Source: Litorivita pollutaquae (GTDB taxonomy: Bacteria > Pseudomonadota > Alphaproteobacteria > Rhodobacterales > Rhodobacteraceae). Taken from it: a DNA stretch of 64,000 bases. The stretch lies in assembly GCF_003205515.1 (NCBI RefSeq), contig NZ_KZ826481.1:476660-540659 (forward strand), in the 5' to 3' direction. The first letter of the stretch is position 1. Each line of letters begins with the position of its first letter. Under the pieces are notes generated by a model that made no database searches, was not told the DNA's origin, and worked only from the letters and a program-made list of their open reading frames with translations. Both the position numbers and the translations under genes were made by a program. This document shows, one piece after another, positions 1 through 64,000 of this stretch.

Positions 1-78
1 CGCCGGCAGCGCCTCCTCTTCGACGCGGATGCGGGCCAATTTGGCAACGCGCGCGGCAGTCTCAAGATCGATCGACAT
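1..78 (-). CDS. gatC: Asp/Glu-tRNA amidotransferase subunit C, N-terminal part (runs off the window)
   Basis: Only the first 26 codons are in the window, read on the minus strand from an ATG at 78. They begin MSIDLETAARVAKLARIRVE, the characteristic start of GatC. GatC is the small subunit that holds GatA and GatB together in the GatCAB amidotransferase, which converts Glu-tRNA(Gln) and Asp-tRNA(Asn) to the amide forms. The gene is divergent from the UPF0173 hydrolase with about 160 bases between them. The rest of the gene, and probably gatA, lies to the left of the window. Confidence 0.85.
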   Translation of the reverse strand, partial: MSIDLETAARVAKLARIRVEEEALPA

Positions 79-236
79 CGTCAGGAATTCCTCGGGCTAT
101 CGGGTGGCAAACTATGTTGCCCCTGCATTTAACGCCCCCGCGCCGCGCCCGCAAGCCTCGCCGCCGCCGTTGCTGCACCTTCACAATCGCATCGACCGTG
201 CTACTCTAACGTGTAAACGCCATAGAGGAGAACACT

Positions 237-929
237 ATGAACATCATCTGGCTTGGCCACGGCAGCTGGCGCATCGAAATCGAAGATCAAATCCTGTTGA
301 TTGACCCATGGGTAACGGACAATCCGATGATGCCCGACGACAAGGTCGATGCCGCGCTGGACGGCGCGACACATATCATCGTCACCCATGGCCATTTCGA
401 CCACAGCCATGACATCGTGGATATCTCCAAATCCCGTGACCTACCGGTCTCTGCGATCTTTGAACTTGCGGCCTATCTGCATAGCCAAGGCGCCAAAGAG
501 GGCCACGGCTGGAACAAAGGCGGCACCATCCCATTGGGCAAGGCCACCGCCACGCTGGTGCCCGCCTCGCATAGCTCCTCGTTGGTGATCGACGGGCGCG
601 GCGCCTATATGGGCGCGGAATGCGGCGTCATTCTCAAAGGCGAGGGTCATACGATCTACCTGTCGGGCGACACCACGATCATGGCCGATATGGAATGGAT
701 CGGCGATTATTATAAACCCGACATCGGCATCCTTTCGGCCGGTGGCTATTACACCATGGATATGGAGGCCACAGCCTATGCGGCCAAGCGTTACTTCAAT
801 TTCGACACGCTGATCCCCGGCCACTACCGCACCTTCCCCGCGCTGGAGCAATCGGCCGAAAAACTCGCTGCCGCCCTGCCCGATGTGAATGTGATCGAAC
901 CCGAGGTTCTCACCCCCATCACCTTTTAA
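237..929 (+). CDS. UPF0173 metal-dependent hydrolase (metallo-beta-lactamase fold)
   Basis: The 230-residue protein has the usual UPF0173 length and an MBL-fold zinc motif HGHFDH at residues 51-56. The opening (MNIIWLGHGSWRIEI) and the DPWVTDNP segment are typical of this family. A strong ribosome-binding site (AGAGGAG) sits a few bases before the ATG. Members are cytosolic metal-dependent hydrolases whose natural substrate is mostly undefined. It stands alone, divergent from gatC and convergent with tadA. Confidence 0.85.
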   Translation: MNIIWLGHGSWRIEIEDQILLIDPWVTDNPMMPDDKVDAALDGATHIIVTHGHFDHSHDIVDISKSRDLPVSAIFELAAYLHSQGAKEGHGWNKGGTIPLGKATATLVPASHSSSLVIDGRGAYMGAECGVILKGEGHTIYLSGDTTIMADMEWIGDYYKPDIGILSAGGYYTMDMEATAYAAKRYFNFDTLIPGHYRTFPALEQSAEKLAAALPDVNVIEPEVLTPITF

Positions 930-1035
930 AATCCGGCGCGGCGCGCCTTAAGGCCGGGTGCGCCGCCCGCTTGCCCCTTCCCAGCGACACCCGCACCGCA
1001 GACCCAAGCTTGCCGCACGGGGGCCGCTGCTGCCT

Positions 1036-1070
1036 CTTTCTGCTTTCCCTTAAATATCCCCGCCGGAGGC
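1036..1070. repeat. Intergenic GC-rich repeat, copy 1
   Basis: The core AAATATCCCCGCCGGAGGC, preceded by a pyrimidine-rich CTTTCTGCTTTC-like tract, lies in the convergent gap between the UPF0173 gene and tadA. The same 34-35 base unit recurs at 54154-54187 in the same orientation and at 54222-54255 inverted. Nothing in it codes. Confidence 0.7.
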
Positions 1071-1098
1071 TCCCCAAACCCGCAACAGGCCCAGCCGC

Positions 1099-1548
1099 CT
1101 ATGGGCGGCGCTTGGCTGCGAAAAAGGCCTTGAGCAACGCCTCGGACGCCGCCGCATCAATGCCCTCGAACACCTGCGGCACATGATGGCATTGCGCATG
1201 CGAAAACACCCGCGCGCCGGCTTCGATGCCGCCGCTTTTGGGGTCCGACGCGCCGTAATACAGCCGCGCAATACGGGCGGCAGAAATTGCCTGCGCGCAC
1301 ATCGCGCAGGGCTCCAACGTCACATACAGCGCGTGATTGGTCAGCCGCTCCGCCCCCAAAGCCGCGCATCCGGCGCGGATCGCCAATATCTCGGCATGGG
1401 CGGTGGGATCGTGTAATTCGCGCGTCCGGTTGCCCGCCCGCGCCACGACCGCACCCGCAGGCGATACCAACACCGCACCCACGGGAACTTCGCCGCGTTT
1501 TGCCGCCGCGCGCGCCTCGTCCAACGCCATCTGCATATGCGAATTCAT
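1099..1548 (-). CDS. tadA: tRNA-specific adenosine deaminase
   Basis: The protein deaminates the wobble adenosine of tRNA(Arg) (ACG anticodon) to inosine. It is a cytidine/deoxycytidylate deaminase-fold protein of 149 residues with the zinc-binding HAE at 51-53, where the Glu is the proton shuttle, and PCAMC at 80-84. The ATG at 1548 is chosen because AGAAGAG lies eight bases before it. An in-frame ATG at 1554 is possible but would be only two bases from that site. It is divergent from the rluB-type gene, a common neighbour pair in Rhodobacterales. Confidence 0.92.
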   Translation of the reverse strand: MNSHMQMALDEARAAAKRGEVPVGAVLVSPAGAVVARAGNRTRELHDPTAHAEILAIRAGCAALGAERLTNHALYVTLEPCAMCAQAISAARIARLYYGASDPKSGGIEAGARVFSHAQCHHVPQVFEGIDAAASEALLKAFFAAKRRP

Positions 1549-1651
1549 CTTCATATCTCTTCTTGGCAAGGCATCACCGCTTTCGCAATGACGGATTTTC
1601 CGGTAACCGGAGGCCAACATCCGCACTCCAGCCCCCTGAAAGCTGTCCAAA

Positions 1652-2764
1652 ATGGTCGAAAAACCCGATACATCCGACATGCCTGCGCCCCCCAAAGACG
1701 ACCGCATTGCCAAGGTCATCGCCCGCGCCGGCGTCGCCTCGCGCCGCGAAGCCGAGCGGCTGATCGCCATCGGGCAGGTGCGCGTCAACGGAACCACCAT
1801 CGACAGCCCCGCCCTCAACGTCACTCCCGATGACCGGATCGAAGTCAACGGCACGCCGCTTTCGCCGCCCGAACCGGCGCGGCTTTGGCTCTATCACAAA
1901 CCCACCGGCCTTGTGACCACGGACAGCGACGAATTGGACCGGCCGACGATCTATCAATCCCTACCCGAGGACATGCCCCGCGTGATGAGCGTCGGGCGGC
2001 TTGACCTCAATTCGGAAGGGCTTTTGTTATTGACCAACGATGGCGGCATCAAACGGCAACTGGAATTGCCGTCAACCGGATGGCTGCGCCGTTACCGGGT
2101 GCGCGTCAATGGCCGCCCGACCGAGGACACCTTCCGCCCGCTGCGCGCGGGCATCACCGCCGATGGCGAGCATTTCCAACCGATGACCGTATCTCTTGAC
2201 CGGCAACAAGGCGCGAATGCGTGGCTGACCATCGGATTGCGCGAAGGCAAAAACCGTGAAATCCGCCGCGCAATGGAGGCCATTGGCCTCAGCGTGAACC
2301 GCTTGATCCGCATTGCTTACGGCCCGTTCCAATTGGGCGATCTGAAACCCGGGGCGGTCGAAGAGGTCCGCCGCAAGACCATGCGCGACCAACTGGGGCT
2401 GTCGGTTGAAGAGATCGACCCAACCGCCACGCCGCCGGCGCGCGGCCTGCGCCGCACCAGCGGCAAGGCAAACAAACCCGCAGGCGCACGGCGCAACAGC
2501 GGTAAACCCGCCGGACCCTTAGGGAAAACCGCCCGGTCCCAAAAGACCGCCAGCGAAAAACCATGGGAGATAGGCACCGGCCGTCCCTCTGGCAAGGGCA
2601 CGGATCAAGGCAAGCCGCGCGGCGCCGGTAAAGGGGGAACGCGCAAAGCAGGCGCCGGCAAGTCCGGCAAGCCGGGCGACGCGCGTGGCAGGCCGCAAGG
2701 CACACCTTCGGGGAAACCTCACCGCGGCGGAGGCGGCAAAGGCGGACCCAGAGGCCGCAGCTGA
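1652..2764 (+). CDS. rluB: 23S rRNA pseudouridine synthase, RluB family, with long basic Gly/Lys tail
   Basis: An S4 RNA-binding domain (about residues 16-62) is followed by an RsuA/RluB catalytic domain. The catalytic aspartate is D118 in GRLDLNSEGL, and the KNREIRR segment is also typical. From about residue 250 to 370 the chain is low-complexity Gly/Lys/Arg/Pro, which is much longer than in E. coli RsuA and is probably a disordered RNA-binding tail. The start could also be the Met at codon 10. By family it isomerises a uridine in 23S rRNA helix 89-90, but RluE/RluF-type specificity cannot be excluded from sequence alone. Confidence 0.85.
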   Translation: MVEKPDTSDMPAPPKDDRIAKVIARAGVASRREAERLIAIGQVRVNGTTIDSPALNVTPDDRIEVNGTPLSPPEPARLWLYHKPTGLVTTDSDELDRPTIYQSLPEDMPRVMSVGRLDLNSEGLLLLTNDGGIKRQLELPSTGWLRRYRVRVNGRPTEDTFRPLRAGITADGEHFQPMTVSLDRQQGANAWLTIGLREGKNREIRRAMEAIGLSVNRLIRIAYGPFQLGDLKPGAVEEVRRKTMRDQLGLSVEEIDPTATPPARGLRRTSGKANKPAGARRNSGKPAGPLGKTARSQKTASEKPWEIGTGRPSGKGTDQGKPRGAGKGGTRKAGAGKSGKPGDARGRPQGTPSGKPHRGGGGKGGPRGRS

Positions 2765-2795
2765 CCGGCAGCGCCCACGCCCACCCGCCTTTTCT

Positions 2796-2823
2796 TTGAC
2801 TTGGCGCTGGGCTGCGCTATCCA
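2796..2823 (+). promoter_or_regulatory. Possible sigma70-type promoter for the TerC gene
   Basis: TTGACT at 2796-2801 and TATCCA at 2818-2823 are separated by 16 bases in the gap after the rluB-type gene. A second TTGACA lies at about 2829. This is pattern-based only. Confidence 0.3.
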
Positions 2824-2880
2824 TAACCTTGACACCAAATATATGATTAACTCCACACACGGATGACGGGAGACCTGCTA

Positions 2881-3708
2881 GTGTTCGATCTTTTAACCGC
2901 CGAAAATCTGGGCAATCTGGTGATGCTTTGCTTTTTGCAAGCTGTGCTCGGGTTCGACAACCTGCTCTATATTTCCATCGAATCGCAACGCGCGCCAGTG
3001 GCCCATCAACGCGCCGTACGCTATTGGGGCATCATCATTGCGGTGACCCTGCGGGTGGTGTTGCTCTTTGTGATGATCCGGCTGATCGACTCCATGGCCG
3101 AACCGTTTTTCATTATGAATTGGACCGGCGTACTTGAAGGCGGGGTGAATTTCGCCACCTGTGTCTTTGTTCTGGGGGGGGTCTTCATCATCTATACGGC
3201 AGTGAAGGAAATCTCGCATATGCTGTCCATCGAGCATCTGGGAACGGACGTGAACAGCAAGAGCGGCAAATCCGCCGCAAAGGTCGTGGCCTTGATCGTA
3301 ATGATGAACCTGATCTTTTCGTTTGATTCCGTATTGTCGGCTTTGGCCATCACCGATGTCTTCCCGATCTTGGCCATTGCGATCATCCTGTCGGGTCTGG
3401 CGATGCTGCTTTTGGCCGACAGCGTGACGACATTTTTGCAAAAAAACCGGATGTATGAGGTGCTTGGCCTGTTCATCTTGCTGATTGTCGGCGTGGTGCT
3501 TTTGGGGGAATCCGGTCAGGCGGCCGCCCATGCCATGCATGACGAGACTTTGGCACTTCGGTTCTTCGGCCACGAGGTTGTGCCCATGTCGAAGACCACC
3601 TTCTATTTCTCGGTTGTGGTCCTCTTCGCAGTCGAAATCATTCAATCGGTCTATTCGCGCAAGCTCGGCCTAGAGCGACGCGCCAAGTCGCAAAGCGGCG
3701 GACATTGA
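2881..3708 (+). CDS. TerC-family integral membrane protein
   Basis: The 275-residue protein is almost entirely hydrophobic, with about seven membrane segments. It has the acidic intramembrane features of the TerC/Alx/YkoY family (GFDNLLYIS near the start, FSFDSVLSALAIT in the middle). I place the start at the GTG at 2881, because GGGAGA lies about eight bases upstream. An ATG at 2863 in the same frame would add six residues but has no clear ribosome site. TerC proteins are linked to tellurite resistance, manganese export and metalation of exported enzymes. It heads the block that also contains TelA, another family from Ter systems. Confidence 0.85.
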   Translation: MFDLLTAENLGNLVMLCFLQAVLGFDNLLYISIESQRAPVAHQRAVRYWGIIIAVTLRVVLLFVMIRLIDSMAEPFFIMNWTGVLEGGVNFATCVFVLGGVFIIYTAVKEISHMLSIEHLGTDVNSKSGKSAAKVVALIVMMNLIFSFDSVLSALAITDVFPILAIAIILSGLAMLLLADSVTTFLQKNRMYEVLGLFILLIVGVVLLGESGQAAAHAMHDETLALRFFGHEVVPMSKTTFYFSVVVLFAVEIIQSVYSRKLGLERRAKSQSGGH

Positions 3709-3897
3709 ACGCCGTGTATGCTTGATAGAACAACCGGATGCGGCTTGCAGGATTTGCAGGCCGCGCCCGGTCCGGCGGTGGTTCTGCATCAGCGGCGCGC
3801 CGCATTTTTATGGGCAAAACTTCGCTCATCTTCCCCCTAGCAAACCGCCCTCGCATCGCTTACCTTTTACAAGGAATTCAACGGGTCGGGGGATCCT

Positions 3898-3981
3898 ATG
3901 TCCGGAACGGGCCTGCAAAAAATCAGCTACATCCTGCTTATCGTCATGATCTTTTTCATTGCGATCACCGGGGGCGTTTGA
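3898..3981 (+). CDS. 27-residue single-span membrane protein upstream of XpaC/TelA
   Basis: An ATG at 3898, preceded by GGGGGA, opens a 27-codon frame ending in TGA at 3979-3981. The peptide is MSGTGLQKI followed by an unbroken hydrophobic stretch (SYILLIVMIFFIAITGGV), a plausible single membrane helix with a short N-terminal tail. Its stop is one base from the ATG of the XpaC-like gene (TGAGATG), the arrangement of translational coupling. The function is unknown. It could be a small membrane partner of the XpaC/TelA pair or a coupling leader. Confidence 0.55.
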   Translation: MSGTGLQKISYILLIVMIFFIAITGGV

Positions 3982-3982
3982 G

Positions 3983-4912
3983 ATGGCGCAACGCTACGGC
4001 GGGAAATATAGCCCCGATGACGCGGCCCGAACCGCGCCGGACGATGTGCCAGAGGGTGCGCCCGTGCGAGACAGCTATCGCGGCGCCAAGCGCAGCCGCA
4101 TCGGCGCGCGGGTGCGAATGTTGTTCATTGCCCCCCTGCCCTTGATGGCCTCGGCCTTCGGAGACGGCCCGCAGACCTTGGCGCTGACGCTCAGCGCGCT
4201 TGGACTTTTGTTGCTGGCGGCCTGGATGACCCGCGAAGGATTGGCCGCACAAGAAGCCTATGAGGCGCGCCGCATCGCCCGCCGCCCCACGTTTCCGCGC
4301 AAAATGGCCGGATCGGTTTTGACCGGCCTCGGGCTTGGTCTGGCCGGATATGCCGCCGGTGAAGGCGTGGCAGGGCCGCTGATCTATGTGGCCATTGGCG
4401 CGGTTCTGCATTTCCTCGCCTTTGGCCCCGACCCGATGAAAAACAAGGGTATCGATGGCATTGATGCCTTTCAATCCGACCGCGTCGCCCGCGCCGTGAG
4501 CGAGGCCGAAGCGCATTTGAGCGCCATGCAAAACGCGATCCTGCGCGCCGGAGATCGTGCGTTGGAGGCCCGCGTCGCCGGTTTTGCCACCACCGCCCGC
4601 ACGATGTTTCGCACGCTGGAAGACGATCCGCGTGATTTGACCCAAGCGCGCAAATATCTGTCGGTCTACCTGCGCGGGGCGCGCGACGCGACGGTGAAAT
4701 TTGCCGATCTATATAGCCACCGCCGCGACGCCAGCGCGCGCGCCGATTATGAAACCCTGCTCGGGGATCTACAGAGCAATTTCACCGCCCGCATCGCAAA
4801 AATGCGCCAAGGCGACCGTGCGGATTTAACCGTCGAAATCGAAGTCCTGCGCGACCGTTTGGCGCGCGAGGGGCTGACTGTGCCGACCGCCGAGGCGGAG
4901 CCGCAAGGCTAA
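3983..4912 (+). CDS. XpaC-like protein (5-bromo-4-chloroindolyl phosphate hydrolysis family)
   Basis: I call this 309-residue protein a member of the XpaC family (PF10112) from its layout and its position directly before telA. It has two to three N-terminal membrane segments at about residues 40-75 and 105-150, then a soluble helical region rich in Ala, Arg and Asp. XpaC and TelA genes are frequent neighbours in Firmicutes and Rhodobacterales. The biochemical role is not established, because the family name comes from a colony-colour phenotype. The ATG at 3983 is chosen for its coupling to the upstream 27-residue ORF. An ATG at 3959 in frame would overlap that ORF. Confidence 0.75.
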   Translation: MAQRYGGKYSPDDAARTAPDDVPEGAPVRDSYRGAKRSRIGARVRMLFIAPLPLMASAFGDGPQTLALTLSALGLLLLAAWMTREGLAAQEAYEARRIARRPTFPRKMAGSVLTGLGLGLAGYAAGEGVAGPLIYVAIGAVLHFLAFGPDPMKNKGIDGIDAFQSDRVARAVSEAEAHLSAMQNAILRAGDRALEARVAGFATTARTMFRTLEDDPRDLTQARKYLSVYLRGARDATVKFADLYSHRRDASARADYETLLGDLQSNFTARIAKMRQGDRADLTVEIEVLRDRLAREGLTVPTAEAEPQG

Positions 4913-4973
4913 CCGAACTGTAATTTGTAACATGGGCGCTGCCGCCCGCAGCCAATTTGAATTGGGGACTGTC

Positions 4974-6173
4974 ATGACCGAGAGCACACGCGCCAAAGCC
5001 GAGGCCACATTGAAACAAGTCGAAGAAATCACAGCCGTGGTCCTGCCCGAACCGGTGGATGCAAATGCGGTTGTGCCGCTAGAGCAAGCCGATGCACCGA
5101 CGACCGGCGAAATCACCCGCCGCATCGCCGAATTGGATATGAGCGACACCAACTCCATCGTCTCTTTCGGGTCCGGCGCGCAGGCCGAGTTGCAAGAGAT
5201 CAGCCAAGCCATGTTGGCCGATGTGCGCAACAAGGATGTTGGCCCCGCCGGCGATAGCCTGCGCAACATCGTCAGCACCATTCGCGGGTTTTCAATCTCT
5301 GAGCTGGACGTGCGCCGCGAACGTTCGTGGTGGGAAAAACTCTTGGGCCGCGCCGCGCCCTTTGCCAAATTCACCGCGAAGTTCGAAGAGGTGCAAAGCC
5401 AGATCGACCGGGTGACCGATGATCTGTTGGGACATGAGCATACGCTTCTCAAGGATATCAAATCACTTGATATGCTTTATGAGAAAACCCTCAATTTCTA
5501 CGATGAACTGGCGCTCTATATCGCGGCGGGCGAGGCCAAATTGCGCAGCTTGGATGAAACCGACATCCCCGCCAAGGAGGCCGCCGCCAATGCCGCCCCC
5601 GAAGCCGAACAAGTCATGGCCGCGCAGGAATTGCGCGACCTGCGCGCCGCGCGTGATGATCTCGAACGCCGTGTGCATGATCTCAAACTTACGCGGCAAG
5701 TGACGATGCAATCGCTTCCCTCGATCCGTTTGGTGCAGGAAAACGACAAATCGCTGGTCACCAAGATCAATTCGACCCTGGTCAATACCGTGCCGCTTTG
5801 GGAAACCCAATTGGCCCAAGCCGTCACCATCCAGCGCAGCGCAGAAGCCGCCGCCGCCGTGCGCGGTGCCAATGATTTGACCAATGAATTGCTGACCTCC
5901 AATGCCAAGAACCTGCGCGATAGCAACCGCATTGTGCGCGAGGAGATGGAGCGCGGCGTCTTCGATATCGAAGCCGTCAAAACCGCCAATGCCGATTTGG
6001 TCGCCACCATCGAAGAAAGCCTCGCCATCGCGGACGAAGGCAAAGCCCGCCGCGCGGCTGCCGAGGTCGAGTTGAAGACCATGGAGGCCGAATTGCGCGA
6101 TACATTGGCGTCAGCCAAGGCCCGCAAGAGCGGCACCGGCGAGACCATCGCCACCGCCGTTCCCAAAACCTGA
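4974..6173 (+). CDS. telA: TelA-family toxic anion resistance protein
   Basis: The 399-residue protein is soluble and strongly helical, with long coiled-coil-like stretches. The central segment (VRRERSWWEKLLGR, FAKFTAKFEEVQSQID, then TLLKDIKSLDMLYEKT) matches TelA/KlaA (PF05816). The start at 4974 follows a TTGGGGAC site, and an earlier in-frame codon at 4932 would add 14 unlikely residues. TelA proteins were named for plasmid tellurite resistance but also affect tolerance to cell-envelope antimicrobials. It sits about 60 bases after the XpaC gene and 18 bases before the DUF2927 lipoprotein gene. Confidence 0.88.
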   Translation: MTESTRAKAEATLKQVEEITAVVLPEPVDANAVVPLEQADAPTTGEITRRIAELDMSDTNSIVSFGSGAQAELQEISQAMLADVRNKDVGPAGDSLRNIVSTIRGFSISELDVRRERSWWEKLLGRAAPFAKFTAKFEEVQSQIDRVTDDLLGHEHTLLKDIKSLDMLYEKTLNFYDELALYIAAGEAKLRSLDETDIPAKEAAANAAPEAEQVMAAQELRDLRAARDDLERRVHDLKLTRQVTMQSLPSIRLVQENDKSLVTKINSTLVNTVPLWETQLAQAVTIQRSAEAAAAVRGANDLTNELLTSNAKNLRDSNRIVREEMERGVFDIEAVKTANADLVATIEESLAIADEGKARRAAAEVELKTMEAELRDTLASAKARKSGTGETIATAVPKT

Positions 6174-6191
6174 TCACGTGGCAGGGCACAG

Positions 6192-7175
6192 GTGATACGC
6201 AAAACACTCTTGAACAGCCCTTGCCGGCGCGCTCTTTTGGGCGCGGCGGCTCTGGCGTTTTCGGCGCTTGCCGGATGTGATCTATTGGCGAGCAAGCCCT
6301 CGGATATGGCGCCGAAATCGCGCCCAGCCGGATTGATCCAACCGCGCCCCGCCCCCCCTGCGCCAAGCGCCGCCTCGCGCAATCTGGCGCAATATTACGC
6401 GCGAGTGCAGGCCGATTTGCTGGCCCAAGGGTTGTTGCGGATGGATGGCGGCGGGCCAGACACGCCCTATACCTCCGATATGTTGATCCGGAATTTCGAA
6501 CGGATTGCCTTTTACGACGAATATGCACCCGAGGCGGGATTGACCGCCTCGACCGGCGCGGTGAAATCCTTGCGACGGTGGAACGGGCCGGTGCGGATCG
6601 CCACCGAATTCGGGGCCTCGGTCGATGCCGAAACTCGCGCGACGGCCAATGGTGAAGTGCGGGATTACGCGGCACGGCTGGCGCGTCTGACCGGCCATCC
6701 CATCGATATGAATGCACGCAAGCCGAATTTCCATGTGTTCTTTTTGGGCGAAGATGACCGCGCCGCAGCCTTGCCGAAAATTCGCGCGTTGGTGCCGTCG
6801 ATCTCGCCCGCCTCGATGCAGGTTCTGCGCGATCTGGAGCGGCCGATCCATTGCCTTGTCATCGCCTTTTCCGACAATGACGCCTCGGACAGCTATAACC
6901 ACGCGATTGCCTTGATCCGCGCCGAACATCCTGACATTTTGCGCCGCGCATGCATCCATGAGGAGTTGGCGCAAGGGCTTGGCCTTGGCAATGACAGCCC
7001 TGCCGCGCGCCCGTCCATTTTTAATGATGACGATGAGTTCGCCTATCTGACCACCCATGACGAGATGCTGCTCAAACTGCTTTATGATCCGCGTCTCAAA
7101 ACCGGTATGAGCGCCGAAGAGGCCCGCCCGATCCTGCGTATATTGGGCCGCGAAGCCATGGGCGATACGCTATGA
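6192..7175 (+). CDS. DUF2927 domain lipoprotein
   Basis: A GTG start gives a 327-residue protein with a basic N-terminus, a hydrophobic core and a lipobox (ALAGC), so it is predicted to be lipidated and outside the cytoplasm. The mature part carries the DUF2927 hallmark CIHEELAQGLGLGNDS near residue 258, followed by an acidic NDDDEFAYLTTHDE run. The HEELAQ helix looks metallopeptidase-like, but I would not assign activity. It overlaps the flavin oxidoreductase gene (ATGA), so the two are probably co-translated. Confidence 0.82.
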   Translation: MIRKTLLNSPCRRALLGAAALAFSALAGCDLLASKPSDMAPKSRPAGLIQPRPAPPAPSAASRNLAQYYARVQADLLAQGLLRMDGGGPDTPYTSDMLIRNFERIAFYDEYAPEAGLTASTGAVKSLRRWNGPVRIATEFGASVDAETRATANGEVRDYAARLARLTGHPIDMNARKPNFHVFFLGEDDRAAALPKIRALVPSISPASMQVLRDLERPIHCLVIAFSDNDASDSYNHAIALIRAEHPDILRRACIHEELAQGLGLGNDSPAARPSIFNDDDEFAYLTTHDEMLLKLLYDPRLKTGMSAEEARPILRILGREAMGDTL

Positions 7176-8509
7176 CTGCGCCTGCCGAAACGCCCTTGGC
7201 GAGCGAACCCGCCGCAACGCTTGCGCAGCCGGTCACATTGCCCTGTGGTGCCACGGTGATAAACCGGATCGTCAAATCCGCGACCTCCGAAGGACTGGCC
7301 GCCGGATCCAACCACGCCAATGCCTATCACGCGACGCTTTACGGGCTTTGGGGCCGCAGCGGCGCGGGAATGATCGTGACCGGCAATGTCATGGTCGACC
7401 GGATGCATTTGGAACATGGCGGCAATATCGCCATTGACGGCCCGCAATCCGAGGCGGCCTGCGCCGCCTTGACCGAGATGGCAACCGCCGCGCGGGCACA
7501 GGGCGCTTTGGTCGTGATGCAGCTCAACCATGCGGGCCGCCAAACCCCCGCCGCGATCAACCCCCACCCCAAAAGCGCCTCTCCGGTGGCTCTGGCGATG
7601 GGTGGCAAACGTTTTGGCCGGCCCGAAGCAATGAGCATCGAAGAGATCGAAGACACCATCGAGGCCTTTGTGCATGCGGCTTTGGTGGCGCGCGGCGCGG
7701 GTTTCGACGGCGTGCAGATCCACGCCGCACATGGCTATTTGGTGTCGCAATTCCTCTCGCCCTTGTCGAACCGGCGCTCGGATGCCTGGGGCGGCGGGTT
7801 GATGGGCCGCGCACGTTTGTTGATGGAACTCGTCCGACGGGTGCGGTCGGCTTGCGGGGTGCGGTTCATCGTCGGGGTGAAACTCAACTCCGCTGATTTC
7901 CAACGTGGCGGGTTTTCCGAGGATGACAGCGCCCAGGTCGGTGCTTGGCTTGAAGGCGCGGGGGCGGATTTCATCGAACTGTCAGGGGGCAATTACGAAC
8001 AGCCCCGGATGATGGATGTCGATCGACTTGACCCGCTTGCCGCCCAACCGAAACGCGAAAGCACCAAAGCCCGCGAGGCCTATTTTCTCGATTTTGTGCC
8101 ACGCCTTCGCAAGGTGACACAGCTTCCGGTGATGGTCACCGGCGGGTTCGAAAGCGCCGCCGCAATGCAGGCGGCGGTTCTTGAGGAAGGTATCGATTTC
8201 ATCGGCCTTGCCCGCCCGATCATCCTCGACAGTCAAACGCCCAAGGCGCTGTTGACCGGTGCGGCGATGGTGGCCGCACGGCCGCATTTGCAGATTGGAC
8301 CGGGGATTTTTGGCCCCGCCTCGCGCATCAGCGCACTGCGTGATGCCAATGCCGGCGCGGCAATGGCATGGTATAGTGAACAGATCTATACGCTTGCTGC
8401 CGGCGGCGAGATCAATCGCGACCTCAAACCACTGCGGGCGCTCTTGGCCTATCTGAAGACCGAAAAAAATGCGGCGCAGGCGCTGACGCGCGCGCCCGTT
8501 GAATTGTAA
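7172..8509 (+). CDS. NADH:flavin oxidoreductase, Old Yellow Enzyme family
   Basis: The 445-residue protein has the OYE TIM-barrel signature segments: QLNHAGRQ (about 117-124), HAAHGYLVSQFLSPLSNRRSD with the flavin/substrate-side residues, and a C-terminal VTGGFES and IGLARP phosphate-binding region. It carries only the barrel, not the extra FAD/NADPH and 4Fe-4S parts of 2,4-dienoyl-CoA reductase. Substrates of such enzymes are usually activated alkenes, and no specific one can be named. It is coupled to the DUF2927 gene by a four-base overlap. Confidence 0.85.
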   Translation: MTAPAETPLASEPAATLAQPVTLPCGATVINRIVKSATSEGLAAGSNHANAYHATLYGLWGRSGAGMIVTGNVMVDRMHLEHGGNIAIDGPQSEAACAALTEMATAARAQGALVVMQLNHAGRQTPAAINPHPKSASPVALAMGGKRFGRPEAMSIEEIEDTIEAFVHAALVARGAGFDGVQIHAAHGYLVSQFLSPLSNRRSDAWGGGLMGRARLLMELVRRVRSACGVRFIVGVKLNSADFQRGGFSEDDSAQVGAWLEGAGADFIELSGGNYEQPRMMDVDRLDPLAAQPKRESTKAREAYFLDFVPRLRKVTQLPVMVTGGFESAAAMQAAVLEEGIDFIGLARPIILDSQTPKALLTGAAMVAARPHLQIGPGIFGPASRISALRDANAGAAMAWYSEQIYTLAAGGEINRDLKPLRALLAYLKTEKNAAQALTRAPVEL

Positions 8510-8527
8510 CCGAAAGGAGCCTTGATC

Positions 8528-9658
8528 ATGGGTATTCTCGATTTTCTCACTGGCGAATTTATCGACGTCATCCATTGGACCGATGACACCCGCGACACCA
8601 TGGTTTGGCGGTTCGAACGCGAGGACCACGAGATCAAATACGGCGCCAAGCTGACCGTGCGCGAAGGTCAAGCCGCGGTTTTCATCCATGAAGGCCAATT
8701 GGCCGATGTCTTCACCCCCGGCCTTTATATGCTCGAAACCAACAACATGCCGGTTTTGACGACTCTGAACCATTGGGATCACGGGTTCAAATCGCCCTTC
8801 AAATCCGAGATCTATTACGTCAACACCACGCGGTTCAATGATCTCAAATGGGGCACGAAAAACCCGATCATCTGCCGCGACCCGGAATTCGGCCCTGTGC
8901 GTCTGCGCGCTTATGGGACCTATTCGATTCGCATCACCGATCCGGCGCGCTTCCTGACCGAAATCGTCGGCACGGACGGCGAATTCACCATGGACGAAAT
9001 CTCGTTCCAGATCCGCAATATCATCGTGCAAGAGTTCAGCCGCGTGGTTGCCTCATCCGGTATTCCGGTTCTGGATATGGCGGCCAATACGGCGGATTTA
9101 GGCAAATTGGTCGCGGCACAGATTTCCGAAACGATCGCCGCCTATGGCCTGTCGATGCCGGAGCTTTACATCGAAAACATCTCGCTGCCCGAAGCGGTCG
9201 AGGCCGCCCTCGATAAACGCACCTCGATGGGGTTGGCCGGTGATTTGGGCCGGTTCACCCAATATAGCGCCGCCGAGGCGATGACCGCAGCGGCCGCCAA
9301 TCCGAACGGTGGCGGCGGTATGGGCGCAGGGCTTGGCGCCGGAATGGGGATGGGCATGGGCATGGCGATGGCCAACGCCGGACCGTGGGGACCCCGCCCG
9401 GCACAGGCGTCAACCCCACAAGCCGCCGCGCCGGTTCCCCCGCCCCCGCCGGCCGAACATGTGTGGTACATCGCCGAAGGTGGTGAAACCAAGGGCCCGT
9501 TCTCCAAAGCTTCGATGGGCCGGATGGCCGCCGATGGCAGCCTGACCCGCTCCAGCTATGTTTGGACCGCAGGACAAGACGGGTGGAAACACGCCGAGGA
9601 TGTCACCGAGTTGGCGCAATTGTTCACCGTCCTGCCGCCACCGCCGCCCGCCGAATAA
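8528..9658 (+). CDS. SPFH-domain (virion core protein-like, YdjI type) protein with C-terminal GYF_2 domain
   Basis: The 376-residue protein starts at an ATG eight bases after AAAGGAG. Residues 1-240 resemble the YdjI/SPFH family (MGILDFLTGEFIDVI, then a stomatin-like beta core and helix). Residues about 255-285 are a Gly/Met linker, followed by a proline-rich stretch. The last 60 residues (WYIAEGGETKGPF...GWKHAEDVTELAQLF) are a GYF_2 domain, a proline-peptide-binding module. In Bacillus, YdjI brings PspA to the membrane together with a YdjG-type zinc-ribbon protein, and a similar zinc-ribbon gene lies just downstream here. Confidence 0.8.
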   Translation: MGILDFLTGEFIDVIHWTDDTRDTMVWRFEREDHEIKYGAKLTVREGQAAVFIHEGQLADVFTPGLYMLETNNMPVLTTLNHWDHGFKSPFKSEIYYVNTTRFNDLKWGTKNPIICRDPEFGPVRLRAYGTYSIRITDPARFLTEIVGTDGEFTMDEISFQIRNIIVQEFSRVVASSGIPVLDMAANTADLGKLVAAQISETIAAYGLSMPELYIENISLPEAVEAALDKRTSMGLAGDLGRFTQYSAAEAMTAAAANPNGGGGMGAGLGAGMGMGMGMAMANAGPWGPRPAQASTPQAAAPVPPPPPAEHVWYIAEGGETKGPFSKASMGRMAADGSLTRSSYVWTAGQDGWKHAEDVTELAQLFTVLPPPPPAE

Positions 9659-9737
9659 TCCACCCTCCCTGCGAAAGCATGCCCTCTTGGACCCGCTTGT
9701 GATGCCCACCCCCCTTCCCCTTCAGCGCGGAGCCGAT

Positions 9738-10088
9738 ATGCCTGACCGGCCTGTAGAGGCACGCGCCGAAGGCATCGCCTTGGCCTTGATGGGCATAGGT
9801 GCCATACAAGCCGAATGGATTGCGCCGGATGCCACGTGGCAACGTAGCGATGCCCCGGTCATCATCGGCCGCGCGGCGATTTTGGACGCCACCACCACCG
9901 CACCGGTTTTACACAAAATCACCGTCGAGCAGGTGACTGCGCAAGGCAAAGCCGCCACCGTATCGGGCCGTTCCATCGACACCGATGGCCGGGCACGGCT
10001 CTATTGCCATGTGATCCGCTACACGTCATCCAATGCGCAGCAAATCGCGCAGATTGTCAGCTTTGAGCACAATGTGAAGGCAGGTTAA
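9738..10088 (+). CDS. Small NTF2/SnoaL-like fold protein
   Basis: The 116-residue protein (start after CGGAG at 9738) shows the pattern of small NTF2-like proteins: an N-terminal helix, a VIIGRAAIL turn, then alternating beta strands (HKITVEQVTAQGKAATVSG, RLYCHVIRYTS, IAQIVSFEH). This is a fold-level guess with no catalytic residues recognised. It lies between the SPFH and zinc-ribbon genes, three bases from the latter, so it is almost certainly in the same transcript. Confidence 0.6.
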   Translation: MPDRPVEARAEGIALALMGIGAIQAEWIAPDATWQRSDAPVIIGRAAILDATTTAPVLHKITVEQVTAQGKAATVSGRSIDTDGRARLYCHVIRYTSSNAQQIAQIVSFEHNVKAG

Positions 10089-10091
10089 CCC

Positions 10092-11213
10092 ATGACAGAC
10101 CACGCCGCCGCCCCCGAGGAACACCGCTTTCCCTGCCCGCAATGCGGTGCGGACTACCGGTTCGATCCGGCTGCGGCGCAATTGATTTGTGACCATTGCG
10201 GCCATGCAGAACCGATGGAGATCGCACATGCGCCTGCGCGCGCCACGAAGCAGACCGGTCACATTGCCGAATTGGATTTTCGCGCCGCTTTGGACGGTGC
10301 ATTGCCCGAAGCCGAAACCCAAGACATCCGCGCGCTGCATTGCCCCAATTGCGCCGCCGAAATCGAACTCGGGCCAGATGAGCACGCCGCCGAATGCCCG
10401 TTTTGCGCCACGCCCGTGGTCACCGACACCGGCGCGCACCGGCAAATCAAACCGCGTGCGGTGCTGCCCTTTGCCTTGGACGAGCCCGCCGCGCGCGATG
10501 CAATGAGCCATTGGTTGGGGCAGCTGTGGTTCGCGCCAAACGGGGTCAAGGATTATGCGCGTAAGGGGCGGAAGATGCAGGGCATATATGTCCCCTACTG
10601 GACCTTCGATGCCGACACCGCATCGCGATACAGCGGTGAGCGCGGCACGGTTTATCATGAAACCCGCACCGTGATGCGCGACGGGAAACGCCAAAAAGTG
10701 CAGGTTGCCAAAGTCCGCTGGATGCCAAAATCAGGCCGCGTCAAACGTTTCTTTGATGATGTTCTGGTGCTGGCCGCGACGGCCCTGCCGAAACGCTATA
10801 CCGATGCTTTGGAGCCGTGGGATTTGAGCGCGCTTGTGCCATACGCCCCCGAATATCTTGCCGGTTTTCGCGCCCAAGCCTATTCCGTCCCCATCGAGGA
10901 CGGCTATGCCGAAGCGCGGCACATCATGGACCGCACCATCGAACGCGACGTGCGTTTTGACATAGGCGGCGACCGCCAACGCATCCACGGCATCGACACA
11001 GATGTACGCGATGTGACCTTCAAACATATCCTGCTGCCGGTGTGGATGGCGGCCTATAAGTATCGCGGCAAAAGCTATCGCTTTGTGGTCAATGGCCGCA
11101 CTGGCAAAGTTCAAGGCGCGCGGCCCTACAGCGCGTGGAAAATTGCCACTGCGGTGGTCCTTGGGCTGCTGATTGCCGCTGCAATCGGATTTGTCGCCGC
11201 AACACAACAATAA
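10092..11213 (+). CDS. Membrane-anchored double zinc-ribbon protein (YdjG-like)
   Basis: The 373-residue protein has two zinc ribbons: C15/C18 with C33/C36 and C84/C87 with C102/C105. A long soluble region follows, and a single C-terminal membrane helix (about 349-370) ends the chain. Such proteins are often mis-annotated as primosomal protein N' or TFIIB-type finger proteins, but no helicase motif is present. The pairing with an SPFH/YdjI-like gene recalls the Bacillus ydjFGHI membrane-stress operon. The function here is inferred from that context only. Confidence 0.75.
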   Translation: MTDHAAAPEEHRFPCPQCGADYRFDPAAAQLICDHCGHAEPMEIAHAPARATKQTGHIAELDFRAALDGALPEAETQDIRALHCPNCAAEIELGPDEHAAECPFCATPVVTDTGAHRQIKPRAVLPFALDEPAARDAMSHWLGQLWFAPNGVKDYARKGRKMQGIYVPYWTFDADTASRYSGERGTVYHETRTVMRDGKRQKVQVAKVRWMPKSGRVKRFFDDVLVLAATALPKRYTDALEPWDLSALVPYAPEYLAGFRAQAYSVPIEDGYAEARHIMDRTIERDVRFDIGGDRQRIHGIDTDVRDVTFKHILLPVWMAAYKYRGKSYRFVVNGRTGKVQGARPYSAWKIATAVVLGLLIAAAIGFVAATQQ

Positions 11214-11231
11214 CCCATTGGAGGTTCCCCC

Positions 11232-11924
11232 ATGTCTACCCCTATCCAGCCGGATGATTTCGACGCGCTCTCGCGCATTTTGGATACACGCTACAGCTGC
11301 CGCGCCTATCGCCCCGATCCGGTGCCGCGCGAGGTGATCCAAACGATCACCGCCGCCGCCGGTCGCGCGCCCTCGTGGTGCAATGCACAGCCGTGGCAAT
11401 TGATCGTCACGGCGGGGGATGAAACCGAAGCCTTTCGCGCACGGTTGATGCAAGCGGCGCAGGAAGAAGATGGCAAAGCCGATTTCGACTTCCCAGCGAG
11501 CTATTCCGGTGCCCTGCAAGAACGGCGGCGCACCTGCGGTTGGCAGCTTTACGAAGCGGTTGGCGTCGAGAAGGGCGACCGCGCCGGATCGGCCAAACAA
11601 ACGATGGAAAACTTCCGCTTGTTCGGGGCGCCGCATGTGGCGATCTTGACCACTGCGCGCGAACTTGGCCCCTATGGCGCGATGGATTGCGGCGGCTTTG
11701 TCACGGCCTTTACGCTGGCGGCGACAGCGGCGGGTGTGGCCACCATCGCCCAAGCGGCCGTGGCCGGATATTCCGATCAGGTGCGCGCGCATTTCGACAT
11801 CCCCGAGGACCGCATGATCGCCTGTGCAATTTCGTTTGGATATGCCGATACCGACCATCCGGCCAACAGCTTCCGCACCGCCCGCGCCCCGCTTGGTGAG
11901 GTGCTCGACCTGCGAGGGGCATAA
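11232..11924 (+). CDS. Nitroreductase family protein (FMN-dependent)
   Basis: The 230-residue nitroreductase-fold protein has an N-terminal RYSCRAYRPDPVPREVI segment typical of FMN binding, the APSWCNAQPWQ loop and a C-terminal ISFGYADTDHPANSFRTAR tail. GGAGG lies seven bases before the ATG. Members reduce nitroaromatics, quinones or enones with NAD(P)H, and the true substrate is unknown. It begins 18 bases after the zinc-ribbon gene and ends three bases before dtd, so it may be read from the same transcript. Confidence 0.85.
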   Translation: MSTPIQPDDFDALSRILDTRYSCRAYRPDPVPREVIQTITAAAGRAPSWCNAQPWQLIVTAGDETEAFRARLMQAAQEEDGKADFDFPASYSGALQERRRTCGWQLYEAVGVEKGDRAGSAKQTMENFRLFGAPHVAILTTARELGPYGAMDCGGFVTAFTLAATAAGVATIAQAAVAGYSDQVRAHFDIPEDRMIACAISFGYADTDHPANSFRTARAPLGEVLDLRGA

Positions 11925-11927
11925 AAG

Positions 11928-12365
11928 ATGCGCGCGCTGGTGCAACGGGTCAGCCGCGCCTCGGTCCGCTCGGATGGAGCGGTGTTGGGCGAAATCGGCG
12001 GCGGCCTGTTGATCCTCGTCTGCGCTATGGAAGGCGACGGGCCGCAAGCGCCCGAGAAGATGGCGGCAAAAATCGCCAAGATGCGGATCTTCAAGGATGA
12101 GGCCGGTAAGATGAACCATGCGCTGCTTGATACCGGCGGCAGCGCCTTGGTGGTGTCGCAATTCACATTGGCAGGCGACACATCACGCGGCAACCGTCCG
12201 GGGTTTTCATCCGCCGCAAGGCCCGAGATCAGCGCGCCCGCCTATGAGGCGTTTTGCAGCGCCCTGCGCGCGCAAGGCGTGCCGGTCGAAACGGGACGTT
12301 TTGGCGCGGATATGCAAGTCGAATTGATCAATGACGGGCCGGTGACCTTATGGGTCGATCTTTGA
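11928..12365 (+). CDS. dtd: D-aminoacyl-tRNA deacylase
   Basis: The 145-residue protein has the usual DTD length and motifs: [13 protein letters not shown] at the start, SQFTLAGDT in the active-site region and NDGPVT near the end (the GP dipeptide that enforces chirality). It hydrolyses D-amino acids, and also misattached glycine, from tRNAs, protecting translation. The ATG follows the nitroreductase stop by three bases, which suggests translational coupling. Confidence 0.93.
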
Positions 12366-12463
12366 CCCGAAGCCGGCCCCTCACCACACCGGAAGAGATC
12401 TTGCGCCCCGCCGCACACAGTTGGACATAGACAGACACCAACGCCCCTCAATGACGATGGACC

Positions 12464-12988
12464 TCAGCTTTTCTTCACAAACTCGGTCAGGATCACGATG
12501 CGCTGCCCTTCGACGCGGCCCTCGATATGGCCCGCGTTATCGGCGACCAAGGAAATGCCGCGCACCGATGTGCCGCGTTTGGCGGTGAAGCCCGCGCCTT
12601 TGACGGGCAAGTCTTTGATCAAGACGACCGTATCGCCTGCCGACAGGACCGCGCCATTGGTATCGCGGTGGATGATCTCCGGCTCGTCCGAACCGGCGGT
12701 GATACCTGCCTCGGCCCAGTCCAGATTTTCAGGCTCCAGATAGGCAATGTCGAGCAAATCGCGCGCCCATGGCGATTGTGGCAACGCCTTGAGCAAGCGG
12801 TAGGCCAGAACCTGCACCGGAGCCTCTGTGCTCCAGATCGCGTCATGTAAACATTGCCAATGTGGCCCGTCCGAGATCGTGCCCTGCGCCGCCTCAAGGC
12901 ACATCGCACATAGCGCGATCACGTCCTCCTTGGGGGCAACGGTGTATTCTGTGGTGCCTTCGGCGTTGCAAATTTGGCAATTGGGCAT
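12464..12988 (-). CDS. PhnA domain-containing protein
   Basis: The 174-residue protein has an N-terminal four-cysteine zinc-ribbon-like part (CQIC at 4-7, CAMC at 27-30) and a C-terminal PhnA domain (SAGDTVVLIKDLPVKG, RGTSVRGISL, EGRVEGQRIVI). Despite the name, PhnA-domain proteins of this type are not phosphonoacetate hydrolases, and their role is unclear. The gene is convergent with dtd and stands alone, with 154 bases of non-coding sequence separating it from the secretion locus. Confidence 0.85.
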   Translation of the reverse strand: MPNCQICNAEGTTEYTVAPKEDVIALCAMCLEAAQGTISDGPHWQCLHDAIWSTEAPVQVLAYRLLKALPQSPWARDLLDIAYLEPENLDWAEAGITAGSDEPEIIHRDTNGAVLSAGDTVVLIKDLPVKGAGFTAKRGTSVRGISLVADNAGHIEGRVEGQRIVILTEFVKKS

Positions 12989-13142
12989 CGGATTCTTCCT
13001 TCACATATGCCGCCCTTATGCGGCGCAGCACCCCACATATTCAAGGACAATTGCCCGCAGGTCTTTGATGCAAAATACGCACCCCGCAAAAGAGGGATGC
13101 GCATGATGAGGCCATCGGTACGAGGGACAGACCGGCCGGCCC

Positions 13143-14330
13143 TTAGGGTTCGCGGAACGCTTCTTTGGATTTATAAAGCGGCTTCAACAGATATTGTAAA
13201 ATCGTCTTTTCGCCGGTGTGCAGTTCGACCGTGGCCTGCATGCCGGGGCGGATTTCGACCTCTGCCTGACGGTCGGTCAGCGCATCCATATCAACCTTGA
13301 GCGTGACTTTATAATGCGCGTCTTTATCTGCCTCGCGGGCGCGATCGTTTTTGAACGTATCGGCCGAAATCACATCGACCTTGCCCTTCAAAGTGCCAAA
13401 AATCGTGTAATCATAAGCCGAAAGCTTGATCGTCGCCTCTTGCCCATGACGGACGTTGGCGATGTCTTCGGGGGCGACGCGTGCCTCGACAAACAACTCC
13501 TCGCCCATCGGGATGATCTGTAAAATCTCCTCACCGGGGCGCACCACCCCGCCGATGGTTGTCACTGACAGGCCGTTCACAATCCCGCGCATCGGGCTGC
13601 GCAACACCGTACGCGACAATTGGTCTTGCGATCCTTTGAGGTTTTGGTTGAGCGTCGCCAGCTCCTTGAGCGTTTCGGAATATTCCTGCGCACGGTCGAG
13701 TTCGGTTTGCGTGACGATCTCGTCATAGCGGATTTTCGCATCGGCATAGGTTTTGCGCGCGCGCGTCACTTCGATCAACGACACGATTTTTCGCGCCAAC
13801 ATGTTTTCCATCAACGCCTTTTCCTTGGCGGCTTGATCAAGCACCCGCTGCGCGCCCTGACGGCGGCTGTCGTAATCCGATTGCCGCGCTTGCAGCAACG
13901 CGCGCTCCGAGGCAACAATATCGGGCGAGCGCGCGCTCAGGCTTTGCGGCACCGCAAAATCAAACTGTCCCGCCAATTCCGCCTCAAGCCGCAACCGGCG
14001 AATGTCATCTGCGTTGATTTGATCTTGCAAATCATCAACCGACGAGCGGAATTGCATCCCGTGCAGCCGTGCCAACACATCACCGCGTTCAACCACATCG
14101 CCCTCTTTGACCAGAAGTTCGGCCAAAATACCGCCCTCAAGGTTTTGAATAATCTGCGGGCGCGACGATGAAATGATCTCTCCATCCGAACGTACAATTT
14201 CGTCTACCCACGCAAAGGCCGCCCATCCGATAAACAGCAACACTGTCAGGATAGAGAGCCAGATCACCGCGCTCGGGCCGCGCAATTCGCGGTCCATTTG
14301 TGCGCCCAAATTGGTCGTCGCTGTCGCCAT
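13143..14330 (-). CDS. Type I secretion membrane fusion protein, HlyD family
   Basis: The 395-residue protein has one N-terminal membrane helix (VIWLSILTVLLFIGWAAFAW), a lipoyl/barrel-sandwich region (IIQNLEGGILAELLV), a long coiled-coil hairpin and a C-terminal HlyD-type beta domain (EVEIRPGMQATVELHTGEKTILQYLL). It bridges the ABC transporter and the outer-membrane channel. I start at 14330, with AGGA just before, rather than the longer frame from 14384, because this ATG lies four bases after the ABC transporter stop. It is the last gene of the tolC-abc-hlyD operon. Confidence 0.92.
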   Translation of the reverse strand: MATATTNLGAQMDRELRGPSAVIWLSILTVLLFIGWAAFAWVDEIVRSDGEIISSSRPQIIQNLEGGILAELLVKEGDVVERGDVLARLHGMQFRSSVDDLQDQINADDIRRLRLEAELAGQFDFAVPQSLSARSPDIVASERALLQARQSDYDSRRQGAQRVLDQAAKEKALMENMLARKIVSLIEVTRARKTYADAKIRYDEIVTQTELDRAQEYSETLKELATLNQNLKGSQDQLSRTVLRSPMRGIVNGLSVTTIGGVVRPGEEILQIIPMGEELFVEARVAPEDIANVRHGQEATIKLSAYDYTIFGTLKGKVDVISADTFKNDRAREADKDAHYKVTLKVDMDALTDRQAEVEIRPGMQATVELHTGEKTILQYLLKPLYKSKEAFREP

Positions 14331-14334
14331 GATC

Positions 14335-17235
14335 CTAGGCTCCCTTTGCTTTGGGCTTGCGCCCCAGATGCGCCAAGACATCATCGCGTGGGCCGTCGAC
14401 CGTCAATCGGCCGCCCTGCATGATCAAGGTGCGTTCGGTCAATTTCAGGATCGGCACACGATGGGTGGCGATGATCGCCGTGCGCCCTTCGAGCCAATCT
14501 TCCAAACGGCTGACCAATGTATTTTCCAAGGTTTGATCCAAGGCCGCCGTCGGTTCATCCAACAAGCATACTTTCGGATCTTGCAACCACAGGCGCGCCC
14601 AACCGATCGATTGGCGTTGCCCGACCGACAAACCTTCGCCGCCATCGCGGATCACCAAATCGAGCCCCTTGTGGTGCGCCTTCACAAACGGGCCAAGACC
14701 GGCGAAATCAAGCGCCTCCATCAAGCGATCATCGTCGCGTTCCATCATCGTCAGGTTCAGGTTCTCGCGCAGCGTGCCGGAAAACAACCGCACGTCTTGG
14801 CCCAGATACCCAATGCCGCGGCGCAAATCGCGCGGGGCGATCTGATTCATGCCCGTACCATCCAAAAGAATGCGACCCTCGGAGGGCTCATAAAGCCCGC
14901 TCATCAATTTGAGCAGCGTCGATTTACCCGACCCATTGGCGCCTAATATCGCCAGATGCTCGCCCGAAGAAATCTTGAGTTGCGGCACATCCAGATCGAT
15001 GCCGCCGTCCTCATCATAACGAAACATCACCTTGCGCAATTCATACTGCCCGCGCAGAGCCTCGCGGCGCAGATAGCGGCGCGCCTCTTCCTCATCCTGT
15101 TCGGAATGGGCAATCGCATCCAGCCCGTCGAGCGCCGCTTTGACATTGCCCCAACGCGCCATCGTGCCCGACAATTGTGTGAGCGGCCCCAATGTGCGAC
15201 CGGTCAAAATCCCGACGGCGATGATCGAGCCAACGGTGAATTGTCCGGCAAACACAAGGTAGGTACCGAAAATCACGGCGCTGACATAGGTGGCTTGTTG
15301 AACGCCCTGGCTCCAGAAGCTCAACGCCGCCGCGATTTTGCGTTGGTCCGAGGACTTTACTGCCGAGAGCGTTGTCAGTTCGGCCCAAAGACGGCGGAAA
15401 CGGTCTTCGCCGCGCTGGGTCTTTACCGTGTCCAATTCGAAAATCGCCTCGTGAAGCAACCGCGAAGACTTCGCGCTGGCGCCTTGGGTCTCATGGGTCA
15501 GGCGGATCATTTTCTTTTGCAAGAAGAACCCCGGCAGCACCATCAAAATCCCCCCTGCGATCAAGACCCAAACCACCGGTCCGGCGATCGAGGCGACCAG
15601 CGCAAGGAACACAAAGATGAATGGAATATCGGCCAATGTGCCGATGGTGGAGGCGGTGAAAAACTCGCGCACGGATCCAAATTCACGCATCGAAGAGAAC
15701 AGCGAGGCAGGCGACTTGCCCGCCGCCGCCGACCGCATGCCAAGGATGCGGTCCATAAGAATGCTTTGCACCGACAATTCAATTTGACGCCCCGCCCCAT
15801 CCATCAGGCGCGCGCGGGCGATTTTCATGCAGGCTTCCAAAAGCAAGGCAATCCCCGCCCCCGCCGCCAAGACCCAAAGCGTCGCTTCGGATTGATGGGG
15901 GATGACGCGGTCGTAAACCTGCAACGAGAACAATGCGACCGCCACGGCGAGCATATTGGCAATAAGCGATCCAAGCGCGATCTCAACAAAATAACGGCGG
16001 AAGCGGCCGAATTGGCTCCAAAACCAATGGCCGGAGTTTTCCTTGGGGCTGTGGGCGCGCGACAGATGTTCGAGCGTCGCTTCGGCATGCAGTAAGGTGC
16101 CGGAAAAGAACTCTTTGAATTCAGAAAGATCCACATGGGCGCGTTTGTCGGTGCAGGTTGCATCATACACGATCAATTCGCCGCCGCGCTGGCGCAGCAC
16201 CAGCACGATTTGGCCATTGGTCATCGCCGCCATGGCCGGCCACAAATCGGGGGTGATGGTGGCAGTCGAGGCGATCTCGGCCACCAAACCTGCGCTTTGC
16301 AAACTGCGGGCCAAGGCGCGCAGCGGATCATTTTCGTGCGCGGTGGTCAACACGTCGCGCAGATCGACGGCTGGGGTATCGGCCCCCAACAGCCCGGCAT
16401 AAACCGACGCCATTTCGGCACGGGTGCGGATTTGCTCGGGCGTCATACGCGGTGCATCAACGGGGTGCGATGCGTCTTCCAAGGCGGCGACAGGGGTCTT
16501 TGCGGGAGATTTCCCAACGCCCGGCACAAAGCGGGCGACCATATCGGGTAAGGCATTCGCGGCGCGCACCGCGTCAACGGCGGCCCCCAGATGCACAATC
16601 GCGGCCGAGGGTTTGGCGACCGGCGGCGCGGGGGGCCTTGCAGGCGAAACCGCTTTCGGCGCAGCGCCTTGCGGTTTGGGCGAGGCGATTTTTAGAACCG
16701 GTCTTTTTGCTGCAGATGTCATCGGCGTGGCAATCGACACCGGAGCGGATTGCGCACGCGGCTCTTGGGGGTGAGCTGCAATCTGCGGCGTGGCCTCGGG
16801 CGCAGCGGATCGCGCCGGAGTCACAGATTTACGGGCGCGGTGCAACACCCGCGACGCGCCGGATTTTGCATCCGGCATTACGGCCTGTGCGCGTTGCGCA
16901 GCGTGGCGCAGCGCCGCACGCATTTGAGCGGCGCGGCTACGGTTTTGCGCGCGATTGGCCGCCGGCGCCTCTTGCAATTGCGGCGCCTGTGGCTGCGGCT
17001 TGGGCGTCAGCACCCGCACCGATTTGACAGGGGCCGCCACAGATTTTGCCCTTGGCGTGGCAAAGGGTTCGGGCTTGCGATCGGCAAAAATATCCGGCGC
17101 CGGCAAATGCGACATCGGCCCTTTGGCAGGTTCGGGTTTCACTGCTGGATCGGCAGTGGGGGCGGTGGCTTCGGCCATGCTTTTGACGGTCTTGCCGCCT
17201 GCGGTGACTGAAAAGGCAATAGGCGTCTTGTTCAA
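14335..17235 (-). CDS. Type I secretion ABC transporter (LapB/RaxB-like) with long Pro/Ala-rich N-terminal extension
   Basis: This is a 966-residue fused permease-ATPase. Residues 20-260 are low-complexity Pro/Ala/Lys, which is unusual for the family. Residues about 265-390 look like a C39-peptidase-like domain without the catalytic Cys/His, as in transporters that do not cleave a leader. The membrane domain spans about 415-700. In the nucleotide-binding domain, Walker A is GANGSGKST (765-773), the signature LSVGQ (869-873), Walker B VCLLDEP (889-895) and the H-loop His925. It overlaps the TolC gene by four bases. By position it should export the adhesin encoded next door. Confidence 0.92.
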   Translation of the reverse strand: MNKTPIAFSVTAGGKTVKSMAEATAPTADPAVKPEPAKGPMSHLPAPDIFADRKPEPFATPRAKSVAAPVKSVRVLTPKPQPQAPQLQEAPAANRAQNRSRAAQMRAALRHAAQRAQAVMPDAKSGASRVLHRARKSVTPARSAAPEATPQIAAHPQEPRAQSAPVSIATPMTSAAKRPVLKIASPKPQGAAPKAVSPARPPAPPVAKPSAAIVHLGAAVDAVRAANALPDMVARFVPGVGKSPAKTPVAALEDASHPVDAPRMTPEQIRTRAEMASVYAGLLGADTPAVDLRDVLTTAHENDPLRALARSLQSAGLVAEIASTATITPDLWPAMAAMTNGQIVLVLRQRGGELIVYDATCTDKRAHVDLSEFKEFFSGTLLHAEATLEHLSRAHSPKENSGHWFWSQFGRFRRYFVEIALGSLIANMLAVAVALFSLQVYDRVIPHQSEATLWVLAAGAGIALLLEACMKIARARLMDGAGRQIELSVQSILMDRILGMRSAAAGKSPASLFSSMREFGSVREFFTASTIGTLADIPFIFVFLALVASIAGPVVWVLIAGGILMVLPGFFLQKKMIRLTHETQGASAKSSRLLHEAIFELDTVKTQRGEDRFRRLWAELTTLSAVKSSDQRKIAAALSFWSQGVQQATYVSAVIFGTYLVFAGQFTVGSIIAVGILTGRTLGPLTQLSGTMARWGNVKAALDGLDAIAHSEQDEEEARRYLRREALRGQYELRKVMFRYDEDGGIDLDVPQLKISSGEHLAILGANGSGKSTLLKLMSGLYEPSEGRILLDGTGMNQIAPRDLRRGIGYLGQDVRLFSGTLRENLNLTMMERDDDRLMEALDFAGLGPFVKAHHKGLDLVIRDGGEGLSVGQRQSIGWARLWLQDPKVCLLDEPTAALDQTLENTLVSRLEDWLEGRTAIIATHRVPILKLTERTLIMQGGRLTVDGPRDDVLAHLGRKPKAKGA

Positions 17236-18560
17236 ATCTCTTCCCCATTCGCCAATAGTCCCAGTTCTTTGGCGATCTCAAGCCGCGTCAGGGCGGCCTT
17301 ATATTTCAACACAACCTCGGATCGTTGTTGGGCCGCGAAGGTTTCAAACACGCCGACCACATCCATGACCTGCCGTTGGCCGGCTTCGTATTGTTCTTGG
17401 AAAATGTCGAGATTGGCCTTGGCTTGCGCGGTCATCGTGGCGGCTTCGGCTGCTTGGCGATCCTGGGCTGCCAGACGTTGTTCGAGCGCACGCAGGCGGC
17501 GGTTGGCATCTTCTTGGGCCTGCGCGACCCGGCGCGCGGCGGCTTCTTTTTCTGCGGCGATGGCTTTGAGAGACGCGCCAGTGCCAAGACCGAGCAAATT
17601 GTCCGATCCGACGGAGATATTGGGTTTTACGGAACTGCCACCGGTGCCTGCCGTCGCGGTCAACTTCGCGCCGGGCAAATGGCCCGCGCGGGAAATCTTG
17701 GCCTCCGCGATGGCGCGCGCGCGCTCGGCTTCGGCTTTGAGAACCGAAAGGGGTTTGGCGTCTTTGGCGGTCACCGCGACCTCGGAAAGGCCGGTCAACC
17801 CGCCCAAGGGACGCGCCGACATGGCGTTGAGTTCCGCCAATGCGGCACTGACGCTTTCGGCGGCAGCGCTGTGTTCGCTTTTGATGTGCGACAATTTCTG
17901 GCGCAGGATCTGTAAGTCAGACATATCCGACACGCCGCCGGTAACGCGCTCGTTCATGATCCATTCGAAATGCTTCATATCGTCGTAAATGCGCGAGGAG
18001 AGCGTGGCTTTGGCCCGCCCCTCTTCGGCAGAAATATAGAGCGAGAGCGCCTCATAAACGCGATCATTGGTGTCAATCGACAAGGTTGCGGCGGCAACTT
18101 CGACATCAGCTTTGGCAAAATCGCGTTCGGCCTTCTTGCGGCCATTGTCAAAGAGGACCTGCTCGACCAGCAATCCGGCGACCACTGCGCCGAGCGAAGA
18201 CAGCGAGATGCTTGGGCCGATCGAGGGCAGCCAGTTTTTCGATTGGGCTTCGGCGCGCAAACGGGCCGAGCGCAATTCTGCTTCAGCACTGCGCGACGAC
18301 GCGGCAAGAACATTCGCCGCGACCTGATCATAGCTGCTGCCCGAGGGCAAAGCCGAGCGGCGGGCCTGCAGCGCGGCAATCACCGCGCTTTCGGCGCTTT
18401 CTTTCGCGCGCGCGCTCTTTTCAGGTTTGTGAGTGTCGGGTTTGTGCATGGCCATCATCGTGGCCGTCCCGTTTGCCCCGCCGTCCTGCATCACACAGCC
18501 GGAAAGTAACAATGCGTAAAGCGCACCGCTAACGGTGCTTTTAACTGCCCTGTGCCTCAT
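17232..18560 (-). CDS. TolC-family outer-membrane efflux protein with lipoprotein signal
   Basis: The 442-residue protein is built of long amphipathic helices with OEP-type repeats, so it is the outer-membrane channel of the type I system. The N-terminus ends in LLLSGC, a lipobox, so the mature protein may be lipidated as in OprM-type channels. Classical TolC and LapE proteins lack this. The ATG at 18560 follows AGGGGCG, and a TTG one codon earlier is unlikely. It is the first gene of the three-gene operon and lies 77 bases after the adhesin stop. Confidence 0.85.
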   Translation of the reverse strand: MRHRAVKSTVSGALYALLLSGCVMQDGGANGTATMMAMHKPDTHKPEKSARAKESAESAVIAALQARRSALPSGSSYDQVAANVLAASSRSAEAELRSARLRAEAQSKNWLPSIGPSISLSSLGAVVAGLLVEQVLFDNGRKKAERDFAKADVEVAAATLSIDTNDRVYEALSLYISAEEGRAKATLSSRIYDDMKHFEWIMNERVTGGVSDMSDLQILRQKLSHIKSEHSAAAESVSAALAELNAMSARPLGGLTGLSEVAVTAKDAKPLSVLKAEAERARAIAEAKISRAGHLPGAKLTATAGTGGSSVKPNISVGSDNLLGLGTGASLKAIAAEKEAAARRVAQAQEDANRRLRALEQRLAAQDRQAAEAATMTAQAKANLDIFQEQYEAGQRQVMDVVGVFETFAAQQRSEVVLKYKAALTRLEIAKELGLLANGEEI

Positions 18561-18603
18561 CAATCGCCCCTGTTCCGGTGCTTGTATTGATTATTTAAAG
18601 AGA

Positions 18604-18619
18604 CGCGGTCGTTGCCGCG
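18604..18619 (-). terminator. Weak hairpin between adhesin and TolC genes
   Basis: On the minus strand a CGCGG/CCGCG stem with a six-base loop is followed by TCTCTTTAAA. It could lower transcription from the adhesin gene into the secretion genes. The short stem makes this tentative. Confidence 0.35.
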
Positions 18620-18637
18620 CCCCTGCTACTCGTCACT

Positions 18638-21600
18638 TTAGATAACGACGGTAATGTCGTCGTCGATAATGAGAACCCCGGTGTCACCGAGGGTGTAAAC
18701 CGTGTGGCTTTCGCCATCGACATCCCGGGTTTGGCCGGTATTGACCGCGCCAGAGATAGATACTGTATCATCGGCGCCGCCTTTGATCAGCACCGCATCG
18801 GAATTCGACGACAGCGCCAAAAGCTGCGTTTCGGAAAGCGTCACTTGGCTATCTTCGGCGAATTGCAGATCGATGGTTTCGATCTGGTAATTGCCAAGGT
18901 TGCCGGAGCCGAGATCAACGATCGAGGTGCTCGGATCATCGACAGCAAGGAATGTGCCGGTGGCGTTGCCTGCCTCGTCCTCGGTGGTCAATACAAGATG
19001 CGAGCCATCGGGCACCGTAGTATCGAAGGCATATGTTGTCTCATTTAGCACGGGGATGTCGTAAGAAGACGAAGCGACATCGCTGATGTTTCCGGCATCA
19101 TCGATATGCGCGATGGACACGCTGTCGTCGGTGCTTTCGATCGAGATGGCGCGCAATCCGGTATGGTCGCGGGTGTAGCTGGCCACATCTGCGGCACCGG
19201 GAAGCTCGGTGTCGATGTGGATGTTTTCAACCAATTCCGAAGTATTGCCCGCTGCATCGGTGGCGCGGATGGTGAAGGCGCTATCATAGGTGCCCGCCGG
19301 AATATCCGTGGCCGGAATGGCCAAGGTCCATGCACCCGAAGCGGCCACTTGCGCGTCGTAGGTTTTACCCTCGAAGGCGATCTCGACGGTCGATCCCGCT
19401 TCGACCTGCCCGCCCAGAGAGAAGCCACCCCGCGCCTCGGCGGCGTTGACCGATCCGTCGCCGGATGTAACGTCTTGGGTGCTCGACAGGGCGTTGACCA
19501 ATGTGTCGACCTCAACCGTATCGGTCGCGGTGGCAGTGTTGCCCGCGCGATCCGTGACATTGACGGTGATATCCGCAGTATATTCACCAGCCGAAATATC
19601 CCCCGAAAGGAAATGCGCGGTCCAATTGCCGTTTGCATCCACGGTGGCGGGGCGGGTGACCGTGCCAATCGTGACATTAACCGTCGAGCCGGCCTCGACC
19701 GTGCCTTCAACATCAAAACCTGCGGCCGCTTCGGCCTCGTTGATCACACCCTCGCCCGCGATCGGGGCCAGAGAGATGGTCAGATTGTCGACTGCGGTAT
19801 CAATATGAACGGTGTCGGTGACGGTGCGGCTGTTGCCTGCGGCATCGGTGGTCGATGCCGTGATACTCGCATCATAGGTGCCTTGGGGGATTTCGCTATT
19901 TGCGAAGACCGAGGACCATGTGCCATTTGACGCTGTGACAACCGAATGGGTGACACCGCCAAGGCTAACCTGCACAACATTGCCCGCATCCGAGGTGCCG
20001 TTGATGGTCACGCCGTCGGAGGCTTCGACAAAATTGATCACATCATCGGCTTCGATCGGAACCGTGCTCAAGGCCAGCGATCCGGCATCGGTATCGACGC
20101 GTACCATGTCCGATGTCGTGGCAACGTTGCCTGCCGCATCGGTGGCCGTGGCGGTCATGGTGGTGGTGTATTCGCCCGACCCCAATTGTGCCGCGGTAAA
20201 ATGCGCCTCCCATGTGCCATTTGCGGCGACCGTGGCATGAACGCTATGGGCGCCCAGTTGCACAACAACCGAGGACCCTTCTTCGGTCACACCGGTCAGC
20301 ACGAGACCCTGCGCCGCTTCTTCCGCGTTGAGCACACCGTCGCTGCCGCCGGGCGTTGAGGTGACCTGAAAATCGCGCACCAATGTGTCGATCTCGATGG
20401 TGTTGGCGGCGGTCGATACATTGCCGGACGCATCGACCGCTGTGGCGGTGATGGTGGTTGTATGTTCGCCGGCCGGAATATCGGTGGCGGCGAATTGCAC
20501 CGTCCAGTTGCCGGCGCCATCGACCGTGGCCGTGCGCGTCACCGTACCCAGCATGATGGTCACGCTCGACCCCGGTTCGGTGGTGCCCGAAAGGACCACA
20601 CCATCGGAGGCTTCGACATGGTTGATCACATCGTCGCCTTCAACCGGCGCATCGGCAAAGGCCACGAAACCGGTGGTATCCACTGTCAACGAGGATGTAT
20701 CCGTTGCCGTGTTCCCCGCCGGATCTGTCGCGGTTGCGGTGACTGTCGCAACATAAGCCCCTTCGGGAATTTCGGCGGCGGTAAAGGTACTGCTCCATGT
20801 GCCGCCATCGCCCGCGACAACGGTATGCGACACCGTGCCTAGAGTGACGACAACCGATGCGCCCGGTTGCGCCGCACCGGAGAGGGTCACACCGTTGGGC
20901 GCTTCGACAGCGTTGAGCAAATCATCGCCGCCCGCGAGACCGCCATCAATCGAAACCGCCGTTTCAGTATCTATGGTGATGGTGCGCGTTGCCGACGCGG
21001 TATTGCCCGCCAGATCGGTGGCGGTCACGGTCATATCAACATCGTATTCGCCCGCAACAAAGGTGCCCGCAGGAATGGAGAGCGTCCAGCTGCCGTCCGG
21101 GGCCACCTGCGCGGGGAAGGATGTGCCACCAAAAGACACAGCCACGGTCGCGCCGGATTGCGCGGTGCCGGAGACAGACACGCTGCCCGCAGCTTCGCTT
21201 TGATTGACGACATCATCGCCCGCAATCGGGGTGCCATCAAAGGCCACGGAGGTCGCGGTATCCACATGCACCCTGCCGGTGGTGGTGGTGCTATTGCCCG
21301 CCGCATCGGTGGTGGTCGCGGTGACGGTGGCGTCATATTCGCCCTCCGGCAAGGTGGCGGCATCAAAGGTCGCCTCCCAAGTGCCGTCGTCGCCGGTCAC
21401 AACCTGCTGTTCGGCACCGCCAAGCGCCACAGTGACCGTTACACCGGGGGTCGACGTGCCGGTGACCTGAATGCCGTCATCCATTTCCGCAAGATTCAGC
21501 GTGCCGTCGCCTTCGAAGCCATCTGTGTTGATGGTCACCGGATCGGCAACCGTATCGACGGTCAACGTATCGGTGTATGTGGCGGAATTGCCGAGGCTAT

Positions 21601-22675
21601 CCGTTGCCACAACGCTAACGTCGACCACATATTCGCCGGTTGCAATCTCGTCGGCACCAAAAGTCACCGACCATGTGCCATCGTCGCCCACAGTGACGGT
21701 ATGGGTGACATTCTCCACCGTCACGTCAAGGCTCGACCCGGCCTCGCCATTGCCGCCAATGACTGTACCTGCTTGATGCTCTTCAGCATTGATCACTTCA
21801 CCGGTCGAGGTGGTGCCAATGGTAAATTCCAGATCCGGCGGGGTCATATCGATGACGACCACCGGACCACCCAAATCGGTTTCCGTCCCGTCAGGTTCGA
21901 TCACCACCACACCAACGTCATAGGTGCCATCATCAGGGAATGTGTCATCCTCGAAGACGACGCCCCATGTGCCGTCAGAGCCGGAGGCCGTGGTGACCTC
22001 TTCCTCGCCAATGGTGACAATCACTTCCGAACCGGGTTCTGCCGTGCCGGTAATTTCAATGGACGGGTCTTCAACACCATCGCCGCCAATCGCGGGCAGC
22101 TCGCCCTGCTGGTCTACGGTGGGTTCGATCCGTGCCGGGGTATCCGTCCCGTCGCTGCCGCCGCCGATGACCGCCGCACCAACACCGGCCGCCGCCGCAG
22201 CCGCCGCCCCGCCCCAAAGACCCGGCGCGGCCAGAAGGCCCGCCCCAAGCATGGAGACATCATTGCCCTCGGGCGCGATCACTTCGCCCTCATTGCCCGA
22301 CAGGAAAATCAGATCGTCAGAGGGGCTCCATTTGCCCCACATTTCAGTCGGGCCATATTGCGCATAGAAAACATCATCGGCCCCCTCGACGAGGTTGACC
22401 TCGTTCAGGTAGCCGTCAGCACTGATAAAGAGGCGCGCAGTGGGGGCGCCGTCTGTGCCGAAATAATTGTCGAGAACGATCGTCCGACCGTCTGCCAGCG
22501 TGATATGAAGATTTGACCCTTCGCGCACATACCCTTGCAGATCCATCTGCCTGACATTGAGCGATATTTCTTTATCAAGCCCCGCATCTATTCGGGTAAC
22601 CGAACCGCCCTCTTGAATTTCACCACGCTGAACTGCGCCCATACTATTACGGACGACGAAATCGATCGCCTTCAT
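18638..22675 (-). CDS. BapA-type large repetitive adhesin, probable type I secretion substrate
   Basis: The 1345-residue protein has an N-terminal BapA-prefix-like domain (about 1-135) and a hydrophobic Gly/Ala segment (about 140-172). About ten tandem Ig-like repeats of roughly 97 residues follow, each ending in a V/IDT motif and carrying GTWxxxF and ATDxAGN cores. There is no cleavable Sec signal. No GGxGxD RTX nonapeptides are seen. The C-terminus (DTGVLIIDDDITVVI) has the acidic-then-hydrophobic pattern of type I secretion signals. The next genes encode a full type I exporter. Such proteins mediate surface adhesion and biofilm formation, and that role is inferred here. Confidence 0.88.
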   Translation of the reverse strand: MKAIDFVVRNSMGAVQRGEIQEGGSVTRIDAGLDKEISLNVRQMDLQGYVREGSNLHITLADGRTIVLDNYFGTDGAPTARLFISADGYLNEVNLVEGADDVFYAQYGPTEMWGKWSPSDDLIFLSGNEGEVIAPEGNDVSMLGAGLLAAPGLWGGAAAAAAAGVGAAVIGGGSDGTDTPARIEPTVDQQGELPAIGGDGVEDPSIEITGTAEPGSEVIVTIGEEEVTTASGSDGTWGVVFEDDTFPDDGTYDVGVVVIEPDGTETDLGGPVVVIDMTPPDLEFTIGTTSTGEVINAEEHQAGTVIGGNGEAGSSLDVTVENVTHTVTVGDDGTWSVTFGADEIATGEYVVDVSVVATDSLGNSATYTDTLTVDTVADPVTINTDGFEGDGTLNLAEMDDGIQVTGTSTPGVTVTVALGGAEQQVVTGDDGTWEATFDAATLPEGEYDATVTATTTDAAGNSTTTTGRVHVDTATSVAFDGTPIAGDDVVNQSEAAGSVSVSGTAQSGATVAVSFGGTSFPAQVAPDGSWTLSIPAGTFVAGEYDVDMTVTATDLAGNTASATRTITIDTETAVSIDGGLAGGDDLLNAVEAPNGVTLSGAAQPGASVVVTLGTVSHTVVAGDGGTWSSTFTAAEIPEGAYVATVTATATDPAGNTATDTSSLTVDTTGFVAFADAPVEGDDVINHVEASDGVVLSGTTEPGSSVTIMLGTVTRTATVDGAGNWTVQFAATDIPAGEHTTTITATAVDASGNVSTAANTIEIDTLVRDFQVTSTPGGSDGVLNAEEAAQGLVLTGVTEEGSSVVVQLGAHSVHATVAANGTWEAHFTAAQLGSGEYTTTMTATATDAAGNVATTSDMVRVDTDAGSLALSTVPIEADDVINFVEASDGVTINGTSDAGNVVQVSLGGVTHSVVTASNGTWSSVFANSEIPQGTYDASITASTTDAAGNSRTVTDTVHIDTAVDNLTISLAPIAGEGVINEAEAAAGFDVEGTVEAGSTVNVTIGTVTRPATVDANGNWTAHFLSGDISAGEYTADITVNVTDRAGNTATATDTVEVDTLVNALSSTQDVTSGDGSVNAAEARGGFSLGGQVEAGSTVEIAFEGKTYDAQVAASGAWTLAIPATDIPAGTYDSAFTIRATDAAGNTSELVENIHIDTELPGAADVASYTRDHTGLRAISIESTDDSVSIAHIDDAGNISDVASSSYDIPVLNETTYAFDTTVPDGSHLVLTTEDEAGNATGTFLAVDDPSTSIVDLGSGNLGNYQIETIDLQFAEDSQVTLSETQLLALSSNSDAVLIKGGADDTVSISGAVNTGQTRDVDGESHTVYTLGDTGVLIIDDDITVVI

Positions 22676-23177
22676 ATTACCACCGCTACCTCTGTGACAA
22701 CGTCATATGCCGCGTTGTCTTGTTTCCCTAAGGTAGATCTACCTTATTCCTGCCACAATCGCTAGTGTCCTTTTTCCGATTCGCCGCAAAATCATGGAAA
22801 CATGGGCACATTTAGAAGCCGACTGTTTGGCCCGGAATGCCCCCGGCGCAAGCTTACCTTTGGGAAAACGTTAACTTTCCTACCTTTTCTTGCCGATTGC
22901 CAAGGCGCGCCACGCCGGATCGAGCGGAGTTGCGCCGAGAGACTGCGACAAACCGCCGCTCCCCTTAAGGGCGAGCATTTACCGCCTCACTCCGCCTGTG
23001 GACACCGATCAAAGCACCGTAGTGCTGCGGACTTGCGCATTCGAGGGGCGGCGTGCACTCTGCGCGCTGGGAGCTAGGGATTTGCATCCGCAGCAGGGCA
23101 ATCATATCGGCGCCTTCAACGCCGAAGAGGCCATGCCGCAGCCGCAGATCATGGCGGGAGCATAACGGAGGATCACC
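22676..23177. other. 502-base non-coding gap between the adhesin and NMT1-type ABC operon
   Basis: The left part holds the adhesin promoter region with an 18-bp palindrome (22729-22746) and two further TACCTT-like half sites near 22856 and 22882. The right part contains a 91-codon open frame (22890-23165) ending 12 bases before the next ORF. Its product is Arg/Ala/Pro-rich and resembles nothing I know, so I do not call it a gene. GGAGGATCACC just before 23178 is the ribosome-binding site of the substrate-binding protein. I found no TPP-riboswitch core. Confidence 0.5.
22729..22746. promoter_or_regulatory. Perfect 18-bp palindrome upstream of the adhesin gene
   Basis: TAAGGTAGATCTACCTTA is an exact inverted repeat 54-71 bases before the adhesin ATG on the minus strand. 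Its size and symmetry fit a dimeric regulator, for example a LuxR-type protein. Which regulator binds is unknown. Confidence 0.5.
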
Positions 23178-24179
23178 ATGACAGATTTCACACGCCGCCA
23201 CGCGCTTGGCTTGATGGCCGCTGCGGGGGCCGGATTGGCCGCGCCGGCTCTGGCGTCAAATCGCAAAATTACCATCGGGGCGTTGCGCTTTACCAGCCAC
23301 GCCGCCAGCTTTGTCGCGCTCGAGCGCGGATATTTCAAAGACGCCGGTTTGGACGTCGAATTGAAATTCTTCCAAGCCGCGCAGCCAATGGCCGTGGCGA
23401 TTGCCTCGGGGGATGTGGATTACGCCGTCACTGCCGTATCGGGCGGCCTTGTGTCGCTGGCCGATAAAGGCGCGGTCAAAGTGATCGGCGGGGCCCTCAG
23501 CGAAGAGGCCGGCATCGACGGGCAGAAAATCCTTGTATCCGACGCGGCCTTCCAATCGGGCATCACCAGCCCCGCGATGCTGGACGGGAAGAGTTTCGGC
23601 ATGAGCACCGCCGGATCGTCGTTCCATTACATGGGGTCGAAAATCGCCGCCAAGGAAGGCATCACCCTGCGCTTCAAGCCGCTGCAAAAGGTCGGCGCGA
23701 TCATCGGCGCTTTGAAATCGGGGCAAATCGACGCTTGGTCCATTGTGCCGCATATTGCCAAACCACTCGCCGGATCGGGCGCGGTGCATATCATCGGCAA
23801 TGTCTCCGATTATATTCCCGATTATCAGGTCACGACGACATTCACCTCGGCCAAAAACGCCAAGGACGAACGCGACATGACTGCGGCTTTCCTTGCCGGA
23901 TTTGCCAAGGGCGGCGCAGATTTCAATGCCGCCCTCGTGGATAAAACCAGCGGCGAGAGCGATGCGATGATCGACCTGATCCACAAATATGTCTATGCCG
24001 ACAAACCCCGCGAAGCCGCCGCGAAATCCATCGCCAATGGCGCGATGCGCGTCAATGAAGGCGCGGCTTTGAATGTCGCCTCGATCCAGGATCAACTCGA
24101 GTGGTTTAAATCCGAGAACCTCGTGCCGGATGTGGCGCTCGAGACATTGATCGACACCAGCTACGTCAAAACCATCTGA
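23178..24179 (+). CDS. ABC transporter substrate-binding protein, NMT1/SsuA type, Tat signal
   Basis: The 333-residue protein starts with a twin-arginine signal (TRRHALGLMAAAGAGLAAPALA), so it is probably exported folded. The mature part follows the NMT1/THI5-SsuA pattern (GALRFTSHAASFVALERGYFKDAGLDVELKF, then GKSFGMST). These proteins bind small organics such as sulfonates, taurine, pyrimidine precursors or nitrate-like anions. The ligand cannot be told here. It is the first gene of a binding protein-ATPase-permease operon. Confidence 0.88.
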   Translation: MTDFTRRHALGLMAAAGAGLAAPALASNRKITIGALRFTSHAASFVALERGYFKDAGLDVELKFFQAAQPMAVAIASGDVDYAVTAVSGGLVSLADKGAVKVIGGALSEEAGIDGQKILVSDAAFQSGITSPAMLDGKSFGMSTAGSSFHYMGSKIAAKEGITLRFKPLQKVGAIIGALKSGQIDAWSIVPHIAKPLAGSGAVHIIGNVSDYIPDYQVTTTFTSAKNAKDERDMTAAFLAGFAKGGADFNAALVDKTSGESDAMIDLIHKYVYADKPREAAAKSIANGAMRVNEGAALNVASIQDQLEWFKSENLVPDVALETLIDTSYVKTI

Positions 24180-24199
24180 TCCCTCGAACGGATCTCTTG

Positions 24200-24226
24200 C
24201 GCGCGCCGGCCTTATACCGGCGCGCG
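24200..24226 (+). terminator. Intra-operon hairpin after the binding-protein gene
   Basis: A perfect 10-bp GC stem (24200-24209 with 24217-24226, seven-base loop) is followed by TTTCTTGTT. This is typical of an attenuator or mRNA-stabilising hairpin that lets binding protein outnumber ATPase and permease. Confidence 0.65.
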
Positions 24227-24263
24227 TTTCTTGTTCACGTTTCACGCAAAGGCAGGCCGCAAC

Positions 24264-25031
24264 ATGGACCTCCGCCTCGACGGCATTCACCATTCATACG
24301 GATCGACCGAGGTGCTTTCGGGCATCTCATTGGACATTCCGGCCGGACAGATCGTTTGTCTTGTCGGGCCGTCGGGGTGCGGAAAATCCACGCTCCTGCG
24401 CTTTGTCGGCGGGTTGGAGCAACCCACGGGCGGCGCAGTTCTACAGGTCGGCACCCCGCCCGCAGGGTGCCTTAATCCGCTGACCTATGTGTTTCAGGAT
24501 TTCGCCTTGCTGCCGTGGCGCTCGGTGCGCGGCAATATCGCCTTTGCGCTTGCGCCGCACCGCCTGCCCCGCGCCGAGGAAGAGGCGATCATCACCGATG
24601 TTCTGGCCCGCACCAAGTTGAGCGATTTTGCCGATGCCTTGCCCAAACAGATTTCCGGCGGAATGAAACAAAGGGTCGCCATCGCCCGCGCCCTCGCGGT
24701 GCGCCCTGCGGTGATGTTGATGGACGAGCCGCTTTCTGCCCTCGACAGCCAGACCCGTGAATTGCTGATGGATGATCTTGTCACCCTATGGACGCGGGCG
24801 CCGTTCACCGCCGTTTACGTCACCCATAACCTGTCGGAGGCGGTGCGCTTGGGCCATAAAATCGTCGTGCTCTCTCGCCGTCCCGGCAAAATCCGCGAGG
24901 TGGTCGACATCGACACGCCCCTGTCCGAACGTCGTCACGGCGATCCGGCGCTAGAAGCGGCCGAGGCCCGTCTGTGGGGCCTCATGCGCGACGAAGCCGC
25001 CGCCGCCGATGCGGAGCTTTTGCATGTCTGA
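24264..25031 (+). CDS. ABC transporter ATP-binding protein (SsuB/TauB type)
   Basis: The 255-residue ATPase has Walker A GPSGCGKST, a Q-loop in VFQDFALLPW, the signature ISGGMKQR and Walker B VMLMDEPLSALD, as in the nitrate/sulfonate/taurine importer family. The start at 24264 (MDLRLDGIHHSYG) matches the family N-terminus, and an earlier in-frame codon would run into the upstream hairpin. It overlaps the permease gene by eight bases and energises uptake of the ligand of the preceding binding protein. Confidence 0.92.
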   Translation: MDLRLDGIHHSYGSTEVLSGISLDIPAGQIVCLVGPSGCGKSTLLRFVGGLEQPTGGAVLQVGTPPAGCLNPLTYVFQDFALLPWRSVRGNIAFALAPHRLPRAEEEAIITDVLARTKLSDFADALPKQISGGMKQRVAIARALAVRPAVMLMDEPLSALDSQTRELLMDDLVTLWTRAPFTAVYVTHNLSEAVRLGHKIVVLSRRPGKIREVVDIDTPLSERRHGDPALEAAEARLWGLMRDEAAAADAELLHV

Positions 25032-25890
25032 TCCCGAAAAAAATGATCCCCCCATCAACCGGCAGATCACCCCACAGAGTGCGGCGAACACCCCCTCTTC
25101 CCCCGCCATGACCCCCGTACGGTTTCGCGGTGGCGGTTTCGCCCCCGCGCCGGTACGCGGCGTTGGTATTTTGGTATTTGTGCTGCTGATCGGCGGTGCG
25201 GAATGGGGGACACGCGCGGGGTTCATCACCGCGCTCACCCTGCCGCGCCCCTCGGATGTCTTTGCCACGCTGGTCGAGCTTTACCGCTCGGGCCTCTTGG
25301 CCGAACATATGATCCCATCGCTCACGCGGCTGATTGTCGGATCACTCATGGGCATTTCCATCGGCGTCAGCGTCGGCGTGCTCATCGGCCTGTCTTCATG
25401 GTTTCGCGCCGGATTGGTGCCCTTGGTCGCGGCGTTGTTCCCGATCCCGAAAATCGCTTTGCTGCCGCTGTTTGTGATCTGGTTCGGCATTGACGAGGGG
25501 TCGAAATATGCGCTGATCGCCTTTGGCACGTTTACGCCCACGGTGGTGGCGACCTATGGGGCGGTGGATAACGTCGATCGCACATGGGTGCGCATGGCGC
25601 AAAGTTTCGATCATCGCTGGTGGTCGATTGTGCGCGGCGTGATTTTACCCGCCGCCCTGCCCGGCATCCTGTCGGGGCTGCGCATTTCCTTGGCCATCGG
25701 GATTATCCTCTTGGTCGCCGCCGAAATGCTCGGCGCAGAATATGGCATCGGCGCCTATATCCTCGAGGCCGGTTCGCTCTATGATCTGGAGCGACTGTTC
25801 GCCGGTGTGGTGATCCTTTCCGCGCTTGGCGTCACGGTCAGCTTCGCCATCGGCCTGATCGAACGGCGGGTGCTACGGTGGCGCAGCTAG
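25024..25890 (+). CDS. ABC transporter permease (BPD_transp_1 family)
   Basis: The 288-residue inner-membrane protein has about six membrane spans and a short polar N-terminus. The EAA-loop region that docks the ATPase is visible around the GAVDNVDRTWVRMAQSF segment. The ATG at 25024 overlaps the ATPase stop, so translation is coupled. An ATG 15 bases earlier is less likely. It is the third gene of the NMT1-type import operon and ends convergent with cysG. Confidence 0.9.
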   Translation: MSDPEKNDPPINRQITPQSAANTPSSPAMTPVRFRGGGFAPAPVRGVGILVFVLLIGGAEWGTRAGFITALTLPRPSDVFATLVELYRSGLLAEHMIPSLTRLIVGSLMGISIGVSVGVLIGLSSWFRAGLVPLVAALFPIPKIALLPLFVIWFGIDEGSKYALIAFGTFTPTVVATYGAVDNVDRTWVRMAQSFDHRWWSIVRGVILPAALPGILSGLRISLAIGIILLVAAEMLGAEYGIGAYILEAGSLYDLERLFAGVVILSALGVTVSFAIGLIERRVLRWRS

Positions 25891-25902
25891 CGCCGTCCAG
25901 CC

Positions 25903-27306
25903 TTACTTGGCGCGGCGCTCTGCGCCCGCATCCACAGATGCATCCCCCGCCGCACCCGAAGCGCGGCGCAGGAAAATGATCGCCGGATTGGGCAGGTCGG
26001 CCTCACGGATCGTGCGCGCCAAATCCTGCGCGGCGCAGGTGACAGCGCGTTGTTCGGCATAGCCGGCTTTGCTGACGATCTGCGCTTCAACCTCATCGGC
26101 AAACCCACAGGTATCAAGCGCGGCTTGTATCCGCTGCGCCGCCCCTACACCCATGTAAATGCCGATCTGCGTTCCGGCGGTCAAATGCGCTATCCAATCG
26201 GGCAACTCCGCCCCATCGCGCATCGCGCCGGTGCTCAAGACCAATGTATCCGTCTTGCCGCGTTCAGTCAGGAATGTGCCGGTGCAAGCCGCTGCGGCGC
26301 TGGCTGCGGTCACGCCGGGGACGATTTCAAAGGCAATGCCCGCCGCGCTGAGCGCTTGCGCCTCTTCGGCGCCGCGCGCAAACACACCCGGATCGCCACA
26401 TTTAAGGCGCACCACGCGTTTGCCCTGTTTGGCCGCCGCGACCAACACGCCGTTGATCCGGTCCTGTGGCCAACTGTGCGCACCGGGGGCCTTGCCGACA
26501 AACACCCGTTCGGCATCGCGGCGCGCCAACTCCAACAACTCGGGGTCAACCAACCGATCATAAAAGATAATATCGGCCTCTTGCAGGCGCTGCACCCCGC
26601 GCAGCGTGATCAAATCGCGGCTGCCCGGCCCGGCGCCCACCAATGACACGGGCGCGGCTTGCGGCGCGGCAAATTCGCCGGTGTTGATCGCCGCTTTGAT
26701 CAATTCCGCCGCCTCGCGTTCGGCCCCGCGCGCATGGGCATCGCGCGGTGCGCCGGAAAACACCCAACGCCACAAATCGCGCCGTTGACGCGGGCCAAGC
26801 CGCTGCGCCGCAGCGCCGCGCAAACGCCCCACCAAGGCCGCCAAATCCCCAAGGCGCGGCTCAAGCATTTCTTCCATACGCGTCTTGATCTGACGCGCCA
26901 GAACCGGCGCGGTGCCCTCGGTGCCAATGGCAACGACAACCGGATCACGGTCCACAATCGAGGGGGTGATCGCATCGCACAGGTCCGGCCTGTCCACCAC
27001 ATTGGTCAGCGCGCCCGCCTCTTGCGACAGGGCGTGCAATGCCGCGTCCATGCCGGGGCAACCGGTGGCGATGAACACCAATGCTGCGCCGCGAAAATGA
27101 TCCGGCGTGACCGGCGTGCGGTCCAAACGGATGCGGCCCCCGTCAATCAAACCCCGCAATTCCTCGTCGATCTCACCCTGCGCGAGCAAGACGATCTCGG
27201 CCTCGGTCTTGAGGATCAAACGGCTTTTTTGTGCGGCCTGTTCGCCGCCGCCTGCGATCACCACGCGGCGCCCCGCCATTTGCAAAAACATAGGAAAGGT
27301 CTTCAT
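25903..27306 (-). CDS. cysG: Siroheme synthase (uroporphyrinogen methyltransferase / precorrin-2 dehydrogenase / ferrochelatase)
   Basis: The 467-residue trifunctional protein has an N-terminal NAD-dependent dehydrogenase/chelatase half (MFLQMAGRRVVIAGGGEQAAQK) and a dimerisation middle. Its C-terminal SUMT half shows LVGAGPGSRDLITLRG, the CGDPGVFARG loop and the PGVTAA motif. It makes siroheme, the cofactor of assimilatory nitrite and sulfite reductases, which explains its place in a nitrate assimilation cluster. The ATG at 27306 overlaps the stop of the upstream TrpD2-like gene by four bases. It is the last gene of the nas transcript. Confidence 0.93.
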   Translation of the reverse strand: MKTFPMFLQMAGRRVVIAGGGEQAAQKSRLILKTEAEIVLLAQGEIDEELRGLIDGGRIRLDRTPVTPDHFRGAALVFIATGCPGMDAALHALSQEAGALTNVVDRPDLCDAITPSIVDRDPVVVAIGTEGTAPVLARQIKTRMEEMLEPRLGDLAALVGRLRGAAAQRLGPRQRRDLWRWVFSGAPRDAHARGAEREAAELIKAAINTGEFAAPQAAPVSLVGAGPGSRDLITLRGVQRLQEADIIFYDRLVDPELLELARRDAERVFVGKAPGAHSWPQDRINGVLVAAAKQGKRVVRLKCGDPGVFARGAEEAQALSAAGIAFEIVPGVTAASAAAACTGTFLTERGKTDTLVLSTGAMRDGAELPDWIAHLTAGTQIGIYMGVGAAQRIQAALDTCGFADEVEAQIVSKAGYAEQRAVTCAAQDLARTIREADLPNPAIIFLRRASGAAGDASVDAGAERRAK

Positions 27307-28307
27307 GCGTCTTCTCCTGCCGAAACCGGCGTCTTGCTGCGAGTGGCCCAAAGATCTGCGGCCATTTTATCCCCTGCGGCCACATCCGGCACAGCGCCCA
27401 GCGTATAAAGCGCAAGCCCCGCCGTGCCAATCACCGTGGCGGTGGCAAAATCATCCTCTGCCGTCCCGTTCCACAGCGCGGCGCAGGTAATGCCCGCGCC
27501 GTCCGCCTCGTGCAAACGGCGGGTTTCATCCAAGAGCGGCGGCGCGGAGACTTCGGATTTCACCCCGCCGCGCAGCCCATAAGCCAACACGGATTTTGAT
27601 GGGTGCCGTTCAAATTCGCCGCCACCGCCTTTGATCACACTGAGCGTTTCGCGGCCCAGCAACAGCGCCGCATCCGATTGCAAATCGCGATACGACGGGT
27701 GAAACACGCCTTGAACAGCGGCAGGAGCCGCCGACGGGTTGAGCATCCGCGCGACCGTGTTGATACAGGATCGAAGATTGAATTTTGATCGCAATTTCAA
27801 AAGGTTGAAGACATCCGGCGAGAGGGCCTCAAGCGGGGTATAAGCGATATTGTCCGCAACCAGCGCCGATGTCGCCGCCTCCGGCGTTTCGCAAATTTTG
27901 ATCCCCAAGGGACCCAGCGCATCGCGCACCGAGGCATTGGTGCCTTGATGGGAATTGTAGCCATGCAGATGCACGCGGTATCCGGCCTGCGCGACCAAAA
28001 GGGCCGACAACACAAACAATGGCGCGCCGCGCGTGCGTCCAGCGGCGAAGCTGGGCCAATCGAGCGCCGCGCCAATGCCGCGCCACCCCTGCCCGGCCGA
28101 AGTTTCGCCAATGGCTTCGACAAAACCGGCAATCTCGCCGGCGCTCTCGCCGCGATAGCGCATCAACATCAGCAGCGCGCCAAGGGATTCAGGATCGGCC
28201 TGTCCTGCCATGATGATGCGCATGGCCTCGGCGGCCTCCGCGCGGTCCAGCGGGCGGGCACGGCCCGGACCGCGACCCAGAATTCGTACATATGGCGCAA
28301 GGCTCAT
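27303..28307 (-). CDS. TrpD2/YbiB-like glycosyltransferase-family protein of the nitrate cluster
   Basis: The 334-residue protein has the two-domain layout of anthranilate phosphoribosyltransferase (helical domain with EAMRIIMAGQADPESLGALLMLMRYRGE, then an alpha/beta domain with KGGGGEFERHPSK). It belongs to the TrpD2/YbiB side branch, whose E. coli member binds nucleic acid rather than making tryptophan. Related genes often sit beside assimilatory nitrate/nitrite reductase genes. It overlaps nasA by four bases at its start and cysG at its end. Confidence 0.8.
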   Translation of the reverse strand: MSLAPYVRILGRGPGRARPLDRAEAAEAMRIIMAGQADPESLGALLMLMRYRGESAGEIAGFVEAIGETSAGQGWRGIGAALDWPSFAAGRTRGAPLFVLSALLVAQAGYRVHLHGYNSHQGTNASVRDALGPLGIKICETPEAATSALVADNIAYTPLEALSPDVFNLLKLRSKFNLRSCINTVARMLNPSAAPAAVQGVFHPSYRDLQSDAALLLGRETLSVIKGGGGEFERHPSKSVLAYGLRGGVKSEVSAPPLLDETRRLHEADGAGITCAALWNGTAEDDFATATVIGTAGLALYTLGAVPDVAAGDKMAADLWATRSKTPVSAGEDA

Positions 28308-30946
28308 TCAGCGGCGACTTTCGGCAAATGGTTGGTCAAAAGCGCGGCCAGTTCCGGTTTGCAAGATCCGCAATTGGTACCCGCGCAGGTTTTCGCGCCC
28401 AAAGCATCGACCGTATCGGCACCCTCGGCTATGGCTGATTTTAGCGTATTCACGCCGACATTGAAACACGAACATACCACCGCACCAGGATCGGGGCGAT
28501 CCGCGCCGGGGCGACCTGCAAGCGCTTCGAAGGCCGGTGTTTGCGTGCCGATCAAAGACACCGCAAAGGCACGGGCCACGGCGACCGGATCAGGCGCGGC
28601 AAAGAACAGGGCCACAATCTCCCCCGCCACGTCGGTCAAGGCCACGCGGACGATACCGCTGGCGGCATCCTCGATCACCGTGGCCGATGCGGCGTCCAAA
28701 CCGGTGATGTCGCGCAGATCTTGCTCCCAATCCTCGGGCGGTTTGAAACCGGCGATTTCGGCCTGCCAACCCGTGGTGGTGCGGGCCTTTGCAACATAGG
28801 GGCGCTTGCACTCTATTGCGGCGCTGGTGGCGAGGAAAGCATACCATCGGGCGCCGAAGGCTTCGGCCTTGACCGCGCCGCCTTTGGTGGCGGGTTGGCC
28901 GGATACGGGATCGACGGCCGGTGCCATAAGCGTATTGATCCGCCCCGAAGGCGCAAATTGCGCGGTCCAATGCATCGGCACAAAGATCTCGCCGCGCGCC
29001 ACCTTGGACGAGATCAGCGCCCGCAACGTGGCGGTGCCATATCGCGATGACAGCTTGACCAATCCGGCGTCGCGCAGACCAAGTGCAAAGGCATCCTCGG
29101 GGTGAATTTCGGCAAAAGGTTCGGCCAAATGCTGACTGAGCCGCGCGGATTTTCCGGTGCGGGTCATGGTGTGCCAATGGTCGCGCACACGGCCAGAGTT
29201 GAGCACAAAGGTATTCTCGGCCTCGGGGGAAACACATTGCGGCGCGGTGATCGCAAGCATCTTTGCGCGCCCGTCCGCGTGGTAAAACCCGCCTTCGGCA
29301 AAGAAACGCCCGCCGGGGGTCTCGCCCTTGCGGACTGGCCATTGCACGGGAGCCAATGCGTCATATTCTGCCTCCGTCAGGTCACCCAAACCGGAAATAT
29401 CAAAGTCGCGGCCAAACCGTGTGCCAAGGTTGGAAAGCGCAGCGTATTCGCGGAACACATCGGCGGCGCTTTGATAATCGAAGGCATCCGCCCAGCCCAT
29501 CCGCGCCGCTACATCACATAGGATTTTCCAATCAGGCCGTGCCGCGCCGGGCGCCTCAAGGAAAGGGCGCTGGCGCGATATGCGCCGCTCGGAGTTGGTG
29601 ACTGTACCGGATTTTTCGCCCCACCCCGTCGCCGGCAACAAGACATCAACCAAATCACCGGTATCGGTGCGGGCCATGATATCGGTGACCACGGTGAAGG
29701 GCACATTTGCGATAGCCTCGGCGACATTTCCCGCGTCGGGCAGGGACACGGCAGGGTTGGTCGATATAATCCACAGCGCCTTGATCTTGCCCGAGGCACA
29801 GGCCTCGAACAGGTCCACGGCCTTGAGACCGGCATGGGTGCAGATTGTCGGGCTATCCCAAGCTTCTTGCACCGCCGCGCGGTGATCGGCATTCTCGATA
29901 TCAAGATGCCAGCCAAGCATATTGGCCAACCCCCCCACCTCGCGCCCGCCCATGGCATTGGGTTGGCCAGTGACAGAAAACGGCCCCATCCCGGCGCGAC
30001 CAATCCGGCCGGTGGCAAGGTGGCAATTGATGATCGCATTGACCTTATCGGTGCCGCAAATCGATTGATTGACGCCCTGACTATAGACGGTAACCACCTT
30101 GGGTGTGCCGATCCACATGTCGCAAAAGGCATTAATTTGCTCGGCGTTCAAACCGCTGAGCGCGGGATCGCAGGCCTGCGCGGCCTCTATTGCGGCATCA
30201 AATCCGTTTACATGGGCGCTGATATAGTCCTTGTCCACTGCGCCGCGTCGGGAGATCTCGGCCAAGAGCGCATTAAACAATGCCGCATCCCCATCGGGGG
30301 CGATGGGCAGATGCAGATCGGCAATATCGCATGTCGCGGTGCGCCGCGGGTCGATATTGACAACGCGCATATCAGGGCGGGCCTGCTTCGCCGCGACGAG
30401 GCGTTGATATAAAACCGGATGGCACCATGCGAGGTTCGAGCCCACCAGCACAACCAAATCCGCCTCATCCAGATCTTCGTAGGTGCCGGGCACGGTGTCG
30501 GTGCCAAAAGCGCGTTTGTGCCCCGCCACTGACGACGCCATGCAAAGCCGCGAATTGGTGTCGATATTGGCCGAACCCATGTAGCCTTTCATCAACTTGT
30601 TAGCGACATAATAGTCTTCGGTCAGGAGCTGACCCGAGACATAAAACGCAACGCTGTCAGGGCCATGATCGCGGATCGCCCGCGAAAACTGACCTGCGAT
30701 CAAATCAAGGGTGCTGTCCCAATCGGCTTGTTTGCCATGCACCATCGGGTGCAACAAACGCCCCTCAAGGTCGATGGTCTCGCCCAAGGCCGAACCTTTG
30801 GAGCAGAGCCGCCCGAAGTTCGCCGGATGGTCGGGATCGCCCTTGATCGTGCCATCCTGCCCGGCCAATACACCGCAACCCACGCCGCAATAGGGACATG
30901 TGGTGCAGGTGATCTCTGCGCGGTTTTGCGATGTCTTGCCCGCCAT
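28304..30946 (-). CDS. nasA: Assimilatory nitrate reductase catalytic subunit
   Basis: The 880-residue molybdopterin oxidoreductase is cytoplasmic (no Tat signal). It has an N-terminal 4Fe-4S site C17-x2-C20-x3-C24-x23-C48, the Mo-bis-MGD domains, a molydop-binding domain, and a C-terminal BFD-like 2Fe-2S domain (VVCSCFNVG and CAGTNCGSC) as in Klebsiella-type NasA. It reduces nitrate to nitrite with electrons passed from a FAD protein. The gene follows the FAD oxidoreductase with 57 bases between and is coupled to the TrpD2-like gene. Confidence 0.93.
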   Translation of the reverse strand: MAGKTSQNRAEITCTTCPYCGVGCGVLAGQDGTIKGDPDHPANFGRLCSKGSALGETIDLEGRLLHPMVHGKQADWDSTLDLIAGQFSRAIRDHGPDSVAFYVSGQLLTEDYYVANKLMKGYMGSANIDTNSRLCMASSVAGHKRAFGTDTVPGTYEDLDEADLVVLVGSNLAWCHPVLYQRLVAAKQARPDMRVVNIDPRRTATCDIADLHLPIAPDGDAALFNALLAEISRRGAVDKDYISAHVNGFDAAIEAAQACDPALSGLNAEQINAFCDMWIGTPKVVTVYSQGVNQSICGTDKVNAIINCHLATGRIGRAGMGPFSVTGQPNAMGGREVGGLANMLGWHLDIENADHRAAVQEAWDSPTICTHAGLKAVDLFEACASGKIKALWIISTNPAVSLPDAGNVAEAIANVPFTVVTDIMARTDTGDLVDVLLPATGWGEKSGTVTNSERRISRQRPFLEAPGAARPDWKILCDVAARMGWADAFDYQSAADVFREYAALSNLGTRFGRDFDISGLGDLTEAEYDALAPVQWPVRKGETPGGRFFAEGGFYHADGRAKMLAITAPQCVSPEAENTFVLNSGRVRDHWHTMTRTGKSARLSQHLAEPFAEIHPEDAFALGLRDAGLVKLSSRYGTATLRALISSKVARGEIFVPMHWTAQFAPSGRINTLMAPAVDPVSGQPATKGGAVKAEAFGARWYAFLATSAAIECKRPYVAKARTTTGWQAEIAGFKPPEDWEQDLRDITGLDAASATVIEDAASGIVRVALTDVAGEIVALFFAAPDPVAVARAFAVSLIGTQTPAFEALAGRPGADRPDPGAVVCSCFNVGVNTLKSAIAEGADTVDALGAKTCAGTNCGSCKPELAALLTNHLPKVAAE

Positions 30947-31003
30947 GTTGCTGCCTCTTGTGACTTGGGGTTGCTGGGGTTTGGGGTGGGGTGCGCGGCC
31001 AGA

Positions 31004-32254
31004 TTACCCGGTCAGGCTGCACCGCCCGCCATAGGGTTCAAGGGGGATTGCCCCCTCATGTGAAGGGCCAAAAAGCAATTGCTCGCGCATGTTGCTAACA
31101 TCGGCGCCGCTGCGGATCAGACCATAAAACCAACTGCTATCAGCCGTATCGCCATACATCACCGCACCGACAAGGCGGCTGTTTTCGAGGACCAGGCGTT
31201 TGTAATTGCCGCCTTCAGGGTCGCGCAGCGTGATGTCCTCGCGCCCCTCGCCTCCGGCAAAATCACCAGCAGAGAACAGATCGCATCCGGTAACTTTAAG
31301 CTTTGTTGAAACCTCTTTTGGGGCAAACGCCGCCTGCCCGCCCGTCAGATGCGTCGCCAGAACTTCGGCCTGATCATACAGCGGCGCAACGAGACCAAAG
31401 AGAGCGCCGTTGTGCTCAACGCATTCGCCAAGGGCATAGACATCCGGCGTGGCGGTTTGCATCTGGTCATTCACCGGAATGCCGCGCGCGACCGCAATGC
31501 CGGCGTCTTTTGCCACACCGGTATTGGGGCGAATGCCCACGGCCATCACCAACAGATCACAGGGCAATTTACGCCCATCCTCAAGCACAAGGGCGCACAC
31601 GCGGCCATCGTGGCCCAGAATTTCATGCGAATTGGCGCCGCAGATCACCTTGATACCGCGATCAATGAGCGCCTTACGGAGCAAAAATCCCGCTGCTTCG
31701 TCCAATTGCCGTTCCATCAGGTGGCCCATGAGGTGCACCACCGTGACCTCCATACCGCGCGCCGCAAGGCCGGCGGCGGCCTCAAGGCCCAAGAGACCGC
31801 CGCCAATAACAACCGCGCGAGCACCGGGGTTGGCGGCGGCTTGGATCATCATGTCGGTGTCTTCAAGATCGCGATAGGCAATCACACCGCTCAAATCACT
31901 GCCCGGCAAGGGGATGATAAAGGGCGCAGATCCTGTCGCGATCACCAAGCGATCATAGGCAACCGTGCCGTTTTCGCCGGTGACGGTTTTCGCGTCCGTA
32001 TCAATGCCGGTCACCTTTTCGCCAAACCGGCAGGTCACGCCATGAGCAGCATACCATGCGTCATCATGGGTCACGATTTCGGCATAGGTTTTTTCGCCCG
32101 ACAGAACCGGCGAAAGCATGATCCGGTTATAGGTGCCGCGCGGCTCGGCGTTGAAAAGCGTGATCTCATAGGCGCCGGCATGATCCACGCACAGCCGTTC
32201 AACCAACCGCCCGGCCGCCATACCGGCCCCGATGATGACCAATCGTTCGGCCAT
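31004..32254 (-). CDS. nasB: FAD/NAD(P)-dependent oxidoreductase, nitrate reductase electron-transfer subunit (NasB-like)
   Basis: The 416-residue protein has an N-terminal FAD Rossmann motif (VIIGAGMAAG), a second dinucleotide motif (VIGGGLLGLEAAAGL) and the DLLVMAVGIRPN segment. It corresponds to the N-terminal third of NirB but stops before the 2Fe-2S and siroheme domains. It therefore most likely passes NAD(P)H electrons to NasA. The ATG shares a base with the nrtCD stop (TAATG). The symbol is used for the role, and naming differs between organisms. Confidence 0.82.
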   Translation of the reverse strand: MAERLVIIGAGMAAGRLVERLCVDHAGAYEITLFNAEPRGTYNRIMLSPVLSGEKTYAEIVTHDDAWYAAHGVTCRFGEKVTGIDTDAKTVTGENGTVAYDRLVIATGSAPFIIPLPGSDLSGVIAYRDLEDTDMMIQAAANPGARAVVIGGGLLGLEAAAGLAARGMEVTVVHLMGHLMERQLDEAAGFLLRKALIDRGIKVICGANSHEILGHDGRVCALVLEDGRKLPCDLLVMAVGIRPNTGVAKDAGIAVARGIPVNDQMQTATPDVYALGECVEHNGALFGLVAPLYDQAEVLATHLTGGQAAFAPKEVSTKLKVTGCDLFSAGDFAGGEGREDITLRDPEGGNYKRLVLENSRLVGAVMYGDTADSSWFYGLIRSGADVSNMREQLLFGPSHEGAIPLEPYGGRCSLTG

Positions 32255-33936
32255 TACGCCGCGTCCTCATTCGCAGCGGCCTGCTTTGGCGCGGGTTTCG
32301 CACCGTGCTCGTATTCCTCAAGGAAATCAAGAACCTCTTGGCGATAGTTGTAGTAATCCGGATGCTCCAGAAGGGCCTTACGGGTGCGCGGGCGCGGCAG
32401 GTCCACGTCGACGATTTTGCCGATCGTGGCTTGCGGGCCGTTGGTCATCATCACCACGCGGTCCGCCAAAAGGATCGCTTCGTCCACGTCATGGGTGACG
32501 CAAACGGCGGTGACCTTGGTGCGGCTCCAGACCTCCATCAAAACCTCTTGAAGCTCCCAACGGGTGAGACTGTCGAGCATGCCGAACGGCTCATCCAAAA
32601 GCAGTAGTTTCGGCGACAAGGCAAAGGCGCGGGCGATACCGACCCGTTGCTTCATGCCGTTGGACATATCAGAGGCAGGACGGTCCATCGCATCCGCCAA
32701 TCCGACGCGCTCAAGGTAGTATTCGACCACATCTTGACGCTCGGCGCGGCTGGCGGTCGGATAAACACGGTCCACCCCGATCGAGCAGTTCTCGCGCGCC
32801 GTCAGCCACGGAAACAAGGAAGGCGATTGGAACACCACCGCGCGTTCGGGGTCGGCACCCATCACGGCACGGCCATCCAAGCGGATCACCCCTTTTGAGA
32901 TCGAATTGAGCCCCGCCGCCATGGTCAAAACCGTGGATTTACCGCAACCGGAATGGCCAATCAGCGAGACAAACTCGCCGCGGTTGAGTTTAAGGTTGAA
33001 ATCCTCGACCACCGTCAACGGACCTTTGGGCGTCGGATAGATTTTGTGCAACTGCGAAAAATCGAGGAAATTGCTATCGATCATCCCCTCTTGGGCCTTG
33101 GCCACCGCTGCCGGCACCCCATGAATTGGCGTGACATTGGGCAAGGCGCGACTTTCTTCGGCTTTGGCATCGATCCCCACATCCATCAGATGGGTCGTTA
33201 CCTGCGCGCGCAGTTTTTTGAACCCTTCGTCGTGGTTCATCGCCATGCGGTCACGCGGGCGTGGAATATCCACCTTGAACGCCTCGCCCAAAGTGCCATC
33301 GGGATTGAGCGGAATGATCCGATCGGCCAAAATAATGGCTTCATCTACGTCATTGGTGATGAGAATGACGGTCTTTTTATCGGTTTCCCAGATTTGCAAA
33401 ATCTCATCGGCAAGGTTTGCGCGGGTCAGAGCATCCAGCGCCGAAAGCGGCTCGTCGAGCAGCAATAATTCCGGCGACAAGGCCAATGCACGCGCCACGG
33501 CGACCCGTTGGCGCATACCGCCCGACAGCTCCGCAGGGCGGCGGTGCGCAGCATGGGTCAAGCCCACCATCTTGATGTAATGGTCGATCTTGGCCTGCTT
33601 TTCCTTTTTGGAAATTTTTGGCGCAACCGCATCCACGGCAAGACCAATATTGCCCGACACCGTCAGCCACGGCATCAGCGAGTAGCTTTGAAACACCAAC
33701 CCGCGTTCGGGGCCGGGCCCGTCGATCTCTTTGCCTTTGAACGTCACGGTGCCTTTGGTGGGTTTTTCCAAACCCGCCACCATGTTCATCAGCGTCGACT
33801 TGCCGGTTCCGGAGAACCCGAGGATGGCAAGAAATTCGCCCTCCGGCACTTCGAGGTTAATGTTCGACAGCACCTGTTTATATTGCGTGCCTTCGCCGAA
33901 GCCTTTGGAGACGTTGTCAAATTTAAGAAAGCTCAT
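32254..33936 (-). CDS. nrtC: Nitrate ABC importer, double ATPase in one chain
   Basis: This 560-residue protein contains two complete ABC ATPase domains. The first (from about residue 1) has GFSGTGKST, LSGGMRQR and LLLLDEPLSALD. The second (from about residue 280) has GHSGCGKST, SNGMKQR and LLLLDEPFGMLD. A roughly 40-residue linker joins them. In cyanobacteria NrtC is an ATPase fused to a binding domain and NrtD a separate ATPase, whereas here two ATPases are fused. It powers nitrate uptake with NrtA and NrtB. The start at 33936 follows a GAGG site eight bases after the nrtB stop. Confidence 0.9.
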   Translation of the reverse strand: MSFLKFDNVSKGFGEGTQYKQVLSNINLEVPEGEFLAILGFSGTGKSTLMNMVAGLEKPTKGTVTFKGKEIDGPGPERGLVFQSYSLMPWLTVSGNIGLAVDAVAPKISKKEKQAKIDHYIKMVGLTHAAHRRPAELSGGMRQRVAVARALALSPELLLLDEPLSALDALTRANLADEILQIWETDKKTVILITNDVDEAIILADRIIPLNPDGTLGEAFKVDIPRPRDRMAMNHDEGFKKLRAQVTTHLMDVGIDAKAEESRALPNVTPIHGVPAAVAKAQEGMIDSNFLDFSQLHKIYPTPKGPLTVVEDFNLKLNRGEFVSLIGHSGCGKSTVLTMAAGLNSISKGVIRLDGRAVMGADPERAVVFQSPSLFPWLTARENCSIGVDRVYPTASRAERQDVVEYYLERVGLADAMDRPASDMSNGMKQRVGIARAFALSPKLLLLDEPFGMLDSLTRWELQEVLMEVWSRTKVTAVCVTHDVDEAILLADRVVMMTNGPQATIGKIVDVDLPRPRTRKALLEHPDYYNYRQEVLDFLEEYEHGAKPAPKQAAANEDAA

Positions 33937-33944
33937 GTCAGGCC

Positions 33945-35030
33945 TCACCGGTTTGCGCTAAAGGTAAACAGCTGTTGCAAGGCGAACATCACACGGTCCA
34001 ACAAGAAGCCAATGATGCCGATGGTGAAGACCGCGACCATGATTTTGGCCAGCGATTGCGACGACCCGTTTTGGAATTCATCCCAAACAAATTTGCCCAA
34101 ACCGGGGTTCTGAGCGAGCATTTCAGCCGCAATCAAAACCATCCATCCAACACCCAGTGACAGGCGCAGACCGGTAAAGATCAACGGCAGAGCCGAAGGC
34201 AAAACCAATTTGGTGATCTTGGTCCAGGTGCCCATTTTGAGGACCTTGGACACGCTCACAAGATCTTTGTCGATCGAGGCCACGCCGAGCGATGTGTTGA
34301 TCAAAGTTGGCCAAAGCGAGCAGAGCGTCACAGTGATCGCCGAGACGAGGAAGGATTTCGAGAACATCCCGTCATTGGTGGCATAAACCGCCGATACGAC
34401 CATGGTCACGATGGGCAGCCAAGCCAGCGGCGAGACCGGTTTGAAAATTTGCACAATCGGGTTGATCGCAGCATTGGCAGTCTTTGACAGACCGGCGGCG
34501 ATGCCGAGCGGCACGGCGACGATCGTCGCAATCAAAAAGCCGAAGAAAACGGTTTTGATCGAGGTCCAGATTTGCTGGTAATAGGTCGGCTTGCCAGTGT
34601 AGCTGCGGAATTTGACTTTGTCTTCCTTGCCGGCGGCGATCAATTTGTCGTTGCGCACGTCCTGGCGCTCGTAAAACTGCGCCTCTTTGTCTTTCTCACG
34701 CAGGTGATCGGCATGCAAATTGCCGACCTGCTCCCATACCGCCATCGGGCCGGGGATCGCACCAAGCGAGGTTTGCACCCTCGGCGCAAGGCTCGACCAC
34801 ATAAACAAGAACACGAGAATGGCGAGCAAAGGCACGCCAAGCTGCTGCCATATTTCCTTGGCCTGCGTGCGCGGGTTGTCGCCGGCAATGGCTTTGAGGA
34901 TCGGTGTCACCCACGGCAAGCCCACAACCTTAAGCCATCCATCGGCCTTGTTGATGCGGGTAAATGTCCGCGCGCGGCGCGCGTCTTTCGCGGCGCTGGC
35001 TGCGAGGGTATCGGGGTCAATGACGGTCAT
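33945..35030 (-). CDS. nrtB: Nitrate ABC importer permease
   Basis: The 361-residue inner-membrane protein has a long polar N-terminal region, one early span (VPLLAILVFLFMWSSLA) and a BPD_transp_1 domain. Its insert before the second span (AQFYERQDVRNDKLIAAGKEDKVKFRSYTG) is typical of NrtB-type permeases. The ATG at 35030 (MTVIDPDTLAASAAKD) is preferred to an upstream frame that would read through the hairpin after nrtA. It forms the channel for nitrate import. Confidence 0.88.
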   Translation of the reverse strand: MTVIDPDTLAASAAKDARRARTFTRINKADGWLKVVGLPWVTPILKAIAGDNPRTQAKEIWQQLGVPLLAILVFLFMWSSLAPRVQTSLGAIPGPMAVWEQVGNLHADHLREKDKEAQFYERQDVRNDKLIAAGKEDKVKFRSYTGKPTYYQQIWTSIKTVFFGFLIATIVAVPLGIAAGLSKTANAAINPIVQIFKPVSPLAWLPIVTMVVSAVYATNDGMFSKSFLVSAITVTLCSLWPTLINTSLGVASIDKDLVSVSKVLKMGTWTKITKLVLPSALPLIFTGLRLSLGVGWMVLIAAEMLAQNPGLGKFVWDEFQNGSSQSLAKIMVAVFTIGIIGFLLDRVMFALQQLFTFSANR

Positions 35031-35095
35031 AAAGCTGGTCCTTGGACGGGCGTGGTATGGAATTGGGGCGGAGCGAAAGTGCCGTGATAAAGCAT

Positions 35096-35132
35096 GTCCG
35101 CCGCCCTGCCCCATGCGAGGCGGGCGGCGGGC
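35096..35132 (-). other. Stable hairpin between nrtA and nrtB
   Basis: A nine-base perfect GC stem (35098-35106 with 35122-35130, extendable by a GU and a GC pair) encloses about 15 bases. No T-tract follows on the minus strand, so it is more likely an mRNA-stabilising or processing hairpin that favours nrtA expression than a terminator. Confidence 0.5.
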
Positions 35133-35139
35133 AAAGGGA

Positions 35140-36507
35140 TCATCCCTTGACTTGATTGCCTTCGACGGTCTGGCTGGATTTCAAACCGATCGGCAGGCTG
35201 TCGATGTAGGCGTTGGGGGTTTTGCCATCATAACCGATGCCATCAATGATATCGCCCGACGGGGTCGGCGCTTTGTAACCGTCGCTGTCCCATGGGAAAT
35301 CACCTTCATTGGCAAGGCCTTCGTCAACCAGATGACGCGCCGCTTCGAGGTAAATCTCGGGCTTGTAGACCGATTTGGCGATCTCGTCATACCAGCTGTC
35401 AGGTTTGGTTTCGGCGATTTGGCCCCAACGGCGCATTTGGGTCAGGTACCAAATCGCATCCGAATAATAGGGGTATGTGGCATTGTGGCGGAAGAAGGTA
35501 TTGAAGTCAGGCACATCGCGTTTGTCGCCTTTTTCATATTCAAATGTGCCGGTCATCGAATTGGCAATGACCTCTGCATCGGCGCCAACGTATTCAGACC
35601 GCGACAGGATCTCGACCGCCTCTTCACGGTTGGCGTTGTCATTTTCATCCAGCCAAATCGCCGCACGGATCAAGGCTTTGGTCACGGCAATCGCGGTTTG
35701 CGGATTTTCCTGCTGGAAGGAGGCAGACATGCCGAAGACTTTCTCGGGATTATTTTTCCACAATTCGTAATCGGTGATCACCGGAACGCCGATACCTTTG
35801 AAAACAGCGGCTTGGTTCCACGGCTCGCCGACGCAATAGCCATAGATCGTGCCGGCTTCCATTGTGGCGGGCATCTGCGGTGGCGGCGTCACAGAAAGCA
35901 GGACATCGGCGCCGATTTGCCCTGACACATCCTCGGGGGAATAATACCCCGGCTGCAAACCACCGGCGGCAAGCCAGTAGCGCAATTCATAGTTATGCGT
36001 CGAAACGGGGAAGACCATCCCCATGTTGAAAGCCTTGCCGTCGTCTTTGTATTTCTCGACGACCGGCTTCAAAGAAGAGGCCGAAATCGGGTGCACGGGC
36101 TTGCCGTTCTCCTCGGGCACAAACTCTTTCATCTGCTCCCATATTTCGTTCGAGACGGTGATCGCATTGCCGTTCAAGTCCATCGAAAATGGCGTGATGA
36201 TATGGGCTTCGGTGCCGTAACCGATCGTGGCGGCCAAAGGTTGACCGGCGAGCATATGCGCCCCGTCCAAGGTGCCAGAAATCACACCATCGAGCAGCAC
36301 TTTCCAATTGGCTTGCGCTTCCAGCGTAACGAACAGGCCCTCATCCTCGAAATAACCTTTTTCATAGGCGACGGCGAGCGGCGCCATATCGGTCAGTTTG
36401 ATAAAGCCGAATTTCAGCTCATCTTTTTCAACATCGAGCAGTTCGGCCATGGCGGGCGAAGCGATGAGAGCAGTGGTGGTCAAAGCCCATTTCAAAACGG
36501 TTTTCAT
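35140..36507 (-). CDS. nrtA: Nitrate-binding periplasmic protein
   Basis: The 455-residue protein has a Sec signal peptide ([21 protein letters not shown]) and the CmpA/NrtA fold ([26 protein letters not shown], then [18 protein letters not shown]). It captures nitrate, and possibly nitrite, for the NrtB/NrtC importer. It is the first coding gene of the assimilation operon and is preceded by an ANTAR leader with a terminator, so its expression should depend on NasT antitermination. Confidence 0.92.
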
Positions 36508-36590
36508 ACGTTGGCAATCCTTGTGCTACGTGGCCCAAAGGGGCGGGTCCAATGACGCCCAAGCGGGCCAGTCAACGGAATTGGGAAATT

Positions 36591-36647
36591 AAAAAAGCCG
36601 CGCGATAGGATCAGCTCGAAGCAGGAGCGGAGATCGTATCGAGCGGC
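36591..36647 (-). terminator. Leader terminator controlled by NasT
   Basis: On the minus strand the arms 36647-36632 and 36612-36597 pair at 14 of 16 positions around a 19-base loop. TTTTTT follows at 36596-36591. The first bases of its 5' arm are also used by the second hexaloop hairpin, so the two structures exclude each other. This is the switch expected of an ANTAR antitermination leader. Confidence 0.85.
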
Positions 36648-36713
36648 ATTGCTCTTCGTGGCAAACCCCGGCGGCGGGGATCTCGGGGGCGGCGATGCTA
36701 CGTTGCATCCGCC
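36641..36713 (-). ncRNA. ANTAR dual-hexaloop RNA motif in the nrtA leader
   Basis: The first hairpin (36713-36691) has a GATGC/GCATC stem, a one-base bulge and outer GGC/GCC pairs, with hexaloop AACGTA. The second hairpin (36654-36641) has a GAGC/GCTC stem with hexaloop AATGCC. Both loops have A at position 1 and G at position 4, the known consensus for ANTAR-protein binding. The nasT product, an ANTAR protein, is encoded just upstream. Confidence 0.85.
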
Positions 36714-36816
36714 CTATGGGTTCGAAGTTACAGGAGCCCCTTGGCGCTTGGCGAGAGAGAGTCTTTGCATTTGCAGAAAGATTGTGGCGAGGTTGCTGCA
36801 TCTGCACAAAAAATCA

Positions 36817-37998
36817 TCACGAAACCGCAGATGGGTCGAAAATTTGACCGTCAAAAAACGCATCCGGGCCAAGAATCATCTCGCCACGCGTCGAGGATAC
36901 GGCTTCGGGGGACTGCATTGCGCCTTCCAATTTTTCGGACGCCCCCGGCATATCCGCACCGATCGGCGAGAGGTTTGCACGATACAGATCCGCGCGAAAA
37001 CAAGCCTTGGCCCTACGGATCGCCGCAGCGGGGTCAAGCCCGTGACGGCGTGCAATACCGTTGGCAATCCAAGCGGCCTGACTGCGCCATGGGAAATTCG
37101 TGGCACCGCGATGCAGGCAGAGAAATTGCGGCACATGCACCCCCAAAGCGCGAGGACGGGTGATGATTTGTCCTGCAAGGGCGCGGTCAATCACTGTCGC
37201 CGGCAAATCCAGATGTTCAGAACGCGCCAGCACCTCGGAAGCCAGGGGCAGGTTGCCCTCTTGGCCAAGCCAATGCGAGGCGCGATACACCGCGCGCATC
37301 AAGGCTGCGGTCAACTCCGGGTTGGCTTCGGCCCATTCATGGCGCACGCCAAGCACTTTTTCCGGCGCGAAGGACCAGATAGACGCCCCCGGCAGGATCA
37401 ATTCACCTGCCTGCGCCTCGACCGCCATCGACCCCCACGGCTCCCCGACACAAAAAGCGTCGATCTCGCCATCGGCCAGAGTTTCGGCCATCAAGGGCGG
37501 CGGCACGATCCGCACATCAAGGCAGCGGTCTGTGTCCACGCCCAGCGCACCCAACCAATAGTGGAGCAATTCCACGTGCATCGAAAAGGGAAAGGGCACG
37601 CCGACGCGCAAAGGCGATCCTGCCGCTTCGATCAGGGCGCGGCCGGTCTCTTCGGGTGCCGTGAACCGCCCGCTCCAGCCTGCCGCGCGCATCTTATCCG
37701 CCAATTCCGTTGAAACCCCAATGGCATTGCCATTGACCGACAGCACCATCAATGCATCGACCTGCGCCGGCAACCCGCCAAGACCCAATGACATTGCAAT
37801 TGGCAAAGGCGACAGGATATGCGCCGCGTCCAGATGGCCAAGGGCCAAAAGATCCCGCAGCGCCGACCACGAGGGTTGGCGCAAAAGTTGAAGGTTGATC
37901 CCCTCCTCGGCGGCGAAATTCATCTCGCGCGCCAGAACCAAAGGCGCGCTGTCGACCAAGGGTACATAACCGCAATTCAGGGTGGTGAGGTTTTTCAT
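36817..37998 (-). CDS. nasS: NasS nitrate sensor (soluble NrtA-like protein)
   Basis: The 393-residue protein belongs to the NrtA/CmpA binding family but has no signal peptide (MKNLTTLNCGYVPLVDSAPL), so it stays in the cytoplasm. In Paracoccus and Azotobacter NasS binds NasT and holds it inactive until nitrate or nitrite is present. Its start overlaps the nasT stop by four bases, consistent with a stoichiometric NasS-NasT complex. It lies immediately upstream of the leader it would control. Confidence 0.9.
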   Translation of the reverse strand: MKNLTTLNCGYVPLVDSAPLVLAREMNFAAEEGINLQLLRQPSWSALRDLLALGHLDAAHILSPLPIAMSLGLGGLPAQVDALMVLSVNGNAIGVSTELADKMRAAGWSGRFTAPEETGRALIEAAGSPLRVGVPFPFSMHVELLHYWLGALGVDTDRCLDVRIVPPPLMAETLADGEIDAFCVGEPWGSMAVEAQAGELILPGASIWSFAPEKVLGVRHEWAEANPELTAALMRAVYRASHWLGQEGNLPLASEVLARSEHLDLPATVIDRALAGQIITRPRALGVHVPQFLCLHRGATNFPWRSQAAWIANGIARRHGLDPAAAIRRAKACFRADLYRANLSPIGADMPGASEKLEGAMQSPEAVSSTRGEMILGPDAFFDGQIFDPSAVS

Positions 37999-38579
37999 TG
38001 AAGCAGTTCCGTCGCAGTAATGAGAGCTTGGGCCACATCGGTAAGCTTGCGATTCTGGTCCATCGCGGTGCGGCGCAGCAAGGAATAGGCCTCATCTTCG
38101 CCAATGCCCTTGGCTTGCATCAGCAACCCTTTGGCACGGTCGATGGTTTTGCGTTCGGCGAGGGCCAACTTTGCAGCGTCGAGTTCAGAACGCATCTGCG
38201 AGATCATCCGGAACCGCGCAATGGCGGTTTCCAAGACCGGTTTGATCCGGTCTTTCTTGAGGCCATCCACCACATAAGCGGACAGGCCCGCCTTGATCGC
38301 AGCCCCGGTCATACCGTCATCGGAGCGATCGACAAACATCGCCACGGGGCGGGTGCTGGCCCCGGATGCTGCCGACAGGTTTTCCAAAAGGTCGCGCGAC
38401 GGGTTGGCCAGATCGATCAACACCAAATCGGGATCAATCTCGGACAAGCGCCGCGCGAGGGCGCGGGTCTCGCTCAAAACCACAACATCGGTCCAACCGC
38501 CATCGGCCAGACCTTGAAGGATTTCGGCGGAGCGTCCAGCGTCAGCTTCGACCACCGCAATTTTCAGATCATAACTCAT
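37995..38579 (-). CDS. nasT: NasT antiterminator, ANTAR response-regulator-like protein
   Basis: The 194-residue protein has an N-terminal receiver-like domain (D56 in LVLIDLANP), a coiled linker and a C-terminal ANTAR RNA-binding domain (about 130-190, AERKTIDRAKGLLMQAKGIGEDEAYSLLRRTA). The receiver domain probably serves as the NasS contact rather than a phosphorylation site. Free NasT binds the two-hexaloop RNA and prevents termination. The start at 38579 (MSYDLKIAVVE) matches the family. Confidence 0.92.
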   Translation of the reverse strand: MSYDLKIAVVEADAGRSAEILQGLADGGWTDVVVLSETRALARRLSEIDPDLVLIDLANPSRDLLENLSAASGASTRPVAMFVDRSDDGMTGAAIKAGLSAYVVDGLKKDRIKPVLETAIARFRMISQMRSELDAAKLALAERKTIDRAKGLLMQAKGIGEDEAYSLLRRTAMDQNRKLTDVAQALITATELLQ

Positions 38580-38713
38580 AAAGCGAGCAGTGCCGCGCCC
38601 GCCGCACGCCGCCAAGATCACAGCGCAGCCAGTGCCACGAGGGGCGGGTCTCTTATAACTTACGGTGCAATTATGGGCGGTTAGCCCAAAAAAAGGGCAG
38701 CGTGAAAACCCTC

Positions 38714-39226
38714 TTACTTCACGGGAATAGACACGCGAAGCTGGATCGTTTCGAGGCCTGGATTGTGGCTGGCGATCTCGGCATTGGAGCGGTGGTCGTA
38801 AACCAAGCCCACACGCACCCCGGATTGGGCGCGATAGCCAAGTTCAATTCCCGACCGGAATTCGATTTCATGGCCCAAATCCGGGCCATCGCCGCGTGCA
38901 TAGACCCCGGGCATCAGGGACAATGAGACGTAGCCGCGATCATTCCAGAAATTGCTTTCGTGCGTTGCGCCAAACCCGACCCACGCATCGCCGCTCTCGG
39001 TTACCGACACCCCGACAGCAGGTTGAAACGGGCCAAAGCTGTGACCAAAGGAATAGCGCAGATAGGCCTCGCGATCGATATGCGACTCTTGAAAAATCAC
39101 GTCACCCGCCGACAGGCTGAAGGACGCCTGCGCGGGGGCTCGGGCCAGGCAACCGTCAGGACAATGATTGAACCCCATATCCGTCAGTCCAACCAACAAA
39201 AACAATCCCGCCAATGTGCCATCCAT
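38714..39226 (-). CDS. pagL: PagL-type lipid A 3-O-deacylase (acyloxyacyl hydrolase)
   Basis: The 170-residue beta-barrel-like protein carries the PagL signature at its C-terminus: YDHRSNA with the catalytic His and Ser, then NPGLET with the Glu of the triad. PagL enzymes sit in the outer membrane and remove the 3-O acyl chain of lipid A. The start at 39226 follows AAAGGAC. The N-terminal hydrophobic stretch (LAGLFLLVGL) is a poor signal peptide with no positive charge, so export may need checking. It is divergent from the DUF4405 gene. Confidence 0.8.
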   Translation of the reverse strand: MDGTLAGLFLLVGLTDMGFNHCPDGCLARAPAQASFSLSAGDVIFQESHIDREAYLRYSFGHSFGPFQPAVGVSVTESGDAWVGFGATHESNFWNDRGYVSLSLMPGVYARGDGPDLGHEIEFRSGIELGYRAQSGVRVGLVYDHRSNAEIASHNPGLETIQLRVSIPVK

Positions 39227-39570
39227 GTTCGCGTCCTTTCGATTCCACCCTCCCCTGATAGGGGGCGGCGCAGCTGCTGTCACCTGCAGATTTTTTGCAA
39301 GCCCGCGCGACGGAGTTCCCTGCCCCGCACGTATCACCTGCAGGACGCGCCAAACACCACGCCGTTTTGCGCCGCGCCTTTTCAACCGCTCGTGTCTTGC
39401 ACCCTCGGGATATGCCGCAATGCGGTGCCGCGTTCAATTATGCGCAGCGCCTTTGGCCTGCCTCCTCTGGTGTGGGCCGCATTTCGGCCCTGACCCGTTT
39501 TCGTGGGTTTGGGGATCTGGCGGTGAACAGGAACGGACGCAGAGCGACAGGCCATCAAGGAGCCTTACAG
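39227..39570. other. 344-base divergent gap between pagL and the DUF4405 gene
   Basis: The gap is non-coding as far as I can tell. It contains TCACCTGCAG twice, about 58 bases apart (near 39280 and 39336), which may be a regulator site. AAGGAG at its right end serves the DUF4405 gene. No tRNA-like or terminator structure was recognised. Confidence 0.35.
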
Positions 39571-40113
39571 ATGTCTACCCTTCGCCGTTATGCCACACCG
39601 ATCACCATCGGCAGCTTTACCCTTATGGCGGTCACCGGCCTGTTGATGTTTTTCCACCTCAACAGCGGTTTGAACAAGTTGGCCCATGAATGGATCGGCT
39701 TGGTAATGATTGCCGCTGTGATCTTGCATGTGGCGCTCAACAGGCGCGCGTTCACACTCTACTTCAAGCGACCTCTGGCTGTCACGGTCATGGCGGTTTT
39801 CGTCGCCGCGCTGTCGTTGTCCTTCGTTCCGCTGGGCGGGGGGAAAGGCGGCGGACGCCCCGACATTACCTCTATCCAGTTGTTGGCGCAGGCCCCGATC
39901 GAGGTTCTGGCACCGGTGTTGGGCACCGATGCTGCGGGTTTGATCGCTGCGCTCGGCGGGCATGGCTACGATGCGTTTGCCGGGCAATCTCTGGCTGATC
40001 TAACCGGCACAGAATTGCGAAACCAAGCAGAGTTGATCGCCACGTTAAGCCGTGATTTCGGCGCGGGCGCGCCTGATGCAGCAAATCCGAGCGCAGCGGG
40101 CACAAGACAATAG
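39571..40113 (+). CDS. DUF4405 membrane protein (cytochrome b-like)
   Basis: The 180-residue protein has three membrane helices in its first 100 residues. Histidines that could bind haem lie in the second helix region (FHLNSGL, HEWIGLVMIAAVILHVALN). DUF4405 proteins (PF14358) are regarded as small cytochrome b-like proteins associated with flavinylated electron-transfer chains. The last 80 residues are soluble and Ala-rich. AAGGAG lies eight bases before the ATG. No flavinylation genes are nearby, so its partner is unknown. Confidence 0.75.
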   Translation: MSTLRRYATPITIGSFTLMAVTGLLMFFHLNSGLNKLAHEWIGLVMIAAVILHVALNRRAFTLYFKRPLAVTVMAVFVAALSLSFVPLGGGKGGGRPDITSIQLLAQAPIEVLAPVLGTDAAGLIAALGGHGYDAFAGQSLADLTGTELRNQAELIATLSRDFGAGAPDAANPSAAGTRQ

Positions 40114-40401
40114 CGCCGCCGCGCGGGGGGCATGAAGGGCGGCAGCAAGAGCTGTGCGGCATCATATGTAGGACCGGTGGAACCGGCATGGCACCCCTGT
40201 TGAGGGGGGCTGCCCTCGATGGCGCGGCTTGCGCGCGACGCCTCATCGCCCCGCAATCGGTATCTGCCGATCACATCGTTTGGGTGTGGCGGACATCCTG
40301 ACTTGCATCGCCCGTCTGGCGGACCTGCGCGACGTGTCCGGCGGGCGCTCGTCGCCGGTCATCCGTTTAGCGGACGGTCCTGCTCGGGTGGCTGTGCGGG
40401 A

Positions 40402-40728
40402 TCAGCGGGCTGTGTCGGAAGGGGGTGTGCCGGCAGGAGGTATGTCATCGGGGGCACCGCCCTGCTTCAGCCTATTATAAATCTCGCTGTTGGGGCAAAA
40501 ATCCGGCGCAGAGGTCGGCGGCACCGGCTGCGCCCCGAGCCAACGTTCGCATGTATCTACCTGCAAACAGCGGCGGCAACGGGTGACCATACCGCAATAA
40601 GACTGTTCGCTCAGCCGCCCGTCAAGAACGGCTTGCCCGAGAGACAGCCCCATCACCCGCCCCACCGAACGGGTCAGCCAGAAATGCCGGTTCGGATCGC
40701 CCAATCGGGCCAAAGTCGGAACGCTCAT
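40402..40728 (-). CDS. DUF6455 four-cysteine protein, downstream copy
   Basis: This 108-residue protein shows C51-x2-C54-x5-C60 plus C78, the same spacing as its upstream neighbour, suggesting a bound metal or Fe-S cluster. The WLTRSVGRVMGLSLGQAV N-terminus is typical of DUF6455. The tail is Pro/Ala-rich. The start at 40728 overlaps the stop of the upstream copy (ATGA), so the two are co-translated. Function is unknown, and the FNR box ahead of the pair suggests a role under low oxygen. Confidence 0.75.
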   Translation of the reverse strand: MSVPTLARLGDPNRHFWLTRSVGRVMGLSLGQAVLDGRLSEQSYCGMVTRCRRCLQVDTCERWLGAQPVPPTSAPDFCPNSEIYNRLKQGGAPDDIPPAGTPPSDTAR

Positions 40729-41198
40729 ATCGGGCTCTTTTCGCGCAGGGCATTTTGCGGGTGCGCATGGACGGCCTGAAAGGCGGGCGGTGACCGGCGG
40801 TCTATGGCGCGCGGCAATGGCAATGGGGATTGGATCCGGTATTGGAACTGAGGCTGAGGTTCTGGCAGGCATCCGGCCAATTGCAACGCCTTGAGATTGG
40901 CAAATAGACCCCGGTTCAAACACGCATCGGGTGCGGTATCGGCCACGTTTTCTGCCCCCCCCGCGCGGGCCGCTGCGTCGGCCTGAGCAAGCCATCGTGC
41001 GCATCCATTCACCCATGCGCAGCCTCGGCAGGTATCAACGACCTGTGCCCAGCGCCGCGCGTCCAGATCGCCAGCTTCGAACGCAGCGATCAAATCCGTC
41101 CCGGTTGCCCTTGCCATACGTTTAACCCGCCAATAATGGCGGATAGAGGGACCAAGAGCACGGACAGGCTTGGGCGGCATCACAGAGTTTTGGGTCAT
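40725..41198 (-). CDS. DUF6455 four-cysteine protein, upstream copy
   Basis: The 157-residue protein has C57-x2-C60-x5-C66 and C93, matching the downstream copy, and a YWRVKRMARATGTDLIAAFEAGDL N-terminal helix pair. The C-terminal 45 residues are unlike the family and poorly structured, which may be an extended end caused by the overlap. It is the first gene of a two-gene operon. A perfect FNR site is centred 71 bases before its ATG. Confidence 0.75.
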   Translation of the reverse strand: MTQNSVMPPKPVRALGPSIRHYWRVKRMARATGTDLIAAFEAGDLDARRWAQVVDTCRGCAWVNGCARWLAQADAAARAGGAENVADTAPDACLNRGLFANLKALQLAGCLPEPQPQFQYRIQSPLPLPRAIDRRSPPAFQAVHAHPQNALREKSPI

Positions 41199-41766
41199 CG
41201 AAGGGCTCCGAATGAAGAGGCGCGTCGAAGCTCAGACATAAAGCACGCGGGGCTATCGCACCTTGATCCGGATCAAAACGGCAACAGGTGCAACTTGCGC
41301 CATCTGGCGCGCGGGTCATAGCACGCCACATTAGGTTCGACCGGCAAACCCATTCTTGGCGCGCGTGGCACTGTGCATACAAAAAGTTGTCAGAACGCAC
41401 TAAGCACATGTTATAAAACCTAATAGACGGACGTCATGCCATGCCACCCTGACACAACACCCTTGACCCAATGGCTGCTATCGGAGAGTTTTGTCTGTAC
41501 CTCTGCAATGCTCTCTTGCGGCCCGCGCGCCCGGATTCTTATCGCGGCTGTGCAAAACCTCACTGCAATCGCCTGCGCTCTATCGCGAAGTTGATCGAGC
41601 AGCGCGGCAAATCTCCCCCGCTGCGACGATGCTGCTACGCGTGACATCAAAACTCTCGTCGAGCACCCCGTGCTGGGGGGGGGAAGGCAGAGGGGCCAAG
41701 GGTTTCCGCCGCCGATGCAAAGCCGCCCCCGCAGACAAACTGCGGCCACTCCGACGGCGCAACAGC
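41199..41766. other. 568-base gap between the DUF6455 pair and the M48 peptidase gene
   Basis: The left 80 bases hold the FNR-controlled promoter of the DUF6455 genes. The remainder shows open frames on both strands but none with convincing composition or ribosome site. I see no repeat, tRNA or terminator. It may hold a decayed gene or a small RNA. Confidence 0.4.
41263..41276 (-). promoter_or_regulatory. Perfect FNR/FnrL box upstream of the DUF6455 operon
   Basis: TTGATCCGGATCAA matches the FNR consensus TTGAT-N4-ATCAA exactly. If it acts at -41.5, transcription would start near 41228 and a TTTATG/TATGTC -10 element sits at the expected place (about 41238-41244). This leaves a leader of about 30 bases. 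Confidence 0.85.
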
Positions 41767-42483
41767 TTACAGCTTTGCCGCCTCGCGCCGTACGGTTTCA
41801 ATCCGCGCGGCATTGGGCGGATGGGTGCCGAGGAACCGGTTGCCCGGATCAGGAATACGGGTGAAAAATGCCGCCCCGCGCACGGGGTCATATCCGGCCC
41901 GCGCAGTGATACGTGTGCCCAGCGCATCGGCTTCCAATTCGAAATCCTTCGAATAGCTGCGCGCGCCAACCGTGGCCCCAATGTCCTGCGCCGCACGCAC
42001 CTCGTTTTCGCCAGCACCGGTCAGAGCCGCCAATCCGGCAAAAATCAACGCACCGGTGGCTGCATTGGCCTGCGTGCGGGCGATGTGGCCGTTGATATGG
42101 TGCGCCGCCTCGTGACCAAGAACAAAGGCCAGTTCATCGGCGTTATGCGCCATGGCAATCAACCCGAGATTAAAGGCAATTACAGGGCGGCCGGTATCAT
42201 CAAGCGTTTGAAATGCATTGGGCGGTTGGTTCGGACGGTCGTCGATCACGATGAGGAAATCGCAATTGCTGCGCGGGGCGCGGCGGCGGCATTCGGCTTC
42301 GGCGATCGGCTCGATGGTCTGCACCACGCGCACAAATTCCCGGTTGGCCTGCGAGGGGGTAAGATGCGCCGCGTTGGACGACGTTGCAGCGGGCGCGGTG
42401 GTGGAGCCACCGGGGCGCGGCGTCGTGGTCGGTTCAACACAAGCCACCAGAAGCGGTAAAGCGAGAAGAGCGAAAGCGCGCAT
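41767..42483 (-). CDS. M48-family metallopeptidase lipoprotein
   Basis: The 238-residue protein has a lipoprotein signal (LLALPLLVAC) and the zinc motif HEAAHH with the third ligand in ELEADALG, as in M48 peptidases of the LoiP/BepA type that act on outer-membrane proteins. The ATG at 42483 follows GAGGATATTC, and another at 42495 lacks a ribosome site. It probably works in the periplasm in envelope protein quality control. It stands alone. Confidence 0.87.
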   Translation of the reverse strand: MRAFALLALPLLVACVEPTTTPRPGGSTTAPAATSSNAAHLTPSQANREFVRVVQTIEPIAEAECRRRAPRSNCDFLIVIDDRPNQPPNAFQTLDDTGRPVIAFNLGLIAMAHNADELAFVLGHEAAHHINGHIARTQANAATGALIFAGLAALTGAGENEVRAAQDIGATVGARSYSKDFELEADALGTRITARAGYDPVRGAAFFTRIPDPGNRFLGTHPPNAARIETVRREAAKL

Positions 42484-42709
42484 GAATATCCTCATTCACG
42501 AAATGTCTGCTTGTTGTAGCAGGTTGTGCGCCGCGTTCCAGTCATAGGAAAGGCTTTCGCGCTCACTTCTTTGCGCGTGGGTGGCCGCGCGCCTGCCCAA
42601 ACCGGTGGTGATCAAATCCATGCGGCGGCGGCGCGACCATGGCCGCCCGTCACCTGCCCCGCCGCAACGCTCCCTTGCCAAGCTCTACCGGCCGCGTCAT
42701 CATGGCCAT

Positions 42710-42952
42710 ATGTTTACCATCGAGCATGAGTTCGACGCCACGGTGATCACCCTGGTTGACGACGGCCCCGCCCCACTCAAAGAAGATGTCACGGTCAATG
42801 CGTTTTCCGAATGTATCACCGTCGAGCAATATGATCCGCGCACCGATACCGTGGTGATGATCACCCTATCGATCGCACAACTGCGCGATCTTGGTGCGGC
42901 GCTCGATTTGCCTGAAGGCGCCTATTTGCTCAACGAAACCACGCGCAAATAA
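42710..42952 (+). CDS. Small conserved-looking protein of unknown function
   Basis: The 80-residue product (MFTIEHEFDATVITLVDDG...) has a regular alternation of beta strands and a C-terminal helix and no signal or membrane segment. The frame continues upstream with an Arg/Pro-rich stretch that looks non-coding, so I start at the ATG at 42710. It is convergent with the DUF167 gene, ten bases apart. I do not recognise a family. Confidence 0.6.
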   Translation: MFTIEHEFDATVITLVDDGPAPLKEDVTVNAFSECITVEQYDPRTDTVVMITLSIAQLRDLGAALDLPEGAYLLNETTRK

Positions 42953-42961
42953 CACTTCGGG

Positions 42962-43219
42962 TCAGGTGATCTCGAAAACCTTGTCGCGGCTGGTCTCACC
43001 GCGTTTGAGCCGGAGCCGCGATTTGGCCACCCCTAAGGATTTGGCCAAAAGCTTTTGCACGGCAGCGTTGGCTTTGCCGCCTTCGGGCACGGTGGTGACA
43101 TAAATACGGATTGCGCCCTCCTCGACCGTGATCCGGTTGCGCGCGGCCTTGGGGGTCACACGCACCGCGATCTGCGCGCCGGTGGTGGCCAGATCCGCAA
43201 GCAGGGGCGTTTTGGACAT
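42962..43219 (-). CDS. DUF167 (UPF0235) family protein
   Basis: The 85-residue protein matches DUF167: VRVTPKAARNRI, then VTTVPEGGKANAAVQKLLAKSLGV and LKRGETSRDKVFEI. The family is widespread, small and of unknown biochemical role. The long in-frame extension to 43444 is not family-like, so the ATG at 43219 is used. Confidence 0.88.
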   Translation of the reverse strand: MSKTPLLADLATTGAQIAVRVTPKAARNRITVEEGAIRIYVTTVPEGGKANAAVQKLLAKSLGVAKSRLRLKRGETSRDKVFEIT

Positions 43220-43455
43220 TGGCGGTGCTCTCAAATTGGTATTATTGCAGCCTGCGCGAAACCTTATCGGGTTTGCAACGCCGGGACCAGCCGCCGCGCG
43301 GCCCGCGCGGTGCAACACGCCGCACCCTTCGATCGTCGCCTCACCAAGACCTTGACGATCGCCGCGCAAGGTCCGACATAGAGGCAGATGATTTCGTAGC
43401 TGACGCCAACATTTCAAATCCCATGGGGCCACCTTCAGGCCCATAAAGGATCCTC

Positions 43456-44034
43456 ATGCCCCTCCCGAACCCTGCCGCTCTTGAATTTCTACTCACTCGG
43501 CGCTCGCGCCCGCAAAAGACGCTTGGTTTGCCAGTGCCGAACCGCGACGAGTTGACCCCGCTTTTGACTGCCGCCGCCCGCACCCCTGATCATGGCAAAT
43601 TGGAGCCCTGGCGGTTTATCGTGTTGGAGCAACCGGCGATGCCCCGCCTTGCCGGCTTGGCGCAGGCGCGCGGCGAAGCGCTTGGCCTCGCCTCCGAACA
43701 AATCACCAAAGGCGTCGCACAATTTGCCAGCGGCAAACTCGCGGTCGTCGTCGTCGAAGTGCAAACACCGTCGGAAAAAATTCCCGCCATTGAACAAACC
43801 TATAGCGCCGGAGCGGTGTGCCTTGCCCTGCTCAACGCCGCTTTGGCCGCCGGATGGGGGGCCAATTGGCTTTCGGGTTGGCCCAGCCATGACCGGAGTT
43901 TCATCGAAGACGGCTTTGGCCTTGCGGCGCATGAACGTGTGGCCGGGATCATCCATATCGGCACCGAAGGCGCGGTGCCGCCCGACCGGCCCCGCCCGGA
44001 TCTGGACACGATCACCACATGGATGGATACATGA
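43456..44034 (+). CDS. Nitroreductase family protein (RutE/YdjA-like)
   Basis: The 192-residue FMN-dependent nitroreductase has LLTRRSRPQKTLGLPVPNRDEL at the start, the AARTPDHGKLEPWRFIV loop and a GWGANWLSGWPSHD segment, as in the short YdjA-like branch. The substrate is unknown. Its stop overlaps the start of the EI24 gene (ATGA). Confidence 0.85.
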   Translation: MPLPNPAALEFLLTRRSRPQKTLGLPVPNRDELTPLLTAAARTPDHGKLEPWRFIVLEQPAMPRLAGLAQARGEALGLASEQITKGVAQFASGKLAVVVVEVQTPSEKIPAIEQTYSAGAVCLALLNAALAAGWGANWLSGWPSHDRSFIEDGFGLAAHERVAGIIHIGTEGAVPPDRPRPDLDTITTWMDT

Positions 44035-44732
44035 TCCTCACCGCATTTTTCCGCGCCCTCGGGCAAATCGACGATCCGCGATTTCGCAAGGTTTTGATGC
44101 TTGGCATCGGGTTGACCATCGCGCTGTTGGTGGCGGCCTGTGCCGGTGTGTTTGCCTTGGTCACCTGGGCCACCGGCGATAGCCTGACCCTGCCTTTGGT
44201 GGGCGAGGTCACTTGGGTTGGTGATTTTCTCGGCATTGGCAGCATTGTCATGATGTTGGTTCTATCGGTCTTCTTGATGGTTCCGGTGGCCTCGGCCATC
44301 ACGTCGATGTTCCTGGATGAGGTCGCCGATGCCGTCGAGGCCCGCCATTACCCCGATTTGCCGCCTGCCCCGCATACGCCGTTTTTCGATGCGCTGCGCG
44401 ATACGATCAACTATCTGGGCGTTTTGATCGTGGCGAATATTCTGGCGCTTTTACTCTATCTGATCCTGCCTTTCGGGGCCATTTTGATCTTTTGGGGGCT
44501 GAACGGATATCTTTTGGGGCGTGAATATTTCCAATTGGCCGCGATGCGCCGGATCGGGCCAGAGGGGGCAAATGCCCTGCGCAAGAAACACGGGATGACG
44601 ATTTGGGGCGCGGGAGTTTTGATGGCGATCCCGCTCACGGTGCCTTTGGTCAATCTTTTGGTGCCGATCATCGGGGCGGCCACCTTCACCCATATTTTCC
44701 ATGCTCTGCACCGGCGTAGCAATGACGGGTAG
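44031..44732 (+). CDS. EI24 domain (CysZ-like) integral membrane protein
   Basis: The 233-residue protein has four to five membrane segments and the EI24/CysZ arrangement, with SAITSMFLDEVADAVEARHYPDLP between spans and LNGYLLGREYFQLAAMRR after the third. CysZ proteins import sulfate, but many alphaproteobacterial members have no tested function. The ATG at 44031 overlaps the nitroreductase stop. An ATG four codons earlier is possible. Confidence 0.8.
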   Translation: MILTAFFRALGQIDDPRFRKVLMLGIGLTIALLVAACAGVFALVTWATGDSLTLPLVGEVTWVGDFLGIGSIVMMLVLSVFLMVPVASAITSMFLDEVADAVEARHYPDLPPAPHTPFFDALRDTINYLGVLIVANILALLLYLILPFGAILIFWGLNGYLLGREYFQLAAMRRIGPEGANALRKKHGMTIWGAGVLMAIPLTVPLVNLLVPIIGAATFTHIFHALHRRSNDG

Positions 44733-44837
44733 CGCCCTACAAAGCGCCCGCTATGCGCCCACCAGCGCCGGCGCATAACGGGACCGCGCAGAGACACAGT
44801 GCCGCTGCGGGCATGGCGCGGGTCTCGACTTCGACGG

Positions 44838-44852
44838 TTAACAATACCTTAA
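44838..44852. promoter_or_regulatory. Perfect CtrA-type site TTAA-N7-TTAA
   Basis: TTAACAATACCTTAA lies about 104 bases before the VPLPA-CTERM gene and is the only exact TTAA-N7-TTAA that I found in the window. CtrA is conserved in Rhodobacterales. Binding here is inferred from sequence only. Confidence 0.45.
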
Positions 44853-44955
44853 TCCTGCCCAGATCACGCCGCATTCCATCGGTATCTTGACCAGATCACG
44901 CTCCTTCTGCCGGAGCTTTCTGCCACCGTAAAGCCCCTGTCGAAAGGAGCTTGTC

Positions 44956-45600
44956 ATGATACGTAAATTCACCGCCACGCTGGTGCTCTCACTTGGCCTA
45001 TCGACGTGTGTCCCCGCCGCATGGGCTTTGACCTATGACCCTGTCGGTGTTCAAACCAATGTCAATGAGGCCACTGTATTCGGCAGCTGGCAAACCATTT
45101 ACTCCGGTCTTTATTCCGACAGCGGCATCGCCCTCGCCGATATTTATTCCGATGCCAATGATCAGGTGATGTTTGCCGCACGGCAAGTCGGATCAACCAG
45201 TTTTTCGTTGCTGGCGACGATTGACACGGCCACACTGACCACCCTGCACACCGCCCACAACGTCACGGTCGAGGCCAATGGAGCCCAATGGTATGCCAAC
45301 GGGCTGTCGATGGGTTTTGCCGGTCTGGGCAGTTCGATTTTCCAGATCGACGCCGATGTGTTGTTCAGCAACGGGGCGCAGCGGTTGAGCTGGCATACCA
45401 ATTCCGGTGCCAATATTGACGCCGACGCAGCCGCCACCGAAATCGGGGCGGGATGGCGCGCGGGGACTGCCTATTTCGCCTATGGTGGATGGGAGCGGTT
45501 TATCCTGACCGAAATTCCTGCGGTGCCAGTGCCGGCGGGATTGCCCTTGCTTCTGGGCGGGATGGGCTCATTTGCCTTGATGAGGCGCCGCCGCAATTAA
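44956..45600 (+). CDS. VPLPA-CTERM sorting-domain protein
   Basis: The 214-residue protein has a Sec signal peptide (LVLSLGLSTCVPAAWA) and a C-terminal sorting tail: VPVPAGLPLLLGG, a short hydrophobic helix and RRRRN. This is the VPLPA-CTERM form typical of Rhodobacterales, thought to be processed by a dedicated exosortase-like enzyme. The body is Thr/Ala/Ser-rich with no known domain. AAAGGAGC lies upstream of the ATG. It is followed by a strong terminator. Confidence 0.82.
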   Translation: MIRKFTATLVLSLGLSTCVPAAWALTYDPVGVQTNVNEATVFGSWQTIYSGLYSDSGIALADIYSDANDQVMFAARQVGSTSFSLLATIDTATLTTLHTAHNVTVEANGAQWYANGLSMGFAGLGSSIFQIDADVLFSNGAQRLSWHTNSGANIDADAAATEIGAGWRAGTAYFAYGGWERFILTEIPAVPVPAGLPLLLGGMGSFALMRRRRN

Positions 45601-45625
45601 TCGCACGCGGCCTCACGACATATGC

Positions 45626-45655
45626 AAAACGGCGAAGGAACTCCTTCGCCGTTTT
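45626..45655. terminator. Bidirectional intrinsic terminator
   Basis: A perfect inverted repeat AAAACGGCGAAGG/CCTTCGCCGTTTT with a four-base loop gives a GC stem flanked by A and T tracts. It serves the VPLPA-CTERM gene and the convergent DUF1467 gene. Confidence 0.85.
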
Positions 45656-45675
45656 TATGTTGCGCAGCCTGCGGC

Positions 45676-45981
45676 CTATTGCTCTGCCGGAACGGACTGC
45701 TCCAACGTGGGGCGCGGGCCGAGACGATCAAAGAAATCAAAATCTCGCACCGTCAATATCCCTGAAAAGATCACAAAGGCGCAGATCACCCAAAGCACCG
45801 AAGCAATCGCCGTGGTGATCCAAGCTTTCTTTTTGAGATGATGATGCTCTGGCGCGCCGGCCTGCGTTCCCGGCACGATTTCTCCCAAATCGCCTTGGGT
45901 CTGGATGCGGAAGGGAATCACGACCAGAAAGGTCATGAACCATAAAACCGCAAACAGAACGATGGCTGAGGTGATCCCCAT
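45676..45981 (-). CDS. DUF1467 family membrane protein
   Basis: The 101-residue protein has two membrane helices (ITSAIVLFAVLWFMTFLVVI and ITTAIASVLWVICAFVIF) with a PFRIQTQGDLGEIVPGTQ loop characteristic of DUF1467. It shares a base with the stop/start junction of the methylmalonyl-CoA epimerase gene, its usual partner in alphaproteobacteria. Function unknown. Confidence 0.87.
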   Translation of the reverse strand: MGITSAIVLFAVLWFMTFLVVIPFRIQTQGDLGEIVPGTQAGAPEHHHLKKKAWITTAIASVLWVICAFVIFSGILTVRDFDFFDRLGPRPTLEQSVPAEQ

Positions 45982-46385
45982 CAGACTTGCTCCAGTTCCA
46001 CCAGGCAGCCGTTGAAGTCTTTGGGATGCAGGAACAGAACCGGTTTACCGTGGGCCCCGATTTTCGGCTCGCCGTTGCCAAGAACCCGCGCGCCAGTGGA
46101 TTTCAAATGATCGCGAGCGGCAATGATGTCATCGACTTCGTAACATACGTGGTGCATGCCGCCCGAGGGGTTCTTTTCCAAGAAGGCGGCAATCGGGCTG
46201 TTGTCGCCCAAGGGGTAAAGCAGCTCGATCTTGGTGTTTGGCAGTTCGATAAAGACCACGGTGACGCCGTGATCCGGTTCGTCTTGCGGCGCACCGACAT
46301 TTGCCCCCAAGGCATTGCGGTATTGGTCGGCTGCGGCCTCCAGATCGGGCACGGCAATGGCAACATGGTTCAATCGGCCAATCAT
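45981..46385 (-). CDS. mce: Methylmalonyl-CoA epimerase
   Basis: The 134-residue vicinal-oxygen-chelate protein (GRLNHVAIAVPDLEAAADQY, GGMHHVCYEVDDI, LHPKDFNGCLVELEQV) has the metal-binding His/Glu pattern of methylmalonyl-CoA epimerase. It interconverts the 2R and 2S forms of methylmalonyl-CoA between propionyl-CoA carboxylase and the mutase. It is transcribed with the DUF1467 gene. Confidence 0.92.
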   Translation of the reverse strand: MIGRLNHVAIAVPDLEAAADQYRNALGANVGAPQDEPDHGVTVVFIELPNTKIELLYPLGDNSPIAAFLEKNPSGGMHHVCYEVDDIIAARDHLKSTGARVLGNGEPKIGAHGKPVLFLHPKDFNGCLVELEQV

Positions 46386-46712
46386 TTCTCTCTCCTTGGC
46401 TTTCGCATCTTTGTATCACGATATGTTGGGTGCTGTTATGGGCTGCGCATCGCTGCTGTGCAAGGGGACCATTGGCGGATCTGCGCCCCACATCATAGCA
46501 AGGTTCGGGCCCGCGACGGGCACCAAAAAACACCTGCCGCCTAGGCCCGTTCCCCGTCGCGCCCCATCGGCGGCGCGCAGACATTCTGCAGATCATGGTA
46601 AATTAATTGCCCGCAGCGCCGCCTCATTAACGGCGCATTCACCATAGTTGCGTTAGCGTCTTCCAATCCTGAAGCCCAAACCCTCATATTTGCCCCTCAA
46701 GGAACCAACCCC
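46386..46712. other. 327-base divergent gap between mce and the response regulator gene
   Basis: The gap is non-coding. Near 46603 and 46627 are two TTAA tetramers, and TTAACGGCGCATTCA (46627-46641) is a one-mismatch version of the CtrA site. AAGGA lies before the response regulator ATG. No other structure was recognised. Confidence 0.4.
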
Positions 46713-47429
46713 ATGGACGATCAAGACGCCTTCCTCCCCTATAGCTCTCCCACTTCCACCCGCCCTTTGTTGGGCTTGACGGTTTTGGTGGTCGAAGACA
46801 GCCGTTTTGCATGTGAAGCGCTGCGTCTTTTGTGTCTGCGGTCGGGGGCACGTATTCGCCGTGCCGATTGCCTGCGCTCGGCGCGGCGGCATTTGCAAGT
46901 TTACCGGCCCTCTGTCGTGATGATTGATCTGGGTTTGCCAGACGGATCCGGCGCCGAATTGATCGACGAACTGGCCCGCACGACACCGCGCGTCGGGGTG
47001 ATCCTCGGGATGAGCGGCGATGACAATACCGAACGTATGGCCATGGCGGCGGGCGCCGACGGTTTCCTTGCCAAACCGGTCCATAGCGTTGCCAGTTTCC
47101 AAGAAATGATCCTGTCTCATCTTCCTGCCGATCGCCGCCCCAGCGGCCCGCGGATGGTCAACGACGAAGTGATCCAACCCGACCCCATCGCCTACCGCGA
47201 CGATATGGCTCATGTGGCGGATCTTTTGGGCGAAGGCACTGATGAGCGCATGTTGGATTATGTCGCGCAATTTGTCGCCGGCGTGGCGCGCAGCGCCGAT
47301 GATATGGCTTTGGCGATGGTGGCAGATGCCTTATCCGATGTCAGATCCGAAGGCCTTGCCTCCAATACGGTGGTCGCCCAACTGGCTGGTTTGGTGCAAG
47401 ACCGTTTGAGCGAAAAAATCGCGATCTGA
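46713..47429 (+). CDS. Response regulator with undefined C-terminal domain
   Basis: The 238-residue protein begins with a receiver domain complete in key residues: E28/D29, phospho-acceptor D72 (VVMIDLGLPDGSG), S101 and K121 with the following Pro. The last 110 residues form helices without a recognisable DNA-binding or enzymatic output, with an MLDYVAQFVAGVARSADDM segment that could be an Hpt-like bundle but lacks an obvious His. No sensor kinase is adjacent. It probably takes part in a phosphorelay or works by protein contact. Confidence 0.8.
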   Translation: MDDQDAFLPYSSPTSTRPLLGLTVLVVEDSRFACEALRLLCLRSGARIRRADCLRSARRHLQVYRPSVVMIDLGLPDGSGAELIDELARTTPRVGVILGMSGDDNTERMAMAAGADGFLAKPVHSVASFQEMILSHLPADRRPSGPRMVNDEVIQPDPIAYRDDMAHVADLLGEGTDERMLDYVAQFVAGVARSADDMALAMVADALSDVRSEGLASNTVVAQLAGLVQDRLSEKIAI

Positions 47430-47456
47430 CCGTCAGCAGCATCAACACACCGACGG

Positions 47457-47485
47457 AAAAACCGGCATACCACGCCGGTTTTTTT
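47457..47485. terminator. Intrinsic terminator after the response regulator gene
   Basis: ACCGGC and GCCGGT arms with a seven-base loop are flanked by AAAA and TTTTTTT. It can act in both directions, since the next gene is convergent. Confidence 0.8.
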
Positions 47486-47536
47486 GCGCGGTACATACCG
47501 GATTTTGGCGTCCATTATTTGCCGGGCAGCAACCGC

Positions 47537-48250
47537 CTATAGCGCCGGATCGGACCCGGCCCGCACCAGCCGCGTCAAATCACTCAGGCGTTCTTTTTGC
47601 CGCCCTTGCGCATCGAAATTCGACGGCGCGAGCCAAAAATCAAAAGCCTCGGATAGGGCGGGCCACTCTTTATCAATCACTGCAAACCATGCGGTATCGC
47701 GGTTGCGCCCCTTGGCCACAGACGCCTGACGGAACACCCCTTCATAGGTGAAGCCGAGCCGCTGCGCCGCACGTCGCGACGCGATGTTGAGCGCATTGCA
47801 TTTCCACTCATAGCGCCGATAACCCGCCTCGAATGCCCATTTCATCATCAAATACATGGTTTCGGTGGCCGCACGGGTGTTTTGCAACCTAAGGCCAAAG
47901 CAAATATTGCCGACCTCGATCGATCCTGCCTCTGGCGCAATGCGCAGGTATGATGCCACCCCGCCAAAACGCCCGGTCTCAACATCCTTGATCGCAAAAA
48001 ACTGCATGTCGCTTTTGGCGGTGCTTTCGCGCACCCAGCGGTGATATTGTGCCGCAGATGCGAAAGGCCCGTCATACATATACCGGAACAACGCATCCTG
48101 TCCCTCAACCGCCTGAAACAACAACGCCGCGTGAGCATCGGCGTCCAATGGCTCGACCCGGCAATACCGCCCCTGCATCACTGCCGATTCGGGGCGGGTG
48201 GGCGCGCGCCAGTTTTTCACTTCCTCGCCAATGGATTGCTGCTCACTCAT
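47537..48250 (-). CDS. GNAT-family N-acetyltransferase (RimJ/RimL-like)
   Basis: The 237-residue protein has a GNAT_3-type fold, with VEIGNICFGLRLQNTRAATETMYLMMKWAFEAG in the acetyl-CoA site region and NIASRRAAQRLGFTYEGVFRQA near the end. These enzymes acetylate N-termini or small molecules. The substrate is unknown. It stands alone between terminators. Confidence 0.85.
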   Translation of the reverse strand: MSEQQSIGEEVKNWRAPTRPESAVMQGRYCRVEPLDADAHAALLFQAVEGQDALFRYMYDGPFASAAQYHRWVRESTAKSDMQFFAIKDVETGRFGGVASYLRIAPEAGSIEVGNICFGLRLQNTRAATETMYLMMKWAFEAGYRRYEWKCNALNIASRRAAQRLGFTYEGVFRQASVAKGRNRDTAWFAVIDKEWPALSEAFDFWLAPSNFDAQGRQKERLSDLTRLVRAGSDPAL

Positions 48251-48502
48251 GCCGGGCTCCTATCGCTTTGGGGTACGATAGGCGGGTGCCGATGAGGGCG
48301 AAAGTCCAAAACGATGGCCTGAAAAAAATGGGAAACCCCGCGTGGCGTTTCACAGCGACAAGTGCCAGAATGTTGTCCCGGATCGCATCGCACCTCTCTA
48401 TTCCTTAGATCCCGCAGCGGATCAGGAAACAGGCCCCGCGCGTTCAGCCGTATCGCGCCAGTGGGATGGGCGGCACGCACACCACCGCACCGGCGACGAC
48501 AC

Positions 48503-49792
48503 TCACCGCAACAACCGGAGGTCGCGCCCCATATCAAGCCCCGGAAAAACAGCGGTTTCCAACAGGCTGCGGTCCACCCCGAACAGCCCCCGCATCGCCC
48601 AGGCCGCAATCGCACGCACATCGCGTGTCGGCATCAAATCGCGCCGCGCATAAAGATCGCTATCCTCCAGCCCCGGCCAATCGGCCCAAACCTGTCCGCC
48701 GCGCAGCGCACCGCCCGCCAGAACCATCGCACCGCCGGTGCCATGATCGGTGCCACCCGATCCGTTGAGACGCACGGTGCGGCCAAATTCCGTCATCGCC
48801 AGAACGCAGGTTTTGCCCCACACCGGCCCCAACCCGTCCTTCAACGTGGCGATACAATCGGCCAATCGCGTCATCGGTGCCGCGATCCGGCGGGCTTGAT
48901 GCGCATGGGTGTCCCAACCGCCCAATGAAAACGCCGCGATCCGGCTGGCGCCGGTCAAACGCGAGGCCGCAAAAGCGGCCAGTTCCACATGTCCCGTGCC
49001 CGCGCGCGCGCCGCGCATCTGCTCTTGCATCTGCGATAACATCGCACCCGCATCCGTTCCGCCAAATCCGGCGCCCTCATCCGCTGCGGGGCCGCCTTCC
49101 ATCAACATCGTTAAATCATTGCCGGACAACTCCGCCGCCTCATAAAGCGCGTCGCGAAACAGCGGATCGTCATGCATAATCCGCTCGGCCAGATCAAAGC
49201 TCTGTGGATCCATGGTCAGGGCCGTATCCGGCGCCCAGTTGGCAACCGGCGCCGCCCCGGCAAGAACACGCAAATCCCCACGACCGATGGCAAATCCGGT
49301 CTGTGCTTCGGTGCCCGGCACGGATTGCAAAAGCCGGTTAAGCCAGCCATCGCGCACACGACCGAAGGCGTCCATATCAGTGCCCGCTTCCAGAACATCC
49401 TGCCCATCGAAATGGCTGCGCTTATCGCGGTAGGGGGTCGAAACGGCATGGGCAAATCCCAATTCTCCTGCGCTCCACAACGGCGCCAGCGGTGCCAATG
49501 CCGGATGCATCGCAAAAAAGCCGTTGCCAAGCCGCGCATCGTCTTGGCCCGCTGCGCCGCGCAGGGCCGCAAAATGCCGATCGCCCACAGGCCGCAGCAC
49601 ATCCACGCCGTCCATTGCACCGCGCAAGATGATCACCACCAACCGGTTTTCCCAAGGCGCCGAAGCAAATGTCACCGGCGTGACCAAAGGGCTGGCCGCC
49701 AAGGAACAGCCGATGAGACCGGCCGCGCCAAACCGCAGCAGATCACGGCGCGACATCGACTTGCCTGTTTTCGTCATAAAATCCGCAGTCAT
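48503..49792 (-). CDS. DUF1501 exported protein (Tat signal)
   Basis: The 429-residue protein has a twin-arginine signal (SRRDLLRFGAAGLIGCSLA) and the DUF1501 pattern: LVVIILRGAMDGVDVLRP, GWDTHAHQ and MTEFGRTVRLNGSGGTDHGTGG, a sulfatase/phosphatase-like core. DUF1501 and DUF1800 genes are nearly always paired, with unknown function in the periplasm or on the surface. A ribosome site AAAGGA lies eight bases before the ATG, inside the end of the DUF1800 gene region. Confidence 0.87.
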   Translation of the reverse strand: MTADFMTKTGKSMSRRDLLRFGAAGLIGCSLAASPLVTPVTFASAPWENRLVVIILRGAMDGVDVLRPVGDRHFAALRGAAGQDDARLGNGFFAMHPALAPLAPLWSAGELGFAHAVSTPYRDKRSHFDGQDVLEAGTDMDAFGRVRDGWLNRLLQSVPGTEAQTGFAIGRGDLRVLAGAAPVANWAPDTALTMDPQSFDLAERIMHDDPLFRDALYEAAELSGNDLTMLMEGGPAADEGAGFGGTDAGAMLSQMQEQMRGARAGTGHVELAAFAASRLTGASRIAAFSLGGWDTHAHQARRIAAPMTRLADCIATLKDGLGPVWGKTCVLAMTEFGRTVRLNGSGGTDHGTGGAMVLAGGALRGGQVWADWPGLEDSDLYARRDLMPTRDVRAIAAWAMRGLFGVDRSLLETAVFPGLDMGRDLRLLR

Positions 49793-49795
49793 GAT

Positions 49796-51253
49796 TTACA
49801 TCCTTTGAAAGGCAGGCGAGAGCAGGACAAGCCCGACCCCGATAGCGCGGGTTTCGGCCCCCCGCGCGGCAAAGGCCAAGTCCGGCGTGACCCGGTTGCC
49901 CAACGCCATATGCATAAAGTCCTCGGGATCGGGGAGCAGTTTCATCAAGGCAAAGGGCACCGTCATCGCCCATTGCATCCGCGCCACCAAACGTTGCGGC
50001 ATGATCCATGCGGCATCCTCTTCGGGCCATCCATCCGGTCCCGGCGGACGGTGCCAATTCTGCCCCATCTGCGCCAAGGGCGTGTGAAGATACCGCCGCA
50101 TGCGTTGCCGGTGCTTGACCGGTATATGGCGCGGGCCTGCCCCGAGGGCGCGCAAGGCCGAGGTCACAAAATCAAAGGGTTGCTTGACCTTTCCATGATC
50201 CGGCCCCCATGCCGCCGGATGACGCAGCAGCGCTTCGGTCACCGTGGCCAGATTGCCGCCGCTGTCAACAAAGGCCGTCTCCAACGCCGCCACAAGCCCC
50301 GCATCAGGCAGGTCCGACACGAAATGCCGCGCCAGTTTTTCCGCAATATGGCGGGCCGTGGCCGGATGGGCGGAAAGATCGTCAAAGGCGGCATAAATGT
50401 CTTCGATCACGGGTTTGCCGCCGCCATATCGCTTGCCCATAACCGTCTCATACCCCGGTTCAGCATGACCCTTGCGAAAAACGAACCCTTTGGCCGGTGC
50501 GTAGGACAGGCCGGTGAGCAATTCGGCCAACTGCCGCACATCGCTTTGTTGATAGGGGCCGTCTACGCCCAGCGTGTGTAGTTCCAGCATTTCACGCGCA
50601 AGGTTTTCGTTCATCCCGCCGCGCTTGGACCCGGTTTTGGCGCTGCGGCTGTTGGGCCCGATTGATCCGGCTTGATCGAGATACAACAGCATCACCGGAT
50701 GGGTCGCCGCCGCACGCAACATATCGGCAAACCGCCCCGCCACATGCGGACGGATCGCCTCCTCGACATAGGCGGCATCGGCGGGACGCAGTTGCTGGTT
50801 TTTTGAATGGGCCGTGAAATGATCCGCCCAAAACGCCGTAAGCCGTTCCCGCAGCCCGTCGCGGGTGGTTATGCGGCGTTGAATTTCATGGCCAAAGTCG
50901 CGCATTTCTCTGCGCCGCCCTTTGCGGATATGCTCGGTAATACGCAGGTGCAGCGCCTCTAGATCACGCGTCATCGCGCCGCGTGCAGGATCCTCGGCAT
51001 CCAAATCGGCCAAGTCGCGCGAGAGGCCACGCTCTTGGCTGCGCATTTGCCGAAAAACGGTGTTGCGCGCAATCAAACTGTCAAATCGGCCAATGGGATA
51101 GGCGCGGGCCGCCTCGTCCGAGCCGCGCAATCGCGTCATCATCTGCTCCACAGATTGCGGCGCTTCGATCTGCGGCGCGCGCCCACAGCCAAAACGGATC
51201 TCAGCCAAGACCGGGTCAAAGACATTTGGGGTTTCGAACGACCTATCAGACAC
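49796..51253 (-). CDS. DUF1800 family protein
   Basis: The protein has the DUF1800 pattern: FDPVLAEIRFGCGRAP near the start, FWADHFTAHSKN, NENLAREMLELHTLGVDGPY and HFVSDLP. No ATG is well placed. I start at the GTG at 51253 (485 residues), about ten residues before the conserved FDP. The open frame extends to 51424 with 57 residues that do not look native. It lies directly upstream of the DUF1501 gene. The absence of a signal peptide in this version suggests the true start or export route needs checking. Confidence 0.75.
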   Translation of the reverse strand: MSDRSFETPNVFDPVLAEIRFGCGRAPQIEAPQSVEQMMTRLRGSDEAARAYPIGRFDSLIARNTVFRQMRSQERGLSRDLADLDAEDPARGAMTRDLEALHLRITEHIRKGRRREMRDFGHEIQRRITTRDGLRERLTAFWADHFTAHSKNQQLRPADAAYVEEAIRPHVAGRFADMLRAAATHPVMLLYLDQAGSIGPNSRSAKTGSKRGGMNENLAREMLELHTLGVDGPYQQSDVRQLAELLTGLSYAPAKGFVFRKGHAEPGYETVMGKRYGGGKPVIEDIYAAFDDLSAHPATARHIAEKLARHFVSDLPDAGLVAALETAFVDSGGNLATVTEALLRHPAAWGPDHGKVKQPFDFVTSALRALGAGPRHIPVKHRQRMRRYLHTPLAQMGQNWHRPPGPDGWPEEDAAWIMPQRLVARMQWAMTVPFALMKLLPDPEDFMHMALGNRVTPDLAFAARGAETRAIGVGLVLLSPAFQRM

Positions 51254-51467
51254 GGGAAGCAACGCCTCACACTGCGCACGGGGGGCAATGCCGCGCAACC
51301 TATTGGTCAAGCTAGGCAATGCCACCTCAAGGTTCCAGCCTTTTCGCCGGATCCGGGCCGCAGATGGGCAAGACATCGCCCAAACTATGGAACCGCTCCT
51401 CACCTGTCTGCGTTGTGACGCCATAACTTCACTGCGCCTTCAGGGCGGAAAAAGGAAAGGATATCCC

Positions 51468-51944
51468 ATGGTTTCGATCTATGACGCCATCCGCGATGAC
51501 CACAATCGCCATCGGGAGTTGCTCGAAAAAATTGCCGACACAGAAGGCGCCAGCACCGCGCGCAAAGAAGCGTGGCAAGCATTTTATCGCGAGGTGAAAT
51601 CCCATTCAGCGGCGGAAGAAGAAGAGTTTTACGCCACATTGATGAACGAGACATGGGGGCAAGATGCCGCCCGGCATTCGGTGCATGAGCATGCGCAAAT
51701 CGACGAAATCATGGAAGAATTAGATGAGATGGATATGACGTCCTCCGGGTGGCTGACACGTTTCAAGACGCTCAAACACGACTATGAGCATCATATAGAC
51801 GAGGAAGAAGATGAGGTTTTCGCCCGCGCACGCAAGGTCGTGGGAGAAGAACAAAATGACGCCTTCGGCGCGCGCTTCACAGAGCGCAAGCAAAAGGAGC
51901 TGGAGCTTATCGAGAAGAAAAAGGCCGATCATCTGGAGGATTAA
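51468..51944 (+). CDS. Hemerythrin-domain (HHE) protein
   Basis: The 158-residue four-helix protein has hemerythrin-like metal ligands: H12/H15, H46 with E50 in HSAAEEEE, H70-H75 in HSVHEHAQ, and H104/H108 with nearby acidic residues. Such proteins bind a di-iron centre and may sense or buffer oxygen or NO. The ATG at 51468 follows AAAGGAAAGGA. It stands alone, divergent from the DUF1800 gene. Confidence 0.85.
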   Translation: MVSIYDAIRDDHNRHRELLEKIADTEGASTARKEAWQAFYREVKSHSAAEEEEFYATLMNETWGQDAARHSVHEHAQIDEIMEELDEMDMTSSGWLTRFKTLKHDYEHHIDEEEDEVFARARKVVGEEQNDAFGARFTERKQKELELIEKKKADHLED

Positions 51945-51985
51945 GTGCCCTCGCGCGATGGGGCGCCCGACCAACAGTCGGTAAA

Positions 51986-52020
51986 CGCAAAACCGCCGCG
52001 CATGTGATCTGCGCGGCGGT
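51986..52020 (-). terminator. Intrinsic terminator of aspS
   Basis: An 11-bp perfect stem (51992-52002 with 52010-52020, seven-base loop) is followed on the minus strand by TTTTGC. It could also act weakly on the convergent hemerythrin gene. Confidence 0.75.
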
Positions 52021-52043
52021 CCTCTTTGGGCTAGAAACGGGTT

Positions 52044-53894
52044 TTAGTCCTGCTCGATCACGCGCAGGCTCAGTTCCATCAACTGATCACTTTGCGCCTC
52101 CGACGGTGCGTTCATCATCAGGTCTTCGGCACGTTGGTTCATCGGGAACATGATGACCTCGCGGATGTTGGCTTCATCCGCCAAAAGCATCACGATCCGG
52201 TCGATCCCTGCGGCGCAACCGCCGTGGGGCGGGGCGCCATATTGGAAGGCGTTGACCATACCACCAAAGCGTTTCTCGACCTCATCCTTGCCATATCCGG
52301 CGATCTCGAACGCCTTGAACATGATCTCGGGCCGGTGGTTCCGGATCGCGCCGGACACCAATTCATACCCGTTGCAGGCAAGGTCATATTGATATCCGAG
52401 CACCTCAAGAGGATTACCCTCCAGCGCGTCCATACCGCCTTGCGGCATCGAAAACGGATTATGTTCGAAGTCGATTTTTCCGGTCTCTTCGTCCTGCTCG
52501 TAAATCGGGAAATCCACGATCCATGCAAAGGCAAAGCGGTCCTTATCGGTCAGGCCCAATTCCTCGCCAATCACATTGCGCGCGCGTCCGGCGACGCCCT
52601 CGAACGCCTTGGGCTTGCCGCCCAAGAAGAACGCCGCATCGCCCATGCCAAGGCCCAATTGCTGGCGAATGGCCTCGGTGCGCTCTGGCCCGATGTTTTT
52701 GGCCAAAGGACCGGCCGCTTCCATACCGCCCGCCACTTCGCCGGATTTCAATTTGGCCTGCGCCTCTTTGACGGTGATGCCCAACTCCTGCGCCACCGCA
52801 TCGGCGGTTTTCTCGCGCCAGAAAATATAGCCCATGCCGGGCAGACCTTCTTTCTGCGCAAAGGCATTCATCCGGTCACAGAATTTGCGGCTGCCGCCCT
52901 TGGGGGCGGGAATGGCACGCACTTCGGTGCCGTCTTGCTCCAAGAGTTTGGCAAAGATGGCGAAACCACTGTCGCGGAAATGCTCGCTCACGACCTGCAT
53001 CTTGATCGGGTTGCGCAGATCAGGTTTGTCCGACCCATACCAAAGTGCCGCGTCTTTGTAAGAAATCTGCTCCCACGTCTGATCGACTTTGCGCCCGCCG
53101 CCAAATTCCTCAAAGACGCCTGTGATCACCGGTTGGATCGTGTCGAACACGTCCTGCTGCGTGACAAAGGACATCTCAAGGTCGAGCTGGTAGAAATCCG
53201 TGGGCGAGCGGTCGGCGCGCGGGTCTTCATCGCGGAAACAGGGCGCGATTTGGAAATATTTGTCATAACCCGACACCATAATCAGCTGTTTGAACTGCTG
53301 CGGGGCCTGCGGCAGGGCGTAGAATTTGCCCGGATGCAAACGCGATGGCACGAGAAAATCGCGCGCGCCTTCGGGCGACGATGCGGTGATGATCGGCGTT
53401 TGAAATTCGCGAAAGCCCTTGTCCCACATGCGGCGGCGCATCGAGGCCACAACATCCGAGCGCATCTTCATATTGTTTTGCAACTTCTCGCGGCGCAGGT
53501 CGAGATAGCGGTATTTAAGGCGTGTCTCTTCGGGATATTCCTGATCACCAAAGACCATAAGCGGCAATTCATTCGAGGGCCCCAACACCTCGATATCGCG
53601 GATGAACACTTCAATTTCGCCCGTCGGGATCTTGGAGTTCACAAGGCTCTCGTCGCGCGCCATGACATTGCCGTCAATGCGGATGCACCATTCCGAGCGC
53701 ACCTTCTCGATTTGCGAGAAGACGGGGCTGTCAGGATCGGCCATGACCTGCGTGATGCCGTAATGGTCGCGCAGATCGATAAACAGCAAACCGCCATGAT
53801 CACGGACACGGTGCACCCAACCGGACAAACGCACGGTCTCGCCGACGTTGGATTTGTTGAGCTCGGCGCAGGTATGGCTGCGATATGCGTGCAT
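52044..53894 (-). CDS. aspS: Aspartate-tRNA ligase, probably non-discriminating (Asp/Asn)
   Basis: The 616-residue class II synthetase has an N-terminal OB anticodon domain, the motif 2 region [22 protein letters not shown], a GAD insertion and the C-terminal motif 3 region ([16 protein letters not shown]). His33 in [10 protein letters not shown] corresponds to the His reported for AspRS that also charges tRNA(Asn), and gatC is present in the window. The ATG at 53894 follows AAGGAA. It supplies Asp-tRNA for translation and possibly Asp-tRNA(Asn) for GatCAB. Confidence 0.93.
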
Positions 53895-54153
53895 TTTGGC
53901 GTTCCTTCGGATCTGGCTGATGGGCACCGCCACTTACCCCGTGCGCGCCCGTTTGCGCCGATACACATGTGCGAGGGCCAAAAGTCAACCCAAACCCCGC
54001 GAAGGAAGGCCATTGCGCGCAAAAACCGCGCCCCGCTGCGATCCACAACTGAACCGCAACAGGGCGCTTTCTACTTTCACGGCCATCGGCGTCCCCGCCT
54101 GTACCGCAAACCAAGCAAAGCGCATCATGGGTACTAAATCATAAATCCGCGCG

Positions 54154-54187
54154 CTTTCTATTTTCAGTAAATATCCCCGCCGGAGGC
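54154..54187. repeat. Intergenic GC-rich repeat, copy 2
   Basis: Same orientation as the copy at 1036-1070: pyrimidine-rich lead, then AAATATCCCCGCCGGAGGC. It pairs with copy 3. Confidence 0.75.
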
Positions 54188-54221
54188 TCCCGAACGCAGA
54201 TCCAGCGCAACAGAGTTTTTT

Positions 54222-54255
54222 GCCTCCGGCGGGGATATTTGGAGAAAGCAGAAAG
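54222..54255. repeat. Intergenic GC-rich repeat, copy 3 (inverted)
   Basis: GCCTCCGGCGGGGATATTT followed by GGAGAAAGCAGAAAG is the inverted form of copy 2, 34 bases away. The two can fold into a roughly 19-bp stem. Confidence 0.75.
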
Positions 54256-54404
54256 GCGTGGCGAAAATCGAACCCGGATTGCATGTGGATGGGGCTTGCG
54301 TCCAAGCGCCCCATGTCTATAACCCACGACAATTTGCGGGCAGGGGCGACTCTGCGGCGTGAATTTTGCTGCACCGAAACATTCGCACACTTACGAGGTC
54401 TGCC

Positions 54405-57674
<3,270 letters not shown>

Positions 57675-57699
57675 AGCCGGACAACACCGCAAAGAACAA

Positions 57700-57738
57700 G
57701 AAAACCCGCGCGGGGCATGGCCGGCGCGGGTTTTCTTT
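57700..57738. terminator. Intrinsic terminator after carB
   Basis: GAAAACCCGCGC and GCGCGGGTTTTC form a 12-bp stem around a 12-base loop. It can serve carB and the convergent HTH gene. Confidence 0.85.
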
Positions 57739-57784
57739 GATCACGAATGCGCCCTACGGGGGCCGGTCCCTATGGGGCAGTTGT

Positions 57785-58243
57785 TCAGCTGGTTTCGTCT
57801 TCCAGATGCAACTTCATTTCGATCAAAACCGTTTGCAGCGCCACGGTTTCTTTAAGCAAGCGTTTGGCTTCATTGACGGTGATTATCCCGTCCTGAATGG
57901 ATTGCTGATATTCGCCCATCAACATCGCAAACCGATGGCTTAGCGCGATCACATCGGAATTAACACCGCCTTTGTCATCGCTGTTACGGCGACTTTCGTC
58001 ATAGGACAGCCGCCCGCCGCCAAGCTCGGCCAGGGCGCCGGTGACATGCGGATAGGCGGATTTTGCCTCGAGGGCAGCAACACTATCAACCGGCATGAAG
58101 CGATCCGCGTGTTCGGGGCTGTCGGAATAATACCGCCCAAGGGTCGCCTTGGATTTGCCGGTCAGACTGCAGGCCACTTCAATGCCGACATCCTTAACCA
58201 AAGCTTCTGTGTGTTTTTTCAGATAGCTGCCAGTACCGTTCAT
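57785..58243 (-). CDS. Small HTH-like protein, resembling phage CII/CP76 regulators
   Basis: The 152-residue protein has an N-terminal helix-turn-helix-like part (about 10-62: KHTEALVKDVGIEVACSLTGKSKATLGRYYSD) and a C-terminal helical region. The N-terminal pattern is like phage regulatory CII-type proteins, but there is no prophage around it, so a domesticated regulator is likely. Three AACAGG half-sites lie just upstream of its start. The assignment rests on pattern only. Confidence 0.6.
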   Translation of the reverse strand: MNGTGSYLKKHTEALVKDVGIEVACSLTGKSKATLGRYYSDSPEHADRFMPVDSVAALEAKSAYPHVTGALAELGGGRLSYDESRRNSDDKGGVNSDVIALSHRFAMLMGEYQQSIQDGIITVNEAKRLLKETVALQTVLIEMKLHLEDETS

Positions 58244-58266
58244 ATCTTGCCCTTTGAAGCCTTTGA

Positions 58267-58313
58267 AAACAGGCCGTTTATCGTCCTGTTTCCCTTTTAA
58301 GCCCTAACAGGGC
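58267..58313. promoter_or_regulatory. Operator-like AACAGG repeats upstream of the HTH gene
   Basis: AAACAGG (58267-58273), its inverse CCTGTTT (58285-58291) and the palindrome GCCCTAACAGGGC (58301-58313) place three related half-sites within 50 bases of the HTH gene start. Autoregulation is the simplest reading. Confidence 0.5.
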
Positions 58314-58423
58314 ATTTGTCATTATAATGTATGGCGACGCTGTGTCACCAACCGGAATGTGGCACATATTTTTGTCATCATCGCTCTCTTGCAACTGTCG
58401 CGCGGGCAGGCGAAAACGGCGGT

Positions 58424-59026
58424 ATGGCCAAACTATACTTCAATTACTCCACGATGAACGCGGGCAAATCTACGGTGCTTTTGCAGGCGGCGCACAACTA
58501 TGTCGAACGCGGCATGACCCCCTATTTGATCACTGCGCAACTCGACAAACGCGCAGGAGAAGGCCGCATTGCGTCGCGCATCGGGATCGGACAAGAGGCG
58601 GATACGTTCGCCGAAGAAGACGACCTTTTTGCCAAGATCAAATCGCGGCTGGCGGCCGGTAAGGTGCATTGCGTCTTTATCGACGAAGCGCAGTTTTTGA
58701 GCCCGGCACAGGTCTGGCAATTGGCGCAGGTGGTGGATGATCTGGACGTGCCGGTGATGTGCTACGGGTTGCGCGTGGACTTCATGGGGGCGCTGTTTCC
58801 CGGCTCGGCGGCGTTGCTGGCGCTGGCGGATGAAATGCGCGAAGTGCGCACGATTTGCCATTGCGGAAAGAAGGCCACGATGGTGGTACGCCTCGACGCA
58901 GATGGCCGCGCGGTCACGTCCGGGGCACAGGTCGAGGTCGGCGGCAATGAACGCTATGTCTCGCTGTGTCGGCGTCATTGGCGCGAGGCCACAGATGACC
59001 GGATCGCAGGCGGTGCCTGCGGGTAG
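58424..59026 (+). CDS. tdk: Thymidine kinase
   Basis: The 200-residue type II thymidine kinase has the P-loop STMNAGKST (residues 9-17), Walker B VFIDEAQFL, and a C-terminal zinc lasso (TICHCGKKA with CRRHW) next to the thymidine-binding NERYVSL loop. It phosphorylates thymidine for salvage. The ATG at 58424 gives the family N-terminus (MAKLYFNYS). Confidence 0.94.
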   Translation: MAKLYFNYSTMNAGKSTVLLQAAHNYVERGMTPYLITAQLDKRAGEGRIASRIGIGQEADTFAEEDDLFAKIKSRLAAGKVHCVFIDEAQFLSPAQVWQLAQVVDDLDVPVMCYGLRVDFMGALFPGSAALLALADEMREVRTICHCGKKATMVVRLDADGRAVTSGAQVEVGGNERYVSLCRRHWREATDDRIAGGACG

Positions 59027-59042
59027 CGGCGCGATTTTTGAT

Positions 59043-60014
59043 TTAACTATTCACGCTATTCGGCGCGGTTTTTCCACCGAAAAACTCTGTCAGATTGTCC
59101 AAAGCCATCCGGCCCATTGCTTCGCGCACTTCCAAGGTCGCCGTGCCCATATGCGGCAGAAGCGTGGCGTTCTCCAGCCGCCGCAAAGCTTCGGGCACCT
59201 CGGGTTCGAATTCGTAAACATCCAAACCTGCGCCGCCGATCACACCGTTTTCCAAAGCAGTGATCAATGCCGCCTCCTCCACCACTTCGCCGCGCGCGAT
59301 ATTAATCAAATGCGCGTGCGGCGGCATCGCCGCCAATATTTCTGAGTTGATCAAATGACGCGTTTCTTGGCCACCCGGGGTGGCAACCACCAAAATATCC
59401 ACCTGCGCGGCCAAAGCCTCGAGGCTTTGCACCTGCCGGGCGGGGAAATCCACAGTTTTGGCCGAACGGTTAAAATAGCGCACCTGCATGCCAAACCCGA
59501 AATGGCAGCGCCGCGCGATGGCTTGTCCAATGCGTCCCATGCCGACGATGCCGACGGTTTTTCCCGAGACATGCAAGCCAAGCATTTGCACCGGATGCCA
59601 GCCGTCCCATTGCCCGGCGCGCAGCATCCTCTCGCCCGCACCGGCGCGACGCGCACTCATTAAAATGAGCGTCATGGCGGTATCCGCCGTGGCCTCTGTC
59701 ACCGCGCCGGGGGTATTGGACACGGTGATGCCGTGGGATTTTGCGGCCTCAACGTCGATGTGGTTATACCCGACACCGAAGTTGGCGATGATCTTACAGC
59801 GGATCTTTCCCTCCGCAGCTTTGGCAAAAACATCCGCAGAGAACCCGTCTCCGAGCGTGGCAAGGATACCGTCATACTGCGCCAGAGCCTGTAGCATTTC
59901 GGCGTGGGAAAGCGGCGTCGTTTCCGCCCGCACGGTGACGTCAAACGCTGCTTCAGCGGCCCTTATCACCATTTCCGGCAGTGCCCGCGTGATCAGTATT
60001 TTTGTTGCAGTCAT
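59043..60014 (-). CDS. D-isomer 2-hydroxyacid dehydrogenase (glyoxylate/hydroxypyruvate reductase type)
   Basis: The 323-residue protein has the NAD(P) motif VGIVGMGRIGQA, NTPGAVTEATADTAM, NIARGEVVEEAAL with the catalytic Arg nearby, GLDVYEFEP with the Glu, and HMGTAT with the catalytic His. It most resembles GhrB/GyaR-type enzymes that reduce glyoxylate or hydroxypyruvate. The start shares a base with the csaA stop. It is the last gene of the ybjN-proC-csaA operon. Confidence 0.88.
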   Translation of the reverse strand: MTATKILITRALPEMVIRAAEAAFDVTVRAETTPLSHAEMLQALAQYDGILATLGDGFSADVFAKAAEGKIRCKIIANFGVGYNHIDVEAAKSHGITVSNTPGAVTEATADTAMTLILMSARRAGAGERMLRAGQWDGWHPVQMLGLHVSGKTVGIVGMGRIGQAIARRCHFGFGMQVRYFNRSAKTVDFPARQVQSLEALAAQVDILVVATPGGQETRHLINSEILAAMPPHAHLINIARGEVVEEAALITALENGVIGGAGLDVYEFEPEVPEALRRLENATLLPHMGTATLEVREAMGRMALDNLTEFFGGKTAPNSVNS

Positions 60015-60352
60015 CAGAACAACCTTCCGCCCAAAGGCACGTCCTTGTCAGGGGTGATCAACACCACATCCCCAGCCGCATCCGGAACGCCCAACACCAA
60101 AACTTCGGACATGAATTTTCCAATCTGGCGCGGCGGAAAATTCACCACGCCCATCACGGTTTTGCCGATCAAAGTCTCGGGCACGTAATGCGCGGTGACT
60201 TGCGCGGATGTTTTGCGCTCCCCGATCTCTTCGCCAAAATCCACCCATATCTTGATCGCCGGTTTGCGCGCCTCTGGAAAAGTTTCGGCACGGATCACAC
60301 GGCCCACACGGATATCGAGTTTAAGAAAATCATCAAAGGTTGCCTCATCCAT
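60014..60352 (-). CDS. csaA: tRNA-binding protein, CsaA type
   Basis: The 112-residue EMAP/OB-fold protein (FLKLDIRVGRVIRAE, KTSAQVTAHY, VNFPPRQIGKFMSEVLVLG) matches CsaA, a dimeric tRNA-binding protein with chaperone-like activity in Bacillus. It overlaps the proC stop by eight bases, so it is co-translated. Confidence 0.9.
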   Translation of the reverse strand: MDEATFDDFLKLDIRVGRVIRAETFPEARKPAIKIWVDFGEEIGERKTSAQVTAHYVPETLIGKTVMGVVNFPPRQIGKFMSEVLVLGVPDAAGDVVLITPDKDVPLGGRLF

Positions 60353-61160
60353 TGGACAGCTCCCGAGAGCGATCTGCCGCAGCCTGAACCGCGCGCTTCA
60401 ACAGGGGCGCAAACCCATCCGCCGCATCCATCAACACCTCTAGCGCCGCCTGTGTCGTGCCATTGGGCGAGGTCACATTGACCCGCAGCTGCGCCGGGCT
60501 TTCATCAGATGTATCCGCCAACTCCCCCGCGCCGGCGACCGTCGCCCGTGCGAGATGCAGCGCCAATTCCGGCGGCAGGCCTTCGGCCTCGCCCGCTGCG
60601 GCCAGCGTTTCAATCAGGTGGAACACATAGGCGGGGCCAGAGCCGGACACTGCAGTCACAGCATCCATCTGGCTTTCATCCTCAAGGCGCACCACCTGCC
60701 CCACGGCGGACAGCAACCCTTCGGCCATGTCCAGATCTGCGGCACTGGCGTGGGGGTTGCCGATGATCGCGGTGATGCCGCGCGCGATGGCGGCGGGCGT
60801 GTTGGGCATGGCGCGGATGATCGGGCTTTGCGCGCCGAGCGCCTCTTCAAAGGCGGCAATTGGCGTGCCGGCGGCGACCGACACGAACAATGTGCTGCCA
60901 TCGCCCAAATTTTTGAGCGCGGGTAAAGCATCGCCCATCATTTGCGGTTTTACCGCGATCAGGACGATCGCCGGATCTTGGGGCAGATCGCCATTGATCA
61001 CAACGCCGGTGTCTTGCACCCATTGCGACGGGTGCGGATCCAGAACCGTCACCGAAGCGGCCGGCAATCCACCGCGCAGCCAACCGGCCAACATCGCCGA
61101 CCCCATCTTACCGCAGCCCAAAAGCACCAGCCCGCGTGTGGCAATTTCGTCAAAATCCAT
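60345..61160 (-). CDS. proC: Pyrroline-5-carboxylate reductase
   Basis: The 271-residue protein has the N-terminal NAD(P) motif VLLGCGKMGSAML, MPNTPAAIARGIT and the C-terminal dimerisation region SGPAYVFHLIETL, LRVNVTSPNGTTQAAL typical of ProC. It makes the last step of proline synthesis. It lies 38 bases after the YbjN gene. Confidence 0.94.
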   Translation of the reverse strand: MDFDEIATRGLVLLGCGKMGSAMLAGWLRGGLPAASVTVLDPHPSQWVQDTGVVINGDLPQDPAIVLIAVKPQMMGDALPALKNLGDGSTLFVSVAAGTPIAAFEEALGAQSPIIRAMPNTPAAIARGITAIIGNPHASAADLDMAEGLLSAVGQVVRLEDESQMDAVTAVSGSGPAYVFHLIETLAAAGEAEGLPPELALHLARATVAGAGELADTSDESPAQLRVNVTSPNGTTQAALEVLMDAADGFAPLLKRAVQAAADRSRELSNG

Positions 61161-61198
61161 CGTCTGTCCCCGCCGTTCAATCCGTCAGGGAGAAAGTA

Positions 61199-61699
61199 TT
61201 AGGCGCGCCCGTAGGCCTCTGCAATGGCGATTTGAAGCGCCTCTTTCGGGCTACGCTTGCCCCAAACCGCCAATTGGAAGGCGGGATAATAGCGTTCGGC
61301 GCTCATCACGGCGGCTTTGATCATTGTATCGATCTGCTCGGCGCTGGCGATCCCGCCGCCCGCCAAGACCAGACCATAGCGGTAGACCATCATTTTTTGC
61401 TCGGCCCAAAAGGTAAAAGCGCCCGCCCAACATTGGTCGTTCACCCCGTTGAGCATTTCATAAAGCACCGGAAGACGGTCCTCGGGCGGCTCCATCTCAA
61501 AGGTACACACCATACGCAGGGTCTCGTCATAATCGGACCAGGCCAAGGTAATTGAATAGGTCCGCCATTGGCCCTCGACAGCCATAGCGATTTGATCATC
61601 GGCGATGCGGTCAAAATCCCAATCGTGATGGGCCGCGATATGTTCGACGATGTCGATGGGATGAATATCGTCCTGCATGAAGTCTTCGGACAGTGCCAT
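61199..61699 (-). CDS. YbjN domain-containing protein
   Basis: The 166-residue protein matches the YbjN/sensory transduction regulator family (HHDWDFDRIADDQIAMAVEGQWRTYSITLAW, LYEMLNGVNDQCWAGAFTFW). The fold resembles type III secretion chaperones, and the role is poorly defined. AATGAGGTGG lies before the ATG. It is the first gene of the operon with proC. Confidence 0.85.
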   Translation of the reverse strand: MALSEDFMQDDIHPIDIVEHIAAHHDWDFDRIADDQIAMAVEGQWRTYSITLAWSDYDETLRMVCTFEMEPPEDRLPVLYEMLNGVNDQCWAGAFTFWAEQKMMVYRYGLVLAGGGIASAEQIDTMIKAAVMSAERYYPAFQLAVWGKRSPKEALQIAIAEAYGRA

Positions 61700-62080
61700 T
61701 GCGCCACCTCATTTTTGTGTAGCGTCGGGACGTGGCAGCGCCCCAAGCGCTAGGTGCCTGCTCTATAGAGCGGGGCAGATTGCCCTCACCCTTACTAGAT
61801 ATGGTGGTGTGTCGGGAAGAACCTGTAAAGCAATAAATTGGGGATAACCCCAATAACTTGTGGAGGACGTGAAAACTTCATCAAAATACAGAAAAACTTC
61901 GCTGTCGGTGCATTTTTCTCTTGGTGCCGAATCAGTGTTGTGATTCACTGTCGTCACAACAACAGATCGGAACAACCGATCGTGCGCGCATCGACGCGAA
62001 ACCGGATATGGCGGGACATACAGGCACGGGCGCTTCGAGACATCGAGGCGCCCTCGCCCGTTCCGGTCTTTGGCCTGATC
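61700..62080. other. 381-base gap with an AT-rich island
   Basis: The right part of the gap is ordinary GC-rich sequence. From about 61795 to 61960 the sequence is much richer in A/T than its surroundings. It contains a hairpin ATTGGGG-ATAA-CCCCAAT at 61837-61854. No convincing gene is present. It may be the YbjN promoter region or hold a small RNA. Confidence 0.45.
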
Positions 62081-62536
62081 CTAACCGCGCTTGTCCGTGC
62101 GGGGCGTGTCGGGGTGGGGTGTCTTCAAATGACGCTTATCCAAATGATAGCAAAGCGCCGACATCACCAGAAATCGCAATTTTTCCAAATCCGGTGCTTG
62201 CGGCGCATCGAACAAAACCGCGCGATTTCCATCATAGGAAAACGCATCTGAAAACATGTCGCGGAATTGGGGCACCACCGTGGTTTGACTATGCACATAA
62301 ATCGCATAACCACCGGTTTTAGGCACGCCCAAGCGCAGGGTCGTGCCCGCGCAGCTTACTTCCGCCGAATAGGCTGGCTGCCCCCATTTGAGCGTCTCGG
62401 TGATTGCCCCGATTTCGGGCCGCTCTGCCGCGCATTCAAAAATCAGCCGCCGCAGCGCCAGAAGCCCCGCCCGCGACTCCGCCGGAAATCCGTCAAAGAC
62501 CGCAGCCACAGTGCTATTTGGAAATGCTGGGTCCAC
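62081..62536 (-). CDS. DUF1801 domain-containing protein
   Basis: The protein (151 residues from the GTG at 62536) has the DUF1801 pattern (VFDGFPAESRAGLLALRRLIFECA, ETLKWGQPAYS, LRLGVPKTGGYAIYVH). A longer start at an ATG at 62593 is possible, but the additional residues look unlike the family and the ribosome site there is weak. Members are YdhG/YjbR-like proteins of unknown role. Confidence 0.75.
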   Translation of the reverse strand: MDPAFPNSTVAAVFDGFPAESRAGLLALRRLIFECAAERPEIGAITETLKWGQPAYSAEVSCAGTTLRLGVPKTGGYAIYVHSQTTVVPQFRDMFSDAFSYDGNRAVLFDAPQAPDLEKLRFLVMSALCYHLDKRHLKTPHPDTPRTDKRG

Positions 62537-62657
62537 ATCGCCCCCAAACAATAAGAACGCGATCAGCCTATGCCAAATCGCGCTCTTTTGCATCATTTCA
62601 TAGCGATCACCGCGAAGGCACCGGCGAGCGGGCGCGGCGTTGACGGAAATGGCCGGT

Positions 62658-62903
62658 TTACTTTGCGGCCGCCTCCAGCGCGTCAAGCCGCGCTTTGAGT
62701 GTTTCATTCTCTTCGCGGGCCTTTTGCGCCATGGCGCGCACCGCGTCGAATTCCTCACGGGTGACCAGATTGCGGTCGGCCAACCACCGGTCCATCAAGG
62801 ATTTCATCGCGGTATCGGCCTCGGACTTGGCCCCTTGGGCCACGCCCATGGCATTGGTCATCAATTGGGAAATATCGTCCATGATCTTGTTGCGCGTTTG
62901 CAT
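62658..62903 (-). CDS. ubiK: Accessory factor UbiK family protein (BMFP/YqiC)
   Basis: The 81-residue protein has two helices, the first amphipathic (MQTRNKIMDDISQLMTNAMGVAQGAK), the second a coiled coil (VTREEFDAVRAMAQKAREENETLKARLDALE). This is the layout of UbiK, which helps the ubiquinone-biosynthesis complex under aerobic conditions. A GGAGA site precedes the ATG at 62903. It is divergent from lgt, a common neighbour. Confidence 0.9.
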   Translation of the reverse strand: MQTRNKIMDDISQLMTNAMGVAQGAKSEADTAMKSLMDRWLADRNLVTREEFDAVRAMAQKAREENETLKARLDALEAAAK

Positions 62904-63064
62904 GATCTGTCTCCGCATCTATGCCTGTGGTTGCGTTCTATATGGGGGCTGAACCGGCGAGAGGCAAGACGGCAGGCCATCGCGCGCCTGTCCTGCCCTT
63001 GTGGCAAAGCCGGTTGCGGCAAAATCCGGTTGACGCCCCTGCCCGCTTGGCTCCAGATGTGCCC

Positions 63065-63970
63065 ATGTTTGCAGCCATCCCCTTCCCCGACATCTCGCCC
63101 GAGATTTTCACCCTGCCGCTCGGCGGATACAGCTTTTCACTGCGCTGGTATGCGCTGGCCTATATCGTCGGCATTTTGCTTGGCTGGCGCATCGTGATCG
63201 CGGCGGTCAGCCGCGCCGATCTATGGCGCAGCGGGCATGCGCCGATGACCAAAGCCGATGTCGAGGAATTGCTCACGTGGGTGATTTTCGGGGTGATCCT
63301 TGGCGGACGGCTTGGATTTGTGCTGTTTTACAAACCCGCCTATTATCTGACACATCCGGTTGAAATCCCGATGGTCTGGCAAGGGGGCATGTCCTTTCAT
63401 GGCGGTTTTCTCGGCGTCGCTATCGCCGCCGCGCTGTTTGCGCGCCGCCATAAAATTTCGGTGCTTTCGCTTGGGGATACGCTTGCGCTGGCTGCGCCTG
63501 CGGGGCTTTTACTGGGCCGGATCGCCAATTTCATCAATGCCGAACTCTGGGGCCGCCCGACCGACCTGCCGTGGGGGGTGATCTTTCCCGGCGCCTCGGC
63601 GCAAGAATGCGGCGACCTTGTCGGCCTGTGCGCGCGCCATCCCTCACAGATATACGAAGCGCTGCTCGAAGGGCTGATCCTTGGCGCGGCTGTGCTCTAT
63701 CTCGCGTTCCGGCGCGGGGCGTTGAAAATTCCGGGGCAGAGCATCGGGACCTTTGTCGCCGGTTATGGGATCGCCCGGTTTATCGTCGAGTTTTTCCGCC
63801 AAGCCGATGATCAATTCATCTCGCTGGACAATCCGATGGGTCATGTGATCCGGATGACCGACACGATCGGGTTTTCGATGGGACAGCTGCTATCGCTGCC
63901 GATGATTGTCGCCGGACTGTTGTTAATCGGCTATGCGCGGCGCCGCGCGGCGGGGACGCCGGCATCATGA
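63065..63970 (+). CDS. lgt: Prolipoprotein diacylglyceryl transferase
   Basis: The 301-residue protein has about seven membrane spans and the Lgt signature [21 protein letters not shown], plus the conserved [15 protein letters not shown] start and GGLSFH-like GGMSFHGG motif. It adds diacylglycerol to the cysteine of prolipoproteins and would serve the lipoproteins predicted in this window. The ATG at 63065 is chosen over an upstream in-frame start that is not family-like. Its stop overlaps the next gene (ATGA). Confidence 0.94.
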
Positions 63971-64000
63971 GCACAGCGCTGGCCGACTTGATCAAAGCCC
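63967..64000 (+). CDS. First codons of the gene after lgt, probably a MidA-type SAM-dependent methyltransferase
   Basis: An ATG overlapping the lgt stop opens [11 protein letters not shown], which continues past the window end. In alphaproteobacteria the gene after lgt usually encodes a MidA/NDUFAF7-type methyltransferase starting in this manner. The identification rests on that gene order and 11 residues. Confidence 0.5.

Follow-up and report, generated by a model that had tools for sequence, protein, structure and literature searches.

A predicted three-hairpin NasS-NasT antitermination leader upstream of the nrtA operon of Litorivita pollutaquae and its relatives

The leader between nasS and nrtA of Litorivita pollutaquae probably functions as a nitrate/nitrite-responsive NasS-NasT antitermination switch of the nrtABC-nas operon, in a variant form with three hairpins, H1, HM, and H2. 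Its assignment as a NasS-NasT/ANTAR antitermination leader, which the original prediction had made for the DNA before nrtA, is strongly supported by sequence, by gene context, and by conservation in about 70 relatives, that is, Rhodobacterales leaders with covarying stems; an overlap of H2 with the terminator like that seen here recurs in 73 of 75 leaders. This type of switch is already known; the three-hairpin anatomy is conserved across the sampled Rhodobacterales and, provisionally, appears to be undescribed, as no account of a three-hairpin ANTAR leader was found in the open literature searched, whose coverage is incomplete. The window, i.e. the whole stretch of DNA that was analysed, comprises 64,000 nt of the forward strand of contig NZ_KZ826481.1 (assembly GCF_003205515.1, positions 476,660–540,659), and coordinates are internal to it (Table 1).

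Genes and anatomy of the nrtA leader

Both nasT and nasS lie upstream of the leader, as had been predicted, and downstream of it, past nrtA, come genes for a permease and a double ATPase, then for an FAD-dependent oxidoreductase and a nitrate reductase of the molybdopterin type; together they make up an assimilatory nitrate operon adjacent to the nasT-nasS pair. NasT is the only ANTAR protein encoded in the 3.42-Mb genome, its gene being located just upstream of nasS and the leader, and is the cognate ANTAR protein of the system. NasS has no evident signal peptide, judged from the N terminus only, in line with a cytoplasmic NrtA-like protein; the N terminus of NrtA itself reads like a signal peptide. 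The nasT and nasS reading frames overlap by 4 bases (37995–37998, minus strand) in an ATGA arrangement that suggests translational coupling. The transporter ATPase (32254–33948, minus strand) has 564 residues and two complete ABC domains, and thus is an NrtC-NrtD fusion that has no NrtA-like domain.

Table 1. Features of the leader and its gene neighbourhood, listed in the direction of transcription
Feature	Coordinates	Strand	Description
nasT	37995..38621	-	Response-regulator-like, C-terminal ANTAR RNA-binding domain (Pfam PF03861, E 9e-22; weak Response_reg)
nasS	36817..37998	-	NrtA-like nitrate/nitrite sensor (Pfam NMT1_2, E 2.7e-66)
H1, upstream ANTAR-type hairpin	36687..36714	-	Hexaloop AACGTA at 36704-36699; inner stem GATGC/GCATC
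HM, middle hairpin	36666..36679	-	CCCC-GCCGCC-GGGG or CCC-GCCGCCG-GGG; loop G1/G4 in the window
H2, antiterminator hairpin	36641..36654	-	GAGC[AATGCC]GCTC; 11 nt past HM
Terminator hairpin	36597..36647	-	5' arm (36647-36632) shared with the loop and 3' stem of H2; 3' arm 36612-36597
T6 tract of intrinsic terminator	36591..36596	-	Read directly from the sequence
nrtA	35140..36507	-	Periplasmic nitrate-binding ABC transporter protein, first gene of the controlled operon (NMT1_2, E 2.2e-95)
nrtB	33945..35114	-	ABC transporter permease (PF00528, E 1.3e-22)
nrtC/D	32254..33948	-	ATPase, two ABC domains (PF00005 in two stretches, E 3.8e-68)
FAD-dependent oxidoreductase, NasB/NirB-like	31004..32254	-	PF07992, PF18267; nitrate/nitrite pathway role assigned by context
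nasA-type assimilatory nitrate reductase	28304..30946	-	C-terminal BFD-like [2Fe-2S] domain; PF00384, PF01568, PF04879, PF04324

The two hairpins originally predicted, with hexaloops AACGTA (H1) and AATGCC (H2), are both read on the minus strand, and in the window each has a strict A1/G4 loop with a C:G closing pair. The stem of H1, the upstream of the two, is prolonged outwards by GGGCG/CGCCC, with a bulge of two bases, and covaries among relatives. The six-base loop of H2 overlaps the 5' arm of the intrinsic terminator, a hairpin likewise present as predicted, in which GCCGCTCGATACGATC (36647–36632) pairs with GATCCTATCGCGCGGC (36612–36597) at 14 of 16 positions and which together with its T6 tract occupies 36647–36591. 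Because the 5' arm of the terminator starts at position 4 of the H2 loop (G4), H2 and the terminator are mutually exclusive, in agreement with the original prediction, and foldings reproduce both states: the full leader folds as H1, a linker hairpin, and the terminator, and an RNA that stops at 36640 folds as H1, the linker hairpin, and H2. The GC-rich linker from H1 to H2 is also present, although the length of 36 bases first given for it depends on the chosen end of H1; it measures 32 nt between the outer stems and 39 nt between the inner stems. The small hairpin that had been suspected within it (CCCC-GCCGCC-GGGG) is found there, and is HM.

None of 200 shuffled versions is as stable as the full leader (z −3.3), and the terminator by itself gives a similar value (z −3.0 to −3.5). 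The 81-nt upstream part that holds the hairpins is of ordinary stability when taken alone (z −1.0), so that folding energy alone proves little and comparison among relatives decides.

Conservation across Rhodobacterales

A search with the NasS protein returned 80 loci, nearly all from Rhodobacterales, with homologues 42–71% identical and with nrtA downstream of nasS in almost every case. From 74 of these loci and the window, 65 non-redundant leaders were obtained, and in nearly all of them H1 bears a hexaloop, the loop of H2 has A1/G4, and the terminator overlaps H2. When a covariance model was trained on 25 relatives with the window left out, it matched 36640–36713 of the minus strand at E = 7.7e-4 over 617 kb, with a score of 23.0 bits that is low among the relatives (up to 84 bits), and the same segment ranked first when the model was run over the whole genome (E = 0.004). 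Since the model was built without the window, this match independently confirms that the arrangement is not due to chance. The covariance search of the minus-strand leader that had accompanied the original prediction as a check thus succeeded with a model made from relatives; Rfam has no family for the element, and its models gave no match above gathering score across the whole window and, at E ≤ 10, only chance matches in the leader. The next-best match in the genome (L083, E 0.36), considered as a second NasT target, falls inside a glucose-6-phosphate-isomerase-like gene and was rejected, leaving a single target.

Within an alignment of 72 rows, which was fitted to the model and so leans towards it, and whose related sequences are not independent, 90.3% of the cells in the H1, HM, and H2 helices are paired as against 75.0% after shuffling, and 179 cells carry changes on both sides as against 55 in shuffled and slid controls. 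Both-side changes affect 6 of the 8 pairs of H1, whose closing C:G pair is kept in all 71 rows that have letters there, and the stem of H2 is nearly invariant. Four loci (L019, L026, L032, L037) have an H1-like hairpin past nasS without H2 or the terminator; the next gene in these is only about 30% like NrtA, and the leader seems to have been remodelled.

The middle hairpin and its alternatives

HM emerged from two analyses that did not presuppose it. RNAalifold, given 25 relatives, predicted exactly H1, HM, and H2 unprompted, and a parse blind to loop sequence, which selected the best hairpin in the stretch separating H1 from H2, located one near H2 in essentially every leader. The linker hairpins gain only modestly in stability over shuffled sequences (mean z 1.3), and the case for HM consequently rests on its position, covariation, and loop. 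The core pairs of HM hardly vary in the 25-sequence alignment and prove nothing there, so that the wider alignment is needed: across its 72 rows, 94.4% of HM cells are paired, both-side changes occur in 4 of 5 pairs, and at one pair position U-A, G-C, C-G, and A-U are all represented. The HM loop ranges from 6 to 8 bases and has seven in most relatives. Among seven-base loops from the loop-blind parse, G occupies position 4 in 34 of 37 and a purine position 1 in 32 of 37; in the model alignment, where 31 different seven-base loops occur, all 31 have G4 and 30 begin with a purine, while positions 2, 3, 5, 6, and 7 vary and seldom hold G. Eight-base loops keep G4 in 10 of 16 rows only. HM is thus a conserved third hairpin with an ANTAR-like loop (purine at 1, G4), relaxed to G1/G4 in the window.

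The spacing of the hairpins bears on which of them would form the canonical pair. In the EutV elements, 5–12 nt separate the two hairpins, and extension of this linker to 14 nt, or by 20 nt, greatly impaired or prevented antitermination (PMC3369931, PMC8934654); in actinobacteria, spacings of 2–25 nt have been accepted (PMC8164766). The 32 nt between H1 and H2 of the window, or 21–49 nt in relatives by the inner-stem parse, exceed the short linker, which is attained only if HM with its G1/G4 loop is taken as the partner of H2, at 11 nt here and at 2–10 nt in nearly all relatives. Because the H1-H2 linker is too long, the leader is best classed as a variant that would act in the manner of the dual-hexaloop ANTAR family without being a standard member of it. 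The original prediction had treated H1 and H2 as the ANTAR pair across this linker; its ANTAR antitermination leader stands, but what it took for a linker is the conserved HM at the published distance from H2.

Further nasS-flanking regions, 26 from a class-wide and 20 from a phylum-wide sample, extend the comparison. Several of them (L091, L093, L097, L121, L126), including other alphaproteobacteria (L091, L093, L097, L121), have leaders with two hairpins that lie 2–8 nt apart and both bear A1/G4 hexaloops. As this pair, at that distance, corresponds in position to HM and H2, HM stands in the place of the canonical first hairpin and H1 is the extra one. Three-hairpin leaders occur among these further alphaproteobacterial regions in L092 (HM loop GATGAC) and L115, the latter from a distant alphaproteobacterium with three perfect A1/G4 hexaloop hairpins followed by a terminator (about 349–430, reverse strand of that stretch). 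More than half of the class- and phylum-wide regions have no such leader beside nasS, and the distribution outside Rhodobacterales is accordingly patchy. A subgroup of five leaders with a more distant NrtA (L011, L012, L018, L036, L049) shows a strict A1/G4 hexaloop in HM, carried by a stem of 6–7 bp; in three of these leaders the H1 loop has shifted to G1. Such leaders may reflect a role swap in which either upstream hairpin is able to carry the main site, an impression from small numbers.

Given the switch, the reading we favour, and consider somewhat better than even, is that HM serves as a third NasT site, although the G1 in place of A1 in the window and the seven-base loop of most relatives mean that binding by NasT may be weak or absent. 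Considerably less likely, yet deserving of weight, is that only H1 and H2 are bound by NasT and that HM is a passive spacer hairpin, folding the long linker away and bringing H1 near H2. Such a division of labour would agree with the loops of H1 and H2, which are strictly A1/G4 and closed by C:G in the window and in most relatives (features that the search partly required), and with the G1 and GC-rich loop of the window's HM and the 6-to-8-base range of HM loops. A pure spacer, however, would have no need of G4 and a purine at position 1, both of which HM keeps while neighbouring loop positions vary, and in the two-hairpin relatives a canonical ANTAR hexaloop stands in HM's place.

A different objection concerns the switch as a whole: the hairpin before nrtA could be a plain, unregulated terminator of the nasTS transcript, with the nrtA promoter downstream. 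In its favour, a consensus promoter scan detected no promoter within the leader or upstream of H1, so that inclusion of H1 in the transcript is presumed. An unregulated terminator would nevertheless leave unexplained why the loops of H1, HM, and H2 are conserved and why H2 so constantly shares bases with the terminator arm, and a regulated promoter for nrtA alone would find scant space in the 83 bases from the T tract to the nrtA start codon; we consider this explanation improbable. Upstream of H1, the Rhodobacterales leaders yielded no credible conserved match to a sigma-54 promoter; in some distant relatives (L091, L093, L097, L107), sigma-54-type sequences (TGGCAC-N5-TTGCT) can be made out by eye immediately before the leader. 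Still more improbable is the proposal that HM is a DNA inverted repeat, the operator of another regulator, with H1 and H2 alone acting as RNA: DNA inverted repeats likewise show compensatory changes and a large subset keeps TCCC-N7-GGGA almost unchanged, but the conserved loop, RNNGNNN, is asymmetric, the stem varies widely by lineage (TCCC, GCCC, CCCC, ACTCA, GGGTTC) while the loop G4 persists, and the distance from HM to H2 is tightly kept.

Mechanism, known relatives, and implications

The antitermination model builds on the observed sequences, gene context, conservation, covariation, and exclusivity of H2 and the terminator, and from these we infer for L. pollutaquae the nitrate response, the binding of NasT, and the identity of the bound hairpins. 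When nitrate is lacking, NasS would hold NasT, the nascent leader would fold into the terminator, and transcription would end before nrtA. With nitrate present, NasT would be freed from NasS, engage the leader hairpins as they emerge, and stabilise H2; with H2 held, the terminator could not form, as its 5' arm is shared with the loop and 3' stem of H2, and polymerase would continue into nrtA. HM and H2, with their gap of 11 nt, would occupy the positions of the canonical pair, and H1 would probably be an extra upstream NasT hairpin that acts as a recruitment site.

Among the closest known systems is the nasA leader of Paracoccus denitrificans, also an alphaproteobacterium of the Rhodobacterales, in which NasS binds nitrate/nitrite and releases NasT, which binds the leader (PMC3795266), and in which neither induction nor growth on nitrate occurs once the upstream leader hairpin HI is mutated (PMC5424462). 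The order nasT-nasS-leader-assimilation operon is shared; the first target in P. denitrificans, however, is nasA and not the nrtA binding protein. Compared by its published description, that leader has two hairpins, HI and HII, with no third described; their positions, 137 and 91 bp ahead of nasA, set them about as far apart as H1 and H2 are here (PMC3795266, PMC5424462). Of the precedents named in the original prediction, Paracoccus thus holds as a NasS-NasT system, but the Klebsiella protein is NasR, a one-component relative, and not NasT. The NasR/nasF leader of Klebsiella oxytoca resembles the present one in its nitrate-responsive ANTAR antitermination and in the A1 and G4 of its P1 and P2 loops; it differs in having two hairpins and a single protein with its own nitrate-sensing domain (PMC7496416, PMC3369936), whereas here NasS senses and NasT has the RNA-binding domain. 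The EutV elements of the Enterococcus faecalis eut genes likewise have A1/G4 hexaloops, the last of which overlaps the 5' arm of the terminator, but consist of two hairpins with the short linker given above, as opposed to the 32 nt from H1 to H2 with HM between (PMC3369931, PMC8934654). In the AmiC-AmiR/amiE leader of Pseudomonas aeruginosa, too, a binding-protein-like sensor holds an ANTAR antiterminator (compared in PMC3795266), although that system responds to amides and serves another operon.

How an ANTAR dimer handles two hairpins is a disputed question, and the structure of EutV with RNA suggested that one hairpin is bound at a time, with hand-over (PMC8934654). It is tempting to speculate, with a confidence just short of even, that Rhodobacterales nas leaders are three-site ANTAR arrays, in which NasT is recruited at H1, passes HM, and clamps H2 as each emerges from the polymerase; if so, the two-hairpin rule and the short-linker limit would fail in this lineage. 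A natural three-hairpin leader with one relaxed loop, together with its two-hairpin relatives, offers a ready series for testing recruitment and hand-over. Searches for ANTAR targets are also affected: models that require two A1/G4 hexaloops and a short linker would mispair or miss such leaders, and the leader of the window escapes every Rfam model.
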